This document shows, in pieces, positions 1 through 64,000 of a stretch of 64,000 nt of DNA. Below the pieces are notes generated by a model that was not told the origin of the DNA, searched no databases, and was given only the letters and a program-made list of their open reading frames with translations. The position numbers and the translations under genes are program-made. Numbering within the stretch: the stretch's first letter is position 1; each line of letters begins with the position of its first letter. The stretch comes from Stentor roeselii (lineage: Eukaryota; Ciliophora; Heterotrichea; Heterotrichida; Stentoridae), in contig RSEH01000038.1 in assembly GCA_006503475.1 (NCBI GenBank), forward strand, positions 141,253 to 205,252, written 5' to 3'.

Positions 1-1
1 A

Positions 2-451
2 GAACTCAAAGCAAAAGGACGAAAAAAGAAGAAAAAACATCGAATCCTCGAATCCAAGCCAAAAATCGAAGACCGCTTCGACGTAAACTGCCTGGAAGTC
101 CAAAAAATTTACTCAAAAATCCGAAAAACCGTCTTCGAAGAAAAAAACCAAATTTTAAAAGCTTTAAAAGTCCTTCAAATGCAGAAACAAATGATCCGAA
201 GCCGGTTAATCCGCATTTCTGTCTTCCGCAACGAGAACAACCGATACAGAAAATCACGAGGTGGAAAAGCCTTTAAAAGCCGTGCATTAAAAACAACAGA
301 AAAAAAAGCGAAAAAAGCTTACACAGCAGCTTCAAACGTCCTAAAAATAATGATGTTCGAAGACACGATCCCTGGTCTTATCCCTGAACAAATCCGTAGT
401 TCTTTAAAACAAGAAGAGAAAAAACGCGACGGGTGCTGTGAGGTTATTTAA
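2..451 (+). CDS. 3' part of a basic, lysine-rich protein (5' end outside window)
   Basis: The frame is open from base 2, so the start lies upstream of the window. The 149 visible residues are strongly basic, with lysine/arginine runs near the left edge and a helical middle (around KALKVLQMQKQMIRSRL). The tail is acidic-to-basic and ends in CCEVI. I do not recognise a family. The first methionine at 179 is probably internal because the upstream codons look just as coding. Its TAA stop (449-451) overlaps the stop of the convergent gene (448-450) so that both share TTAA, which shows how tightly genes are packed here. Confidence 0.6.
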   Translation, partial: ELKAKGRKKKKKHRILESKPKIEDRFDVNCLEVQKIYSKIRKTVFEEKNQILKALKVLQMQKQMIRSRLIRISVFRNENNRYRKSRGGKAFKSRALKTTEKKAKKAYTAASNVLKIMMFEDTIPGLIPEQIRSSLKQEEKKRDGCCEVI

Positions 452-2955
452 GTCCTAATTAATCCTAGAATTTCTGCTGTTTCTGTCAAGACCAAGTCAA
501 AAATCTTGTCAGATACTGCAAGTCGTGATTGAGTCTCTTCAAACTCGTAGTCGACCCAAACCTTTTCAGAATTTTTTATGTCTGCAGCGATTAAAACTCC
601 GATTTTCTCTTCTCGACAACGGTGAAGCTTCTCCTCATCCACTCGAGTCTCTGTGAAAAAACCGTGATCAGGGATTTTTCCAGCTTCGACACTGTTCATT
701 GAAGTGATTTTTTGAGTTAAAAATTGTTTTAGTGAAATTTTGTCAACTTTTAAGTCTTTTCTTAATCTTTTACTTGTGGACCATGGCATCGGCGCTCCTT
801 CTGAACCGAAGGGTCTTAAACTCTGGATCACTTCATTGCAACAGTCAAAAAACATCTTGATTTGGTTTCGGTCAACGCTCGGGTCTTGACTTGCCACTGA
901 CTTACTAAACTCTTCTAAGAAGTCTGGAGGAAAAATACTTGGAAAACTTAACCATTTCAAAGGATTCACAGAATAAGACCCTTGCACCTTTGCAAGTACT
1001 TCTAAAGGATTTTTTCGAAGAGGTCTCGCTAGACTTTTATCGATTTTTTCAAATTTTTTTAAGATGAAGTCAATTCCTAGTTCAATGAAATAATCGAAAT
1101 GTTGAACTGGTTCTGGAATTTTTGATTGTGAAGAAGATTCTGAAATTTTTGATTGTGAAGGTTTCAGGTACTTTTGAAGTTCGTCTTCTAGAAAAAGTTG
1201 TAAAATTTTTTCAGAGATTTGAGAGATTGAGTCTGAAGTGATTATTTTTATGGAACTTGGGGATGGGTTTAGTGAAATTTTAACTGCTTCGCATTCTGAA
1301 GGCCAGATCTCCTGAGTTAACTGTGACCGTGAGTCACCCTTACTAGGAGTTACTGAGTTGTCCTTTGTGTTCGCTGCTGTCTCGGTTGTTTGGCTCCAGG
1401 TTTTGTTACGTTTTAAGGAATCGGAATCGTCACTTCTGTCGAATTCTTCTAAACATTCACTGTCTTCACTGATTCGGTAGAGAAGACCGTTGTCATTCAC
1501 CAGACCGTGCTTGTTTTCGTATTTACTTTGCATGATTTTTGCGATATTTTGATAGCGTGAATTGATGATTTTCGTGATAGTATCAATAACTTCAGCACTT
1601 TCACTCGAATTCTTAATAACTGACTTAATCTGATAAATTTCCTCAGCCTTCAACTTCTGAAGACTATCAAGTTGGCCTTCATTAAACAGTTTAAAATCAT
1701 TCATCGATGCGGTTTTCTTCAAATCTCCAGAGTCTTTCTTCCATCCCGAGATGATATTTTTGACTTCATCATCTTCAATCGAATACGACTCTTTAACTCT
1801 TTTAAACTTCTTCTGAGCCAAATACTTTCTAATGTGCGATTGAATCAAAATCACTGATTTTTCTTTCGCTTTAGATTGGAAAAAGTTACTCTGTGACTCA
1901 AACTTCGGAAATTCCGCGATTTGAGAAGGTTCCGAGTCGTATTCATTCATAAGAAACTCTAAAGTTTTCTTAATTTCTGAAGAATTCTGGTCTTTTTGAA
2001 GAGGTCGATATTTTGGTGGTTTTGGAAAATCGAATTTTTCAGAACGTTTTGAATCAAGAGTCGATTTTCTTTTAAAGTCTCGAAAAATGTTTTCAGTTTT
2101 TTTTGTTTTTTTTAGCTTTTTCTTGGATTTTGTCTTGCTTGAATGTTTTAGCATTGACTCAGAATTCCTTTTGTTAAGAGATAAGATTGAAGACTCGCCG
2201 TTAATCGATAGTTTCGGGCGAGTTTTACTTTTCGGTAAAACTTTAGTGATTTCAATTGGAATTTTCTTAGAAGAACTTTTTAAATCTGTGAAAATTTCTT
2301 CTTTTTTCTTGTTTTTTTCACTTTTTTGAACCTTTTTCGGTTCATTTTTGGAACTTCTGGGTGTTAAAGACTTGACATCAACTTTACTTTTATTTTTCAA
2401 TTTTTCAAAGTCAATCATGAGTTGTTTTTCTATTTGTTTTTTTACTTTAGACCCTGAAAGCAATACCGAACTTTTAATTTTCGTTTCTTTTTTATTAAAA
2501 TGTTTTAATTTTAAAGGATGTTTGGGTGTACTCGAGTCATTCTGAATAAAACTTTTCGGAGACTCATCACGTCCAGAGTGTTTCAAGTTTATTTTTTCTT
2601 TATTTTTTTCTGAATTTTCCTCATTTTTGTGCTTTGATTTGATTTTCGGTGACAAAGGTTGAGCACATGTCGTATTTTTTGAGGTCTTTTTAAGGATTTT
2701 TTTTACTTGACTATTTTGTTTTTTAATACGGCTGAGAGTTTGTAAGGGAATCGGCAACTTGACACGTTTCTGAAGACCTGTCGGGCTCAGGTTAGGGTGA
2801 CTGGCTTGCTTCTTCCCTGTCACAGTCACTGACCCGGCTCTGACTGAAGAAAATGAGTTGAGGGAAGGGTCGTCGTGTCTTAAGGAGTTGTGGATGCATG
2901 AGTTCGGAAGGTTCAAATGAGGCATCTCGCTTGATATATTGAGTAGTTCATTCAT
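448..2955 (-). CDS. IQ-motif protein, large basic cytoskeletal-type protein
   Basis: An 835-residue protein, very rich in Lys and Ser over its first ~350 residues and probably disordered there. An IQ calmodulin-binding motif lies near residues 365-392 (ILIQSHIRKYLAQKKFKR), matching the IQxxxRxxxxxK pattern. The C-terminal ~200 residues look folded and end in a helix rich in Asp/Leu/Ile (KIFDLVLTETAEILGLI), which resembles the end of DUF4378 domains found in CEP350/TRM-type microtubule proteins; that match is from memory and tentative. The role is inferred to be calmodulin-regulated and cytoskeletal. It lies 40 bp downstream of the NBR1-like gene on the same strand. Confidence 0.7.
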   Translation of the reverse strand: MNELLNISSEMPHLNLPNSCIHNSLRHDDPSLNSFSSVRAGSVTVTGKKQASHPNLSPTGLQKRVKLPIPLQTLSRIKKQNSQVKKILKKTSKNTTCAQPLSPKIKSKHKNEENSEKNKEKINLKHSGRDESPKSFIQNDSSTPKHPLKLKHFNKKETKIKSSVLLSGSKVKKQIEKQLMIDFEKLKNKSKVDVKSLTPRSSKNEPKKVQKSEKNKKKEEIFTDLKSSSKKIPIEITKVLPKSKTRPKLSINGESSILSLNKRNSESMLKHSSKTKSKKKLKKTKKTENIFRDFKRKSTLDSKRSEKFDFPKPPKYRPLQKDQNSSEIKKTLEFLMNEYDSEPSQIAEFPKFESQSNFFQSKAKEKSVILIQSHIRKYLAQKKFKRVKESYSIEDDEVKNIISGWKKDSGDLKKTASMNDFKLFNEGQLDSLQKLKAEEIYQIKSVIKNSSESAEVIDTITKIINSRYQNIAKIMQSKYENKHGLVNDNGLLYRISEDSECLEEFDRSDDSDSLKRNKTWSQTTETAANTKDNSVTPSKGDSRSQLTQEIWPSECEAVKISLNPSPSSIKIITSDSISQISEKILQLFLEDELQKYLKPSQSKISESSSQSKIPEPVQHFDYFIELGIDFILKKFEKIDKSLARPLRKNPLEVLAKVQGSYSVNPLKWLSFPSIFPPDFLEEFSKSVASQDPSVDRNQIKMFFDCCNEVIQSLRPFGSEGAPMPWSTSKRLRKDLKVDKISLKQFLTQKITSMNSVEAGKIPDHGFFTETRVDEEKLHRCREEKIGVLIAADIKNSEKVWVDYEFEETQSRLAVSDKIFDLVLTETAEILGLIRT

Positions 2956-2995
2956 ATTTATTGGACTGCTTCGTTAGATGACTAAGATTAACTAA

Positions 2996-4246
2996 CTAGA
3001 GTTGAAGCATCTGTGATAATGCCAGGTCGAAATCACCGTTTACGAAGTCTAAGGCTTTTTTACTGGGAAAGTAAGTGAAACCCATTGAGAGAAGCTTTAG
3101 GATTTTTGGATTGGAGGTTACACGGATACGAGCTCTGATGTTTCCGAAGACTTTTGAACCGATTACCAGTCTCCATACGTTACTCGAAACTTTTTCCACT
3201 GCTCCAGCCTTGACCTTCAAAGTCAACTGAATCGAATCCCCTGCCTTAACCTCAGGAATTTCAAAGTCTTCACATTCGACATCCCCTGAATCCAGAAAGA
3301 CTTTCGTTGCAGCAGGCCAATTTTTTTTCCCTTTATTTTCAATTTTCCATGTAATTTCAAGTTCAGCTGAAGGAAGACAAGTGATTTCATGAATATAATT
3401 TTCATTAGAAGTCTGCAATTTGAAGTCTTTTTTTGCAGGTTTAAGTACTGGAAAGGCTTTTTTGATACAAGCGAAGGCAGGAGGAAGGGACCAGATGCCT
3501 CGAGCTCCAGTTTTCATGGGAACTTTTATTTTGATCATAGGATGGGGGTGCTGTTGAGAAGACTCACAATTGGAGCAGAGGTCGAAATCGTGACAAGTGG
3601 TGCACTTGTAGCGAATCCCTTGAATCGGTCCAACGTCACAAGCATCACAAATAATATTATCATGGACAACAGTCTCCCCACAGTCATTCAAAATCTTCTC
3701 TTGTTCAAATCCTTTCGAACTTTCAACTTTTTTCACATTTTTCTTAACTTTCACTTGATTTTTCACCTTTTTCTCTTTTTTTTCCTTTTGTGCCTTTTTC
3801 GGTTTCTTTTCTTTCGGCTTTTTCTGAACTTTTTTCTCTTCAGGTAAGACTTCAACAGGGGAGTTAAGATCTGAAAGGACTTCAAGACTATCAGTGCTTT
3901 CAGCTGAGTTTTTTTCAATATTCGAGAAGTTTCCAGAGACACTTTCAAGTAAAGACTGTCGAAGATTTTCCAACTTTTCAAATAAATCAATTTCAGGTTT
4001 TTCAGTCAGAATTATTTTCAAACAGGTTTTTTGCCCTGAGTTTTGAAGAAAAGAATTCAAGTCGTTGTCAGTCGCCAACTCAAGGGTCTTGCCTTGGTCG
4101 TTTTGGAAACTTGCAGAAAAATCTGACCGGCCGAATAAGGTCTGGCAAAGTTCAAAGAGCTCGGAAAGCGATGAAGGAATTTTTGATACTTTTCGGATCT
4201 CATTGCCGAGTTGGAGTTTTAGGTAGGTGGATGAAGTTCTTTGCAT
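2996..4246 (-). CDS. NBR1/p62-like selective autophagy receptor
   Basis: A 416-residue protein with the NBR1 domain order. A PB1-like domain covers ~6-85 and is followed by a Lys/Glu-rich linker. A ZZ zinc finger lies at ~194-240, with cysteine pairs CDAC, CTTC and CSNC and a final HPHP. A four-tryptophan (FW/NBR1) beta-sandwich lies at ~288-385, with W in TWKIENKGKKNWP and VWRLVIG. A UBA domain lies at the end (LLSMGF...DLALSQML, ~378-415). NBR1 proteins link ubiquitinated cargo to autophagosomes through UBA, PB1 oligomerisation and Atg8 binding. I did not identify a definite LIR motif. It is shorter than animal NBR1, close to a minimal protist form. Confidence 0.88.
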   Translation of the reverse strand: MQRTSSTYLKLQLGNEIRKVSKIPSSLSELFELCQTLFGRSDFSASFQNDQGKTLELATDNDLNSFLQNSGQKTCLKIILTEKPEIDLFEKLENLRQSLLESVSGNFSNIEKNSAESTDSLEVLSDLNSPVEVLPEEKKVQKKPKEKKPKKAQKEKKEKKVKNQVKVKKNVKKVESSKGFEQEKILNDCGETVVHDNIICDACDVGPIQGIRYKCTTCHDFDLCSNCESSQQHPHPMIKIKVPMKTGARGIWSLPPAFACIKKAFPVLKPAKKDFKLQTSNENYIHEITCLPSAELEITWKIENKGKKNWPAATKVFLDSGDVECEDFEIPEVKAGDSIQLTLKVKAGAVEKVSSNVWRLVIGSKVFGNIRARIRVTSNPKILKLLSMGFTYFPSKKALDFVNGDFDLALSQMLQL

Positions 4247-4304
4247 TTATATTGCAGACATTTTTAACAGATCGAGATGGAGGATAAGGGGTTAACTTAT
4301 TATC

Positions 4305-4590
4305 ATTGGGTGTTGGAAAGGATTAAAGGGTTTTTATGGGTTTGGGTTGGGAGATTTGAAGGGAAATTTGGAGATTATATAGATAATGGAAAGTAGAGAT
4401 TTTTTATTGGGTGTTGGAAAAGATTAAAGGGCTTTTATGGGTTTGGGTTGGGAGATTTGAAGGAAATTCGGAGATGATGTAGATAATGGAAAGTAGAGAT
4501 TTTTATTGGGTGTTGGAAAAGATTAAGGGCTTTATGGGTTTGGGTTGGGAAATTCGGAGAAAATATAGATAAATGGAGAGTGGATTTTTT
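4305..4590 (+). repeat. Three-unit tandem repeat (~101, 99, 86 bp) with a G-quadruplex motif in each unit
   Basis: Units start at 4305, 4406 and 4505, each opening with ATTGGGTGTTGG. Each contains four G-triplets separated by short T-rich loops (GGG, 6-7 nt, GGG TTT GGG TT GGG), a canonical G-quadruplex pattern on the + strand. The third unit is shortened by two internal losses. The array fills much of the 573 bp spacer between the divergent starts of the NBR1-like gene (4246) and the gene at 4820; the rest (4591-4819) is plain AT-rich DNA. Confidence 0.9.
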
Positions 4591-4819
4591 ATAACAAATG
4601 GAGGTTTGAAGGAGGGTTGAAAAATTTATTGATTTTTTTTAGGTGATTTTTTCTACTTGAATAGAAAAATGTTTTTCAGTTTCAGTTCTGTTTTAAGAAT
4701 TGATTGAAAAAAATACTCTTGAGATTGGATTGATGCTTTCTTGACGTCTTGTTACAGCGGAAAGTATTTCTAATTATTTAAAATCTGCTTAAACCAATCA
4801 GAACCTAATCGTTAAATAA

Positions 4820-5671
4820 ATGAATCAAAAAATGGACTCTGAGGAAAGCAGTTTAGTTCCTAACAGCAAATCAGGCCAGAGTAAAAGTGTTCAACGTCTT
4901 TCAAAAAAAATCATATCGGAAAGGATAAACAGTTCGTCAAAAGGTAAGGAAAGTTCCTCAATACACAAACAAAAATCATTAAAACTCTTAAAATCCTCGA
5001 AATTCGATACTCCTGAGAAAAAAAACTCCCCAAAGCCACATCGAGACCTTCAAAAATCTCCTATTGTGGCGAAAAAAAGTGAAATTTCTACCCCTTTTCC
5101 ATCAAACATACAACTTTTCTCTAAAAAAAACCTTGGAAGTCTAATCAAAAGCGCTAAAAAGTCAAAGTTCAACCCAATGCATCTAGCTCCAGTCCTAATA
5201 AAACGCAAGACAAAAGACCAAGACATAGCCTTAAGCGAAGCCAGGCCGTTAACCCCAGCAGACTTCGAGTCCTCAGACTACAAATTAACCGAGGTTCTAG
5301 ACACTCAAAACACTTCCGAAGCCTTACAAGAAAAAGACTCTCCAAGTAAGTTATTTTTTTACAAAGCCTCTCAACCTTCCTTCGGCGAAGAGTTCGAAGA
5401 AGAACCGATTTTCTTATCAGACCGATTAAGTCACGAGTGCGAATCGAACCAAAGTTTGAAGTTCGACTTAAAAAAAGTAGAGTCTGACCAGTGGGAATTA
5501 AGTGAAAGTCTCAAAAGTCTCAGAAGCGGATGCGAAAAGTTCGACAACGAGACTCAGACTGACGAAGACGCCATTGAAGGAATGTTGAAAGTTCTTGACG
5601 ATCATGATATTCAAATAGGCATCAAGTTTATTTCAAAGATTGCAAAGTTTGTACAAACCTTGAATGTGTAA
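4820..5671 (+). CDS. Ser/Lys-rich protein of unknown function
   Basis: A 283-residue protein. The first ~130 residues are Ser/Lys-rich with several S/T-P sites (TPEKK, SPKPH, KSPIV, LTPADF) that could be phosphorylated by proline-directed kinases. The second half is acidic, and the last ~45 residues look helical (EGMLKVLDDHD...KFVQTLNV). No domain is recognised. The ATG follows TAAATAA, a context shared by many starts in this window. It lies 25 bp upstream of the next gene on the same strand. Confidence 0.65.
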   Translation: MNQKMDSEESSLVPNSKSGQSKSVQRLSKKIISERINSSSKGKESSSIHKQKSLKLLKSSKFDTPEKKNSPKPHRDLQKSPIVAKKSEISTPFPSNIQLFSKKNLGSLIKSAKKSKFNPMHLAPVLIKRKTKDQDIALSEARPLTPADFESSDYKLTEVLDTQNTSEALQEKDSPSKLFFYKASQPSFGEEFEEEPIFLSDRLSHECESNQSLKFDLKKVESDQWELSESLKSLRSGCEKFDNETQTDEDAIEGMLKVLDDHDIQIGIKFISKIAKFVQTLNV

Positions 5672-5696
5672 ATTTTAATTATGTGATGAGGATAGA

Positions 5697-6620
5697 ATGG
5701 AATTTGATAATATGGAAGAAGAGAAAAGTGACTTGAAAATTAGGGGAATGCCTGGAAGGTGTTATTTGCTGATGTTTTTTAATGCTTGTGGATTTATTGT
5801 AGCGATTTACTTCATGGTTCAAGCTTTTAAAGATCCTCAGAAAGAAGAATTGAAAGAATTGAATGGGGTTGTAAAGGAATGGGAAAAAAACTTTTTAGAC
5901 TTGAATGAATCTTCTGCTTTTTTACAGTCCTCTGGAGAAGAAAAAGTTGAAATGTTTAAGAATTTCACGGAATATTGGCGAGAACAAATAGAAGACTTCC
6001 CGAAATACACTCCTTTGTCCTTCACTTATCATAAAAATATCTCAGGTCCCTTATCATCTTTCAACATCATTCAAAAAAACAGTGAAGAGTACAACATAAC
6101 AGTTTCCTTTTCATTTTCCCTCCAAAGTAACTCTTCCACTTCCCTTTTTTCCTTAGAAATCCCAGTCCACATGCGTAAAATTTACCCTGCAAATGAAAAA
6201 GTCTGCCGAAACTCCGGAAAAGGTTACTGGAACCGTTCTTCAGAAAAGTGTTACTTTCACTACAACACCCTAGAAATTTGTTTACTTCTCGAAGAAAATC
6301 TTGATTTATCACCTCAGTACCTTCAAGGCTGCAACAGCGATTCTTACCTAAAAACATCAGCAGAACGTTGGCAATCCTCACAAAATTACTCATTTCTCAA
6401 CACCTCAATATTTTTTCAGCTTCGTAGTATAAAAGACCCATTCGTTTTCGCATCTTACAACTCATTAACCAAGTTATCATCATCAAGTTCAACTTACAAA
6501 TCAATAGGTTTAACTTTTTTGTCCATTTCTCTAGTCTTAGCTCTTTGTATCCTCGCCTTCTGGTTGCTTCAAAGACGAAACGGCAGGTACTTAAAAATGC
6601 AAAGAAGAGATGTGATCTAG
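5697..6620 (+). CDS. Two-TM membrane glycoprotein, unknown family
   Basis: A 307-residue protein with a short cytosolic N terminus, a TM helix near residues 20-43 (LLMFFNACGFIVAIYFMV), a ~225-residue lumenal/extracellular domain, a second TM near 270-293 (LTFLSISLVLALCILAFWLL) and a basic cytosolic tail. The loop carries several N-x-S/T sites (for example NES, NFT, NIS, NIT, NSS, NRS, NYS, NTS) and four to five cysteines, so it is probably glycosylated and disulfide-bonded. The topology resembles CDC50/LEM3 subunits of lipid flippases, but I do not see their signature motifs, so no function is assigned. Confidence 0.65.
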   Translation: MEFDNMEEEKSDLKIRGMPGRCYLLMFFNACGFIVAIYFMVQAFKDPQKEELKELNGVVKEWEKNFLDLNESSAFLQSSGEEKVEMFKNFTEYWREQIEDFPKYTPLSFTYHKNISGPLSSFNIIQKNSEEYNITVSFSFSLQSNSSTSLFSLEIPVHMRKIYPANEKVCRNSGKGYWNRSSEKCYFHYNTLEICLLLEENLDLSPQYLQGCNSDSYLKTSAERWQSSQNYSFLNTSIFFQLRSIKDPFVFASYNSLTKLSSSSSTYKSIGLTFLSISLVLALCILAFWLLQRRNGRYLKMQRRDVI

Positions 6621-6623
6621 TTA

Positions 6624-7406
6624 CTAAAATAAGTCTATAATATTACTTTGAAGGCTCGCTGCGCTCGCCGGGTTAGATGCACTGGTAGCCCTGCCATATC
6701 TATTTAGAATTCCAGAAACTACTTTCTGTGTATTCAAGTTTCCTGTCACGTTTTGAATGCGACTTAGAAACTGCGCGTTGACCTCAGCGTAACTTTCATA
6801 TTCATTGACAAGTCTTTCAACAACACAAAGTGCTTTCTAATTAAAACTTACAAACATTCTCTGAGGGTTGTCAAGTAATGAGATAAGCAAAGGAATAATA
6901 ATTTCTCCTGGTAAGTACTTGCATTTATTTACGAATTCATTCAAATCCTTATCGGGCGGCCTTGGCCGCACGCCTCCTGGAGTAGTAATTTCTTCAACGA
7001 GTATTTTTTCATAAACTCCTGGTTGTTCACTCACTGCAAGTGCAGATTTACGATCGTAATGTTTTGCCTCAGAGTGACTTGCTTGTGGTCGCGATTCACT
7101 TGTTTCGAACCTGTTTTCAGAAGGACGGTCTTGACTGATGAAAGGGTCTGGGTTTCGAGGCCTGGATTGAGAAAAATCGTCTTGGCGGAAGATTGAAGAT
7201 GGACCTGAATGGCTTGAGTTGCTCGGCTTTCGAAGAACTGGCTCTTCTTCTTGGTCCCATCCTCCGCCTGGCTTTCCTGGCTTGTGAGCGTAGTTATCAC
7301 TTTGATGGGATCCACGAGGAGGGTCTAGTGAATAACCGGGTGATTGGTAGTTAAAGGATGAGTACTGAGGATTCACTCCTGGAGGAGGATTTTTGTTCCA
7401 GTTCAT
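6624..7406 (-). CDS. Proline-rich protein with helical C-terminal domain; one 15-bp intron
   Basis: Two exons, 7406-6852 and 6836-6624 (255 residues). The unspliced frame would end in VSFN-stop, which is the intron read through. Splicing out 6837-6851 restores a further 70 codons. The N-terminal ~130 residues are rich in Pro, Ser, Gln and Gly. The C-terminal ~125 residues (LNEFVNKCKYLPGEIIIPLL, then LLDNPQRMF, then KALCVVERLVNEYESYAEV) resemble a helical repeat or VHS/ENTH-like fold, suggesting trafficking, but I cannot name the family. The tail PASAASLQSN is encoded by an unusually GC-rich stretch (6656-6673). Confidence 0.75.
6837..6851 (-). other. 15-bp spliceosomal intron (phase 0)
   Basis: On the minus strand it reads GTAAGTTTTAATTAG. 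Removing it joins two open exons of the proline-rich protein gene in frame. It has GTAAG at the 5' end, TAG at the 3' end and A at position 10. Confidence 0.85.
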
Positions 7407-7431
7407 TTTTTATTAGGAATAAGGTGAACTA

Positions 7432-9174
7432 TTACGTGTTTTCTAAGTGGAGGACTGATTGGATTGTTCCTACTGCTGTCATAAATGTGTCTCGGATCAT
7501 TAGACGTGTCCCTTGCTCTAGGAATTCGGGACGGTATAAAAAACGAAGCTTTAAGGTGAAGTTTTGACCAGGTATAATTTCCAAGTCACTCGGCAAATCA
7601 ATAACCTTCGCACACTGCCGAACAGTCTGTGTATGAATCAAAGGCTGATAATTCCCCTTAACAACCCTGGGCTCAACAACTCTATCAACAGTTCTAATCT
7701 CACAAATAAACTCCATAGCAGCCCTAGGCACAGAGTTCAAATCGAGCAAAACCATTCCACTTCTAACATTTTTAACTTCAGGAATCAAAAAAGAGCAAAA
7801 CTGTCCAGCTTTTGCACTTCTAACAGCGACTCTTTTGCAATGAATATTAGAAATACTGACCTGTTCAAAGCTTCCAGCATTATCAGGTCCAAGCCACATC
7901 TTTTGCCCGACATGAACAGTTCCTTTAAGTAAAGCTCCTCCAACGATTTTTCCTGAAACGTCTGGTTTTTCGATTGTCGTTTCAATGAAAAAGAGTTTTT
8001 CAGTGTTGTGGTCCCAGTCCTTAGTAATAGGCAGAAGGTTGAGGAAACTAACAAGAGGTTCCATTCCTTCAAGAGTCACGCTGCTCAGCTTGAAGACTGG
8101 AACGATTCCTTCACTGAGGAAGAGGTTGCTGACCATGATCACGTCTTCTTTGTTCTCGATTTCTAATTTCAAACGTCCTGCTGGAAGGTTTAAAGCGTCC
8201 AGGGTGTTATTTAGTTCTAAAGTAGAAGATTTGTCTACTTTCGTGATAACTACTATCAATGGCAAGTTTAACCCCAGGGCTAAATGAAGGTGTCCATGAG
8301 TTATATCTTGCATTCCTCGAACTGCGTCAATCACGAGAATAGCGTAATCAGGAAGATGACTACACATTCCAGCGATTACACTTTTTGCATATTTTTCACT
8401 TCCAGCTATATCGATAAGTGTCACTATTTTAGACGACTGGTCAATGATCGCTTCAAAAGAATTAACAAGACCTATGGAATAGTTGGTGATATCCCCCTTG
8501 GAGTTGAAACCTAACACATGTTGAGAGACAGTCGTGGTTTTTCCAGCCATCATCTCATGTTTATTCCTGCAAATATTGCCGCGGGCGAGCCCGCGGCCGT
8601 TATCTCTGCGTCCTTGCGTGAGAGTTCCAATAAGAGTGCTTTTTCCACTTCCTTCAGATCCCAGTAAGATGACCCTAATGTCTAAAATAACTTCATTCCT
8701 TTCTTTTCTAGTGACCATGATTTCAGCCACATACTTCGCATCACTGATCCTTCTTTTTTGGGAGACAACAGCGAGTGCCAAGATATCTTCTGCCATTCCT
8801 TCTAAATTCTGAATAGATTCTTGCATGTTCTCCTGAGATATCCCGACAGGAAACCCATCATCACTGAAGCCGATCATATAATAAGCTTTACCTTTTCCTT
8901 CAAAAAGTCGAAAGTTCATTTGAGTGATAAGTTCATTGCGACGTTCACGGGTTAGATCAATTAGTCTAAGTTTGTATTCACGGTCTCCGAAGTCGTCTTC
9001 ACGGCCGATGGGCTTGGACAGGTCAGTGATTATTTTGCCTTTTGAACGTTCAGCGCCTCGCTTTTGGTACTCGCTTCGACTTTTCTTTTTCCTTGGTTGG
9101 GTCGGCTTGCGCAAGACGATGTCGGGGTCGTCGGCCAGGTCGTCAGTCTGACTCATGAATTCGTGAATACTCAT
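7432..9174 (-). CDS. GTPBP1/GP-1-type elongation-factor-like GTPase
   Basis: A 580-residue GTPase of the GTPBP1/2 subfamily, related to EF-1A/Hbs1. The N-terminal conserved region reads EYKLRLIDLTRERRNELITQ and YYMIGFSDDGFPVGIS. It continues with G1 GSEGSGKST, switch I region DNGRGLARGN followed by CRNKHEMMAGKTTTVS, G3 DIAGSE, and G4 as TKVD rather than NKxD, which is usual for this subfamily. Domains II/III follow (FIETTIEKPDVSGKIVGGAL; NFTLKLRFLYRPEFLEQGTR). GTPBP1 proteins act in ribosome-associated mRNA surveillance. I start at 9174 (MSIHEF): frame upstream of it overlaps the preceding gene and is not conserved. It lies 14 bp after the stop of dolichol kinase. Confidence 0.92.
   Translation of the reverse strand: MSIHEFMSQTDDLADDPDIVLRKPTQPRKKKSRSEYQKRGAERSKGKIITDLSKPIGREDDFGDREYKLRLIDLTRERRNELITQMNFRLFEGKGKAYYMIGFSDDGFPVGISQENMQESIQNLEGMAEDILALAVVSQKRRISDAKYVAEIMVTRKERNEVILDIRVILLGSEGSGKSTLIGTLTQGRRDNGRGLARGNICRNKHEMMAGKTTTVSQHVLGFNSKGDITNYSIGLVNSFEAIIDQSSKIVTLIDIAGSEKYAKSVIAGMCSHLPDYAILVIDAVRGMQDITHGHLHLALGLNLPLIVVITKVDKSSTLELNNTLDALNLPAGRLKLEIENKEDVIMVSNLFLSEGIVPVFKLSSVTLEGMEPLVSFLNLLPITKDWDHNTEKLFFIETTIEKPDVSGKIVGGALLKGTVHVGQKMWLGPDNAGSFEQVSISNIHCKRVAVRSAKAGQFCSFLIPEVKNVRSGMVLLDLNSVPRAAMEFICEIRTVDRVVEPRVVKGNYQPLIHTQTVRQCAKVIDLPSDLEIIPGQNFTLKLRFLYRPEFLEQGTRLMIRDTFMTAVGTIQSVLHLENT
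8578..8597. repeat. Perfect 20-bp GC-only palindrome (9 + GA + 9) inside the GTPBP1-like CDS
   Basis: GCCGCGGGC-GA-GCCCGCGGC; every base but one is G or C in an AT-rich genome. It encodes GRGLARG, a conserved part of the GTPase, so it is partly explained by protein sequence and codon choice. A second palindrome with the same 9-GA-9 build occurs at 23279. Confidence 0.8.
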
Positions 9175-9188
9175 AAATAGATGTTTTA

Positions 9189-10277
9189 CTAAAGGCAAGA
9201 AAATAAAGCTATTGAAAAAATCGGAAGGACTAAATTGTCGATTTTCAAAGTAAAGGCTTCGTAGAAGGACACTAGGAATAAACATGTTCCAAGTGATGGG
9301 GAAATAGGGTAAAAGAAGGATAGTGATAGAATCATTGAGATATATCCTCCTAATGTGCCTTCAAGTGTTTTACGACGATAGGGCAGACGATGTCTGCCCA
9401 GGGTCACTCCTGATAAACATGCGAATGTGTCTCCGATGCCTAGACTGATGATTCCACTCCAGCTGATTAAGTCGTTGTTGAAAAGAACTGAAAAAATCAC
9501 TGGAAAGCCAAATCCTAGTAAAAGGTATAAATGAGTCACTATCAAATCACTTGAATCACGCTCGTCAATGAACTTCAAGAAAAAATTGTTTAATATTTGG
9601 ATACTTGGGCGAAGTTTTTCTAGAATTGTCAGAAAATAAAGAGCTGAAAGAAAAGCAAATGAAAGAAACTCCTTCACTGCCAGGCCTGGGATGAAAATTA
9701 AAAGGAGCATTAAATGGAACAGCTTTCGTTGGATCATTGAGGAGAATGAGTAGTAATTCGCTAGGGTTATTATTGAGATGAAGAATATGCTGATCGCTGA
9801 CCAGTAGAATAGGTAAAATAGGTTTGATTGGATAAAGGATGGAAGATCCTCGCAGTAACTTAGGATTAGAAAGTAGTTTAGGATCATCCAGATCAGCTTT
9901 AATCTTGAGTGGAATGATGATGAACTCAGGGTTAAGGATGTTATCAAAATCAGATGGAAGTGGTTTAGGATTACGGGAGAAAGGCTTCGGTGAAGAGACA
10001 TTCCTGAAAAAATCGAGGCTATCATTGAACTTTCGATCTCGCCTAATGATTTGAGACCTGTTGATACACTGAAAAAAATTAAACCTGCCAAGATTCTAGG
10101 ATCAAAATTAATCAAATAAAAGAAAGGAAAAAAACAGGACAACTTGAATTCAATCACATTATTCGGAAAAATTTTCCTGTAACAAAAGTAAACCCCATTC
10201 AAAAAAAGTAAAAAAAATTTACTCCTAGTAGCAAAATCAACACAACCCACAAGTAAAATTCTTTCAACCCCATCCAT
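9189..10277 (-). CDS. Dolichol kinase (SEC59 family), polytopic ER membrane protein
   Basis: A 362-residue, very hydrophobic protein with about ten predicted TM segments. The conserved CTP-transferase region is near the C terminus: LGIGDTFACLSGVTLGRHRLP, then RRKTLEGTLGGYISM, matching the dolichol kinase/phosphatidate cytidylyltransferase signature (GD-A-G---G---KT-EGT-GG). Dolichol kinase phosphorylates dolichol with CTP in the ER for N-glycosylation and GPI anchors; the window also encodes a likely GPI-anchored client (19504-25509). The first ATG is at 10277 (MDGVERILL); a longer frame begins only at a GTG. Some related family members phosphorylate phytol, so substrate is not certain. Confidence 0.85.
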   Translation of the reverse strand: MDGVERILLVGCVDFATRSKFFLLFLNGVYFCYRKIFPNNVIEFKLSCFFPFFYLINFDPRILAGLIFFSVSTGLKSLGEIESSMIASIFSGMSLHRSLSPVILNHFHLILITSLTLSSSSFHSRLKLIWMILNYFLILSYCEDLPSFIQSNLFYLFYWSAISIFFISIITLANYYSFSSMIQRKLFHLMLLLIFIPGLAVKEFLSFAFLSALYFLTILEKLRPSIQILNNFFLKFIDERDSSDLIVTHLYLLLGFGFPVIFSVLFNNDLISWSGIISLGIGDTFACLSGVTLGRHRLPYRRKTLEGTLGGYISMILSLSFFYPISPSLGTCLFLVSFYEAFTLKIDNLVLPIFSIALFSCL

Positions 10278-10338
10278 TTCTTTATACCCAAAACCAAGCA
10301 CCTAAAAAATCCTCTAAACCATCCTCCCAATAAAAATA

Positions 10339-10575
10339 ATGTCGGAATCATCAGGCAGCGAGGTAAACTTAAAAGACTTCGGAGACTATTACGTAGAATT
10401 CAACTTAACAATCGAAAAAATCCAGCCTCTAACAGAAGAACCAAAACTCCCAAAAGACCATTACACAGAAATTCCAAGTCCAACAGTGAACGAGCGAAAG
10501 CGAGCATATAACTACCAAAAGCTTCTCCGAGAATACGAAATCGCAGCTTTAGATGGAATAAACCGTCGATACTAA
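10339..10575 (+). CDS. Small acidic hypothetical protein
   Basis: A 78-residue protein with an acidic N terminus (SESSGSEVNLKDFGDYYVEF) and a basic helical C terminus (NERKRAYNYQKLLREYEIAALDGINRRY). No domain is recognised. Coding base composition and clean ATG/TAA boundaries support a real gene. It is followed after 16 bp by another same-strand start; no GT-AG 15/16 bp intron joins the two. Confidence 0.6.
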   Translation: MSESSGSEVNLKDFGDYYVEFNLTIEKIQPLTEEPKLPKDHYTEIPSPTVNERKRAYNYQKLLREYEIAALDGINRRY

Positions 10576-10591
10576 GTACTTAATACTAATA

Positions 10592-12733
10592 ATGACATCT
10601 AAACTTTTCCAAGACCTGCCTCTTACTAGAAGAGAATTGAAAAGATTTCCGCCACTTGGGGTTAAAATAAAGGAATTTTCTGAGAAACCTTCTACAGCAT
10701 GTCAGGATTTTGAGTATTCTCCAGCTTGCAGGTACTTCACACATGAAGACGGAAAATTAACAGGAAGGACTACGACTCGATCTACGAAGTACACAAATGC
10801 AAGACCTAAAGCTTCATCTACTCATTTGACTAGTCTTTCTGATGTTGGAATTTTGTGGGAACTTCAGGAAAGGGTGGACTCTTTTAATATTCGTTATGAA
10901 GGAATCTTGCAGGGTGCTAGAAATTTCAGTTCTTTTTTAGACTTGTTTGAACTTTGCAAGATGGTTTCATCTGATATCGTAAAAACTGTGAAAATTTATT
11001 ATCCTGACCTTTCTCAAATATTTTCTTTATTTATTGAAACAGTCTTCAGATTTATCAGAGAAATTATCGAGATGCAAGAAGATATTCAATTAAAAAATCG
11101 AGTAAATTTAGAGGAAATGTTTGAAAAGCAAAGAAAATTATCAGAACATTGTTCAAATCTCCAAAGTGAAATCGAAAACATGAAAAAAATTCGAAAGTTT
11201 GAAGAAGGTGAAATTGAAGCTGAATTAAAAAAGATTTTTCAAGATACTTCAGAAGAAGTTTCATTATTTAAAGAGCGGGTGCAACAAATGAGAGACCTTC
11301 GGCCTGAAGGAACGTCTTCTCTATTAAAAGACGTTTACCGAGATATGAACAAAGAACGAAAAATCCCTGATGAGCCAATAGCTGACTTTTCAGACATGGA
11401 CCCAGAAGTCGTGATTCAAGGAATCAAAGGGAATTACCAGGTGATTATCTCGAAAACTATTAAAAATGTAAAGAAAACTTTAAACCCCACTGGAAAAAAG
11501 TCTATTGCTTCTGTGCAAACTGAAGGAAACTACATCGATCCCAAAAGTGTTGAGGATCTGAATAAAATCATAGAAAAAACAAATGCACAGTACAATAGCT
11601 TGTCTTTTCAGTATGAAAGGTCTAAAATTGATATAAAAAACCTGCAGGAAAATGCAAATAAAGCTGAAATCGAAAGGTCTAACCTTAGAGTTGAACTTAT
11701 AGGAACCAAAAAAGACCTGGAAAACAAATCCAAAGAAGTAACTTCAATAAAACTAGAACTTGAAACAAAAAAAACAGAAGTCGTAATCCTTACAAGAATC
11801 AACAACGATAAAGAAAAAGAAATCGAAAACTTAAAACTAAAATTAAAAATCCAAGAAAAATCCAAAAAAGACCCTGAACATCAAGAAGTAGGAAAAATCT
11901 TAGAAGAAGTCGAGCAAAACAACCGAAAAAGCAAAAGACTAGAAATTATCGAAGAAACAAAAGAAAAAACAACAAGTCTCAACGCAGTGACCCGTTCCGG
12001 ACTCACAATAAGAGAAGAACTAGAAAAAGAATACAACTTTCAACTAAGAAGAAACAGCATGCGACCTGAACTTGAAGGACTCAAAACTTCAACTCGAGGC
12101 CGTTTAGAAGTTTTAACCCCTACAAACCCATCAAATCTCTCACCTCCAGAAGAAAGTCACTCACCAACTCAATCAACCGACACAAAACCAAAACTTTTCC
12201 ATCAAACCGAAGCGATTTCATTATCAGTTCCAAAAAAAACTAAAAAATCAAAAAAGTTAAAAAACAAACTAATTCAAGAATCTTCTAATTTTTCAATAAA
12301 AGTAAAAAAACCTGAATTTTCAACAACTGAAAAATTAAAAAAACCTAAAATTTCAACAGGTTTTTCAGTGATTCAAGAAAGAGAAGAATCTTTAGAATCA
12401 CCTTTATCGCCCTTGTCGCCTCAGAAGTCAAGAAGCCAGTCACGGACAAGGTCGATGAACACAGAAAACGTGAAAGAAGAGAGTCAAGAAGTGAAAAGTG
12501 TTTCAAAGCAGGACAAGGCTTGTGGACTTGATATAAGAGCTGAGGTCAGCATTGGGATTCAGGTGGGAGAAGAAGAGGAAAAAGGCAGTCATTTCAGCGA
12601 CTTTAAGATGAGAGGAGTGAACCCTAACAACCTTTATGGTCTTAGAGGAGACGTGTTTTATCAGGGTGCACAGTTTGTGCCCCAGACGAAGATTCCTGAA
12701 CTCCAGTTGCCTTTTAAACCTGCTTATTTTTAG
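10592..12733 (+). CDS. Coiled-coil protein, probably cytoskeletal or ciliary
   Basis: A 713-residue protein. Residues ~170-260 and ~330-480 are long heptad-rich coiled coils (EEMFEKQRKLSEHCSNLQSE; KSKEVTSIKLELETKK). The N-terminal ~150 residues may fold (LWELQERVDSFNIRYEGILQ). The C-terminal ~230 residues are Ser/Pro/Lys-rich with many SP/TP sites and likely disordered. No catalytic domain is seen. In ciliates such proteins are often parts of the cortex or basal body, which is only inference here. Confidence 0.7.
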   Translation: MTSKLFQDLPLTRRELKRFPPLGVKIKEFSEKPSTACQDFEYSPACRYFTHEDGKLTGRTTTRSTKYTNARPKASSTHLTSLSDVGILWELQERVDSFNIRYEGILQGARNFSSFLDLFELCKMVSSDIVKTVKIYYPDLSQIFSLFIETVFRFIREIIEMQEDIQLKNRVNLEEMFEKQRKLSEHCSNLQSEIENMKKIRKFEEGEIEAELKKIFQDTSEEVSLFKERVQQMRDLRPEGTSSLLKDVYRDMNKERKIPDEPIADFSDMDPEVVIQGIKGNYQVIISKTIKNVKKTLNPTGKKSIASVQTEGNYIDPKSVEDLNKIIEKTNAQYNSLSFQYERSKIDIKNLQENANKAEIERSNLRVELIGTKKDLENKSKEVTSIKLELETKKTEVVILTRINNDKEKEIENLKLKLKIQEKSKKDPEHQEVGKILEEVEQNNRKSKRLEIIEETKEKTTSLNAVTRSGLTIREELEKEYNFQLRRNSMRPELEGLKTSTRGRLEVLTPTNPSNLSPPEESHSPTQSTDTKPKLFHQTEAISLSVPKKTKKSKKLKNKLIQESSNFSIKVKKPEFSTTEKLKKPKISTGFSVIQEREESLESPLSPLSPQKSRSQSRTRSMNTENVKEESQEVKSVSKQDKACGLDIRAEVSIGIQVGEEEEKGSHFSDFKMRGVNPNNLYGLRGDVFYQGAQFVPQTKIPELQLPFKPAYF

Positions 12734-12761
12734 AGCTGATTAATTTAATTAATAATCTTAA

Positions 12762-14720
12762 CTAGTTTAAACCTCGCTTCCACTTTTCAGCCATTTCTAG
12801 AATCTTTAAACTCTTCACCTCGCCTTCTTCGTCAGGGAAGATGAAATCTACGTATTCCTCGAAAGCTGCATCGTCATCATCAGCAAGTTTTCGCTTTTTC
12901 TTTACTTTTCGTGGCATTCTTTTTTCTATTTTAAGAACTTCTTCTTCATTTCCCAGGTCATTTTCTATATCCTTCCAAATTTCAAGTAATTCTGCCCTTT
13001 CCACTTTATTTTGAGAGTTTTTGAAGAAATTTTCAGCGTTTTCAAGGATTTTTCTAGCATTTTTTACGGAATCTTGTAAGATTTCGAACTTCGCGTAAGA
13101 AATCCAGACTTTTAAGTGCCGGGTCTTCTTTAAAAGTCTTTCGTAGACTTCTCGTGCTTGTTCAAACTTGCGAAGTTCAGTGTAGAAGTCGATAAAAGCC
13201 TTCCAAACAACTTCAGGACGTTCTAACTCAGGAGTGTTTATTGCAAGTTCAAATAAAGCCTCGCATCTGGAGTGTTCTTCTAAGTTTTTCTCTAGTTCTA
13301 TGAAACTTAACCATGCTTCGCTGTTCCAAGGCTGAGTTAAAAGCCACTTGTCGTGAAGCTTTCGGCATCTTTCTATGTCACCGATTTGAAGCTCCAGGTC
13401 GATGTAGGCTGAGAAAATTTTAGAGGATCCGCATTTTCCGATTGCTGTGCCGAGGATTTTACGGGCTTTTTGGATATCCTTTTGTCTGATCTCAAAAAGT
13501 GCATAATTAACCCAAACTTTCGAAAACGAGAACATCTGATGCGGTATAATTTCCAAAGCCTTCTCATAAACCGCTCTAGCACAATCCAAAGCTCCAGCAT
13601 TTTCCTCAAAAAGTGCATATCCAATCCAAAAATACTGATACCGTCTCCAAAACCTTTTCTCACTAGCAGGGGGTACATTAGCAATAGCTCTTTCATAAGT
13701 TTCACGAACTCTTTCATAACACCCTTCAGCTTCTTCCAAAGCGATATAATCAAACCAAGTATCAAACTTCATAGGATCACTGGCAAGAGTCGTTTCATAC
13801 AAAGCTCTTCTTTTATTAACAACGACCATTTCAATACTTCCTTTCGACCCATGCTGCTTTTCGAAGTTGACATAACTTTGATATAACCTCGGAGCAGCTG
13901 CTTTAGTCAACTTGTCGACAGCATGTTTAAATAACACCCTGGCACGTTCATATTCATGAGCCCTTATTTCAAAATCAGTGAAAGCAAGAAAAAACTCTTC
14001 ATTAAGACAAAAAAACCCGAGTTCTTCAATAGCTTTTTCAAAGACTCTTCTAGAAGATTGCCGGTCTTTTCTTTTTTCCTCAAATCTTGCGACTTTAATG
14101 AAACTTTGAACTACTGGATGTGCTTGGATCAGTTGATACATCACTTCTCGAGAACGGTCTGGGTTTCCTACCCTTTCCTCAAATTTCGAGAAAATCGTGA
14201 AAGCTTTAGCCTCCGGAGAAGTCGCCATCCATTTATTGAAAACTTCTCTTGCCCCGTTGTAATTTCCAAGCATTTCCTCCATCAAGGCATATTTATACCA
14301 AAGCTGATCGACTCTAGGAAGTAACTTCGTAGCTCGTTCCCAGACGTTTCTCGCATTGTTGATGCATTTATTCCTCATTTCCATCTCGGCATACTTGAGC
14401 CATACAGAGCTGTTTTTGTAATCAACGACTAAAGCTCTTTCAAAAATACTTCTGGCTCTTTGGAGCTGTCTAAGATTTTCCTCAAAAGTGGCATATTTGA
14501 TCCAAGAGTTGATGTGATATCGACGTTTTCGAATGATATTCTCGAACTCTGCTCGCTTTCTATGCATGTAGTCTTCTAGTTCCTCATCATCATTGATCTG
14601 CACACGTGGAGGGTGTAAGTCGTCGATTTGATTAGCAAGGGCTTCTCTGAGTAGCTGTTCAGCAGTGATTTGAACTTCACTGGGGGCTTTGTTTTTAACT
14701 CTAGGAACTTTGACGGACAT
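12762..14720 (-). CDS. CRNKL1: Crooked neck/CRNKL1 (Clf1/Syf3) spliceosome scaffold
   Basis: A 652-residue protein made almost entirely of half-a-TPR (HAT) repeats. The N terminus is diagnostic: ITAEQLLREALANQ, then MHRKRAEFENIIRKRR, then INSWIKYATFEENLRQLQRA. Regular repeats follow with W-x-x-Y-A-x-x-E and A-R-x-(I/V)-(F/Y)-E-R-A patterns (for example VWLKYAEMEMRNKCINNARN, LWYKYALMEEMLGNYNGARE). The C terminus has a basic KKKRK stretch. Clf1/Crooked neck organises the NineTeen/Prp19-associated complex in catalytic spliceosomes. It is notable in a genome whose introns are 15 bp. Length is close to that of fungal and animal orthologues. Confidence 0.95.
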   Translation of the reverse strand: MSVKVPRVKNKAPSEVQITAEQLLREALANQIDDLHPPRVQINDDEELEDYMHRKRAEFENIIRKRRYHINSWIKYATFEENLRQLQRARSIFERALVVDYKNSSVWLKYAEMEMRNKCINNARNVWERATKLLPRVDQLWYKYALMEEMLGNYNGAREVFNKWMATSPEAKAFTIFSKFEERVGNPDRSREVMYQLIQAHPVVQSFIKVARFEEKRKDRQSSRRVFEKAIEELGFFCLNEEFFLAFTDFEIRAHEYERARVLFKHAVDKLTKAAAPRLYQSYVNFEKQHGSKGSIEMVVVNKRRALYETTLASDPMKFDTWFDYIALEEAEGCYERVRETYERAIANVPPASEKRFWRRYQYFWIGYALFEENAGALDCARAVYEKALEIIPHQMFSFSKVWVNYALFEIRQKDIQKARKILGTAIGKCGSSKIFSAYIDLELQIGDIERCRKLHDKWLLTQPWNSEAWLSFIELEKNLEEHSRCEALFELAINTPELERPEVVWKAFIDFYTELRKFEQAREVYERLLKKTRHLKVWISYAKFEILQDSVKNARKILENAENFFKNSQNKVERAELLEIWKDIENDLGNEEEVLKIEKRMPRKVKKKRKLADDDDAAFEEYVDFIFPDEEGEVKSLKILEMAEKWKRGLN

Positions 14721-14743
14721 TCTAATAATAAGATTAAGTGGAG

Positions 14744-15406
14744 ATGTTTAATATTTTTATGGAGTCTCACAAGAAGTTTAACAGTAATGCGATATCAGAA
14801 GACTTTCCATCTTACTTTAAAAGCCAGTTCGTTGATGTGGTCAAATCGAACCAGCAGGTCTTCGGGAAAAAGATATTCCAAGTGGCAGGAAAGAAAAACA
14901 TCTTAACTCCTGTGAATGAAAAAAGCACCTCCTCTGCAGCGATTAAAATTCAGACGAGTATTGATCAAGACCTGGATAGTCTTAAACTTTCTATTCAAAA
15001 TGATATTACTAGAGGGTATCGAAATACTCTTCGCTTTCAGTCAAACCATTACCGATCTTTTTTCAACAAAGTTGATAATTCTGGGTTTAATAGACTTACA
15101 ACTGAAATCACTTCGCTTTTTGAAAAACCAAAGATTACTAGAACTTTAAAGGGTGAACCTACGAATAGAAAGAAGTATAAATCTTTAAGTTTGGATAAAA
15201 GTTGTTCAAAACATGAAGAAGAGTCGGTGAATGTTAATTTGTTGGTTTTTGATACCAAGCCTAAAAAGAAAATTTTAAAAGTTAGGAGTCAGGAACAGGA
15301 TTCTGATAGTTTAGAAGAGTTTGAAAAACGGTTGAAAGAGTTTTCTTGTGAAAAAGGCAAAAATGTGCAGGAGTTGTATCATACTAGGAAAAAATTTAGT
15401 CTTTAG
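14744..15406 (+). CDS. Hypothetical basic protein
   Basis: A 220-residue protein, divergent from CRNKL1 with ~23 bp between starts. The longer frame begins at a GTG (14738); the first ATG is 14744, and an in-frame ATG at 14759 (MESHKKF) has the TAATATTTTTATG context common in this window and may be the true start. The sequence has scattered basic and Ser-rich segments and a short helical tail (SLEEFEKRLKEFSCEKGKNV). I recognise no domain. Confidence 0.6.
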   Translation: MFNIFMESHKKFNSNAISEDFPSYFKSQFVDVVKSNQQVFGKKIFQVAGKKNILTPVNEKSTSSAAIKIQTSIDQDLDSLKLSIQNDITRGYRNTLRFQSNHYRSFFNKVDNSGFNRLTTEITSLFEKPKITRTLKGEPTNRKKYKSLSLDKSCSKHEEESVNVNLLVFDTKPKKKILKVRSQEQDSDSLEEFEKRLKEFSCEKGKNVQELYHTRKKFSL

Positions 15407-15423
15407 TTATTAAGTGGATATAA

Positions 15424-15771
15424 ATGGGAGGTAAAAACTCTAGCAACTATCGAAGCATAGTTGAAAAACAAATAAAAGAAAACCCAGTGCTGATGTACAG
15501 CGCTACTTATTGTGGATATTGCACAAAGGCAATGAATGTCTTTAGCACAATCAGGGTTACACCATTTGTGATTTATCTCGATAAAGACCCAGACGGTGAC
15601 GAGATCGCGCTAGCACTTTATGAAATAACTGGGCAAGACACTGTTCCTAGTATTTTCATTGGAGGAAAACACATCGGAGGCTTCTCACAGCTAGTCAAAG
15701 GCTTGTCCGATAGATCAGTTCAGGCCGAGTTGAATAGAATCGGTGTCAGGTTTGAAGACTTCGGAGGATAA
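15424..15771 (+). CDS. Dithiol glutaredoxin, probably N-myristoylated
   Basis: A 115-residue glutaredoxin. The active site is CGYC at residues 30-33 (YSATYCGYCTKAMNVF), a variant of CPYC. The cis-proline and glutathione-binding segment is TVPSIFIGGKHIGGFSQL. Glutaredoxins reduce protein disulfides and mixed disulfides with glutathione. The N terminus MGGKNSS fits an N-myristoylation signal (Gly2, Ser6), which would place the enzyme on a membrane; that localisation is inferred. It starts 17 bp after the preceding stop, with ATG preceded by GGATATAA. Confidence 0.93.
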   Translation: MGGKNSSNYRSIVEKQIKENPVLMYSATYCGYCTKAMNVFSTIRVTPFVIYLDKDPDGDEIALALYEITGQDTVPSIFIGGKHIGGFSQLVKGLSDRSVQAELNRIGVRFEDFGG

Positions 15772-15882
15772 GTTATTATTTAAAGGTATTTAAAGCCTCT
15801 TTCAATAAATTCTGCGAAATCTAATGAAATTTACAATTTTCATTAAACTTCAAAAATTCTTACATTAACTATTTTTATTCAC

Positions 15883-16425
15883 TTACGTCAAAATTTTTCC
15901 TTTTTTCATGTTTTGCTCAAACTTCTGTAGTAAAATTTTCGATTTTTCGTAAAACTCTTCAAAATAAGAGTTCAAGTCTTTCACCTTTTCCTTCGTTTTT
16001 TCCTCTACTCTTCTTGATATAGAACTGATGGGACGATTAGCATGGATCTTGAAAGAATTGTCATAAGACGAGTCGCTGCTTTTTTGAAATTTTTTATGAC
16101 GAATCATGAAAGATTTAGGCGACTTCTGATCAGTCCTCACAAATCTCCTGATGTGTCTTTTCATGTCTTCTGCGTCTTTTCTATGACAAACTTCAGAGAC
16201 GTTGGGTTCTACTTTAGAGTAGACTGGAGTTGTGCTTCTTTTGCAGGAGGTTCGAGTGCTTTGGACACTTTCACATCGGTTTTTTCGAAAGCTCGGCTTT
16301 CTTTTGGTTTTTTCGTGGATTTTATGATTTTGTTTTTCGAAATGAGGGAAATATGCCTCGAATTTCGATATTTTTTGTCTCCAGGCCTCGGTTTTCATCT
16401 TTTTCGAAGCTCGAGTCAAGTCCAT
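15883..16425 (-). CDS. Basic hypothetical protein
   Basis: A 180-residue protein with many Lys/Arg (high pI) and no TM segment. The start MDLTRASKKMKTEAWRQKIS is followed by a basic, Ser-rich middle and a helical C-terminal segment (VEEKTKEKVKDLNSYFEEFY, then KILLQKFEQNMKKG). No family is recognised. It is convergent with the glutaredoxin gene, about 110 AT-rich bases apart, and divergent from the coiled-coil gene at 16508. Confidence 0.55.
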   Translation of the reverse strand: MDLTRASKKMKTEAWRQKISKFEAYFPHFEKQNHKIHEKTKRKPSFRKNRCESVQSTRTSCKRSTTPVYSKVEPNVSEVCHRKDAEDMKRHIRRFVRTDQKSPKSFMIRHKKFQKSSDSSYDNSFKIHANRPISSISRRVEEKTKEKVKDLNSYFEEFYEKSKILLQKFEQNMKKGKILT

Positions 16426-16507
16426 AAGAAAATTATTAAGAAGAATATTTGAAAAGTTTTTGATTTTTCTGCATTTTGAACTTCATGTATTCTAATAAAT
16501 TATTCAA

Positions 16508-18007
16508 ATGTTTGAAATTTCTGTTAAACACTCTACCGGGGTCACCCCCGAAATAGCCCAGCTCTCAGCAACAACCTTCAAACTTTCCTTATCCCCAGAT
16601 CAGTCCTTGGACCTCGAGGTAAAGTTTTTAAAATCTCATCTTTGGGATCAATTCCAGAAAATCCTAACAAGTCTAACCGAGACCCAATCTTCATTCGAAT
16701 CATTCAAAGAAGAAAAAGCCTACGAGTTCTCTTTACTCTCATCAGAGTCCCATCAAAAGATATCAAATCTTGAGTTAAAAATCGAGAATCTTTCATCAAA
16801 AACCGAATCCCTTCAAAATTTGAATAAAAGTCTAATGCACGAAAAATCCTGCATCCAAGACCTTTTAAATCACGAAAGAGACTTCATAAAAACCCTTCAA
16901 TCAAAAATCAAATCAAACTTCGAAAACCAGTCAGAAGCCTTAAAAAAAGCTGAAGACCGCGACTCAAGCTTCATCAGTCGCCTTGCCGAGCTATCAAAAG
17001 AAAATCTTGACCTTCAGCAAGAGGTACAACAGCTGAAATTCGCTTTAGAAGAGGTTAAAACTCAGTCACATAACCGAGAAGGCCTTGGCGAGTGTTTGAA
17101 ATGTTGTCAGTTGTCTGAAGAAATCGCATTTTCTCATGATTTTTACCAGGTCATCGGATTGAGTCAAGAAAATTTAGAAGTTTTAATGAAAAACATGTGC
17201 AGGGTCAATGAAGCGACTTTAAACCAAGTCAGTTTCACGAGTTTCGCCATTTCTGAAGAAAACGAAAAACTAAAAAACGAGATAAAGACCTTAAATGAAA
17301 CTTTAAATAAAACTACAGCTGACCTTGACTTGACCCGTGATGAAAAAAGTAAACTTTTCAAGGAACTTTCAGAAACTGAGGTGAAAATGAATGAAAAAAT
17401 GAAGGAGTTTGAGTCTTTTTGTATGAAGACGAAATTTGATACTGAGAATAATGCGGAAGTTGATAGTTTTGAATCGAATTGTTTGGGAAGTTATTCAAAT
17501 TTGCAGATTGATGAGTCGAAAGGACGGTTGATGGAACTGGAAACAAGAGTGAAGGACTTGGAAGAGAATAATTCTAGGCTCAGGGTCGAACTTTGCCAAC
17601 TGAAAACGAAGACTATTCAAGAAATTAAGACGGAAAGAATGAAAGTTGATAGTCTTGACTTGCTTATTGAAAAGTTCTGCTTTGAAAATGGAATTGACAA
17701 TCATTTTGTCAAGGTCTTTGCAGGGGTTTATCTGTTTGGAAATAAACAAGTCAATGTTTCCTTGGAAAAGGATCAGATTTTCTGTAGATATGGCGGGTTT
17801 TGTTTGAATCTTGCAAGTTTCTTAAAGAATGAGCAAGGTAAGTCGCCAGTCCTATCCATTTTCAACTCAACCCAAGAAAAGCCAGTTTTCAGTCCAAGAC
17901 TAAAGCATCGAAGACTCTCAAGAGAAAACGAGATTCCATTAAGCGACGAGAGAAGAAACAAGGAAAAGATATCAGCCCTTTCCCAAAGAAACAAGCGAAT
18001 ATGGTGA
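16508..18007 (+). CDS. Coiled-coil protein with a GAR/GAS2-like C-terminal motif
   Basis: A 499-residue protein. Residues ~40-190 and ~240-390 are coiled coil. Near residues 400-440 comes FVKVFAGVYLFGNKQVNVSL, then IFCRYGGFCLNLASFL, which follows the layout of the GAS2/GAR microtubule-binding domain (x-Y-x-(V/F)-G-(x)n-V-x-x-GG-x-x-x-L-x-x-(F/Y)-L). The gene at 37473 ends with the same arrangement. The GAR assignment is tentative because key positions are degenerate. It ends in TGA at 18005-18007, one base from the stop of the convergent gene; reading this TGA as Trp would run the frame into that gene, so TGA is a stop here. Confidence 0.72.
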   Translation: MFEISVKHSTGVTPEIAQLSATTFKLSLSPDQSLDLEVKFLKSHLWDQFQKILTSLTETQSSFESFKEEKAYEFSLLSSESHQKISNLELKIENLSSKTESLQNLNKSLMHEKSCIQDLLNHERDFIKTLQSKIKSNFENQSEALKKAEDRDSSFISRLAELSKENLDLQQEVQQLKFALEEVKTQSHNREGLGECLKCCQLSEEIAFSHDFYQVIGLSQENLEVLMKNMCRVNEATLNQVSFTSFAISEENEKLKNEIKTLNETLNKTTADLDLTRDEKSKLFKELSETEVKMNEKMKEFESFCMKTKFDTENNAEVDSFESNCLGSYSNLQIDESKGRLMELETRVKDLEENNSRLRVELCQLKTKTIQEIKTERMKVDSLDLLIEKFCFENGIDNHFVKVFAGVYLFGNKQVNVSLEKDQIFCRYGGFCLNLASFLKNEQGKSPVLSIFNSTQEKPVFSPRLKHRRLSRENEIPLSDERRNKEKISALSQRNKRIW

Positions 18008-18008
18008 C

Positions 18009-18647
18009 TTAAAGTAACTCTTCATTGAAAAACCGTGAGTGACTTCTTCTTTTCTTCCTCAGGACTTCTAAGAAATATCTTTGTTTCAGGCTTTGGTGAT
18101 ACTGGTCTTCAATGCGACTAAAGACTTTATCATACTTCAAAAAAACATCTTGACTTTTCTGCCCTTTGTCTTCAGCCCTGCCGCCATGAGTGTCAAGTAA
18201 AGTTCGATTTAAGTCAATTTTTCGTATGAGTCCTTTAGCGATTTGCTCTTTAAGGTTTAAAGTCTCTCTTTTTCTCACAAAAGGGAGTTTTTCCAAAGTT
18301 TTCTGTGACTTTAACGTGTAATTTCTTCGAAAAGGCATCATTTCATTAGGCTTTCGAAAGACTAGCTTTTTTTTAATGATTTTCAAATGAGGCTGTCTTG
18401 GCTTTGAGCTGTTGTCGACGATTTCTTCAATAGTTTGGACCTGTTCTTTTATTGAATTAAGCTTATCTGGGAACGGGATGTAATAACAAGCGTCTTCAAT
18501 GACTTCTTCCAGTTCTTCTTTGTTTAGACTCGCTTTGAGCAGGTCGAAGTCCTGGTCTGACCTGTTGTGAGTGAGCAGCAAGTAGACCTTGCTACGAAGA
18601 ATCCTTCTGTTCCGTCTTAACGCGAGGGCAGGGTTAACATGATGCAT
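18009..18647 (-). CDS. Basic hypothetical protein
   Basis: A 212-residue basic protein without TM segments. The N terminus (MHHVNPALALRRNRRILRSK) is Arg-rich and is followed by a helical, acidic stretch (LLKASLNKEELEEVIEDACY). The C terminus is again basic (KQRYFLEVLRKKRRSHSRFF). No domain is recognised. It is sandwiched between neighbours with only one base to the convergent stop and eight bases to the divergent start. Confidence 0.6.
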   Translation of the reverse strand: MHHVNPALALRRNRRILRSKVYLLLTHNRSDQDFDLLKASLNKEELEEVIEDACYYIPFPDKLNSIKEQVQTIEEIVDNSSKPRQPHLKIIKKKLVFRKPNEMMPFRRNYTLKSQKTLEKLPFVRKRETLNLKEQIAKGLIRKIDLNRTLLDTHGGRAEDKGQKSQDVFLKYDKVFSRIEDQYHQSLKQRYFLEVLRKKRRSHSRFFNEELL

Positions 18648-18655
18648 TTTATAAT
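18648..18655. promoter_or_regulatory. 8-bp divergent intergenic gap
   Basis: Only eight bases (TTTATAAT) separate the minus-strand ATG ending at 18647 from the plus-strand ATG at 18656. Both promoters and 5' UTRs must overlap these bases or the neighbouring coding sequence. Each gene has no closer alternative in-frame ATG. Confidence 0.5.
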
Positions 18656-19498
18656 ATGTCAGAAATTCTCAACAAACTTCAAGCACTTCAGTCAAACTTG
18701 TCACAAAAAGAACTGATCATCTTTCAACTCACTTCTCAAGTTGATGACCTCAAAACTCAAAATTCTTCATTTTTGCTTCAAGTCGACTTTCTTCAAAACT
18801 CAAATCAAGACCTGCAAAATCAAGTCTTTAAAGTCACAGAAGACTTTAACTTCAAGTCTCAACAAGTCATGATCCTTGAAAATGAATGCAAAATGCTTCG
18901 AAATCAACTCAATAGTCAAGAAAATTTTATTGAAAACTGGAAAAAAGTTGCAGGTTTTTCAGAAAGTTTTGAGAAATACTTGGAATTGGAAAGGGTCAGA
19001 ATGATGCATTGTGAACTAGAAGCTAGGTTTTTAAGGGAAAAAATTGAAATGCTTGAAAATGAAAGCAAGATGAAGGACCTGGTCTTGAAATTGACTGATT
19101 CGAAGTCACAGGTTTTATGGGAAAAAAGGGATAAGTGGCTTGCTTCTTTACCTGAAATGGAAAAACTGCCCCAGGCGATGATTGAAGAACAGGAAAGAGA
19201 AGAAAAAGAGAAAACCTGTGAAAGTATTAATCAGGTCTTGAAAGACGTGGAAATCCTTCTAGGTTGGAAAATTCATTACTCCAGGCAAAAAATCACTTTA
19301 ACTCGAAATAGTTTCTCAATCATTGTCAACAAGCAGGAGTACTTAAAAGACTTCTACTACAACATCGAGCTCTCATCTCAATCTTTACCTCTTTTATCAG
19401 CCCCACCCTTCGAGCCACTTCTGACTTCAGCTAAAAACTATCCCCTTTTATTCTCACTGATCATATCAAAACACTCAAAACTTCATCTTCCTAACTAA
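18656..19498 (+). CDS. Coiled-coil hypothetical protein
   Basis: A 280-residue protein. The first ~190 residues form coiled coil with regular Leu/Gln heptads (LNKLQALQSNLSQKELIIFQ and onward). The C-terminal ~80 residues may be globular (VEILLGWKIHYSRQKITLTR, then FSIIVNKQEYLKDFYYNIEL). The end loosely resembles spindle-checkpoint Mad1 C-terminal folds or kinetochore RWD modules, but I cannot support a name. Its stop is 5 bp from the stop of the giant convergent gene. Confidence 0.65.
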   Translation: MSEILNKLQALQSNLSQKELIIFQLTSQVDDLKTQNSSFLLQVDFLQNSNQDLQNQVFKVTEDFNFKSQQVMILENECKMLRNQLNSQENFIENWKKVAGFSESFEKYLELERVRMMHCELEARFLREKIEMLENESKMKDLVLKLTDSKSQVLWEKRDKWLASLPEMEKLPQAMIEEQEREEKEKTCESINQVLKDVEILLGWKIHYSRQKITLTRNSFSIIVNKQEYLKDFYYNIELSSQSLPLLSAPPFEPLLTSAKNYPLLFSLIISKHSKLHLPN

Positions 19499-19503
19499 AC
19501 CCT

Positions 19504-22500
19504 TCACATTAAAACTATTAAAAACCCAGAAAAAAACAAAATTTTTCCAAAGTTCACATCAAGAAGTTCAGCAGCAGGAGACATGTCAGTCTTCCACCGA
19601 ATAAACTTCACATCTTGACTGACTTCAGCGAATCCAGGAACTAAATTTCCACAAACGACGTAAACATTATAATGAACATCTGCAGTTAAATTGGTAAATG
19701 TCAGGTTTCCTAATGATTTTAATTCAACTCTTCTGTGATCTGCTCGTGTTTTTCGATTAGCAGCGTCGAGACCTGAGGAAATTTGATAGCCGAGGGGGGT
19801 TCCAGTGTCGTTTAATGCAGGGACTGCGATTCCGAAGAGGTATCCTGCTTCAACTAGAGAACCTGCCAGGCTTATCGAGCGATAGTCACTAGTTCCAAGA
19901 AGATATGGACTTTGGTACCACGAGCAAGGACTAAGGACTACCTCTTGTCCTTCAATTGATGCAGTTTTATTGAAATTTGAAAGACTTGCAGATAAATAAT
20001 TTTTCTGCATTTGGAGTAACTTGATCATATCTTTAGGTTTCGGGTAATCGTCACTTCTGGGGTTATCAATTAAATACATCTGGAAAAAAGTAACTATCTG
20101 GTCACTTGAAGATGATAAGAATCTTGAAGATTTTACTTGACTTTCAATCACCTGCCAAAAATTTAAACCTAGGACTAGAGCGACTGTTCCTTTAATTATC
20201 TCTTTTTCGACTGATGTGAGATAAGTTTGAGAAAACCAAAGTCCAACAACTGCCGGGCTGTAAACAGGCAGAGTTGAAAAATTGGCAGTTCTCGCGATTT
20301 TACTGTAAACGCCTCTCTGGTCAACAGCGATTGCGAAAATTGTGTAACGAGTCCCAGCGGCGAGGCCAGATAACGTCAAGTTCTTAACACAACTACTGCT
20401 GATATACAAAGTGCCGTATTGAATATCGCTTGTGTCATAAGAAGGAGGCCCTCCTTGCGTCAGTTGATCGAAACTCGGCTGAAGGGTGCCGAACAAGGCA
20501 AAAGCGTAAAAAACAGTCGAGACCTTCGATGTTGTTAAAACAATTCCAGCAGAGGCTCTTTTTATCTGAGTCACTGCAATGCTCGTAACGTCAGGTAAGA
20601 CCAGATCTTCATTCAAAACTCCGAAGCGGATCTCTTTTTCACTCAGTTCAAAGACAGAAGAGTCGTCTCCAGTAAGACTGATTGTCACAAAACTAGAACT
20701 CGCTTGAGTTGAGTTAGAAATGAAAATTTTATAAAAACCTTGAATGGTTCCTGCTCGAAATTCCATCTTTTGAGGTAAAATCGTGATTCCAGAGTACATC
20801 GTACTGACTGAGAACAAAAGATGAATGTTGTTATAAGGCGAGTACTTCAAAGTGACCTGTATTGGAATTGAAGACCCTGCTTTAGGAATATCTGGAATTT
20901 CTTCAAAGACGATTTCAACTTTTCCTGTTTTTACGACCTGGAATAAAGATTTAGTGATCGGGGTGTAGTAAGTTGGGTTTACTTCTCCTGTGATTTTCCA
21001 GCTGATTATGTAAAGAGTGTCGTCTACTGACGGTGACGCGCTCACTCGGAAGGACTTTTCCATCTCGCCGACTGAGACCTGCACAGATGTCGGGATGAAG
21101 ACGAACCCGAAAGTATAAGGCTGGAGTGTCAGGTTCAATGCGCAAGGGTAGTCAAAAGTGACTTTTACATACTTTGACACTGTTCCTCGCTCCACTGTGA
21201 AAGGCTCGTCATTGTTCACATGAATAAGCGGCCCTGGGTAGTCGAACTTCAACTGGTTCTTGCTTAGGTTCGGATAAGACCTGCTGATTATCTGGTTGTT
21301 GTTACCGTCGAAAATCTTCAAGTTGATGTACCCGGCTGTCACATTGAACAAAGGGTTGCAAAGGTTTTTTAATGTTAGTTGAAAGTCACCTGCTGTTTTT
21401 TCGGAACTTGATAAGACTTGGATTGTGTTGAACTCTATTCGACAGGATGGAGAACCTGATGACCAGTTGGAACTTGAACTGCAGGATATTGATGAACCTT
21501 CTAAGATGAAGTCTGAAGGGAACTCCACCCAAATCGCACCGAGGTTGGATGATGAAGGAATTGAATATGAAGTTGAAAAGTTAAAGGAAAAATCGGATAA
21601 TGTTCGTGAGAATTGGTTTGATGCTGTAGTCGTCCATAGAGATAGGATACCTCCCGAGGATTGCATACCTAATTCACCTGCTTTATCGTTTAACATTTGG
21701 AAGTTTTCGGATTTTTCAACTCCTACTTTGAATTGACCTGTGTTTGAGGATTTCTCGTAGTTAGGGTTTATCACGCCCCAAACAAACAAAGTAATCGAGC
21801 AGCTTTCACATGCCAGATAATCATCATGATCATAAACCTGAACCGTCCAACTCCTAACAACTTCACATTTAATATACCCTTTAAGTCCAATCGCCCAGCA
21901 CTCAATAAAATCTCCAAGTCTTTTATCAAAAGTGACTGGAAACCCAATAGTAAGTGCAGAACTCGAAGAAAACCCTTCAGAAGGACTGATATGAAACTCA
22001 TAAGTCGCGGTTTCAGCTTCATTTTTCGGGTAAAAATGAATCAAAGTAGTAGAAATCGCCTTCGCAGCTGTAGTAGTTGAGACCGTGATAGAAGAGGTGC
22101 TTTTTTGAAGCACAGTTCCATCATAAATAACTCGAATTTCAAAGGATTCACTTATCCCAGCAGGAAAATTAAGAATATCAAGAACATGAACCGTGATCTG
22201 ACTGTTATGATACTCGCTGTTAACTAGAACCCTCAAGGTTTTCCCGTAAAACAAGCAATCTTTTATAAAACTGATCCCAATAGACACTCTGCAATTTGGA
22301 GGGTTGATAAATTGTTCAAAATTCTTCGTTGGAAAGTCGATTTCTATGCTAGCTCCAGGGCCTATTGAAGAAATCGGTGTAAAAAAAATACTGTATTCAG
22401 CTAAAGATCCCTCGTTTTTAGGAAAATTTGAAATCAAAGCAGTTTCCACGTCTTCCACTTCTAGCTCTGAGTCTAGACTTCCTGCAGTAAAACTCGCAAA

Positions 22501-25500
22501 ATCAATGACTCTTCCAAACTGGTTCTTCGACTCATACTGTAAATTTCCTAAAGACCCAACAACAGAAGGATTTTTCACTCCTTTTAAAAGTACTCGAATC
22601 AAACTTCCACTTTCAATAAAAGGCAATGAAGATAAAGTTAAAATATTTCGATAAGGAGTGCATTTGTAACTTTCAACTTTTATTCCATTCACTGAAAAAT
22701 AGCTACAAAAGGGGACTGGAGAAGAATAATGCAAAGAGTAAGATTTACTTGAGTCTAAGGTGATCACAATGCTGCCTTCTTCAGGTATCTGGTTCAAAAC
22801 TCTCATGAAGAACTCGTAACCGACATTCACACAACTTGCACAGCTTTGGTCAATGAAAAAGGCAGTATGCGACATCGACCCCGGGTCAAGACTTGGCAAG
22901 TCGCCTAGTTTGACGTAGTCCACAACAGCTGAGTCGTCAATGATAAAAAGCCAAATTTGGTCATTTGTACTTGAAACACTTTCAGGGTTCACTAAACCGG
23001 AAACCTTGAACTGATAAGTATTTGCCGTCAGTCCATTCGGCAGGTAGACTAGAAGAAGATCAGCGCCTGGGTAACAGTAACATTCATAGTAATCGTCTAA
23101 TTGGCATTGAACTTCTATTAAATTACAATAACCTGAGTCATGTGTTGGGTTTATTTGAAATAAAAGGTAAGAGCTAGATGAACCAACAGTCCCTGAGAAG
23201 TCAAAGGTAAGAGAAAGTTCATTTAATTCTTGAACTTCTGATGTCAAGAATGTACTTGAAGAGGTATAAGATCTAGAGGCAGGCAGCGAGCTGCCTGCAG
23301 GTAAATTAGAAGAACCTGAATGAATCAGTCTTTTTAACCGGTTTTGCATGGAATAAGCCTGAACTTTGACAGTTCCAGGATAAGCTGAGAGAAAATATTT
23401 AAAACCCGCTAAATGCACCTCAAAGTCAACATCTGCAGGTATTGTGTAGAAGTCAGAAACAGTGATAATTACAGGAGTCCCAATAGACGGCACTGTAGGT
23501 CTTGAAGTAACAATACAAGTTAATTCCGAGGTATCAAGTCCAGTAATAATTTTAACTCCTTTGCATGAAACTCTCTGGTCTTGCTCAAGTCCTATTCCAA
23601 GATCCAAATCAAACAAGTAATTCCCAGAGTCATCCTGAGTAGGCAGTTGAATTTCCAGGTACCCTCTCAAAGCAAGTGTATCAAACGACTTTAAACCCGA
23701 AGGAATTTCACTAGAAGATTTCGCTTTAATCATCAAAACAGTTTCCATATTCAAAGCAGTATTAGCAGCTTGAACTGAAAGACTTTCAAAATTAGTCGCA
23801 TCAATAAAAACCATGACGCCTCCAGTCTCAAGCAGATTTTTACTAGTATCAAAAGTGCTTACACTGAAAAAGTAATAATCTGAGTACAATGGTGAAAGCA
23901 GCGTCAATTTCACACTTGACTGTTGACCAGCGACGAAATCTCCAGGGCCAGATGGCGTGACAGATCCAGAAGTCGCTACAAAAAGTTGCACCCAGATTTC
24001 ATCATCTTTTACTAAACAACTTTTTGCAGAATCAGTTCCTGTTCCATAAGGCGTCACTTTGCAGGCAAGAGAACTGGTTGTGAAATTTGAAGGAAATTTA
24101 AAGACCACGAAACCTTCAGCAGGGACTTTTATGTTCGGCACTAGTTGAAAGTTTAGGTCGATACTGCCTCCTCCTGCTTGGTTCGCTGTTGGGTAGGTGA
24201 CTGATAAAGAAGGAGAACTGTTCTCAGAGATTTCGACGAAAGCTCCTGTTGAGTTGAAGTCAATCACAGTGGATCTGTCAGGACGAAGTGAGTAGACTGT
24301 TAAACTTTCTGAGGGTCCAGAAGTGCTGGGGTTTTTCAGTTGTAAGATTATTTCAATGACCTGCTCTGCTGGAATCGCCTGGAAGTTAGTTATGGTTAGT
24401 CTGAGATTAGGAATGCTGTAGTCCACTTCCACCTTGTCAGTGTAGTTAAAGTCGTTTAAACCGCTTTCCACCCATACCAGGTAGTCCCCTTCAACTGTAA
24501 ATGTCGGCGGGAAGTCAACTATAATAAACCCTTTCTCTTCAACAGGGTTCTTCACTCTAACATGAAGTTTATACAAAATAACAGAATTTTTCGATAACTC
24601 AATATTTTTTTCTACAGATTTCAAAGAAAGTTCAAGAAAATCTGAAGTTTTTACAGTAAAACCTTTGATATTTTCCTTATAAGTCAGCAGGGTGTTAGTA
24701 TTTTCCCTGAAAATCCTCAGCGAGAAGTATCCTAACTTAGAAGACCATCTAGGATTCGTGCCAGTCATACGAATATTATACTGAAACCCCGAGAACAGGT
24801 CCTGAGAAATGCCAGACAACTGAACTTCCAGGTCTTTTGTTAAGCACTGAAGGTCCCCTTCCACATTGAGTCCCGAACTGGCGAAGGAGGAGCAGCTGGG
24901 ATTATCAGGAATATAAATCCCGCTGTCAGGAAAGGTAAAAAGAAGCCAGCTGCCTGCAGGGATATCGACACTGCTCTGAAAGGTAAAAAGGTACTTTGAG
25001 ATGTCCCCTGCCACTTCAGAGGAGCCTGGAAGGACTTGAACAGTGACCAGGGCCAGCTCAGAAGGACTGTCAGAAATCCCGATGGAGCCGAAGACTAAGT
25101 TCATGTCGATGATGTAGGAAGAATAAGAGGTTTTTAACTTGAAGTTGCCTGTTCCTCCTGGTTTTCCAGGGTTTTTTATTGATTTTATTGTTATTGATGA
25201 CTCTTGGTTCGCGGGGATTGGCTTTGAAACTGTTAGATGGACTGTGTTGCCGGATAATACGCAGGAAGATGTGGAACAGGATGGATTTCCTGCTATTCCC
25301 AGGTTGTTTTCGAATTGAGTTGGAAATTCAATTGATAGCACTCCTGATGATGGAAGGTCGTTTGTGAGCATGAAGGTAAAAGTGTAGTCGGCGTAGTGTC
25401 GGACGTTTGTTATTGAGTTTGAAATTGAAAGAGGACCTGATGGCTTTATTTGACCGATTTGGTCGTAGCCTAGGCTTAGTGCTGTTGGAAGGAGGAATAA

Positions 25501-25509
25501 AAGGAACAT
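19504..25509 (-). CDS. Giant secreted surface protein with repeated beta-sandwich modules, probable GPI anchor
   Basis: A 2001-residue protein. It opens with a signal peptide (MFLLFLLPTALSLG) and ends with a short hydrophobic tail (FGKILFFSGFLIVLM) without a cytosolic extension, as in GPI-anchor signals. At least nine modules of roughly 130-170 residues share a pattern: I-x-(I/V)-x-FP-x-x-F, one or two Cys, a short V-x-(L/V) strand, then I-x-x-(I/L/V)-x-NP (for example GVLSIEFPTQFENN, GFIIVDFPPTF, GFVVFKFPSNF, ASIEIDFPTKNF, SALTIGFPVTF, GAIWVEFPSDF). A fibronectin-III-like segment lies near the C terminus. Many N-glycosylation sites are present. It is likely a cell-surface or extracellular protein; adhesion is a guess. 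It ends with TGA. Confidence 0.8.
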   Translation of the reverse strand: MFLLFLLPTALSLGYDQIGQIKPSGPLSISNSITNVRHYADYTFTFMLTNDLPSSGVLSIEFPTQFENNLGIAGNPSCSTSSCVLSGNTVHLTVSKPIPANQESSITIKSIKNPGKPGGTGNFKLKTSYSSYIIDMNLVFGSIGISDSPSELALVTVQVLPGSSEVAGDISKYLFTFQSSVDIPAGSWLLFTFPDSGIYIPDNPSCSSFASSGLNVEGDLQCLTKDLEVQLSGISQDLFSGFQYNIRMTGTNPRWSSKLGYFSLRIFRENTNTLLTYKENIKGFTVKTSDFLELSLKSVEKNIELSKNSVILYKLHVRVKNPVEEKGFIIVDFPPTFTVEGDYLVWVESGLNDFNYTDKVEVDYSIPNLRLTITNFQAIPAEQVIEIILQLKNPSTSGPSESLTVYSLRPDRSTVIDFNSTGAFVEISENSSPSLSVTYPTANQAGGGSIDLNFQLVPNIKVPAEGFVVFKFPSNFTTSSLACKVTPYGTGTDSAKSCLVKDDEIWVQLFVATSGSVTPSGPGDFVAGQQSSVKLTLLSPLYSDYYFFSVSTFDTSKNLLETGGVMVFIDATNFESLSVQAANTALNMETVLMIKAKSSSEIPSGLKSFDTLALRGYLEIQLPTQDDSGNYLFDLDLGIGLEQDQRVSCKGVKIITGLDTSELTCIVTSRPTVPSIGTPVIITVSDFYTIPADVDFEVHLAGFKYFLSAYPGTVKVQAYSMQNRLKRLIHSGSSNLPAGSSLPASRSYTSSSTFLTSEVQELNELSLTFDFSGTVGSSSSYLLFQINPTHDSGYCNLIEVQCQLDDYYECYCYPGADLLLVYLPNGLTANTYQFKVSGLVNPESVSSTNDQIWLFIIDDSAVVDYVKLGDLPSLDPGSMSHTAFFIDQSCASCVNVGYEFFMRVLNQIPEEGSIVITLDSSKSYSLHYSSPVPFCSYFSVNGIKVESYKCTPYRNILTLSSLPFIESGSLIRVLLKGVKNPSVVGSLGNLQYESKNQFGRVIDFASFTAGSLDSELEVEDVETALISNFPKNEGSLAEYSIFFTPISSIGPGASIEIDFPTKNFEQFINPPNCRVSIGISFIKDCLFYGKTLRVLVNSEYHNSQITVHVLDILNFPAGISESFEIRVIYDGTVLQKSTSSITVSTTTAAKAISTTLIHFYPKNEAETATYEFHISPSEGFSSSSALTIGFPVTFDKRLGDFIECWAIGLKGYIKCEVVRSWTVQVYDHDDYLACESCSITLFVWGVINPNYEKSSNTGQFKVGVEKSENFQMLNDKAGELGMQSSGGILSLWTTTASNQFSRTLSDFSFNFSTSYSIPSSSNLGAIWVEFPSDFILEGSSISCSSSSNWSSGSPSCRIEFNTIQVLSSSEKTAGDFQLTLKNLCNPLFNVTAGYINLKIFDGNNNQIISRSYPNLSKNQLKFDYPGPLIHVNNDEPFTVERGTVSKYVKVTFDYPCALNLTLQPYTFGFVFIPTSVQVSVGEMEKSFRVSASPSVDDTLYIISWKITGEVNPTYYTPITKSLFQVVKTGKVEIVFEEIPDIPKAGSSIPIQVTLKYSPYNNIHLLFSVSTMYSGITILPQKMEFRAGTIQGFYKIFISNSTQASSSFVTISLTGDDSSVFELSEKEIRFGVLNEDLVLPDVTSIAVTQIKRASAGIVLTTSKVSTVFYAFALFGTLQPSFDQLTQGGPPSYDTSDIQYGTLYISSSCVKNLTLSGLAAGTRYTIFAIAVDQRGVYSKIARTANFSTLPVYSPAVVGLWFSQTYLTSVEKEIIKGTVALVLGLNFWQVIESQVKSSRFLSSSSDQIVTFFQMYLIDNPRSDDYPKPKDMIKLLQMQKNYLSASLSNFNKTASIEGQEVVLSPCSWYQSPYLLGTSDYRSISLAGSLVEAGYLFGIAVPALNDTGTPLGYQISSGLDAANRKTRADHRRVELKSLGNLTFTNLTADVHYNVYVVCGNLVPGFAEVSQDVKFIRWKTDMSPAAELLDVNFGKILFFSGFLIVLM
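23279..23298. repeat. Perfect 20-bp palindrome (9 + GA + 9) inside the surface-protein CDS
   Basis: GCAGGCAGC-GA-GCTGCCTGC. It encodes PAGSSLPA in a low-conservation linker. It has the same length, arm size and GA centre as the palindrome at 8578-8597. Confidence 0.8.
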
Positions 25510-25880
25510 ATTAATTATTTGGATTATTTAAGAATAGGATTTATTGGAAGTTTTGAACTGGTTTTGTTTGTGGAATGGATTTTAGTGTAGTGATAGGAAG
25601 TTTTTTATTAACTGGATGATTGATGAAGCTTAAGGAATTGATTTTATTATTAAATTGGTTAAATATGTTTTTAACTATAATCAAAGCATTTCATTAGTTA
25701 TAGGATGATCAATTACCACTTCATATCCCATCACAGTTAAATCATAACAACTTAAAAATCTAATAAAAAAACAATCCAAAAAAAACTCCATTAACCAAAA
25801 ACCATCGATTCCTCCCTAAATCCCAAACAGCTTCCCAATCCTCCTCAAAAATCCCACCAATCCTTCCAAATAATCATTAA
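25510..25880. other. AT-rich divergent spacer, no gene seen
   Basis: A 371-bp gap between the divergent starts of the surface-protein gene and the MAP3K-like kinase gene. It is AT-rich, with no open frame of note, no tRNA boxes and no repeat that I can see. It presumably holds both promoters, and is long for this genome. Confidence 0.6.
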
Positions 25881-26762
25881 ATGGGTGCCTGCTTAAAAAA
25901 GACATCATCAACAAAAGTGAATCCGATAACATCTCAATCCTTTCACTTCACTCGTTCATTATACTCAAAAGGCAAACTGATCGGGGAAGGTGCATATGGA
26001 AAAGTATACGAATACCTAAATCGCGAAACAGGAGTTTTCTACGCAGTGAAACACATGGAACTAGCAGGATCCGAGTCCCAAATCCACGAAGAAGTTCAGA
26101 AACTAAGAGAAGAAATCAAGATCTTCCAGAAGCTTTCTCATAAAAACATCATCCAATATCTCGACACAGAAATCGACGAGTCTTCCAAAGGAGTCGACAT
26201 AATCATGGAGCTAGTCCCAGGAGAGTCTCTTCGTCATCTAATCAACAAGTTCACAAAACTCGAGGAAAGAATGACTATCATTTATTTAAAACAGGTTCTA
26301 GAAGGCCTGGAATACCTTCACCTTCAAGGAATCGTCCATCGTGACATAAAACCAGCGAACATCCTCATCAGTAGCAATGGAACTGTCAAGCTTTCTGACT
26401 TCGGAGCTTCTAAAAAGCTGAAAGGCGACCAGCTTGACAACGAGGAACTTTGCAACAGTTTAAAAGGAAGTCCTTACTGGATGGCTCCAGAAATCGCTAA
26501 AATGACAGGACACTCTTACCCAGCCGACATCTGGTCTGTCGGGTGTCTCGCCATTGAAATGCTCAGCGGCAAAGCACCTTGGAGCCAAGAGACGACTTCA
26601 GCCAGCGAGGTCCTTCGAATGATTCGATCAGGTAAAGTACCGAAGATTCCCTCAGGTCTTTCAAGTACTTGCCTTGATTTCATTTCTAAGTGCCTTGAAG
26701 TGAATCCCAGTTTTCGTCCTTCTGCAAGCGAGTTGCTAAAACATGATTTTTTGAAACATTAG
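25881..26762 (+). CDS. MAP3K/NPK1-like Ser/Thr protein kinase
   Basis: A 293-residue protein that is little more than a kinase domain. Motifs in order: GEGAYGKVYE (glycine loop, ~35-44), AVKHM (catalytic Lys), HRDIKPANIL (catalytic loop), DFGASK (metal binding), GSPYWMAPE (activation segment), DIWSVGC. The GTPYWMAPE-like segment and overall pattern place it with STE11/MEKK/NPK1 kinases. The N terminus MGACLKKTSS has Gly2 and Cys4, suggesting possible myristoylation plus palmitoylation. There is no separate regulatory domain, so control must come from localisation or partners. It is convergent with the next gene, 10 bp apart. Confidence 0.92.
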   Translation: MGACLKKTSSTKVNPITSQSFHFTRSLYSKGKLIGEGAYGKVYEYLNRETGVFYAVKHMELAGSESQIHEEVQKLREEIKIFQKLSHKNIIQYLDTEIDESSKGVDIIMELVPGESLRHLINKFTKLEERMTIIYLKQVLEGLEYLHLQGIVHRDIKPANILISSNGTVKLSDFGASKKLKGDQLDNEELCNSLKGSPYWMAPEIAKMTGHSYPADIWSVGCLAIEMLSGKAPWSQETTSASEVLRMIRSGKVPKIPSGLSSTCLDFISKCLEVNPSFRPSASELLKHDFLKH

Positions 26763-26772
26763 CTGATTATTC

Positions 26773-27174
26773 CTAACTATTCAGAAACTTTCGAGCCTCT
26801 TCGAGTTTTTTACGGTATTTGTTAGGGACTTTGTCAGTTGGAAGACGATTTCCTTTGATTTGGACTGGCTGAGAAGGGGCTGAGGTGGAAGGTCGTTCAT
26901 TGTTGCAGTCTTTGATATATCTGTGAGACGCGCCTTTTCTTTCAGAGACTTTTCGTGTCCATTGCATTTGAGTTGTGAACCATTTCTGTTCTTCTTCTTC
27001 CAGGTCTTCATGGTCATCGGCCTGGTCCTCTTGAACGACGTAAAGTTCTCCTGGTTCAAAAGTCGTGTTTTGAAGAAGTCCGAATTCATCATAAAACTGT
27101 TTTTCCAGGGTATGTTCAATGTCTTTAAGAAGCCCTAAACATTGTTTTCGCTTCTGAAGGACCAAGTCGTTCAT
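26773..27174 (-). CDS. Hypothetical helical/acidic protein, possibly the 3' exon of the LRR gene
   Basis: A 133-residue frame from ATG 27174. It starts with a helical stretch (LVLQKRKQCLGLLKDIEHTL), continues with an acidic DLEEEEQKWF region, and ends basic (VPNKYRKKLEEARKFLNS). The same frame is open and coding-like upstream of the ATG to 27254 (SDSRPASRSKNFAQFEDSRL), directly behind a perfect 16-bp intron-like sequence that follows the LRR frame. That suggests this is the last exon of the LRR gene, but the simple splice is off by one base. Listed separately for that reason. No domain is recognised. Confidence 0.5.
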   Translation of the reverse strand: MNDLVLQKRKQCLGLLKDIEHTLEKQFYDEFGLLQNTTFEPGELYVVQEDQADDHEDLEEEEQKWFTTQMQWTRKVSERKGASHRYIKDCNNERPSTSAPSQPVQIKGNRLPTDKVPNKYRKKLEEARKFLNS

Positions 27175-27254
27175 TTCTTGAAGTTCTCGTCGTAATCGCG
27201 AGTCTTCGAATTGGGCGAAATTTTTTGATCGGCTTGCAGGGCGGGAGTCGCTTC

Positions 27255-27270
27255 CTAGTTAGGAACTTAC
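27255..27270 (-). other. Candidate 16-bp intron with a frame conflict
   Basis: On the minus strand it reads GTAAGTTCCTAACTAG, with A six bases from its 3' end as in the 15-bp introns. It begins in the Glu codon just before the LRR gene's TAA. Splicing here puts the downstream coding-like frame out by one base. Using a downstream AG (a 20-bp intron, 27251-27270) would restore frame. Confidence 0.4.
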
Positions 27271-28193
27271 TCTTTTATTTGCACGTTGTTTATAATGCTG
27301 ATGTTTGGGTAGTCCCTGGATAGGACTTGAATGATGTCAGGATTTTCACTGCATGGGTTGTTTTCAAGGCTTAGCTCGTGAAGAGATGTGATTTGATTTA
27401 GAGGAATCAGCTCTGCTCGGTCGTAAAGACTGTTGAAGCTTAAGTCGAGCACGAAGAGGGATGGAAGAAGCTCGTTGATGTCTCGGGAAAGCTCAAGGAG
27501 GAAGATGAAGTTGTTTGAAAGGATTAGTTCTGTTAGGTTTGGTAGAACTGGAAAACCTGAAAGTGTTTCTAGTTTGTTGTCTTCCAGGTTTAAGGACTCT
27601 AGACTTGGCACTTTTGAGAGAAACTTCACTGATGAGATCTGGTTCTTTCGAAGGTTTAGAACTTTTAGGGTGTTTGGAAGATCGGATGGAAGAATTTCTC
27701 GAATTTGGTTGTGGCTTAGGTAAAGCTCTTCTAGTTGAAGTCTTTCTAGACCTTCGATTTGATGGATTTCGTTTAGGTTTAGGTCGAGAATCTTTAAAGA
27801 GTTGAGAGATGATAGGGAACGAGTGGATTGGATGAGGTTGCCTTCAGCTCGTAAAGTGTGCAAAGACTATTTTAATATTACTTTTGGAAGAGATTCTATG
27901 TATTCTAACTTGTTGAAACCTAGATTGAGTCTGACCAATCCTGGATTCAGTATCCCTGAAGTTGATTTCAGAGAGTTGCAAGAGACATCTAAGTCTTTCA
28001 GATCCCTTAGGCGGTCGATTTGACTGTTTGATAGAGATTCTATTAGATTACTTGCTAGGTTTATTGATTTTAGCTTTGTGAAAGGATGCAAAGGACAGAT
28101 TGAAGTGAGTTTCAGCTTTGAAGCTTCAAGGCCGAAGATTTTTTCTGGTTTATCGCCATGAGTTTGAAGTATTCCTTCAAAAGTGAGTTCCAT
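27267..28193 (-). CDS. Leucine-rich repeat protein; one 15-bp intron
   Basis: Two exons, 28193-27882 and 27866-27267 (303 residues to the TAA). Splicing 27867-27881 joins ESLPK to SLHTLRAEGN without loss of repeat register. About ten LRRs of 21-24 residues follow LxxLxLxxNxIxxL (for example LKSINLASNLIESL, LKVLNLRKNQISSV, LTELILSNNFIFLL). They resemble the SDS22/LRRC class that often scaffolds PP1 or ciliary complexes. The end (DYPNISIINNVQIKE) matches an LRR cap. The gene may continue into 27254-26773 (see that entry). Confidence 0.8.
27867..27881 (-). other. 15-bp spliceosomal intron (phase 0) in LRR gene
   Basis: On the minus strand it reads GTAATATTAAAATAG. It joins two LRR exons in frame across a repeat; A is at position 10. 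Confidence 0.88.
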
Positions 28194-28236
28194 TAATTAT
28201 TGCGGGATCGAGATATTCTAAAAATATTTATCAGTC

Positions 28237-28764
28237 TCACTCAGTTTCCCACCCAAGCAATTTATGATACTTATTGCGAATCCAATAACAAGCATCAACA
28301 ACTTTTTCAACATAAGTATCAGGAGTATCAAGAGCCTGTTCCCCAACCTCTCCATCCTGATCATAAATATTAGTCCACCACCATTCATGATTGCGAACGA
28401 CATCTCTTCTACGTTTATCCATTTCAATCTCACATTCCTGCACCATGCATTTTTTCATATCATTATACTTATCAATGCAAACAGTGGTTTCCTTCATCGA
28501 GTTTTCATAAGAACACAAAGTAAAAGCATTGGCTGATTCAAAACACTTGAGTCGTGCAGCCTGCATCGCTTCATCTTTCAGGTCTTCTTCGCGGATCCTT
28601 CTCAGCATGTTGAGTTTCCAGTGATAAGTGTATTTTGGAGGGCGGGTCTTGACGAGGTAAGCTCCGAACTCGGGCTTGAATATCGGGCAGTACTTGCGGA
28701 TGTTTATGTTTTTCTGCTCTTTTGCCAGCGCTTTAAGCACTGAGTTCTCGTCATGCTGCTTCAT
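28237..28764 (-). CDS. Twin CX9C (CHCH) mitochondrial protein
   Basis: A 175-residue protein with a twin CX9C motif: Cys74/Cys84 (CFESANAFTLC) and Cys96/Cys106 (CIDKYNDMKKC). Twin CX9C proteins are imported into the mitochondrial intermembrane space and oxidised by Mia40/Erv1; many are respiratory-complex subunits or cytochrome-oxidase assembly factors. The C-terminal half is acidic/aromatic (NHEWWWTNIYD), with no TM segment. Further cysteines occur in the first and last thirds. Which complex it serves cannot be told from sequence alone. Confidence 0.75.
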   Translation of the reverse strand: MKQHDENSVLKALAKEQKNINIRKYCPIFKPEFGAYLVKTRPPKYTYHWKLNMLRRIREEDLKDEAMQAARLKCFESANAFTLCSYENSMKETTVCIDKYNDMKKCMVQECEIEMDKRRRDVVRNHEWWWTNIYDQDGEVGEQALDTPDTYVEKVVDACYWIRNKYHKLLGWETE

Positions 28765-28783
28765 ATTTAATGTATTACAAAGC

Positions 28784-29410
28784 TTATGAGAATTCGCTGT
28801 TGCAGTTTGAAGCTGGAAGATCGTTCACTGAAGGTGACAATCTGTGACCAGGACTTTCAGGTGGGATAGAAATTGGCGTCAGTTCTTCACCTTGATTTAC
28901 TAAAAGATCTTGCCCACATTTCAGTCGTATGTAAGCGCTCCAGACAGTTTTCACCATTAATAAAAGCACAAAAGGGCCTAGGAGTTCATTAATGAAGGTC
29001 ATGAAGTTTTTAAAGGTCAGGATCATGTTGTGAATTTCATGAATTATTATCCTGACTAGTGAGAGAAAGGTCATAATGAAAAATTCAATCTTTTTAAAGT
29101 TTGAGTACTTTTTCAGGTCTGGTGGGTAACTCTGGATAATCCCTCGACATCCGACCAAAGCGAAAGGAATTGCTGTTAGAGTTGTTAGACATTGGAGAAC
29201 TTTTAATGAGAGAGCAACGCTTTCTTCTTCCCATATGAATATTTTCCATAAATAATGAGAACCTGCTAAAAGGTTTATTATTCCGATGAGAACATCAAAA
29301 ATCGCAATGTAAACAACTCCAATTTTCAACGAAAAGACCATACAAAAACTTTTGAAAGGTGATCCAAGCACTTTCAAGAACTTTTCATTTTCCACATCAA
29401 CCTGTTCCAT
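28784..29410 (-). CDS. Four-TM membrane protein, unknown
   Basis: A 208-residue protein with four hydrophobic segments (IGVVYIAIFDVLIGIINLLA; LQCLTTLTAIPFALVGC; FFIMTFLSLVRIIIHEI; LLGPFVLLLMVKTVWSAYI) and a hydrophilic C-terminal tail rich in Ser/Pro. The layout resembles small tetraspan proteins such as LAPTM or MARVEL types, but signature residues are not evident. It is part of the tightly spaced minus-strand cluster, 19 bp after the CHCH start and 7 bp before the next stop. Confidence 0.65.
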   Translation of the reverse strand: MEQVDVENEKFLKVLGSPFKSFCMVFSLKIGVVYIAIFDVLIGIINLLAGSHYLWKIFIWEEESVALSLKVLQCLTTLTAIPFALVGCRGIIQSYPPDLKKYSNFKKIEFFIMTFLSLVRIIIHEIHNMILTFKNFMTFINELLGPFVLLLMVKTVWSAYIRLKCGQDLLVNQGEELTPISIPPESPGHRLSPSVNDLPASNCNSEFS

Positions 29411-29417
29411 TTATTAA

Positions 29418-31085
29418 TTATCCCAACTTAGGAAAGTCAATATGCACTCTTTTATTTTCTTTAGCAGTCATAACAGACCTTCTCCTAAGCAACGAAGACT
29501 GTCTAGTAGGATTTCTATCATCATCATCAGTAGTCTCAAATACTTTTTGCAAGGAATAGTTAAGTCCAGGACTTGCAGTTTCTCCAGCCATCCAGTTGAT
29601 TAAACTATTGAAATTCTTCAGAAGTTCATATCTTTGTTTCTTGACCTGTGCTGGGGGTTCACCATTTTTTACCATAGTGCGACATAAAGCGAAGACCAAA
29701 GAAGTTCCTTGTTCAACCTGCCGTTTAAGTAGATGAAGACTTTCATTGACTTCGATGTACTCGATTCTCCTGCACATGTTGTCGTAGATCTCGTAAATGT
29801 CCTGCTTGTCAGCCTTCCTGTCAACAGTTTCCCTGAACTCAGCAATTGTGTTGGCGAAATTACTCACGTCGAAGTTTTCTCTTTTCAAGGTCTCGAAACG
29901 CTCTAAAAGGTAATCAAAGTTCGACTTTACTTTATCAACCAAGGCACATTGGGCAAGGAAGCGATTTTCATTGTCTTTAGTGAAATTGATCATGCCTCTT
30001 TTGATACTGTCAACCACTTCCATTGAAGCGAATAACTCCAACTGCTTCTTTATTTGAGAAATTTGGTCCTTTTCTGCCTTGTCTAGAAGAATTTCATCGA
30101 ATCTTTCAACGACTTTTTCAAATCTTTCAATTGTTACTTTGAATCTATGCATGTTTGTTGAAAAAGTTGCTACTTGTGTCTTGGTGTCTGTGATAAAAGC
30201 GAGGAGCTCATCTTTTGGCATGAATTTCGAGATGATGTCTTGAATGATGTTGATATCTGCTTTCCAAGGCCGTGATTCAAGTGCTTTTTTCACAACATTT
30301 ATCTTGTCAGTAGAGGCTTTTCCTGATTTATTCGCGTATTCTTTTGCTGATAAAATTCCTTCATTTACTTCATTGAACATTTTTTCAAATACGTATTTCT
30401 GTGATTCGAAAACTTTGTGTGTGACATAAGCCTGGTTGAACTCATTTGCAAGAGTTTGAGTGAAATCTTTTAGTTTTTGATCAACTTGCTCTATCGTCAT
30501 GAAGGTCACCAACTTTTTCTTGATTTTTTCTACGGCTTTTGAAAGCTCTTGGAATTGGTAGATCGTTACACAATCGTTCACTCTTGACTTTAATGTGTCG
30601 AAACTTGTCAGAGGCGTCATTGTTCGGATGATTGTTCGCATTTCTTCGATTTGATTTAAACTTGCTTTTTTATCTACATCTTTTCGAATTTCTTTTATGT
30701 ACATCGTGTTTTCTCCTCCGATGTGCTTTGCTGAAAAAATTTCTGAGTTCATCTCTTTTAGTGACTCGGTAAATTTGTATACTTCGTCTTTTACTGCACC
30801 GATTTCCATTGAGGTGTCATAAATTTCGTTGCTTAATTCGTGTTTTAGGTCTTGAAGTTTTTCGTCGTTTAGTTTGTTCATGTGAGCTACGTCTCTCATT
30901 ATTTCATCTTTGACGTCCATGACCAACAGAGAAAAGTTCGAGACATTATTAGCCTGAGAGATATGATGTCGTTTTCTGATATCCTGAATATCTTGAATAA
31001 ACTGAAAAATCGGCGCAAGCGAAGTTTTAAAATTACTAAGTTCATTTTGCAAAGCCAAAAACTGTCTGTTAAACTCGAGTTCCAT
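29418..31085 (-). CDS. Long coiled-coil protein, probably cytoskeletal
   Basis: A 555-residue protein, helical almost throughout and rich in Glu, Lys, Asp and Phe. It has many repeated DKxxKxxIxxI-type segments (DVDKKASLNQIEEMRTII, RKADKQDIYEIYDNMCRRIE, DKAEKDQISQIKKQLEL) spaced ~50-60 residues apart, suggesting a repeated helical module. The C terminus is basic/Ser-rich (PTRQSSLLRRRSVMTAKENK). No known domain. It may be a ciliary or basal-body structural protein by analogy only. Confidence 0.68.
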   Translation of the reverse strand: MELEFNRQFLALQNELSNFKTSLAPIFQFIQDIQDIRKRHHISQANNVSNFSLLVMDVKDEIMRDVAHMNKLNDEKLQDLKHELSNEIYDTSMEIGAVKDEVYKFTESLKEMNSEIFSAKHIGGENTMYIKEIRKDVDKKASLNQIEEMRTIIRTMTPLTSFDTLKSRVNDCVTIYQFQELSKAVEKIKKKLVTFMTIEQVDQKLKDFTQTLANEFNQAYVTHKVFESQKYVFEKMFNEVNEGILSAKEYANKSGKASTDKINVVKKALESRPWKADINIIQDIISKFMPKDELLAFITDTKTQVATFSTNMHRFKVTIERFEKVVERFDEILLDKAEKDQISQIKKQLELFASMEVVDSIKRGMINFTKDNENRFLAQCALVDKVKSNFDYLLERFETLKRENFDVSNFANTIAEFRETVDRKADKQDIYEIYDNMCRRIEYIEVNESLHLLKRQVEQGTSLVFALCRTMVKNGEPPAQVKKQRYELLKNFNSLINWMAGETASPGLNYSLQKVFETTDDDDRNPTRQSSLLRRRSVMTAKENKRVHIDFPKLG

Positions 31086-31114
31086 ATATAATAAAACCTA
31101 ACTTCTATTCAAGA

Positions 31115-31840
31115 TTAAATATACAAAACATCAGCTTCTCCGGGGTTGAATCTTTCCCAAACCCTGGCACAAGCCAAGGCAAGAATTTCCTCTTCTTTAC
31201 TACACTGCCTGATAACAACCCTGCACTTATTCTCGCTGATTTCAATGCAGCAATGGTTATCCCCCTGCGTATTGACAAACATTTCATACCTTTCGCTGTA
31301 TCCGAAGCGTCTGACTTCAGAGTTTCGACTTCCCCATTCTTTCAGCTGGCATACAAACCCGAAGTTCGGGTCAATAGTAGGTTGCGACGCCAAAAGACAG
31401 TTATAAGCTTCCTGCTCCGAATAGCCCCTCGCCATCAAATAAGCCAAAACCACAGCAGCTGCTCGGGAAGTGCCCTTCACACAATGAATAAGCACTTTTC
31501 CTTTACCACTGACACTTTCTAGTATAAAGTCAAGGGCAAAGTACAGGAAAAACAAGATGTCGACCTTCGGATTATCAGGCATTTTCATTGAAAAATACTG
31601 CAAAACACTGGAAAAGCAATTCGGACATTTCGACTCACCTGCCAAGTTCAACACATGAGTGATGCGAGCAGAACTCAGGACTTCCCAGTCTTTAGCAGCT
31701 TCGTATCCTGAGATGAAGATGTTCGGCAGGACCTCGAAGACCTTTGCAGAGACTTTCGGCTCGTTTGTAAAGCTTTCAACAGAAACTTTTAAAGTAGGGG
31801 GCCTGAGCCGAGCTTTGCGTGGGATTGTTTCGGTAGACAT
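31115..31840 (-). CDS. Dual-specificity protein phosphatase
   Basis: A 241-residue phosphatase. The catalytic loop is HCVKGTSR at residues 119-126 (HCX5R, nucleophile Cys120, Arg126). The general acid is probably Asp89 (MPDNPKVDI). The usual DSP start lies at ~38-48 (VLPNIFISGYEAAKDW). After the domain comes a ~75-residue extension (RRFGYSERYEMFV...VLYI) that resembles a single gelsolin-like module, as in plant MKP1, but I hold that loosely. DSPs of this group inactivate MAP kinases; a MAP3K-like kinase lies 4 kb away. Confidence 0.9.
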   Translation of the reverse strand: MSTETIPRKARLRPPTLKVSVESFTNEPKVSAKVFEVLPNIFISGYEAAKDWEVLSSARITHVLNLAGESKCPNCFSSVLQYFSMKMPDNPKVDILFFLYFALDFILESVSGKGKVLIHCVKGTSRAAAVVLAYLMARGYSEQEAYNCLLASQPTIDPNFGFVCQLKEWGSRNSEVRRFGYSERYEMFVNTQGDNHCCIEISENKCRVVIRQCSKEEEILALACARVWERFNPGEADVLYI

Positions 31841-31864
31841 TTTTATTAGTTTCAGTAAATTACA

Positions 31865-33214
31865 TTAAAACTCACGGAATCGCCTTCCAGCTACTGTTGT
31901 TCCCAGTCGAGGACTCCTGGTTTTTGATGACAAGTTGATTATGTTGGAAAGGTCGAGCACGTAGTTTAAAGGAGTCTTTACTCGAGGAGTCGGGTTTTTG
32001 TATTGTCTGTGAACTGAATGATTATTACCGAGACTTGCGGGCAGAAGGCTGCTGGGAATCGCGTAGGATGTGATTGGACGGTAAGAGACTGGAGAGTTTG
32101 ATGTTCCCATTGTTCGGTTCCTTGAATGTTTTTCTAATTTTTCTGGAATTGCTTCTGAAAGGTTTTGGGATCTTCGGAGTTTTAAGGCTTCTGGAAGCTT
32201 TTTACCGGCCTTTCGCATGTGGACTAGAAGACGGTAGGCTGCGGTTCCTGGGTTTGGCTTTTGGAGGTTTTCTTTTAGAGATTGGATGTTGTAGCCGAGA
32301 GATGTTAGTTTTGATAGGATTTCTTCCTCGTTTTCGACCTTTTCTGGCTGGTAGACGTCTTTTATGTTGTGGTGCTTTGTGAACCAGGGATGATTTCTGA
32401 TCTTGTCTATTGTATAACGCTTTTCAGGGTCAGTCACCAAAACCTTCCTAAGCAAGTCAGTAGCTTCTACACTGACCCAGTTCGGTATCTTAAACTCACC
32501 TCCAATGATTTTTTTGTATAAGTTCGAGGTATTATTATCTTCAAAAGGCAAATACCCACAAAGCATAGCAAACAATATAACCCCACAACTCCAAACATCA
32601 ACCTGTGCCCCATGATATCTTTTTCCAGCAATCATTTCAGGGGCAGCATAGCAAGGACTTCCACAAGCAGTTTTTAAAGTTTCGCCATTAGGATAAAGGT
32701 TACTAAGTCCAAAATCAACGATTTTGATTGACTTTTTATGATCAAGTAGTAAGTTTTCAGGTTTCAAGTCACGATGAACAATTCTAAGCTTCTGAAGGTA
32801 CTCAAGTCCAGAGAGTATCTGGGCAAGGTACTTGCAAGACTCATGTTCATTGAGTCTATGCTTAGCGACAATATAATTGAAAAGTTCTCCGCCTTCAGCG
32901 AGTTCCATGACAAGCAGCAACTGTTTCGAGGTCTCAATAATTTCATAGAGTTGTATGATGTGAGGATGATTCACCTGCCTAAGGATCTTTATTTCTCTTG
33001 AGACTCTTTCAGAGTCACCTCTCGTCTTGATTTTGTCTTTTTCCAGGATTTTGACAGCGACTTTTGAATTCAAAATTGAATGAACTGCCATTCTGACCTT
33101 TCCAAAAGTGCCTTTACCAATCGATCTTCCAAGAATGTAGTTTCCAACGACATTGGACTGGTTCTCTGCTCGGGTTTCTAAACTGTTGGACCGTGACCTG
33201 CATGAAGATTACAT
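31865..33214 (-). CDS. SNF1/AMPK-related protein kinase; start codon split by a 15-bp intron
   Basis: CDS is complement(join(31865..33197, 33213..33214)), 444 residues. The first two bases AT (33214-33213) join G of 33197 to make ATG; the mature start is MSRSNSLETRAENQ. Only then is the glycine loop GKGTFGKV (28-35) complete. Other motifs: VAVKIL, HRDLKPENLL, DFGLSN, GSPCYAAPE, DVWSCGVIL. A UBA-like segment follows the kinase (NEEEILSKLTSLGYNIQSL), as in SNF1/SnRK/MARK kinases. The C-terminal ~100 residues are basic and Ser-rich. These kinases sense energy state or polarity. Without splicing the message reads ATG TAA. Confidence 0.92.
33198..33212 (-). other. 15-bp intron inside the start codon (AT|G)
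   Basis: On the minus strand it reads GTAATCTTCATGCAG, A at position 10. Exon 1 supplies AT (plus any 5' UTR); exon 2 begins GTCACGG. Unspliced RNA also reads ATG at this point, but with TAA as the next codon. Confidence 0.8.
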
Positions 33215-33274
33215 CTGAAATTAAATTATCTTATTTGAATGACTGGGAAAAATTAGCCGTGATTGGAAGATAAA

Positions 33275-33571
33275 TTAATCATCATCGTTTTCCTCGGATT
33301 TGTAGGTGCAACCATAAAGACACGCCGTGAGGCAGTCTTCAGAGGTTTTAGTCCCTGGAGCCCTTGCGAAGAATTTCGACCAGGCGGGCTTCGCTTCTTC
33401 TTCGCCGCCGATTTCGTGCTTGATGCAAAGATTTGAACAGTAATCAGTCTTGCATTCGATGATGCCTCCGTCACTGTCACAGGCTTTTTTACAGAAAAGA
33501 CGGCCTGGGTTCGCAGGGCCGTATTCTTGGTTACAGGCTTGATAACACTCGCTAATGTTGAAGACTGACAT
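33275..33571 (-). CDS. Small cysteine-rich protein
   Basis: A 98-residue protein with ten cysteines: CYQAC, CKKAC, CKTDYCSNLC and CLTACLYGC, in a roughly regular spacing. There is no signal peptide, so it may be a cytosolic or intermembrane-space metal-binding or disulfide protein rather than a secreted one. The C terminus is acidic (SEENDDD). No family is recognised. It is divergent from the zinc-finger gene at 33589 with 17 bp between starts. Confidence 0.6.
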   Translation of the reverse strand: MSVFNISECYQACNQEYGPANPGRLFCKKACDSDGGIIECKTDYCSNLCIKHEIGGEEEAKPAWSKFFARAPGTKTSEDCLTACLYGCTYKSEENDDD

Positions 33572-33588
33572 TTATGATTATATTTATT

Positions 33589-34032
33589 ATGAGTGAAGAT
33601 GATGTGCCTTGCAGTAAGTGGTAAGTCATATTCAGTCATGTTATGGTTTCTAGGATGTCGATTTTCGTTCATGAAGCAAGATGCTCTGTTGAGAGAAATG
33701 AGAAAAAGAAAAATGATTCAAATGTAGAAAGATTTGAAATTGTTAAAAGGAATTGTGAAATTTGTTCGAATATGTTTGAAGAGAATGAATTTGATCAGCA
33801 TCTTTGTTGGTGTGAGTATTGTCAGAATCAATGGCAATTTTCTGGTGTTCGTTCTCATATGAATAGCTGTGGAGCCCAAACAGATTTTTGTAATCGATGC
33901 AATAATTATGTTCCGAGAATGAATTTTAGCACTCATGTTGCAGCTAATAATTGTGCTAGACCAGAACGTAATAAGAAAACTTTAGAAGAATTGCATGATG
34001 AAGTGCGCAACTATATAAAGGCTTATCGATAA
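33589..34032 (+). CDS. TRAF-type zinc-finger protein; one 15-bp intron
   Basis: CDS is join(33589..33620, 33636..34032), 142 residues. Exon 1 gives MSEDDVPCSK and the splice completes the first finger: CSKCHVMVSR, later HEARC. Further fingers: CEICSNMFEENEFDQHLCWC; CEYCQNQWQFSGVRSHMNSC; CNRCNNYVPRMNFSTHVAAN. This C-x2-C-x11-12-H-x3-4-C pattern matches TRAF/XAF1/TRAFD1-type fingers. A short helix ends the protein. Without the intron the first finger would be lost. An in-frame ATG at 33574 is possible but lies only two bases from the divergent start. Confidence 0.82.
33621..33635 (+). other. 15-bp spliceosomal intron in zinc-finger gene
   Basis: GTAAGTCATATTCAG, A at position 10. It interrupts a Cys codon (TG|T) of the first zinc finger; unspliced RNA stops at once (TGG TAA). 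Confidence 0.88.
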
Positions 34033-34359
34033 TTAGAATAATTTTTATTTTGCCAGGACATGATTGGGCATTAGGGTTTGTTTTTAGATGAATAAAAAGA
34101 TAGACTTTTTTAAGTAACTCTAGAATTTTCTATAGAGTGAAAAATAATATGATAATATTTAGATTAATTAAAGTAGTTCATATTATTATAATTAATTTTA
34201 GTTTATTATAAGCCTAAAATATGAATTATTCTAGACATTTTCCAATATAAGTATCATCAATCAAACTTAACAAAATCTAAATTAACATGCAACCAAACTG
34301 ATCTATTGATTTACTTAATACCGAATAAAATTCAAAAATTCTTTGGGTGTACTAGCGAA
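34033..34359. other. AT-rich convergent spacer, nothing recognised
   Basis: A 327-bp gap between two convergent genes, very AT-rich with short TTAAT/ATTAAT runs. No open frame, tRNA box or clear hairpin is seen. Confidence 0.6.
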
Positions 34360-35115
34360 TTAATTACCTTGTGGAACAATTAGACTCGAAATTTTATCTC
34401 TAGATAAACACTCAATTTTATTTAAATCATTAACAGGTGTTAATGATATAAGTTTTTCAACCAACATGTCTTTGCACCGATCCAGAGCCAAAGCATCGAG
34501 TCTGAGTCGAGGAAAAACATAATTAACCCACTGATTCCTGAAGTCAGTTTGATTAAACTGTTCCAAGGCACAAACAACACTGACCACAGCGATTTCATTC
34601 GTACTAAACTTGATGAGTTTGCTATCCAAATAGCAGCTCAAAACAAAAGCATCCGACCTTTCAAACAACCTGTTGAAGTTAATAGTTATCCCAGTCGCCA
34701 TCAGCAAAACCCTTAAAACCTCAGAAGCAGTCGGCAAAGCAACTTTCCAGTTCAAAGTTTGCAAAACGTAAATTTCTGTGATTTGGATGTGGACTGCTGA
34801 AAAGTTCTCTCCACTGAAACTTCGAACCTGCTGAAGGGTCCAGTTACCTTCACCGTGGTATTTACTGGAAATGAACAAACAAGTGATACCTAAAAGACGC
34901 AAGTTTGGAGGACTAAAGGAATTACTTTGCATGAAAATCTTGAATAACTCGATTGAAAGTTGAAAAGTATTCGCAGAGATTTGATTTGATTCAGAGATAC
35001 TGTAGAGCCATTTAAATACATTGTCGTAAATCCCTCGAGTAGAAGAACTTCCAATAACTGGAGCCGTTCTTGAGGAAAAGTACCGGAAAATCTCTGGGAT
35101 GTAGTTGCTTGTCAT
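34360..35115 (-). CDS. Cyclin-fold protein
   Basis: A 251-residue protein containing a cyclin box: FKWLYSISESNQISANTFQL, then LRLLGITCLFISSKYHGEGN, then VHIQITEIYVLQTLNWKVAL. Order and spacing match the N-terminal cyclin fold (helix 3 L-G-x-(T/A)-C-x-(F/L)-(I/L)-(A/S)-(S/A)-K-Y). A second helical fold follows to residue ~220. It should bind a cyclin-dependent kinase; no kinase partner is adjacent. It is short and lacks a long N-terminal destruction region, nearer to U/Y or small B-type ciliate cyclins. Frame runs to TAA at 34360. Confidence 0.85.
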   Translation of the reverse strand: MTSNYIPEIFRYFSSRTAPVIGSSSTRGIYDNVFKWLYSISESNQISANTFQLSIELFKIFMQSNSFSPPNLRLLGITCLFISSKYHGEGNWTLQQVRSFSGENFSAVHIQITEIYVLQTLNWKVALPTASEVLRVLLMATGITINFNRLFERSDAFVLSCYLDSKLIKFSTNEIAVVSVVCALEQFNQTDFRNQWVNYVFPRLRLDALALDRCKDMLVEKLISLTPVNDLNKIECLSRDKISSLIVPQGN

Positions 35116-35321
35116 TTATTTTTATATCAATTTAGCTGAATATTAGTTAAAGGGAAAGCCAGTGGATATTAAGACTATTCATTGATATGGGCATTTATGT
35201 TTTCATGATTTTCTTTTAATTTAATTGTTTATCTAGGATCTTAGATTTTTTACTTTGCATCTTGATAAGAGTGGGTTTTCGATAAGAATCTCTTAATGAA
35301 TTCATAATTTCAGACTTAATC

Positions 35322-35840
35322 ATGGAAGAACTTCCCAGACAGTCACTTCTGAAGACTGTGCTTTTAAGACCGATTTCTACTGTACCGACTTCCACCAGAT
35401 CAACAAGAAGTAACCTGCCTTTGACTCTGTCAATTAGAAAAATCACTCCAATGACTAAGCGCATTCCTTTGTGTGAATTGAAATTCATGGAAACAGGGAA
35501 TCAAACCATCACTCTTGGTAGAAAAATACGACAAAACAAATATCAAGATACTTCGAAGGACAATGAAGAAAGCCCGTCACTTCTGGTATCTGATGAGGCA
35601 GTTAAAGAATATTTGCGCACTTCTGAATCACTTCAGAATAAAACTCAGTTTCTGAAAAGGTTATCACGACTTACTCAAAAACCAAAAAATAAAGAACTTG
35701 AAGAAAAAACTATGAAAAAAAGTGTCAAATACTTAAAGAGAGAATTTTCTCAGGCGGAAAGTAGGAAAAAACATCAGAGGATGTTTGACCTTAATGATAT
35801 ATTTTCAATTGCTAACGGTAAATTAAAATTTAAAAAATGA
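35322..35840 (+). CDS. Basic hypothetical protein
   Basis: A 172-residue, strongly basic protein ending in TGA. The N terminus is Thr/Ser/Arg-rich (ISTVPTSTRSTRSNLPLTLS); the C-terminal half is Lys-rich and helical (FLKRLSRLTQKPKNKELEEK, ending IANGKLKFKK). No domain is seen. It sits in a 742-bp gap between cyclin and RUS genes; the 206 bp before it (35116-35321) show nothing else. Confidence 0.55.
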   Translation: MEELPRQSLLKTVLLRPISTVPTSTRSTRSNLPLTLSIRKITPMTKRIPLCELKFMETGNQTITLGRKIRQNKYQDTSKDNEESPSLLVSDEAVKEYLRTSESLQNKTQFLKRLSRLTQKPKNKELEEKTMKKSVKYLKREFSQAESRKKHQRMFDLNDIFSIANGKLKFKK

Positions 35841-35857
35841 TTTAGTGGTTTAGGGAG

Positions 35858-36901
35858 TTAATCTTGGTATTTGATTCTTAGAGAATTGGGAGATATGTAA
35901 GTTATAGATGTGTTCCAACCTGAATCAGCGAGTTGACTTATGCTAATTCCAGCTAGAGATACTTTGTTTGAAAGTTCGAATGCTTTTATGTAACCTTGGA
36001 TTAAATCACTTTCTGATGCGCTTTCTTCGAATAGTAAAAAAGTAACACCATCTTGAGTTCCCAGCAAGAATTTTTCAAACTTCTCAATATTTTCAAAAGT
36101 TTTCGAAACGCCAACTCTAATTTTAGGATTTTTGTAAGGTTTCAAAAAGACTTCTTTCTTCGAAGTTTCCGCAAAATTTAAAATTTTTCCATTTCTCATG
36201 AATTCATTTAAAACAATATCCATTCTCTGCTGATTCAAAGTGTTGATTTCAATAATTTTCAATCCCTGATAAGAAGCAAACAAATGAATAAAAGAAAATC
36301 CACAAAAGTAGCTAAAAGCAAAAGAATAAGAACTTGCCCAATACCCAAAAAAAGTACCAACAAAAGTTCCAAAAACGCAAGCGGCAGTAGTTTGAATAGT
36401 ATTTTTCGCTGTAATATCAGCCAAGTTATTATTATTCGCGAAGTTAAGATGAATAGCTGCTCTTGAAGCGCTTCCTGAAATCGCTGAGATGTTTTTTCCA
36501 AAGGTCCCAAGACTTGCCAGCAATAAAAAATACCCTGGGAACAAAGGACTGAGTATTTCAATAAAACAAGAAATGTTTATTGAGAAGGCCGAAACCCATT
36601 TTTGAAACTTCGAGTCTGCATCGAATTGATTCCCTGTCTTGCCTGCATAAAAAACCCCTCCAAGCTGGCCTAAGCCATCTTTAATCACCCAGTTTAAAGC
36701 CCCAGATGCTGTGAGTGAATCGATTCCTAAAGACAGAAGAAGCTGCTGTGTTGAAAGGACTCCTAAAGCACTGGAACTTGTTTGTTGAAGGAGATTGTAT
36801 TTAACGTAAGACATGTATTTACCTTTTACTGAATGTGGATAGTTTTCAGGTAAAAAAAAGTTCTTGTTCGTGTTTGAAATAAGTTTGTATCCATTTTTCA
36901 T
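35858..36901 (-). CDS. RUS-family (DUF647, root UVB sensitive) membrane protein
   Basis: A 347-residue protein with the RUS signature. It begins FFLPENYPHSVKGKYMSYVK and passes through LGVLSTQQLLLSLG, then ASGALNWVIKDGLGQLGGVF. It continues LFPGYFLLLASLGTFGKNIS, then SASRAAIHLNFA, then ADITAKNTIQTTAACVFGTF. These Gly-rich segments are the conserved core. RUS proteins occur in plants (RUS1-6), animals (RUSF1) and protists; plant forms affect vitamin B6-linked signalling and auxin transport, and the biochemical role is unclear. Several TM-like segments are present. The 108 bp up to the Dr1 stop is a likely 5' UTR/promoter. Confidence 0.9.
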   Translation of the reverse strand: MKNGYKLISNTNKNFFLPENYPHSVKGKYMSYVKYNLLQQTSSSALGVLSTQQLLLSLGIDSLTASGALNWVIKDGLGQLGGVFYAGKTGNQFDADSKFQKWVSAFSINISCFIEILSPLFPGYFLLLASLGTFGKNISAISGSASRAAIHLNFANNNNLADITAKNTIQTTAACVFGTFVGTFFGYWASSYSFAFSYFCGFSFIHLFASYQGLKIIEINTLNQQRMDIVLNEFMRNGKILNFAETSKKEVFLKPYKNPKIRVGVSKTFENIEKFEKFLLGTQDGVTFLLFEESASESDLIQGYIKAFELSNKVSLAGISISQLADSGWNTSITYISPNSLRIKYQD

Positions 36902-37009
36902 TTATCTGAGAAGCCATAATCTTGGTCATGATTTCCATTTAACCAAAAGACTTTTAAACACAAAAACTTCACATCTAAACTTTCCACATATAAAAAATTT
37001 TCATCAATC

Positions 37010-37465
37010 TTAGTCATACTCTTCACTATCTTCATCCAAGTGCATCTCAGTTTCAACAACTTGCTTCTGAAGTCCAGCAGATTGAAACAACTTGCCCTGC
37101 TCTTCAATAAGCTGCTCATCAGTCATTCCATGCATTTTCAGTTTAAGTTTTTCCTTGGGTTTCGCCTAAATAAAACTCACAGCTTTAAGTTTATTCAAGT
37201 CTTCTAAAAACTGCATGATTTCTTTTGGGTCGATATCAAAATTGCATTTTTTCATAGCAGCGACGACATGTTCAGGCATGATGGTCTTTTTCCCCGACCC
37301 GGTGCATTCAGCGTAGGCGAGTTCAGAGGTGAGTTGAATGAAGCTCTGAGCGAGTTCTGCTACAATCTGAGTGATTCCAGTGGCGCAGAACTTATAAGTC
37401 GGGTTGATGACTCGCTGAATGATCTGCTTGACTGTTGCATGTGGTAAACCAGCTTCGCTTTCCAT
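37010..37465 (-). CDS. DR1: Dr1/NC2-beta histone-fold transcription repressor; one 15-bp intron
   Basis: CDS is complement(join(37010..37165, 37181..37465)), 146 residues. Residues ~5-80 are the histone fold: GLPHATVKQIIQRV, then AELAQSFIQLTSELAYAECT, then KKTIMPEHVVAAMKKCNFDI. Splicing out the intron restores the Dr1 C-terminal block GMTDEQLIEEQGKLFQSAG, which confirms the identity. NC2-beta pairs with NC2-alpha (DRAP1), binds TBP on DNA and blocks TFIIB. The true ATG is 37465 (MESEAGLPHA); the longer frame begins with TTG. The ATG lies 7 bp from the stop of the upstream gene. Confidence 0.93.
37166..37180 (-). other. 15-bp spliceosomal intron (phase 0) in Dr1
   Basis: On the minus strand it reads GTGAGTTTTATTTAG, A at position 10. 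Read-through would give VSFI-stop and drop the conserved C-terminal helix. Confidence 0.92.
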
Positions 37466-37472
37466 TATTAGA

Positions 37473-39371
37473 TTAAGACTTTGCAAGACTCTTCGACCTT
37501 CTTTTAAGATCTAAGAAAAAAGACTTGATCGGCGTTAAACCACCGCCTGACTTGACTACCAGGTGACCGTTATGTTCACATAAATGAACCACTCGGCTGC
37601 CGAAGGTGTAAACGCCGTAAGACTTCTTTTGAACTGAAAAATCGAACAATGAACGGTTTTGGTTCAGGAAACTCGAAAGCGCCATGTCGATTTGGTCGTT
37701 TTCTAAATTATAGACTGGCTTCAGTTCGCAAGCGATTTTTGTGTATAAAGAACTTTGAAGGTCTTGGATTGTTAGAAGTTTCTCTGTCACTGATGAAAAT
37801 AATGAAAGGGATTCAAATGATTTGTGAAGGTCAAGTTCTAGTGAGTTCAAGTTTTTTTTGTGTGAGGTTAACGAGAGGTAGGAGGAAAGGAGCTTTGATG
37901 GAAATGCTGGGAATTGTGGCTTTTGGATACTTGATTGTTTTGGGGATTTGGTTAGGGTTGAGTTTGGAAGGCTGTCTAGGGACTTCTGGAGAGAAAATCC
38001 TGAAATTTTTAAGGATTTTGATGATTGGGAGATTTTTTTGATGAGGTCGGAGGATTCTTGGTTTATTTTTCTTTTGGCTTTGGAAAGTTCTTCGAAGTTT
38101 ACTGGGTTGAAATGGTTTTTACTTTCAAAACTCTCATTTTCATCTAAAGTTTGTTGTTCTGCACTTAATAAATTTTTTAGTCTGTTATTTTCATTTTTCA
38201 AATCTTCAACCTCAATATCAAGTCCACGTCCTTCTTGAATAAGTTCTGAAATTTCTGAATTTAATTTAGAGATTTTCAGTTCAAATTCCTTAGAAATTTT
38301 TGAATAACTTTCAAGAGACTTGTTAAAATTTTGAAGTAATTCTCTTGCATCTTTATCACCTTTTAACTCCTCCGAATTACTTTTCTGTAATTTTTTCAGT
38401 TTCTCATTTTCAATACTCAAACTTTTCAACTCTTCCTCCAAATAATTTTTTTCTTTGATCATTTCCTCATTTTTCGTTTCAAGAGAAGCAAACAAGTTGC
38501 TAATAGAAACATTTTGTTCATTCAAGTCATCCAAAAAGTTTTCCAAATTCCGAATATTTTCAATAAAATCATTTTTCAGACTTCTTCTAGCTTCCTTCAT
38601 TTTGTCTCGTCTATCTTCTTGAGTATCTGAAATCTTTTTAAGAATATTTCTTTTTTCAAGCTGAAGTTCAACGAATTTCCATTTCAAGTCAACAGAATTT
38701 TTTAGAAATTCCAATTCTCGTTGATGCGAAATATGAAGAAGTTCATTTGAATGATCCAGTTTACAAGGAATAAAAACCATTTCTCCAGACTCATGATCTG
38801 GAGAGTAAAAGTCGATAGCATCATAGCAAGAGATGCGTTTGACTGCACAGTCGATTGATTTGTAGCAAAACTCGATTTTCGAGATGTTTTTAATGTAATG
38901 ACAGTTGAATTCTCGCTGATACGGCAAGGACTTGATCGAGTTGTCAGAGTGACTCGATTCTTCGAAGTGCTCAGACTTTTCACTCACCTGGTCCAGGCTC
39001 TTGATGCTTGCGATAGTTGGCAGTTTTCGATAGGTAACAAGATATTTACCGCTAAAACGAACTCGGATGAACTTGCTTGTTTCAAGTTTTAAGCTTTTCA
39101 GCACTTCGAACTTCACCCAGTCGTCAAGGTCTTGAAGTTTATTTGATGTTTTCAAGAAATCAAAGGCTTCACTTGTTGAACTGAGTTTCAAGTCATCGTG
39201 GAAAAGGTCTAAATTGAAACAAGGAACTTCTTCAGTGAAGATTGTTGGATTTCGGTTGTTTGTTGAGAGATGGTGAACTTCGCCTTGGACTTTTGTGGTG
39301 ATTGAAATTTTGTCTTTTTTATAGGGTAAGTCAATCGGAATATAAATATCTAAAATCTTTAGCTCAATCAT
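37473..39371 (-). CDS. Coiled-coil protein with C2-like N terminus and GAR-like C terminus
   Basis: A 632-residue protein. The first ~115 residues look like a beta-rich C2-like fold (IELKILDIYIPIDL; KFIRVRFSGKYLVTYRKLPT). Residues ~215-420 are coiled coil. The last ~50 residues read SYGVYTFGSRVVHL, then HLVVKSGGGLTPIKSFFLDL. This has the GAS2/GAR layout (G-x-Y-x-x-G-x-x-V, then V-x-x-GGG-x-x-x-(I/L)-x-x-F), a microtubule-binding module. The same arrangement ends the gene at 16508, so the two may be distant members of one ciliate family. The role is inferred to be microtubule-associated. Confidence 0.75.
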   Translation of the reverse strand: MIELKILDIYIPIDLPYKKDKISITTKVQGEVHHLSTNNRNPTIFTEEVPCFNLDLFHDDLKLSSTSEAFDFLKTSNKLQDLDDWVKFEVLKSLKLETSKFIRVRFSGKYLVTYRKLPTIASIKSLDQVSEKSEHFEESSHSDNSIKSLPYQREFNCHYIKNISKIEFCYKSIDCAVKRISCYDAIDFYSPDHESGEMVFIPCKLDHSNELLHISHQRELEFLKNSVDLKWKFVELQLEKRNILKKISDTQEDRRDKMKEARRSLKNDFIENIRNLENFLDDLNEQNVSISNLFASLETKNEEMIKEKNYLEEELKSLSIENEKLKKLQKSNSEELKGDKDARELLQNFNKSLESYSKISKEFELKISKLNSEISELIQEGRGLDIEVEDLKNENNRLKNLLSAEQQTLDENESFESKNHFNPVNFEELSKAKRKINQESSDLIKKISQSSKSLKISGFSLQKSLDSLPNSTLTKSPKQSSIQKPQFPAFPSKLLSSYLSLTSHKKNLNSLELDLHKSFESLSLFSSVTEKLLTIQDLQSSLYTKIACELKPVYNLENDQIDMALSSFLNQNRSLFDFSVQKKSYGVYTFGSRVVHLCEHNGHLVVKSGGGLTPIKSFFLDLKRRSKSLAKS

Positions 39372-39470
39372 TTTAATTACACAGTTTAAAGATATGCAGG
39401 AGTTTTTGATGGGAATTCATTTTCGAAATACTTGAAAACTAAGATAAGAAATTAATAATGCTCTAACTAA

Positions 39471-41144
39471 CTACTTCGAGTAGATAATCGGCTTGAAGCT
39501 ACACTCCGACATATCCTTTAAATCAATTTTCTGTTTAAGCTGCTCAACTTTCATTTCTTTCATCTTGGTGACCATGATTTGCCGTTCAAAAAAGTCCTCC
39601 GGCAATTTACTATTAATTTTTCCAGCCAAGTCTTTACTCCTAGGACTAAGAAAAGTAGCTTTCGCCGTATCTTCTTCCTTTTCCTTCTTCAATCTTTTGA
39701 CCAAAACAGCTTTTTGTTCAACATTCAAAATACTATAAAGATTTTCCATGCTTCTAACAAAGTTTTCCTTTTCAATCCCTTCTCTATACTGTTCAAGTTC
39801 TTCAAAGAAAGGAGTCATAACTTTAAGGACATCAAGGTCCATTGAGTTAATATCAATGCTGCAAACAGAGATTTTTCCATCACCATCCGAATCCATCATA
39901 TCAAACATCTGCTCAAACTGCCTTTGCCTGAACTTCTCAAAGATCAAGCTAGACCGATCAGAAATTTTCTTGCTCTGTGAAGCAGCTTCTAAAGATTTCT
40001 GAAATTCCTGCTGAGAAATCAAAATTTCTTTATTTTTCGAGTCTCGTTGACTGTAAAGAAAGTCCCAAATTTCCACTGAGTTGTTTCTCTCGCTGATTTT
40101 AGCTGAGTTCTGAGAGTCTTTAAATTGTTTGCATTCACTTAGCTCGAAATCTTGTCGTTGTCTGCGAATTTCTTCGATTTCAGCTTGAGAAATAGTTTTC
40201 GAGTTTTCTAGTCTTTCGAGGAACTCTTCAGTTGACTCGAACTGGTTTTTTTTCTGAGCGTTTCCGACGTGAGGATGAAAAGAGAACTTTTTGGCGTCGT
40301 TTTGAATGCTTTGAGCTCGTTTGAACTTGAGTTCTTGAGCTTGGTTGTAAAGTTCGACGTGTTTGTTGCCGAGAGACTCTCTGCTGAGTGAGTTTTTGTT
40401 GATTTTAGGGACAAAGGAGCATTCTTTCATGGTTTCTTTGTCTTGGTTTTCTTTGAGTTTTTGGATTTTTTCTTGTTTTTCTTGCTGCTTTTTGTAGAGG
40501 AATAACTCGGTTTTATCGTAGGCCCTCGGCGAAATCACGCTCGAGTTTGTATTGATCAGTGGACTGAAGGTGTAGTGATGCATGTCCTTCTCGAATTGCT
40601 CCTGCTTCTTCATTTCTTTGAACTTCTCAGACTGTTCCTTGTCTTTCAATGCTTTCGCGTAGAGGTAGTCACCGTAGTTTGAACCTTTTTTAGATGTGGT
40701 TGAAACTGAACTCATTGACTTCGAGGCTTCGGTTTTCCTTAATTGTCGATACACTTCTCCATAAACGCTCGGCTTTTCAATTTTTGCTCTTGATGGGTTT
40801 TTTTTGGCTCTTTTTGAGGCTGAACCTTCAGTTTTTACTGATTTTTGCTCTTCGGCGCCAGCCAGGTAATGCTTGATTGGCGAGAGTAAAGGTGACTGAT
40901 AAGAATCTTCAGAGCCATCAGGTTCTCTTAAATGAAGCGCATTCTGCATGACTTCCTTCACGTTTTCCTGAATCATAACCTGCAGATTTTTCTGCACTTT
41001 AGAGTCAAGTGCGTATTTAGCAGCAAACTCCGAGGCTAAAAACGCAGGATCATCAAATTCGTGAACGACTACAAAGTCATTCCTTCCGTTTCCAATGTCA
41101 ATGGTGAGGACAAGTATTTGTCTTCCGCGGTCGACCGAGTCCAT
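39471..41144 (-). CDS. EF-hand and helical-repeat protein, probably cytoskeletal
   Basis: A 557-residue protein. The N terminus (DRGRQILVLTIDIGNGRNDF, then VVVHEFDDPAFLASEFAAKY) is a small beta-rich domain seen at the start of many ciliate cytoskeletal proteins. The middle has repeated C/YTFxPxI motifs (HHYTFSPLIN, ECSFVPKINK, KFSFHPHVGN, ECSFKPIIYS) separated by Lys/Glu-rich helices. One EF-hand loop, DSDGDGKIS, has all main calcium ligands. This composition is typical of axonemal or cortical proteins of ciliates; a specific function is not known to me. Confidence 0.78.
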   Translation of the reverse strand: MDSVDRGRQILVLTIDIGNGRNDFVVVHEFDDPAFLASEFAAKYALDSKVQKNLQVMIQENVKEVMQNALHLREPDGSEDSYQSPLLSPIKHYLAGAEEQKSVKTEGSASKRAKKNPSRAKIEKPSVYGEVYRQLRKTEASKSMSSVSTTSKKGSNYGDYLYAKALKDKEQSEKFKEMKKQEQFEKDMHHYTFSPLINTNSSVISPRAYDKTELFLYKKQQEKQEKIQKLKENQDKETMKECSFVPKINKNSLSRESLGNKHVELYNQAQELKFKRAQSIQNDAKKFSFHPHVGNAQKKNQFESTEEFLERLENSKTISQAEIEEIRRQRQDFELSECKQFKDSQNSAKISERNNSVEIWDFLYSQRDSKNKEILISQQEFQKSLEAASQSKKISDRSSLIFEKFRQRQFEQMFDMMDSDGDGKISVCSIDINSMDLDVLKVMTPFFEELEQYREGIEKENFVRSMENLYSILNVEQKAVLVKRLKKEKEEDTAKATFLSPRSKDLAGKINSKLPEDFFERQIMVTKMKEMKVEQLKQKIDLKDMSECSFKPIIYSK

Positions 41145-41174
41145 GAATTTATGTCCATTAGATAAGAGTTCCTA

Positions 41175-41999
41175 TTACTGTGGCTTGCAGTCAGCTTTTT
41201 CAGTCCCTGCCGCATCAACTTTTTTCGCTTTCGGTTTTTTGCCGTCATCAGATGCATCATCAAGACTGTCCTCCTGGTCGACGACTCCCAAGTAATAATA
41301 AACAGCATTGGGAACGATTTCATCTCGAAACTCGCAGGCATTTTCGTAGTCCTCTTCAAGTGGATTAGAAAATGCGCCTTCTTCAGAATCGTCTTCAACA
41401 GTATCTTCAGTGACCGTGTTAAAGAACTGGAAGAAGCTTGGTATTTTTTCAACTTTCGTTTGAACTTTCTTGTTTTTTCCCTTTTTCTTGGTTTTCTTGA
41501 TTTTCTGCGTTAAACTTGCGCCTTTCCACTTGATTTCGCAGCCTTCTCCTCTGATCGGGTTGTCGTTCGGCCCGACGATGTACTTTTTCGTGAGCAGCGA
41601 GTTGTGCATGACTGGGTTTTGAAGGAAGTGAAATTCGAGAGTGAAGTTATCCGAGTTCGGCTCGCTTATATGCCGAATGTTGGTCAGACATCGGAGCAGT
41701 TCGAAGTCCTGGTCGAAGATCATTGTTGAGACCAGTGAATTGTTCCTCATCGCTTTGAGCCAGAACTCGTGAGCTGATTTCGAAAGTTCGAACCTTTGAC
41801 TGTAAAGAGGCTCGTAAAGACTGTCGTATTTGTGGTGCAGCGCCTGCAGTTCGCTGATGAAGTTCAGGAAGAGTGAAGTTCTTTGCTTTTGGATCTCAAG
41901 AACTGGAGCTAGGGTCGCTCTGTCCTGCTCTGGCTGTTTAGCGAGTTCTTCTTCTGCCTGCTTTTCCTGGATCCGCAGCTCATGAAGGTCACCTTCCAT
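41175..41999 (-). CDS. Nucleosome assembly protein NAP1 family
   Basis: A 274-residue NAP1 homologue. The dimerisation helix lies in the first ~70 residues (ALHHKYDSLYEPLYSQRFEL). The core follows: FWLKAMRNN, then LRCLTNIRHISEPNSDNFTL, then FHFLQNPVMHNSLLTKKYIV, and the KIPSFFQFFNT block. After an EDDSEEG acidic loop comes DEIVPNAVYYYLGVV. NAP1 proteins bind H2A-H2B and shuttle histones. It is shorter than yeast NAP1 because the N-terminal extension is missing; the end is acidic then Lys-rich rather than purely acidic. Confidence 0.93.
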   Translation of the reverse strand: MEGDLHELRIQEKQAEEELAKQPEQDRATLAPVLEIQKQRTSLFLNFISELQALHHKYDSLYEPLYSQRFELSKSAHEFWLKAMRNNSLVSTMIFDQDFELLRCLTNIRHISEPNSDNFTLEFHFLQNPVMHNSLLTKKYIVGPNDNPIRGEGCEIKWKGASLTQKIKKTKKKGKNKKVQTKVEKIPSFFQFFNTVTEDTVEDDSEEGAFSNPLEEDYENACEFRDEIVPNAVYYYLGVVDQEDSLDDASDDGKKPKAKKVDAAGTEKADCKPQ

Positions 42000-42022
42000 T
42001 TATCAGCTATTCAGAGGTTCTA

Positions 42023-43816
42023 TTAAGCTAGTTTACTTTTCTCAATAATCTCTATGAACTGGTCTTTTGAAAGAGTTTCTTTCGCCCGAAGTTCCTTGGC
42101 CAGCGTGTGAATGACTGACACTTTTTCTCTGATGACTCGAAGGGCGCGGTTGTAAGAAGAGGTTAAGATTTCGAAGACTGCTTTATCAAGTTCATTTCTT
42201 TGATGACTGCCCAGGTCTTCCAGTTCTTTGAATGACCCGAGTCCTGTGATTTCATTGAAAAGTCCTGCGCTGAGGCCGGAGTAAGCCAGACTGGTCGCGT
42301 TTTTCAAGTCGTTGGAGCAGCCGGTTGTGATGTTCTTTTCACCGAAAAACACCTCCTCAGCTGCCCGGCCACCCATGCAAACATCGATCTGCGCGAGGAC
42401 TTCTTGCTTGGTGAAAGGTGCGTCTTCTTTGTGAAGGACAAAAGCAGTGTGGCCCAGTGACTGGCCCCTCGGCAAGATCGTGATTTTCTGCAACTCGTTC
42501 GCGCCTTCAGTGTAAAAAGCGACTGTCGCATGGCCTAACTCGTGATAAACTGTGTTCTGAATGTCAACTTCGCTGACTGCCAGAGACTTGTGCCCGATAC
42601 CCATTGTGACCCGGTCTATTGCGTATTCGAAGTCCTCCCAACTTGCCACCTGCTCGCCTCGTTGCACTGCGTGCAAGGCTGCCAAGTTGACGAGGTTTTC
42701 GATGTCGGCACCAGTCATGCCATAGCTGCGAGAAATCAGAAGCCGCAAGCTGATGGTCTCATCTGTCTTGATCTTTCCCAGGTAGTACTCCAGGATCTCT
42801 GCCCGGGCTTGACGGTCAGGTACTGGCAACTCGATTTTCTTGTCGAATCGTCCTGACCTCAGCAAGGCCTTGTCCAACGACTCAAAAAAATTAGTCGCGC
42901 CGATGATGATGATGTTTTCATCTTGTTTAAAACCATCTATTTCCACTAGAAGCTGGTTGAGTGTATCATGTGTGTAAATTGAGTTTCGGTAGTTACGGCT
43001 TTGAGCAATCGAATCGATTTCGTCTATGAAAATAATGCATGGAAGGTTCTGTCGAGCTAGACTGAACAGTTCTCGTATGCGTTTTGGACCGACTCCCACG
43101 AATTTTTCTTCGAATGCGCTTCCAGAGGCTTTAATAAAACTCACTCCAGACTCACCTGCAATTGCCTTTGCTAAAAGTGTCTTACCTGTGCCTGGCTTTC
43201 CAGATAAAAGGATGCCTTTGGTAGGTTTGACGCCAGCTTCTTTGTATTTTTTTTGGTTTTTCAAATAATCAACGATGTCTTCAAGTTCTTGTCTGTACTC
43301 GTCTATTCCTTTCACGTCCCTGAACCGAACTTTGGTATCAGTCTCAACAAAATATTGACTTTCCGTTTCGATAAATGGGTTTTTGAATCCCTCAAAATAC
43401 AAGGATAAAATGAAATAAATAAAAAGGAGGTTAAAAGGATCCAAGAGGTATTTTAAATATTGATTCTTTCCATTTGATCTAAATTTTTTTTTTGAAGATA
43501 TCAGGCTTGTATGTTCTGGTTGCAAATAGAGCTTCTTTAAAGAGTTATCAGGGGTTAGAAGGGAGTTAATTGAGGAGTGTTTCAGTGCTGTGTAGTACTC
43601 TTGGGTTTCTGAGATTGTTCGGTCTTTTATTGGAGTACTCTCGTGAGTCTCAATCACTTCTTTGTTGTCGCCTTGCTTGATGAGGTTTCGAAATATGCTC
43701 TTCGAGGCCATAGCACGAAAAAGTGAAGAAGGCATCATTTTTATTAACTTGATGGTAAAATCTACTCCAAATAATAAAAGTGAATAAACCGATTTCCCGA
43801 AACAATTCAAAACCAT
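42023..43816 (-). CDS. Mitochondrial FtsH/YME1-type AAA metalloprotease
   Basis: A 597-residue membrane protease. One TM segment lies at ~128-142 (FNLLFIYFILSLYF), as in i-AAA/YME1 enzymes. The AAA domain has Walker A GKPGTGKT (206-213), pore-loop KFVGVG, Walker B IIFIDEID (261-268), ATNFFESLDKALLR and SGRFD. The M41 peptidase has HELGH (425-429) and the third zinc ligand in TTGCSNDL (~503), with the conserved GGRAAEE. It degrades unassembled inner-membrane proteins. The first ~50 residues are basic and amphipathic, fitting mitochondrial import; import could start from internal Met27/28. Divergent from the Hsp70-like gene (54 bp). Confidence 0.94.
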   Translation of the reverse strand: MVLNCFGKSVYSLLLFGVDFTIKLIKMMPSSLFRAMASKSIFRNLIKQGDNKEVIETHESTPIKDRTISETQEYYTALKHSSINSLLTPDNSLKKLYLQPEHTSLISSKKKFRSNGKNQYLKYLLDPFNLLFIYFILSLYFEGFKNPFIETESQYFVETDTKVRFRDVKGIDEYRQELEDIVDYLKNQKKYKEAGVKPTKGILLSGKPGTGKTLLAKAIAGESGVSFIKASGSAFEEKFVGVGPKRIRELFSLARQNLPCIIFIDEIDSIAQSRNYRNSIYTHDTLNQLLVEIDGFKQDENIIIIGATNFFESLDKALLRSGRFDKKIELPVPDRQARAEILEYYLGKIKTDETISLRLLISRSYGMTGADIENLVNLAALHAVQRGEQVASWEDFEYAIDRVTMGIGHKSLAVSEVDIQNTVYHELGHATVAFYTEGANELQKITILPRGQSLGHTAFVLHKEDAPFTKQEVLAQIDVCMGGRAAEEVFFGEKNITTGCSNDLKNATSLAYSGLSAGLFNEITGLGSFKELEDLGSHQRNELDKAVFEILTSSYNRALRVIREKVSVIHTLAKELRAKETLSKDQFIEIIEKSKLA

Positions 43817-43870
43817 TCCTCTCCTAAATCATCAAAGAACTTTACACTCAAGAACCCAAATAACCTAATA

Positions 43871-45613
43871 ATGGCTTTATTACAAGACGACAACTCTTTC
43901 ACCCACATCATCGCAATAGACTTCGGGACAGGTGCATCAGGATACGCGATAACTCCAAAGCTCTCTGAAGGCGGAATCAAAAGAATCGAGGTCTTCAACC
44001 CGTGCGACGACTCAGACGACCAAAAAACAGTCACCGCGATTTTATTCAGCAACAAGTTTGAATTCCTGGCCTTCGGGTCGCAAGCCCTTCACCGATACGC
44101 CGAACTCTTGGACGACGGCGAGTCAGCTCTTTTGTTCCAAACTTATAAAATCCATCTTCTGAAACTTGATTCGACAGCGATTTCATTGGACGGGCGGGAG
44201 ATGCCATTGATGAAGGTCATCTCGTCCACTTTGAAGTTCATTTCAGAGAAAGCTTTGCAGAAACTCACAGAACAGGTGGGCCGAGTGGTCAAGGCCAAGA
44301 TCAAGTGGGTGCTCACTGTTCCGGCTCTTTGGAATGAAGAGCATAAGCACTTTATGAGGAGGGCCTGCGTTGAAGCTGGGATTATTGATGGAGTCAATTC
44401 GCATGCCTTGCTCTTGTGTCTTGAACCTGAAGGCGCTTCCATGGCTGTCAGGGAGGACACTGATCAGACTGTTCGCGGACAGATGACGAAAAATTCGGTT
44501 GTCATGGTTTTGGACTGCGGCGGAGGCACTGTCGACATCACTATTCATAAACTTTTGTGTGAACCTGATGAAAAGTTCTTGTGTGAAGAACTCCTGCCTA
44601 GTAGTGGAGGATGTGACTGGGGGTCGAAGTTCGTTGATTGCTATTTTGAAGAGTTTTTGAAAGAGTTCTTTGGAGATTTACTTTTTTCTGTATATCGGAA
44701 AAATGCACTTTGTCGACTTGAAATTTTAAAGCATTTTGAAATGCTTAAGAGGAAATTCTGTCCTGGAGTTGAGGAGAGGTCGAGACTGCAGCTTAGTTAT
44801 ATGGGAGATGAGTTGTCAGCTAAAATGCTGGCTGAGCTGGTAAAAACCTACAACTCAAGCCATCCTGGCGAGCACGAAATAAAATTAAGAGGAAGTTCCA
44901 GCATAGACCTTCCTCCCCTACTAATGTGTTCCTTCTTCCAGCCCTTATTCGAGAACATCAAGTCAAAAGTGGCTCAATTACTTCAGCAAATCCAAGGAAA
45001 GCGAGAAAAATTAAGTTTTATCTTCATGGTCGGTGGTTTTTCTGAAAGTCCTTACTTAAAGTCCGAGATAAAAAAGAACTTCGAGAAAGATTCCCTTCAA
45101 GTCTTAGTTCCAAGGCGCCCGCAGGTGTGTGTGGTGCGAGGAGCTTGTTTATTCGGTCTTGATCCTCATTCAATATCATCAAGAATAGCGAAAAAAACAT
45201 ACGGGATCAACACTTTGACCACCTACGACCCAGAGAAGCACCCAGAGAAGAAAAAAGTAGTAATTGAAGGTGAAGACTTCTGTGAAGATGTTTTTGATGC
45301 TTTTGTAAGAGCAGGGGATTCTGTGGGCAACGAGGAAATTCATGTAAAGACTTACTGTCCCGTTCGCACCAGACAGACCGTGATGAGGATCATCTTTTAC
45401 TGCACTGACTCACGAGACGTCGACTTCATCGACGAGGAAGGAGTCGAGCAGTTGGGAGAACTCACCATCGACATCGGAAGACCCTTCCAAAGCGTGGAAG
45501 ACAAGACAGTCAAAGTGACTCTGCGGTTCGGAGCCACACATATTTATGCCTGTGCAACGAACCGAGACGGCAGCGAAGTAAGGAATTGCGAGTTCAAGTT
45601 CGACCTGAGCTAA
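43871..45613 (+). CDS. HSPA12-like divergent Hsp70
   Basis: A 580-residue protein of the HSPA12A/B subfamily. Phosphate-1 motif is IAIDFGTGASGYAI (~14-27), followed by the HSPA12-specific reading KTVTAILF and FGSQALHRYAEL. Then come KIKWVLTVPALWNEEHKHFM, phosphate-2 VMVLDCGGGTVDITI, and the adenosine motif FMVGGFSESPYLKSEI. The C-terminal region lacks a classical substrate-binding domain and EEVD tail. HSPA12 proteins bind nucleotide but their clients are poorly known. Ciliates and molluscs carry expanded sets of them. Confidence 0.92.
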   Translation: MALLQDDNSFTHIIAIDFGTGASGYAITPKLSEGGIKRIEVFNPCDDSDDQKTVTAILFSNKFEFLAFGSQALHRYAELLDDGESALLFQTYKIHLLKLDSTAISLDGREMPLMKVISSTLKFISEKALQKLTEQVGRVVKAKIKWVLTVPALWNEEHKHFMRRACVEAGIIDGVNSHALLLCLEPEGASMAVREDTDQTVRGQMTKNSVVMVLDCGGGTVDITIHKLLCEPDEKFLCEELLPSSGGCDWGSKFVDCYFEEFLKEFFGDLLFSVYRKNALCRLEILKHFEMLKRKFCPGVEERSRLQLSYMGDELSAKMLAELVKTYNSSHPGEHEIKLRGSSSIDLPPLLMCSFFQPLFENIKSKVAQLLQQIQGKREKLSFIFMVGGFSESPYLKSEIKKNFEKDSLQVLVPRRPQVCVVRGACLFGLDPHSISSRIAKKTYGINTLTTYDPEKHPEKKKVVIEGEDFCEDVFDAFVRAGDSVGNEEIHVKTYCPVRTRQTVMRIIFYCTDSRDVDFIDEEGVEQLGELTIDIGRPFQSVEDKTVKVTLRFGATHIYACATNRDGSEVRNCEFKFDLS

Positions 45614-45645
45614 TAATGTTAAGTAGACTTTGAAACTAGTTATAA

Positions 45646-46956
45646 ATGTCCAGCTATTCAAACTTCGAGTCAAAATTCAGGTCACATTCTCCACAGTTCC
45701 TCAACTCAGGAGCTTCGGAAGGAAGTCAGCTTTACGAGCGCAATCGAGAAATGATTCATCAGCGCGTTTCAAAACTTGCAAGCTCCCCCAAGTCAAGGTC
45801 GAGAATTGAGCAGACCTTTGAAGAAATGTTAAAATCTGTTCAGTTCTTCCGCAAACCTGACATCATTCCTTTCCCTTATCTTCAGTCGGATCAACTTGAA
45901 GAACCGACAACTGAAAGCACTGACAACAAGTACAGGGACTTGCTTGAAGAACTGGAAAGAGAAAGGAATTTAAGAAAAGCTGCAGAAAAAGAAAACGAGA
46001 CCTTGAAAGACAAACTCGCGTATTTCGCTGAACTTGAGAAACAATATGAAGAGTACAGGATCAAGGCCTTGAGAATCAATGAACTCAATGCAGAGATTGA
46101 GAAACTTAACTTAAAACTAAAACTGCTGCATGAGGAAAATGAAGAACTCAGGAGAAAAGTCAGAGGCGGGTATGAAAGCAGCTTGTTCATTGACAAGCTC
46201 AACAAAGAACTCGAAAAGGAAAAAGAAGCCAATGCTCAGCTGGTCAGACAGCTAAATGAAATGAAAAACGCCTACGAAGAGCTCAGAAAGACCTACGTGC
46301 GTGATCTGAACTCTCAAAAAGAAAGATGCGCTGAAATTTTAAATGAAAAAATCGGCCTCGAAGGTAGACTGCGAGAGTCTCTCGACATGAAACGACGGGA
46401 CCTGCACCAAGACGACGAAATCCAGGCCAAGCTCAGGAACATGAAAAGCGAGTACAAAGTAAAACTCAGAGACCTTGAAAAGCGTCTGCCTTCCGAAAAA
46501 AACCCTGATAACTCTGAATCCCGCTTGAAAGAAATCGAAGACCGCCTGGCTCACCTGCAAGTAAAACTCGTAGAAAAAGAATCCCGCGTCAAACACCATA
46601 TGCCCGGCGGTCAAACCTCGAGAGGGTCAACTCCTGTGAAAGACAACCGCGGTTCTCCCGCCACGACTTGGCGAACGAGTGACCGGTTCTCACCTCAGAG
46701 ACTTCCAAGATCAGCGAATTCGATTCCTGACAAAATGAACGCTGGGAACAGCAGAAGTCCAGGAAGAAACAAAACGTCTCCAATGAGGAGCTCTGGAAGT
46801 CCGAATAGAACTGCGCATTTTGTGAGCAGCAGCAGGTCTCCCTTGAGAAACGCGCAGAGCAGCCCCGGGTCAGGCCACAGGTTGACTGAGCAGCACTACG
46901 AATGCGAGACTTGCGTGAGGCGACATGGACACGAGTGGGCCCGGTCTGCTAGGTAG
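45646..46956 (+). CDS. Coiled-coil protein with Ser/Pro/Arg-rich tail and terminal Cys/His motif
   Basis: A 436-residue protein. The N-terminal ~80 residues are Ser-rich. Residues ~90-305 form continuous coiled coil. The tail (~310-415) is Ser/Arg/Pro-rich with repeated RSP/SPGR sites, such as RSPGRNKTSPMRSSGSP. It finishes with HYECETCVRRHGHEWARS, where a C-x2-C and two histidines could bind zinc. No known family. Codon usage in the coiled coil is GC-richer than its neighbours. Confidence 0.72.
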   Translation: MSSYSNFESKFRSHSPQFLNSGASEGSQLYERNREMIHQRVSKLASSPKSRSRIEQTFEEMLKSVQFFRKPDIIPFPYLQSDQLEEPTTESTDNKYRDLLEELERERNLRKAAEKENETLKDKLAYFAELEKQYEEYRIKALRINELNAEIEKLNLKLKLLHEENEELRRKVRGGYESSLFIDKLNKELEKEKEANAQLVRQLNEMKNAYEELRKTYVRDLNSQKERCAEILNEKIGLEGRLRESLDMKRRDLHQDDEIQAKLRNMKSEYKVKLRDLEKRLPSEKNPDNSESRLKEIEDRLAHLQVKLVEKESRVKHHMPGGQTSRGSTPVKDNRGSPATTWRTSDRFSPQRLPRSANSIPDKMNAGNSRSPGRNKTSPMRSSGSPNRTAHFVSSSRSPLRNAQSSPGSGHRLTEQHYECETCVRRHGHEWARSAR

Positions 46957-47011
46957 TTCTTAACAAATCTTTCGAATAAGTAATATTGCAATTTTCACTA
47001 CTGACGTAAAT

Positions 47012-49843
47012 ATGGAAGCACTCGCTCATGTTAAGTTCAAGTTTAGCAAAGAAACGAAACTGGGTGAAAATGTGCACATTGTTGGCAGTCATGAGTCTCT
47101 CGGCAACTGGGACCCTCAGAAGTCTTTAAGACTTTTCACTGACCCCTCGACTTACCCGTTCTGGGCAACTACGATGGTCGAGCTGCCAACAAGCAGAGCT
47201 ATTGAATACAAATACTTGTTCGTCAATCAAGATTCAGTCGTCTGGGAGTCTCTTGGCAATCGGAAACTCTTCCTGACACAAAAACGCGTGGTAGTCGAGG
47301 ACACTGACTCTTCATCAGTCAGCAAAATCTTCTACTCTCAGTCGGACTTTAACGAAACTGAAGATCTTTTTGACGAGGCCAGCAAGTTGAAAGATTCTGA
47401 CTCTTTGTTGATTCTCACCCTTTCTCTGCCTGTCACTGTCAGGAAAAGCTCGGCAGGTGTTCTTGAGTTCGAACAGACCACAGGGGTCTGGCAGAGTCAG
47501 CTTTACAGCGTCTTGCTCAGCAGAAAAAACGAGTTTCTTTGGTTCGGACTTACTTCCTTCGAGCCTGAAACTGAAGAAGAAAGAGAAAATATTGAAAAAA
47601 CGATGAAGGAGAAGTTCAGATGCATTCCGGTCTTCATTGAGTCTTCTTTATTAGAAGAGCATGAAAAGTACTGCTCGATGGTTCTTTATAAACTCCTGCA
47701 TAACATCATTGACTTGTCAATTGAAGCGACTCAGTGTAATGTCAGTCTTTGGACTTCTTATAAGCGATGCAACATTTTGTTCTCCGAGCATATGCTTCGC
47801 TATTACACTGGCCAGATGATCTGGATTCATGGTCCTCAGTTCTTTTTGGTTCCCAGTTTTCTTTCAAGAAGAACGAAAGAAATCATGAATATCGGATTTT
47901 TTCTGCATCATCCTTTTCCTAGTTCAGAAATTCTCAGGATGTTTCCTTATCGAGAAGCCATTCTGCATGCTTTGTGCTGCTGTGATTTGATTGGGTTTCA
48001 CTTGTTTCCTTATGCAAGGAACTTTTTAAGCTGCTGTAAAAGAGTACTCGGGTTAAATGTCGAGCCTACCAAGGGGGGGTGCTTTGGACTGAATTATTAT
48101 GGAAGGTACATCATGGTTAAGTCTGAACATATCGGGGTTCAACCTGAGATCATTGAAAACTTGTCCCGCACTTCTGAGTCAGTCACTTGTTATCAACACC
48201 TTCTACAGAAGTATCAGGACAAAAGAATCATTCTTAGTATTGACGCTGCTCATGAACTTGCTGGAATTCATATGAAATTCAAAGCTTTTCACATTGCGTG
48301 GGAAAAAATGAAACATAAACCTCTCTTTTTGCAGATCTTGGTACCTCAGCAGACTTTGGTTGAAAATATTAAAATTAAAGATCAGGTGATTCAACTAGCT
48401 GAAGAAATAAACAAAAATGTTGGAGTGCCTATAATTGAAATAGTTGAAAAGAACATCAGCAATGAAGAAAGATATGCTTATATGAAGGTTTCGCATGGTC
48501 TGGTCATCAACTGCATAAAAGACGGTCTATGCATACAGCCGTTTGAATACCTGGTGATAAAAAGAGAAAAGTCACGGATAGTTCTATCCGAGTTTACAGG
48601 CGTGAGCACCGCAGTGAGCAGTCCAAAAAAGGTGAACCCTTTTCACGTAAGCTTCAAATAGATCCAAGAGCTGAAAGAAGCAATCGAAGAAATATCAGGC
48701 GACGAAGTCGACGAGCACAGAATAAACGGCATTCGAAGAGATCTAAAATACATCTATTCCCACGACACTAACATGTGGGTAGACCGCTTTTTAAATGACT
48801 TAAAAAAAGCTCACAAGGACACAGAAAACCTTCACTACTTAGTCCACGGGCTTGGGGATAAGCTAAAGTTGATAGCTCTCAGAAAGAACTTCAAAAAGCT
48901 GAACAAAGCGCCTCTGCTTGACGCTTACTCTCAATCAAACAACCGTGTGCTAATCTTCGACAACGAAGGGACCTTGTCAAACTTCATGAAGCAGACAGAA
49001 ATCAACAAAAAAGTCGGCCCTTCAAGCAGAATTCTTCGAGCTCTTGAACTGCTCTGCGCGAACGAAAAAAACACTGTCTACGTCGTCACCGGAAGGCCGA
49101 GAGAAGTGGTCGACAACTGGTTCAAGTCAGTCGACAACCTGGGCCTTGCCGCTGAATACGGAGCCATCATGAAAGCCCCGGCTTCAAGTCACTGGGAATC
49201 TCATTTTTCCATTTCAGGCAACTGGAAACAAAGCGCGAAGGAAATCATGGCTGGGTACTGCGAAAGGACTGAAGGGTCTTTTATTGTAGAAAAGGAATCC
49301 AGCATCGTTTTTCATTACAGAGAAGCGGATGTCGAGTTCGGGTCTTATCAGGCGAAGGAACTGCTGAGTCACTTGGAGTTCTTGCTTCAGCCTTTCATGG
49401 ATGAAATCGAAATCTCTGAAGGGATCGGGTATGTTGAGGTCAAACCTATCGGGATTAATAAAGGAACTGCCTTGTTTAGGGTCTTTGAGTCAGTTTTTGA
49501 GAATAAGGGACCTGTCGACTTTGTGTTGGCCATCGGCGATGACAACTCGGATGAAGACATGTTCAAAATGGTCAGAATGCTTAAAAAGCAAAGGTCAAGG
49601 ACGCTACTTCATCCTCGGATTCCTGCCTTTACATGCACTTTAGGGATTAAACCCAGCTCTGCTAATTATTACCTCCTTGATGCCATGAAAGTCGTCAGTC
49701 TACTTGAAAGGATCAATGGAGAAACTGGAAATACAAAGAAAAACTTTTCTTATGATGACTTGAGGAACAAAAAATTAGGAATGCATTTAAAATTCGAAAA
49801 CTTCAAAAAGAATGGCCAGATCGATGATAACAGTGAAGATTAA
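47012..49843 (+). CDS. CBM20 + trehalose-6-phosphate synthase-like + phosphatase-like fusion; one 15-bp intron
   Basis: CDS is join(47012..48646, 48662..49843), 938 residues. An N-terminal CBM20 starch-binding domain (~1-105: GSHESLGNWDPQKSL) is followed by a GT20 TPS domain (~125-560) and a TPP domain (~600-915). TPS structure is clear (GFFLHHPFPSSEILRMFPYR; LIGFHLFPYARNFLSCCKRV; SEFTG near the end) but catalytic positions are lost. The N-terminal Arg of NRLP is Ser, HDYHL is HGPQF, and DRxDxxKG is DAAHELAG. In the TPP half DxDGT is DNEGT (nucleophile Asp ~645 kept, second Asp replaced by Glu); GRP, the Lys of INKG and GDDNSDEDM are kept. It resembles plant class II TPS: probably regulatory or altered. 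Confidence 0.93.
48647..48661 (+). other. 15-bp spliceosomal intron (phase 0) in trehalose fusion gene
   Basis: GTAAGCTTCAAATAG, A at position 10. It separates the synthase-like end (NPFH) from the linker IQELKEAIEEIS. Unspliced RNA would stop at TAG and make only CBM20-TPS. Confidence 0.92.
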
Positions 49844-50160
49844 TTTAGTGAATATGTAAAAAAATGGAACCTAGGCTGGTTAGACCCAACTTTTCAAAAC
49901 CTAAAATTAACTGATTTTCCGTTTATCATAATCAAAAATAATCCAATTTTCCCAAAAACCATCCTCAAAACCCATATAAATTAAACAAAGAGCTGATAAT
50001 CCAACTAATAAAATTTAAAATTCTTTCTTAGAACCTACAAATTGAATTTTTTTCCTAAATTCAATTAAACCTGAAAACACTCAACATGATATTAACCTAA
50101 CGCGTATTTAATGGCAGGTGTATATTAAAAGTCTTCCATTCAAGTAATATCTAATAATTC
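49844..50160. other. AT-rich same-strand spacer, no gene seen
   Basis: A 317-bp gap between the trehalose fusion and the CAP/EF-hand gene. AT-rich, without an open frame or RNA-gene signal that I can see. Confidence 0.55.
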
Positions 50161-51900
50161 ATGTCGTTTCTTGACAGCAAACAGATTCTCGACGAGTTGA
50201 ACCTGTGCAGAAGTGACCCACGAAAATACGCACTGAAGATCCAGAACACACTCAAATATTACAAAGGAAAAATATACGAAAGACCTCACAAGCCTCCAAT
50301 CGAGACTCGAGAAGGTCCAGCAAACGTAGAAAGTTGCATAAGTTACTTGAAAAGCCTTCGTCCAATGCATTCACTCAAATGGAGCAACTCGCTTTTCCAG
50401 TCAGCCCAGGCACATGTAGATGACATTGGGCCGAAAGGCATTGTTGGGCACAACAGTTCAGATGGCAAAGAACCTTCAGAAAGAATTGCGCAGTACTGTC
50501 AATGGTCAGGCGCTTTAGGCGAAAACATCGCTTACGGCTGTGTCGATGCTGAGGATATCGTCGTCAGTCTTCTTGTTGATGATGGAGTCCTTGCCAGAGG
50601 GCAGCGACTGAATATCATGAAAAGAGATCACAACTTTGCAGGTATCGCTTTAGGCAAACATGCTGAATACGGCTTCGTCTGCGTCATTGTCTTTGTCGAA
50701 GAAATCAAAAATGAGGAGGACCAGGAAGTCGTCAATGACCAAAGCGTTGAAATCAAGAACCTCAGGTGGCAGCTTCGGAAAATGAAAACTATTGAAGCTT
50801 ATGAAACCTTTGACATTAGAAATTATGAAAAACCTGGACTCACTCAGGAGAAACTCATTGAAATTAAAGAGGTTTTCGATTTCTTCGAATGTGATGATCT
50901 TGGAAAAATTGACACTCATGAAGTGCGATCTGCGATTGAGGAACAAGAAATAGAAATCAGTGATTTAAGCGCTTTTCAGAGGTACTTGGATCAGAAGCAT
51001 CAGGGAGAAATGGTCGACTTTGATGAATTTTTAGAAATCATGACCGGGCAGAGCTCAGTGTCTTTTAACTTGTCGAAAACAGAGCCTTCCATCGCCAAAA
51101 TTTCTTTGCCTCCTGTGTTTAAACCGAAGAAACAGTTTGATTTATCTGATTTTGATAATTCCATTTTGAACAGTGAATGCATTTACGAACTTAAAGAGTA
51201 CTTTGATGCAGTTGATTCCAAAAGTTCAGGTTTTATTGACTCCATGGCTTTAAAATCGTTTATCGAAGTCAAAGGAATCAATGGGTCGATGTCAGATATT
51301 ATTCAAGTCCTGAATAACTTGGAAGGCGAAAGTCTTGAGCAGGTCACTTTTTCGAAGCTGCTTGAAAAAGTTGAAAAAGCTGCTTCTTTTAAAAAAACTC
51401 TGCTTAAAAAACCGAAATTCGATACCAAGCCTTATGAAAGGGATGACCTCGGCTATGATGAAATCCTTGAATTGAAAGAAGCTTTTGACATGTTCGACCA
51501 TTCAGGCAGCGGCATCATCAATCCGAACGACCTCAAACATGCCATGGAAACTCAAGGTTTCAAAACTCGCAACCCTACTATTTTTCATTTGATTTGCTCG
51601 CTTCCCTCGCATGGAGTCGAAAATGTCAATTTTGAAGAGTTCCTTGATATGGCAACGAATCCTGACCCTTTTGAAAGCTCTGAAAGCGAAGTCAAAAAAC
51701 TTTTTGAAATTTTTGATGTCGAAAAAACTGGGTACATTGAACTTAAAAATCTCAGGAAAATCGCCAGGGAACTTGGAGAAAGTTTGAATGAAAAGGAAAT
51801 TGTGGATTTGTTTTCACAAAGTGATTTGGATAAAGATGGAAAAGTTAGTTTTCAAGATTTTTTCAGTGTAATGAACCAACAAAAGTTTAATTATTTTTAA
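50161..51900 (+). CDS. CAP/SCP domain fused to multiple EF-hand units
   Basis: A 579-residue protein. Residues ~1-185 are a CAP/SCP (YkwD-like) domain: ELNLCRSDPRKYALKIQNTL, then HSLKWSNSLFQSAQAHVDDI, then VGHNSSDG, then ALGENIAYG, then NIMKRDHNFAGIALGKHAEY. There is no signal peptide, so it is intracellular, unlike most CAP proteins. Then come about eight EF-hand-like helices (EIKEVFDFFECDDLGKIDTH; ELKEYFDAVDSKSSGFIDS; ELKEAFDMFDHSGSGIINP; KLFEIFDVEKTGYIELKNL; FSQSDLDKDGKVSFQDFF). Only the last loop, DLDKDGKVS, looks fully able to bind calcium; others miss ligands. It resembles centrin/calmodulin repeats appended to CAP. Confidence 0.88.
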   Translation: MSFLDSKQILDELNLCRSDPRKYALKIQNTLKYYKGKIYERPHKPPIETREGPANVESCISYLKSLRPMHSLKWSNSLFQSAQAHVDDIGPKGIVGHNSSDGKEPSERIAQYCQWSGALGENIAYGCVDAEDIVVSLLVDDGVLARGQRLNIMKRDHNFAGIALGKHAEYGFVCVIVFVEEIKNEEDQEVVNDQSVEIKNLRWQLRKMKTIEAYETFDIRNYEKPGLTQEKLIEIKEVFDFFECDDLGKIDTHEVRSAIEEQEIEISDLSAFQRYLDQKHQGEMVDFDEFLEIMTGQSSVSFNLSKTEPSIAKISLPPVFKPKKQFDLSDFDNSILNSECIYELKEYFDAVDSKSSGFIDSMALKSFIEVKGINGSMSDIIQVLNNLEGESLEQVTFSKLLEKVEKAASFKKTLLKKPKFDTKPYERDDLGYDEILELKEAFDMFDHSGSGIINPNDLKHAMETQGFKTRNPTIFHLICSLPSHGVENVNFEEFLDMATNPDPFESSESEVKKLFEIFDVEKTGYIELKNLRKIARELGESLNEKEIVDLFSQSDLDKDGKVSFQDFFSVMNQQKFNYF

Positions 51901-52142
51901 TTAGTAAGAGAAATTCTCTTATATTGGAGTAGATAGATGATGTTGGATTTATGCTTTCAATGATTGACTCAAATTTTAATCAATCTAATTATTTTTAAAC
52001 AACACTAGGAAATCTACTGACTTAATATATCATAAATATCTTATGAGATACTTACAAAATAAATTATACTCAGTCACTGGCTGCTATAACCTAAATCTAC
52101 TGACATCTATTTCAATCAAATCAAGAGTAATTTATTAACTAA

Positions 52143-53417
52143 CTATTTTACCTGATGTATGAGTTTTAAGCCAAGATCAAAGAAATTAAATTCCCAGATC
52201 TTTAAGTCCATGTCGATAAAATAAGCAGAGTCTTTCCTTATAACTGGCACACAAGAAATCATCGAAAATGAAACAATTTTCTCAGGATAAGAAATCCACT
52301 TTTTCAATTTATGTTTTTTTGAATAATGGACTTTTTTAGAAAGTAAATAAATTGTTTTTTTGTATTTGATGATGATGTTATGTGAAGTGATTTCAATACC
52401 TGGGTTAATATTTTTATAGGAGTCTAACTTTATATTATAAATTTGAAGGAAACTTATGTGCCCTGATATCAAAATTTCGTTTCCCACTTTGACAGTTGAT
52501 GTATCTGACTTGACATATGGCAAATCTGAAATTTTCACCCATTTATTTTCAATCAAGTCGAAATAATCAGCTGATTTGAGAGCAGTAGATAAATGCCAAC
52601 CACCGAAGCAGAAGATTTTATTATTATCCTCTATAGGAGTAAAACTTGCTCTAGGAACTCCATTTGGTAAATTAGTAGTTGAATAGTTTTTCATATCTAT
52701 TAAGAAAGCCGATGATAATGATTCCTTTAAAGCACCACCATAGCAAAAGATTTTCTGATTCTTTAAAACCAAAATCCCTCCTCTTTTTCCTTGAATATCA
52801 ATGTTTTTAAGTTCTTTTTTAAGTAAAGTCCCGTTAATGACGTCCATAATAAAAAGGTTTTTAGTATTATCATTCATGAAAAAAGGTAAAATTTCTGAAT
52901 TCTTTTTATGTTTTTTTGGATTTTCTATTCTGAGAAGATCACTTTTCAAGTCTTCAATCTGCATAATAAGATCACCAATCCTTGAGTACTTTAATCCATC
53001 TTTTATACTTACTTTTAACATACTTTGGTTTAGAATATTTTTTCTGAGTTTTCTATTGCTCGATGGTATTATTGTGGCTTGGTTTTTTATAATTATTTCT
53101 CTAAAAAGTCTTTTCATATATTCAATTAAGCTTTCTATTCTTTTTAGTGATTTTGTTCCAATATCTATTATTTTATTGATACTATCAAGAATTGAATGCT
53201 TTATTTCATTTAAGTAGTTCAAAGAGCTTTTGATTGAATATAGTAACTCTTCTTTTGAATCATTTTCAACAACTTTCATTGATGGAAATAATTTATGGAT
53301 TTTGCTGAGGTCATTTAAGTGCCAAGCAAAGTGCTCTCCACAGATTAATTCATTTCTTGGATCACAAACACAAAATAAAATTCCTTTATTAGGGCATCTC
53401 GTGTAACAGCACTTCAT
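52143..53417 (-). CDS. Kelch-repeat protein with N-terminal B-box-like zinc motif
   Basis: A 424-residue protein. The N terminus has a B-box-like Cys/His set (CCYTRCPNKGILFCVCDPRN, then CGEHFAWHL). A helical segment (~55-160) follows. The C-terminal ~260 residues form a kelch-like propeller (QKIFCYGGALKES; NKIFCFGGWHLSTALKSADY; NKWVKISDLPY). Such B-box-kelch proteins form large families in heterotrichs and other ciliates. It is AT-richer than the genes to the left, and a decayed paralogue lies 800 bp upstream on the same strand (54210-54800). The 242 bp after it (51901-52142) hold nothing recognisable. Confidence 0.8.
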   Translation of the reverse strand: MKCCYTRCPNKGILFCVCDPRNELICGEHFAWHLNDLSKIHKLFPSMKVVENDSKEELLYSIKSSLNYLNEIKHSILDSINKIIDIGTKSLKRIESLIEYMKRLFREIIIKNQATIIPSSNRKLRKNILNQSMLKVSIKDGLKYSRIGDLIMQIEDLKSDLLRIENPKKHKKNSEILPFFMNDNTKNLFIMDVINGTLLKKELKNIDIQGKRGGILVLKNQKIFCYGGALKESLSSAFLIDMKNYSTTNLPNGVPRASFTPIEDNNKIFCFGGWHLSTALKSADYFDLIENKWVKISDLPYVKSDTSTVKVGNEILISGHISFLQIYNIKLDSYKNINPGIEITSHNIIIKYKKTIYLLSKKVHYSKKHKLKKWISYPEKIVSFSMISCVPVIRKDSAYFIDMDLKIWEFNFFDLGLKLIHQVK

Positions 53418-54209
53418 ATTTATATTAAGGGGCCTAATAAAAAAAATAAATGATGATCAAAGATATTGGAATTCAAGAGGAATTCGAAGAAAATTTGCTC
53501 CTTTTCTTACAGATTCTAAGTAAAAAGCATCCTAATTTGTTTTATGAATCAAGTTTGATTTTAATGAATACGATTAATTTTAAAATACATTTAACATTTT
53601 TGTGTGATTTCACCTATACTATCGCTTAGTTTGGTTATTGAATCAATGAGATTCTGTAAGTCTTAAATCATATCAACTTTTTAAGATATCTTATTAAGTT
53701 TACTTCATTCACGTAATTTTTAGGGTTATATAATTAATAGATTTTTTAGATTGATTTCAGTCAGTTAGAATAAACTTAGTAAAATAGATGAAAATTTATT
53801 AAAGGATCAGTTTAAAAACAAAATAAACATATAATCTTGTTTCAAAACTTTTTAGCTTTATCAATCTCTTCACTAAAATTTATAATACGACACTTTATTT
53901 ATTTCATTAATACAAGATTTATAAATTATATTTAGAAATAGATTATACCAATTCTTTTAATATATATTACGATATATTAATTATAAATAAATAAGAATTA
54001 CTGAGTTATTTTTATTAAATAGACAATATCACTATACAGTATTTATATAATATCATAGAAATCTATTCAAATATATATCAATTTAAAGCTTAATAAATTA
54101 CAGAACATAAGATAATATTTTCTGCATAATATGAAAAATGTACAATTCTAATTGAAAATTATTATTCATTAAACTTTTTTAACCTATTTACCTTTCAGCT
54201 TTACAGTAA

Positions 54210-54800
54210 TTATTCTAATGAAGTCAAATCTAAAATATTTCCCATGCAATCTACAAAATAATCAAAATCAACTCTAAGAACTGCAGCAAAAATAAATGAT
54301 TTTGTTTCATGACTATGATCCCTGAACTACAAACCAGCCTCCAATATGAATATTTTCTTCGTCGGATTCATAAATATCATCAGAGATCAGAAATATAATT
54401 TCTTTAAATTTGATCAAAATATTTCAAGATATATCCTTAAAGTAGCTTGGATATTTTCATAAGTGTCTTTCTCTGTATCTATAAGAAAAAAGGTATTATT
54501 TGAATATTTGTAGAGAGAAACTTTTGCTTAACCTGAATAGAGGAATTTATACCAGTATCAATCAATAAATCGCTGATTCTTTTCCATTTCTTTGTATTCA
54601 ATCAAAAACCTGACCTATGTTTAATACCATCTACAAGATGAGCCACCCCAAATATAAAAATTTATTTAGAAATAGAACAGGAGCTGAATTACTATTCTAT
54701 TGTTTATCTATAATGATTTTTTTTATTTTATCTAAAGCTTTTTTTTATAATATCACTTAAAACAATAATCCTCCTTTTAACTATAAAATTCGAATAGGGG
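54210..54800 (-). pseudogene. Decayed kelch-repeat paralogue
   Basis: On the minus strand, fragments in shifting frames align with the intact kelch gene at 52143. Examples are IFIFGVAHLVDGIKHRSGF (cf. IFCFGGWHLSTALKSADYF), TKKWKRISDL (cf. ENKWVKISDL), and VLRVDFDYFVDCMGNILDL (cf. VIRKDSAYFIDMDLKIWEF). Several frameshifts and stops separate them. No start region survives. Same order and orientation suggest an old tandem duplication. Flanks 53418-54209 and 54801-55334 are AT-rich and hold nothing I can name. Confidence 0.7.
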
Positions 54801-55334
54801 ATTCAATATTCTGAAAAATACTATTATTTAAATTAATAAATGAAGGAAAGATTTAGGCATAAAAGAAAAAAAATTACTTTAGAAAAACTTCGATGAATCA
54901 AGTCATATGAATACATAAAATTAAAGACTAATTAAAGAGATTCAGTCGGATGTTGTTACAGAAGATTATTTGGGCTTTTAAGATAATTAAAATAAAACAA
55001 TTTATGCTCCTAACTTACAGAAATTTTGCTCTGAACTCGAGATTATTTCACCATTTTGATGATTTATTTTTTGCCAAAATTTCCGAGTACTTGTTGAAAT
55101 TCTCAGCTTTGACTAGGGTAGTTTAACGAAGAATTTCTTTATGATAGTTTGCGTAAATTGCATCAATGATTTTATTTTGAGAGTTCTGGTTACTTTTGAA
55201 GTATTTAAAGGTATTGTGCATGTTTTAGTATATCTGTTAACTACTATTTCAAGAGAAGATAGATTATTAGAGCTCTTAATATTTAAAAATTATAGGCTTT
55301 AGTGCTGCTTTTTCCTGAAAATTTAAGTCTATAT

Positions 55335-56885
55335 ATGGCAAAATCTCCCCCAAGCATAGTATCAATAGAAGACAAATTTGATAATCCTGAACAGAATGAT
55401 ATAAGTGAATCAGTCAAACTACAAAAGAAGATCTATAAGTACTACACACAGTATTCAAAATACCATGAACAAGTCTATTCATGGCCAATGAATGTTGTTG
55501 TGGGAAGACATTCAGAATTCGTAAAATTCTGTTCTTACTCTCCTGATGGAAATTATCTTGCGACTGGATTATATGAAATGTTTAATAAAACAGGTCAAGT
55601 TAAAATCTGGAATATAAAAGAGCAAAGAGAAGAGTTCGCTCTGAATGGACATTCAGCTTGGACACAATGCTGTTCTTACTCTCCTGATGGAAAGTATCTG
55701 GCAACTGGATCATTGGACGGATCAGTTAAAATCTGGAATATAAAAGAACGAAGAGAAGAGTTTACTCTGAATGGAAATTCGACTTGGATATATCGCTGTT
55801 CTTACTCTCCTGATGGAATATATTTAGCAACTGTATCTGGTGGGGAAGTTAAAATCTGGAATATAAAAGAGAAAAGAGAAAAGTTCACTCTGAAAGGACA
55901 TTCAGATTGGGTATTGTGCTGTTCTTACTCTCCTGTTGGAAACTATCTAGCAACTGGATCACAAGAAAAAACTGTTAAAATTTGTAATATTAAAGAGCAG
56001 AGAGAAGAGTTCATTCTGAATGGAAATTCAGCTGATATATCTTGCTGTACTTGCTCTTCTGATGGAAATTATCTGGTAACTGGATCAGATGACTATAAAT
56101 TTCATATCTGGAAATTAAAAAAGCAAAAAGTAGATTTCAATTTGAATAATCAATCTAATGTAAACATCGATCATAAACTTGAAAACTTGACGCGAATTAA
56201 TAAACCACAAAAATATTTTATTACTGATATCAGAAAGCCTACTTACGATGGATTATATACTATTAAATGTAATGATAATGGCAGCATTTCATTTTGGAAC
56301 ATATCAGAAAGTAGAGAAGATTTCATTTTATGTTATGATACCTCGAAAATTATAGGTCTCTACTTTATAGAGAACGAAAAATATATAGTAGCTGTATACA
56401 GAAGTAATTTTTTTAAGATAAGCTATTGGAACAAATTATTATATATTTTAAATGAAAACCTTTTTAAGTGCATCATTCAAAGAGAAAATATTAAATTACT
56501 ATTTAAAGACGCAAAAGTAGCTTTATTTATTCAAAACTACTATAATGAATACGATAAAAGCAAAGTTAGCATTGAGAAGCGACTACAAAAGATCATTAGT
56601 AAACTTCTGATAAAATTTGATTTTCAAAAAAGATCTAAGACAGCTCTGAAATTATCAATATATGTTGTTAAATTTGCAAATTTGAATTATAGGATTAAGC
56701 ATCTTAACGATGGAGCTGAAAGAATCCTAATAAAATTTAATTCCAAAACTCAAAATAAAATGCTTGATATTGAAGAGATATATGAATCACAGATTTTACT
56801 TTTTTTATATCATTCAATAGCAGAATTTGATACTAAGCAAAAGATAGGGATTTTATTAAATGAGTTAATAAAAATTATTAGTTAA
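55335..56885 (+). CDS. WD40-repeat protein
   Basis: A 516-residue protein. The first ~50 residues are charged (KFDNPEQNDISESVKLQKKI). Six WD40 repeats follow (~55-300), each close to HSxWxxCCSYSPDGNYLATG followed by VKIWNIKEQREEF; they are more similar to each other than typical, indicating recent duplication. The C-terminal ~210 residues are AT-driven Lys/Ile/Asn-rich helices with no recognised domain. The first ATG is 55335; a longer frame begins at GTG 55302 and is unlikely. Its WNIKE units resemble, but are distinct from, those of the WD40 gene at 61767. Confidence 0.8.
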   Translation: MAKSPPSIVSIEDKFDNPEQNDISESVKLQKKIYKYYTQYSKYHEQVYSWPMNVVVGRHSEFVKFCSYSPDGNYLATGLYEMFNKTGQVKIWNIKEQREEFALNGHSAWTQCCSYSPDGKYLATGSLDGSVKIWNIKERREEFTLNGNSTWIYRCSYSPDGIYLATVSGGEVKIWNIKEKREKFTLKGHSDWVLCCSYSPVGNYLATGSQEKTVKICNIKEQREEFILNGNSADISCCTCSSDGNYLVTGSDDYKFHIWKLKKQKVDFNLNNQSNVNIDHKLENLTRINKPQKYFITDIRKPTYDGLYTIKCNDNGSISFWNISESREDFILCYDTSKIIGLYFIENEKYIVAVYRSNFFKISYWNKLLYILNENLFKCIIQRENIKLLFKDAKVALFIQNYYNEYDKSKVSIEKRLQKIISKLLIKFDFQKRSKTALKLSIYVVKFANLNYRIKHLNDGAERILIKFNSKTQNKMLDIEEIYESQILLFLYHSIAEFDTKQKIGILLNELIKIIS

Positions 56886-58184
56886 GTAGGATTAGTGGTC
56901 TTAGAAATACTAAGTTTTTTTTTATATTGATAAGCATTGCATTTCAAAGAAAATCTACATAATAAGAAAATCATGTAACCTTATTTACCTTATGAATCTT
57001 GAAAATTTATTTTTAATATAACAGCCTAATCATGTTCATAGAGTTTCTTTCAACCAAAGTTTACATCAGTTGGTGGTATTATAGTGGATGAAGAAATAAA
57101 AGTTTTCTAAATTGTTATTGGTTCTCAAGCACTCTCCTCAAACCCTATTACTCTTGAACCAAAGAAAACACCCATAATTGATTTGCAGGGTAGAATTCAC
57201 GTAGTCTTTTAGAAATGTCTGTTTGTAATCAATTATTGATACAACTTATGTTTTGCTATTTGAATAAAACAAAATAGTCTTGTAATTTTATTGTAATTCG
57301 AGACTTGTGGCTCCATTTATTTTAGGATTCCGCTCTTTTAAGTTGATTTTTATAAAGAGAATGAGAAAATATTAAGTATATTCAAATAAGTTAGATATTT
57401 GAAGATCAGAGAAAATCAATAATCCGATTATCGTATTTATTCGACACTACCTTAATTAGCATTTCATTTCTCTTCAATTTCTCATTTATATTCAATTTGT
57501 ACATGTTTAGGCTTCCTTGTTTATAACTTTTTGTGTTCCATATATCGGAACGCTGTTTTGAGAATATTGACTTAGAATTCTGATATAAAATTTACTGCAT
57601 GTAAGATGTGAATTTTCGTTGCAGAGTGATGCAAGATATTATTGTTAAAAAATAATCTATAATATGATTGTCTTTATCAATTCAATTCTTTCAGAAAATG
57701 TCACTTTGACTGTTCTTAATTATTTAAGCAAATATTTTTGGTTGACTAAATCTTTTGATTATACAGAATGATATTTGTTTAATCACCAGAAGGAAATTAA
57801 TTAGCATAATCATTTGAATTCTAATTTATTAGTCATTTAATTTATATTTTTCAATAGTTAATTTATTTAGATTGAGGTGTTAATATGACAAAAAATGAAT
57901 AAAGTAAAGGAAAAAATGAACACTTTTAACTCTTGAACAAGAATTAGAAATAATCAAAATATCAAAAAATCACCTTTAGTCACCTAAAGTATATATTGAA
58001 AATATTTTTAAAATAAAAAGTTCAACATTCTATTAAAAAAAAAAACCTTGATTCTTGAATTATTGTATACAATATAGGGAATGGATTACCTTGATATATT
58101 ATTCCTTATAAAATCGAGTATGAGTAGCTTGTACAACCTTGCGATTCTGATATGATAAAGGCTTTAAATTAAACTATCAGATTT
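56886..58184. other. AT-rich region without an intact gene
   Basis: About 1.3 kb with no intact gene. A coding-like stretch at ~57048-57240 on the + strand is broken by TAA and TAG but otherwise has a protein-like composition (KFTSVGGIIVDEEIKVF; PITLEPKKTPIIDLQGRIHV). I do not recognise it. The rest is plain AT-rich sequence. Confidence 0.5.
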
Positions 58185-58545
58185 TTACTTGAAAACAATT
58201 GATTCTTTATGTTTTTACATCTGGAATTGTTTTTTTTTTTTAATAGACAAAAATTTTATATGTTTAAAAGCTCAAAATCTTTCGGCTTGGCTGCGTGTAA
58301 AACTTTCATTTTGTTTTGAATTTTACCGTCTCGCTGGTCATTCGGACCAGCGAGAGTCCATCGATCTAGAATGAATGTGCTATACAAAATTTTGAATCTA
58401 AATAATCATATAATTTAGTTAAAAACTTATCTTGAAAACACCTAATAAACCGAAAAAACAAAAATTATCTTCAGATTGATATCAAAGTAACTTTGAAGAT
58501 AAATTAATCATTTCAATAAAATAAATTTTTTCTAAGACTTAATTA
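58185..58545 (+). repeat. Copy A of a ~360-bp dispersed direct repeat
   Basis: Similar along its length to 59345-59705. Shared landmarks in order: GATTCTTTATGTTT, a T-run of 10-14 bases, AAAATTTTATATGTT / AAAATTCTATATGTT, a GC-rich core with a hairpin, GTCCATCGATCT, ATGTGCTATA, GCTATACAAAA, AATCATAT. The core is far better conserved than the flanks. Confidence 0.75.
58329..58355 (+). ncRNA. 11-bp hairpin core of repeat A (candidate structured RNA or element core)
   Basis: Perfect inverted repeat TCTCGCTGGTC / GACCAGCGAGA with a 5-nt ATTCG loop, GC-rich within AT-rich DNA. The same hairpin recurs in copy B with one change that keeps pairing as G-U if the + strand is transcribed. Whether it is transcribed is unknown. 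Confidence 0.35.
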
Positions 58546-58576
58546 TAAAATCGCCTTAGAGGCCTTTAAATCGTTC

Positions 58577-58771
58577 TTAAAAAAATTCTTTTTGATAGCG
58601 AAGCGTGTTTTCAACTGAAAAAACACTAAAATTTGTATAGGTTTCTTCACCATTTTTCCCTTTATAAACACCCATTTTACCAAGTACAAAAAAACTCAAG
58701 AACTCAGAACAAAAAATAAAGAATTTCATCCCAAGGAAAAACCAGATTAACGACCTTAGAATCCAAAGCAT
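58577..58771 (-). CDS. Possible small membrane protein (low confidence)
   Basis: A 64-residue frame from a true ATG. It has a hydrophobic N-terminal half (LWILRSLIWFFLGMKFFIFC) and a polar C-terminal half (YKGKNGEETYTNFSVFSVEN). It lies between the two repeat copies in AT-rich DNA, where chance frames are less likely to look this protein-like. No homologue comes to mind and it may be a relic or chance frame. Confidence 0.25.
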   Translation of the reverse strand: MLWILRSLIWFFLGMKFFIFCSEFLSFFVLGKMGVYKGKNGEETYTNFSVFSVENTLRYQKEFF

Positions 58772-59344
58772 AATACCAAGTTTTCCTTCTTGAATATCAA
58801 TCCTATAGAAGAATATTAGATTTTATGTGTCAAATTGGTACTCAAAACTCGAGAATTTCTCCTCTTGTAGATTGAATCAGATGCAGATGAGTTGGATTTC
58901 AGGTTTCTCAAGCAATACTATGAGAAATCATTATCAAGTTGTCCGAAGTTTATTTAACAGAGAAATTCAGAGTCAGAAATTTTTGCTTCAACCTATGTCA
59001 AGACTGAGAATAAACTTGAGCAAGAACTTAATTTCAACAAGTTAATTATAAGTAAAACTCTTAAGTCTGAATCAATTCCTTTCAAATCCTATCGGAACCT
59101 ATTAAAACTCTGAATCCTTATTTTTTCGGCCATGTAATTCTCATTATCTATTTATTTCTAAGATTTTAAACCTAATCCAGCTTTCCTATTATCCTCAGTT
59201 CCTAGGACAGCTGCTTTTTCAGGCAAAAATGCATTTAAATAAAAATGTTCTAATTTTGTTTTTCAAATAGATTAAACTATCTGTTCCAATTTTTATTAAT
59301 CCAATCAAAAACCATCTTTAATTTTTACCACTTAGAAATTTTTC

Positions 59345-59705
59345 CTTTAAAAGTCGATTCTTTATGTTTCGACTTCAGGAATTGCTTTTTTTTTGAATAA
59401 ATGAAAATTCTATATGTTAAAAACTCGAAATCGTTGAGGTGGGCCGCATGTAAAAAATTTTCATTATGATTTGAATTTTACCGTTTCGCTGGTCATTCGG
59501 ACCAGCGAGAGTCCATCGATCTTCCACTAATGTGCTATATTTTTTTTAGTAATTAAACTTGCTATACAAAAATTTTAAACTAATTAATCATATTATTTAG
59601 TAATATACATAAGCAAACTATTGGAAAAGTACCTAAATAAGGACTCAAGAAAAATTATTCTCATATAAACATCAAAGATTTTTAATTTAAACTAATCATT
59701 CCCAA
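59345..59705 (+). repeat. Copy B of the ~360-bp dispersed direct repeat
   Basis: Same orientation as copy A, hairpin cores 1,155 bp apart. Flanks are diverged by indels while the hairpin and the following GTCCATCGATCT are nearly identical. No terminal inverted repeats or target-site duplication are evident. Confidence 0.75.
59484..59510 (+). ncRNA. Hairpin core of repeat B (candidate structured RNA or element core)
   Basis: Left arm TTTCGCTGGTC, loop ATTCG, right arm GACCAGCGAGA. Relative to copy A a C-to-T change in arm position 2 turns a G-C pair into a G-U pair, so pairing is retained only at RNA level. Confidence 0.35.
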
Positions 59706-59904
59706 TCATTTAAAATAATTATCATCTTACAGATAAATAATAGAATAAAGAATACGAATACCCAACTGAATATATATTGACTAGAAAAAGGAATAAATCT
59801 TAATATCTTAGTCATTCAATCGCGAATCTGAAGTTTAAAGTTTAATATAAATTCTTTGATATAATATTCATGAATTAGAAGGAGAGTTTCACCTAGAAAA
59901 TAGA

Positions 59905-60563
59905 AAATTTTCATTGCCTCCAAAAAAATCTGAAGGCAAACAAAAACTCCAGTTCAACCACAAGAGGTTCAAAATCAGTTTGTCAAAAAGAGCACTTATT
60001 AAACACTTTCCAACCAATGAAAATCGCTAAAGTTTTACGGCATCCTAGTGACGAAGAGCTGAGTTCTAAAGAACTCAGATTAGCCTGTCCTAAAGGTAAC
60101 GAAAAGAAAAAACCGTGATTTTTGATTTGATGAGACTTTGGTCCTGAACTTGGCCAGATAGAAATTGACATTGAACTGCCGAATGGTACCACTACTCGAG
60201 TGGGGATCAACGTCAGGCCTTATGTGAAAGAAATATTTACAGCTTTAAGGAAAGGATAAGAAGTGATTGTTTTACTGCTTCTCATAAGAGTGATGCAGAT
60301 AAAGTCATTGATTTGATCGACCTTCAAGAACTTTGGTCCATCATCGCATAATAGAAACAACTGCATTCAGATTAAGGCATCTTTGTGAAGGATCTCAGGA
60401 TTTTTACTGATCGTGCGATTAAAGATATGGTTATTGTTCATAATACTGCTTAAAGATTCGCTTTTCAGATATTGAACGGAATTCCTATTATTTATTGATA
60501 TGATAACTTAGAGGATAGAGAACTGTTCAAACTTTTTGAGTATCTCAGGGTTGTCAAGGGTTG
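59905..60563 (+). pseudogene. Decayed CTD-type (NIF/FCP1-like) phosphatase
   Basis: The HAD-type NIF/SCP phosphatase is recognisable in fragments across frames. The catalytic DLDETLV motif (60119-60140) is broken by a one-base loss after DL. It is followed by IEIDIELPNGTTTRVGINVR, then PYVKEIFTALRKG, then a second frame with FTASHKSDADKVIDLID. Next come GIFVKDLRIFTDRAIKDMVI and FAFQILNGIPIIY. The end reads YDNLEDRELFKLFEYL, the family's final block. In-frame TAA, TGA and frameshifts show it is dead. The TGA before YDN sits where the family usually has Trp. Confidence 0.8.
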
Positions 60564-61766
60564 ATGATATTAAGGGCTGTTAATCAGCTTACATTTCATT
60601 GGATTCATTTTATAAAGATTTTATAAAGGATTTCAAGACCTAGAAGATATAAGAAAATTCTGGTGGTAATTGGTCAGGGGATTAAATAGTTTTAACAAAC
60701 ATCGCTTGTATTGATAGTTTATTTATCTTTAGTGTAAAGATCTAATTTTTTTATTAGATGCTAATCTCATCACCCTAATCTATCAGTCTACCAGCAAATT
60801 AAATATGTTAATTATTGCATTTATACAGCATTCATGAATATTTGTTTTTATAATCATATTATTAAGATTTATTTCTCTATAAATTAAAGGACTATCAATA
60901 ATCATTGATTAGAGGTTAATTAATTAAGCTTTCTAAATTATGGATGATCGAGAGGAATTCATAGAAACCTATCATGTATGTCATAATAAAGTCTTTTATC
61001 TCTTCTATTAACTGTGAATACCTTTCAACAAAGATTCAGTTCATTGGAAGAATTATTCAAATCCCTAGCGATATCTTGAGGTAAAAATTTTCAAACTCAT
61101 TCAAAGTAAACAAAGTTCAAAAAAAGTCATAAGCATTAACTCTTGCTTAGTTTTCCAATTTCAATAGAGAACAAAACATCAGGAATATTGGATTATTTTT
61201 TTTATGAACAGATTCTGGCCTTGCCAGCTATTTCTTTAAGTCCATATCTGTAAATTCCATTTATAATTACAGTAAAGATCGACGATTGTCTAATAATTCA
61301 TGCATCACCCCTTCTACACCTTTAAATATTAATTCCCAGATAAACTTTCGCAAATATAGAGAACAGTCCATTACTTAATACTAAAACTACAAAATATGAG
61401 CCCTTCATATGATGCCTGATGTTGAGGACATGCGGAAAAAATGTTCTTCCATTACTTTAGAATGCTATAAATTTATTCAATTTGTTTTTTATCTCTATTC
61501 TGTATAATGCATTCCTTGCCAGCCATCATTTGTCTTTAATCATCAATTTAAAGGATGCAAAGAATCTGATAAAATATCTTTGAATTTGATTAATATCAAT
61601 ACTAATGTGCTCTATTTTTCAAAGCTTATATATAAACGCTGTTTATAATTATATATTTTTTAGCATAAAACTATCATAATTACACCCTAATATCAAAATC
61701 AGGAGATTAAGAATAGCAATTATTAAAAAAACCATCTCAATAACTATTACTAAAAGAATATAATAC
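60564..61766. other. AT-rich region, nothing recognised
   Basis: About 1.2 kb between the phosphatase pseudogene and the stop of the WD40 gene. No open frame or repeat that I can support; some short coding-like fragments near 61000-61060 are too degraded to identify. Confidence 0.5.
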
Positions 61767-63794
61767 CTAAAACCAATCAGTTAAACATTCCTGAAAATTC
61801 CAAACGTTGATTCTCTTATCTGCAGATCCAATCGCAAGAAATTTTGCATCTGAAGTAAACGCAATTGAATATACCCCTCCTTTTTGGCCCTTTAGAGTTC
61901 GTTCTTCTCGATTCTCAAATAAATTCCAAAATTTAATGCTCTTGTCTGCAGATCCACTCGCAAGAAACTTTGCATGTGGTGAAAATGCAACTGCTCTAAC
62001 AGAATCTGAATGCCCTTTGAAACTGAATAATTTTTTCTTTGTCTGCAAATTCCAAACTTTGATACTTTTGTCTCCAGATCCACTTGCAAGAAAAATTCCA
62101 TTAGGAGAAAACGCAACTGAATTGATTCCTCCTGAATGATCAAATAAAGTGATCTCTTCTTTATTTTCCTGCATATTCCAAACTTTTATGCTATTGTCGG
62201 ATGATCCGCTTGCAAGGAAATCTCCATCAGGAGAAAATTCAACTGAATTAACCGAATCTGAATGAATATTGAGAGTTAATTCTTCTTGATTTTTATATAA
62301 ATTCCAAACTTTAATGCTATTGTCGGATGATCCGCTTGCAAGTAAATCTCCATTAGGAGAGAAAACAACTGAATTAACAGAATCTGAATGGATCTTGAGC
62401 GTTAATTCTTCTCGATTTTTATATAAATTCCAAACTTTAATGGTATTGTCGGATGATCCACTTGCAAGCAAATCTCCATCAAGAGAAAAAACAACTGAAT
62501 TAACAGAATCTGAATGACACTTAAGAGACAATTTTAATTGCTTATCATCTAAACTCCAAACTTTGATTCTTTTGTCGTGAGATCCACTTGCAAGTAATTT
62601 TCTATAAGCAGAAAATGCAACTGATCTAACGGAATCTGAATGGCCATGTAAAATGAATTGATCTCTCTTCTCTCGAAAATACCTACACTTGATGCTCTCA
62701 TCGTCATATCTAGCCGACAGGAACTTAATATCAGGAGAATGCATAAATGAATCAAAAGGATTTGAATTGTGATTAAAATAATCGAATCGATACTTCTGAA
62801 AATTCCAAAGTTTTATGCTTCTGTCGAAAGATCCACTTGCTAGTAAATTTTCTTTCGGAGAAAACGCAAGTGAACTGACCCCTTTGGAATGAGACTTGGA
62901 ATTAAATTCTTCTTGATTTTCATTTAAATTCCAAACTTTAATGCTTTTGTCTGATGACCCGCTTGCAAGTAAGTTTCCGTTTTTAGAGAACACGACTGAA
63001 TTAACAGAACCTGAATGGATCTTGAGAGTTAATTCTTCTCGATTTTCATTTAGATTCCAAACTTTTATGCTTTTGTCGGATGATCCGCTTGCAAGTAAGT
63101 ATCCATGAGGGGAAAAAACAACTGAATTAATAGAATCTGAATGGATCTTGAGAGTTAATTCTTCTTGGTTATCTTGTAAATTCCAAATTTTTATGCTCTT
63201 GTCGGATGATCCACTTGCAAGAAATATTTCATCAGAAGAAAGCGCAATTGAATTTACACCTCCTGAATGGCCATTAAGTGTTAATCTTTCCTTCTTCTCC
63301 TTTAAATTCCAAATTTTAATGCACTTATCTGCAGATCCACTTACAAGAAAAGTTCCATCAGAAGATATAACAACTGAATTTACCCTTTCTGAATGACCCC
63401 TGAGAGTGAATTCTTCTTCCTTTTCATACAAATTCCAAACTTTTATGCTTTTGTCGGATGATCCACTTGCAAGAAGTAATGCATCAGAAGAAAAAACAAC
63501 CGAATTTACCCCTCCTGAATGGCCATCAAAAGCAACTTCTATTAGGTTATCCTCAAAATTCCAAACTTTTATGCTGTTGTCTGCAGACCCACAAGCCAGA
63601 AGCAGTCCATCCAGAGAGAAAACAACTACATTGACAGGATTTGAATTGATTGCTATTAAATCTCCTTTGCAATCAAAATTAAACTAATTGTCATTCTTCT
63701 TGATTAAGTTCTCGACTGTATTTATCATAGATGTTTTATCTTCAGCTTCATAAGTGTTTTTTACACATGGTAATTTATTCAATCCTCTATTCAT
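61767..63794 (-). CDS. 15-unit WD40-repeat protein interrupted by one in-frame TAG
   Basis: From ATG 63794 the frame runs 676 codons with a single TAG at 63684-63686. Upstream of the TAG it reads MNRGLNKLPCVKNTYEAEDK, then INTVENLIKKND; downstream come 15 WD40 units of 42 residues (126 bp), each like HSDSVNSVVFSPDGxLLASG followed by SSDNSIKVWNLYKNxEELTL. Units at ~62160-62560 are nearly identical, indicating recent unequal exchange. Fifteen units would make two seven-blade propellers plus one. No 15/16-bp intron removes the TAG, so the gene is either a recent pseudogene, read through, or begins after the TAG from a start I cannot place. Confidence 0.7.
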
Positions 63795-64000
63795 CTTTTA
63801 TATTTAAGTATTCTAAGGAGTTTAAAGAGTTGCAGGGAAAGGAGGCTTGGATTGTTGGAGAAGTCGTTTGTGGAATGAGAAGAGTTGTTTTGGATGGATT
63901 GGAGATTTTGGAAATTTGAGGTAAATGACAAGTGAATGTCCTGGACAAAGTGGGAAGGGATATGAGTCATGTTCTTAATTTCTGAGTTAATTTATTGAGT
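63795..64000. other. Window end, no supported gene
   Basis: The 5' flank of the WD40 gene. A short + strand frame (to 63919, containing KEFKELQGKEAWIVGEVVCG) looks somewhat coding but has no convincing start and overlaps the WD40 start, so it is not called. Confidence 0.4.

Follow-up and report, generated by a model that had tools for sequence, protein, structure and literature searches.

Introns that disrupt the start codon, i.e., that lie in phase 1 or phase 2 of codon 1, have been described as relatively uncommon, and most of all so in plants (Nielsen and Wernersson 2006, PMC1626468). In Yarrowia lipolytica, the 5' splice site of 42 introns directly follows the A, the T or the G of the start codon, a class in which split codons are mixed with introns lying just past the ATG (PMC13309789). 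Heterotrich introns (Stentor and Blepharisma) are 15 and 16 nt long (PMC9942806, PMC11441545). Here we analysed a 64,000-nt stretch of Stentor roeselii DNA (henceforth the window), in which a 15-nt intron appears to divide the initiator codon of an SNF1/AMPK-like kinase gene, together with the related kinase loci of the same genome.

An earlier note on this DNA had described such an intron, and the letters and coordinates it gave are correct: the minus strand of the window reads ...TTTAATTTCAG AT GTAATCTTCATGCAG G TCA CGG TCC..., with AT at 33214-33213, the 15-nt intron at 33212-33198 and the G at 33197. The features of the locus are:

33213..33214, minus strand: AT, bases 1 and 2 of the initiator codon and end of exon 1 (from sequence)
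33198..33212, minus strand: predicted 15-nt intron GTAATCTTCATGCAG, phase 2, inside the initiator codon (from sequence and consensus comparison)
33203, minus strand: A at intron position 10, presumed branch point (from intron comparison)
31865..33197, minus strand: exon 2, with the initiator G (33197), the remaining SNF1/AMPK-like kinase and the stop codon TAA at 31867-31865 (from sequence and from Pkinase and AMPK alpha-1 matches)
33089..33091, minus strand: Met37, the first in-frame ATG following the split one, downstream of the glycine loop (from translation)
33221..33223, minus strand: in-frame TAA, codon -3 relative to the split ATG, which closes the upstream frame (from sequence)
33215..33274, minus strand: 60-nt gap up to the upstream ORF, without ATG (from sequence)

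Removal of 33212-33198, a splicing event that we predict from the sequence, gives ATG TCA CGG... and a 444-codon frame whose protein starts MSRSNS. The glycine loop (GKGTFGKV) runs from residue 28 of this spliced protein and 36 residues precede Met37, the next methionine, which bears out the earlier claim that splicing opens a 36-residue N terminus completing the loop. The note had also read the unspliced RNA as a Met-stop, and RNA retaining the intron does read ATG TAA; the retained intron of the window gene additionally holds a second, out-of-frame ATG that opens a 29-codon frame. With the in-frame TAA upstream and the ATG-free gap, the letters likewise support the note's proposition that an intron divides the initiator codon, and an intron placed between the bases of the first coding codon would put the gene in the start-codon-disrupting class. 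The 60-nt gap is a possible upper limit of the 5' leader, provided that neighbouring transcripts do not overlap, and because it holds no ATG, a leader that stays within it would contain no AUG ahead of the spliced one. We rejected a reading of the TTTCAG directly before the ATG as the 3' splice site of an upstream or trans-spliced exon, as this string is absent from the 12 other clear upstream sequences (see below). Scans of the window against Rfam and for tRNAs found nothing.

The product is a protein kinase (PF00069, Pkinase, E-value 7.6e-80). Its closest solved structure is AMPK alpha-1 (E-value 4e-84, residues 17-329), and in the ranking of solved structures the first 16 rows are AMPK alpha or SNF1-like ssp2, followed by MARK kinases; by kinase-domain likeness the window gene is thus predicted to encode an SNF1/AMPK-like kinase. 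Two further reading frames flank it on the minus strand: a gene for a dual-specificity phosphatase (PF00782, E-value 1.3e-22; 31115-31840) begins 24 nt past the kinase stop, and a cysteine-rich ORF of 98 residues without a Pfam match (33275-33571) lies 60 nt upstream of the split start codon.

We searched the whole genome (44.4 Mb in 522 contigs) for relatives of this kinase. From 1268 first-look candidates the protein search yielded 95 scored kinase matches and 30 loci, and the 23 best loci were taken as the family, with the cut chosen after seeing a gap in E-values from 1.3e-105 to 1.1e-86. The earlier note had treated the split start as a property of one gene, and this was not borne out: AT, a 15-nt GT..AG intron and G stand in the kinase frame at 13 of these 23 closest SNF1-like loci, the window included (L002, L003, L005, L007, L008, L009, L010, L011, L012, L015, L019, L020 and L021), which rules out that the window's arrangement is unique. 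Nine loci have a contiguous ATG (L004, L006, L013, L014, L016, L018, L022, L023 and L024; the start of L014, for example, reads ATGGAACAATC). The last of the 23, L017, reads AT, GTACCAAATATCTAG and G, with GTAC replacing GTAA, and its unspliced sequence ATG TAC CAA ATA TCT AGG stays open; judging from these letters, L017 (protein P0174) may be a 14th split start whose spliced and unspliced mRNAs could both be translated in frame. Inspection of the oriented loci revealed no split start among seven weaker loci (L025-L031); one of these, L030, had been flagged as split between A and TG, and the intron proved to be located in the glycine-loop region, not in the start codon. An alternative genetic code was ruled out as well, since the 23 kinase ORFs stop with TAA (13), TAG (6) and TGA (4). 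That the split recurs in a dozen relatives of the window's kinase gene suggests an arrangement passed down by descent and not an isolated oddity.

The surroundings of the split codon are similar throughout the family. At all 13 clear split loci the frame is closed by a stop 1 to 22 codons ahead of the split codon and holds no other ATG between the two, and residue 2 of the spliced protein is S, T or A; an additional in-frame Met before the glycine loop occurs in L010 only. In ten of the 13, the 60 nt ahead of the split codon are free of ATGs in any frame. At the others, the upstream ATGs run into a stop after 4 codons (L003), after 2 (L010) or after 14 and 17 (L011), so the split AUG is possibly not the first AUG in those three mRNAs, and, given leaders of sufficient length, the short frames would serve as upstream reading frames. 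In L010 the upstream frame is ATG AAA TAA, 15 nt upstream of the split ATG.

The start introns also follow a common consensus. GTAA and an A at position 10 (A10) are found in all 13 clear cases, although neither was imposed by the search pattern (GT[AG]N10AG), and A10 is also present in L017. A second intron position, between the E and the I of the kinase-domain motif YE|IIET, is common to 11 of the 23 loci (L008, L011, L014, L016, L017, L018, L019, L020, L021, L022 and L024), which indicates that intron positions are inherited in the SNF1-like kinase family. These internal introns have A10 in 11 of 11 cases, again not imposed, and GTAA in 9 of 11; eight other internal introns that we compared had been chosen with A10. 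With its 15 nt, its GT...AG ends and an A10 like that of the internal introns, the window's start intron therefore has the predicted make-up of a heterotrich 15-nt intron. Left unspliced, the YE|IIET intron adds five residues in those cases where it contains no stop, and database entries P0161-P0165 carry the corresponding YEV...QIIETP insertions. Past the consensus, the start introns share little sequence by eye, except those of L011 and L019 (GTAACTGCTAAAAAG and GTAACAGCTAGACAG).

We then asked how often the arrangement would be expected by chance. The pattern AT|GT[AG]N10AG|G was counted at the 23 loci in the 150 nt that precede the glycine loop. It was present 14 times (counting L017), always in the frame that gives an in-frame ATG, against 0 times in either of the other frames and 0 times on the reverse strand, and dinucleotide shuffles of these regions yield 0.01 matches per set. 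Among 80 ORFs in 124 kb of DNA (the window and six 10-kb samples; stop-to-stop frames of at least 150 codons, all frames), just one had an A10 site near its 5' end, and this was the window gene.

Protein entries from other heterotrichs provide a further comparison. Two Blepharisma stoltei proteins (P0009 and P0017) start MSRSSS, compared with MSRSNS in the window, MSRSTS in L003 and MSRSHS in L012, and the S. coeruleus protein SteCoe_33028 (P0180) starts MSGESNQQ, compared with MSGENQSS in L020; all three are thus annotated from the Met that splicing would create in this genome. By contrast, in S. coeruleus the orthologue of the window protein (SteCoe_27778, P0004; 69% identical) starts at the homologue of Met37, which is what a split start overlooked in annotation would produce. 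The alignment with other heterotrichs that the earlier note had named as a check divides at the protein level: the MSRS-S and MSGE starts agree with the spliced Met, whereas P0004 is annotated from the later one. Other entries also start behind the glycine loop, both in the window group (P0002, P0003, P0005 and P0007) and in the L003 group (P0010, P0021, P0023, P0026, P0033 and P0048; P0023 has 100% identity to L003 over 91% of L003). Entries of this kind are unspliced, as can be seen from the five residues of YE|IIET intron sequence retained in P0161-P0165, so that beginning behind the loop only means that no contiguous in-frame ATG precedes it. Exceptions, which count against the reading favoured below, are the uninterrupted starts ahead of the loop in P0006 (window group; 67% identical to the window protein), P0011 (L003 group; 80% identical to L003) and P0163, P0164 and P0166 (L019 group). 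Another relative of L019, P0165, begins LIFRALASDYNNK, i.e., three residues, R, and then ALASDYNNK; its protein letters fit a frame that would open directly after the stop (TAA) in a start intron left unspliced. Some S. coeruleus entries with differing N termini count against that favoured reading as well: P0073 and P0108, sisters of the split locus L007, are annotated with other ones, and P0106, a sister of L008, starts at a Met within the L008 N terminus. Blepharisma genes were predicted with Intronarrator (PMC9942806); for Loxodes, introns called by Intronarrator from RNA-seq were taken out first, and genes were then called on the resulting intronless assembly (PMC11441545). Such a procedure could recover split starts.

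Taken together, these observations favour an ordinary 15-nt intron in the initiator codon, most likely spliced constitutively, ancestral to most of the paralogues and lost several times, a reading that we hold to be probable. Exon 1 would be a short leader of at most about 60 nt that ends in AT, and exon 2 would open with the G. Splicing, most likely constitutive, would assemble the AUG, from which the ribosome would make the whole kinase starting MSRSNS...; RNA left unspliced would carry AUG-UAA and give no kinase. The start intron would have been present in the ancestor of most paralogues, and several losses would have produced the contiguous ATGs.

A bolder version holds that the start intron predates the Stentor-Blepharisma split, has been selectively kept across the family and gates translation of these kinases, and that gene finders overlook it, current annotations carrying truncated kinases that lack their loop. 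We consider this combination rather unlikely. If the start intron is indeed old and selected, however, the splicing of a minimal 15-nt intron would act as a translation gate for a set of energy-signalling kinases.

The earlier note had gone further in calling correct splicing an on/off switch that intron retention could regulate. That correct splicing is needed for the full kinase follows from the sequence itself, and this part stands, as retention would be null (AUG-UAA); regulation does not follow from it. In a regulated switch, retention of the start intron would keep the kinase mRNAs untranslatable until splicing releases them, e.g., according to nutrient state. This would agree with the AUG-UAA that retention produces in all 13 clear cases, with the additional out-of-frame ATG and 29-codon frame of the retained window RNA, and with the concentration of split starts in one signalling family. 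However, any 15-nt phase-2 intron that starts with GTAA, wherever it is placed, brings a TAA into frame on retention, so the splice-site consensus suffices to explain the stop. Moreover, L017 (GTAC), which is readable either way, indicates that the retention stop is not kept in every member, the 9 of 23 loci with a contiguous ATG indicate that the split arrangement is not required for this type of kinase, and an ATG within the start intron occurs in only 1 of the 13. We therefore regard regulated retention as improbable, and an intron spliced without regulation as the more plausible reading of the sequence.

How the start introns came to be distributed over the family was examined in a tree of 39 kinases, in which 23 rows from this genome were labelled (13 split and 10 contiguous, with L025 included and L017 left out). 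Several clades with good support contain the split state; the group of L013, L014, L016 and L018 lacks it. The tree requires a minimum of 6 changes of state, compared with 7.7 for shuffled labels (40 of 300 shuffles gave values as low or lower), and these numbers together with the scattered states indicate that the split state is labile.

The distribution must also be set against the frequency of such introns outside the family. Genome-wide, the pattern ATGTAAN5AN3AGG has 218 matches, compared with 67 for the reversed pattern. We read 71 sites among 100 of the 218 matches (6 + 40 + 20 + 5 kinase; the 40-site batch was hand-chosen, 37 of its sites having YAG ends), and 8 kinase sites lie among the other 118 matches. 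A start was called likely only when no stop interrupted its frame in the sequence read, a rule that misses short second exons and makes the resulting rate a rough one. Among the 71 sites were 5 kinase initiators and 1 other likely initiator (L100); the remaining ones were internal Met codons, other phases, chance matches, unassigned sites, or sites 5 to 9 codons past another ATG. Outside the kinases, 66 AT|G sites were thus read, and L100 alone among them is likely to be an initiator, no in-frame ATG lying ahead of it; this suggests that start codons are no general hotspot for introns. On contigs C1-C185, a site lies just upstream in 5 of 12 family members and in 0 of 37 more distant kinase matches (i.e., those of 72 that are located on these contigs). 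As far as sampled, the split start is concentrated in the SNF1/AMPK-like kinase family.

Other candidates from this survey were, except for L100, rejected as split initiators. Five coiled-coil-like loci (L038, L041, L083, L090 and L100) share the motif K-E-[RK]-L-Y-[ED]-E-N and a 15-nt intron that splits an ATG at about codon 6 or 7; part of the L041 protein had no Pfam match. As a second split-initiator family this group was dismissed, since 4 of the 5 have an in-frame ATG 5 or 6 codons upstream, and L114 was dismissed in the same way (in-frame ATG 9 codons upstream). Lacking such an upstream ATG, L100 would use the split codon as its initiator, which suggests one way in which such starts may arise.

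Given this background, the simplest account is one ancestral start intron with several losses, because position and phase are identical, such introns are rare elsewhere in the sample and a second intron is shared by 11 of the 23 loci; common descent of the start intron thus appears preferable to its repeated gain. Had the start codons of this family instead acquired 15-nt introns several times independently at the same site, one would expect the scatter of split and contiguous states over the tree and start introns alike only in consensus, both of which we see (bar L011 and L019 for the latter). Yet the rarity of start-codon splitting outside the family (L100 alone among the 66 non-kinase sites) and the identical phase and position throughout, along with the shared YE|IIET intron, favour inheritance, and we give repeated gain only a low probability. 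Finally, the possibility that nothing is spliced at all, i.e., that the AT|G match is due to chance and translation starts at Met37, at a non-AUG codon or in an upstream exon, would fit the public annotations of close relatives that start behind the glycine loop, but we find it highly improbable in view of the missing glycine loop of a Met37 protein, the 14 in-frame matches against 0 in the control frames and strand, an intron consensus that was not imposed, and an N-terminal likeness that in some members reaches the spliced Met.

If ancestral, constitutive splicing of the start intron is confirmed, it would account for some database entries of these kinases being without a glycine loop, and the 13 or 14 split genes, with 9 contiguous siblings as controls, would form a test set for splicing-gated translation in heterotrichs. 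The case is also a warning for annotation, as spliced start codons are beyond at least one gene finder (Tiberius), which states its inability to predict them (PMC11645249). As for novelty, which the earlier note had suggested for heterotrichs, our literature search yielded no split initiator in this group among the matches listed; start-disrupting introns as such are known elsewhere, if rare (PMC1626468, PMC13309789). Confirmation would make these genes, among the literature matches listed, the first family-wide set of initiator codons assembled by splicing of 15-nt introns.

Compared with known SNF1/AMPK catalytic subunits, the window kinase is similar in its activation segment (LKTACGSPCYAAPE) and in having AMPK alpha-1 as its best solved relative, and this genome differs in holding at least 23 close loci, 13 of them with a split initiator. 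The start intron has the length of the 15-nt heterotrich introns, whereas the papers describing these (PMC9942806, PMC11441545) do not mention placement in a start codon in their main texts, where the words 'start codon' occur 0 times. In Yarrowia lipolytica the median intron is 196 nt, against 15 nt here, and inheritance within a single family is not described in the sections of that paper on start-codon introns (PMC13309789). The closest parallel in kind is the class compiled from vertebrate, arthropod, plant and fungal GenBank and genome sets (PMC1626468), in which spliceosomal introns lie inside codon 1, as in the window kinase; what sets the present case apart is that the introns have 15 nt and occupy an identical AT|G site at 13 of the 23 loci of one family.
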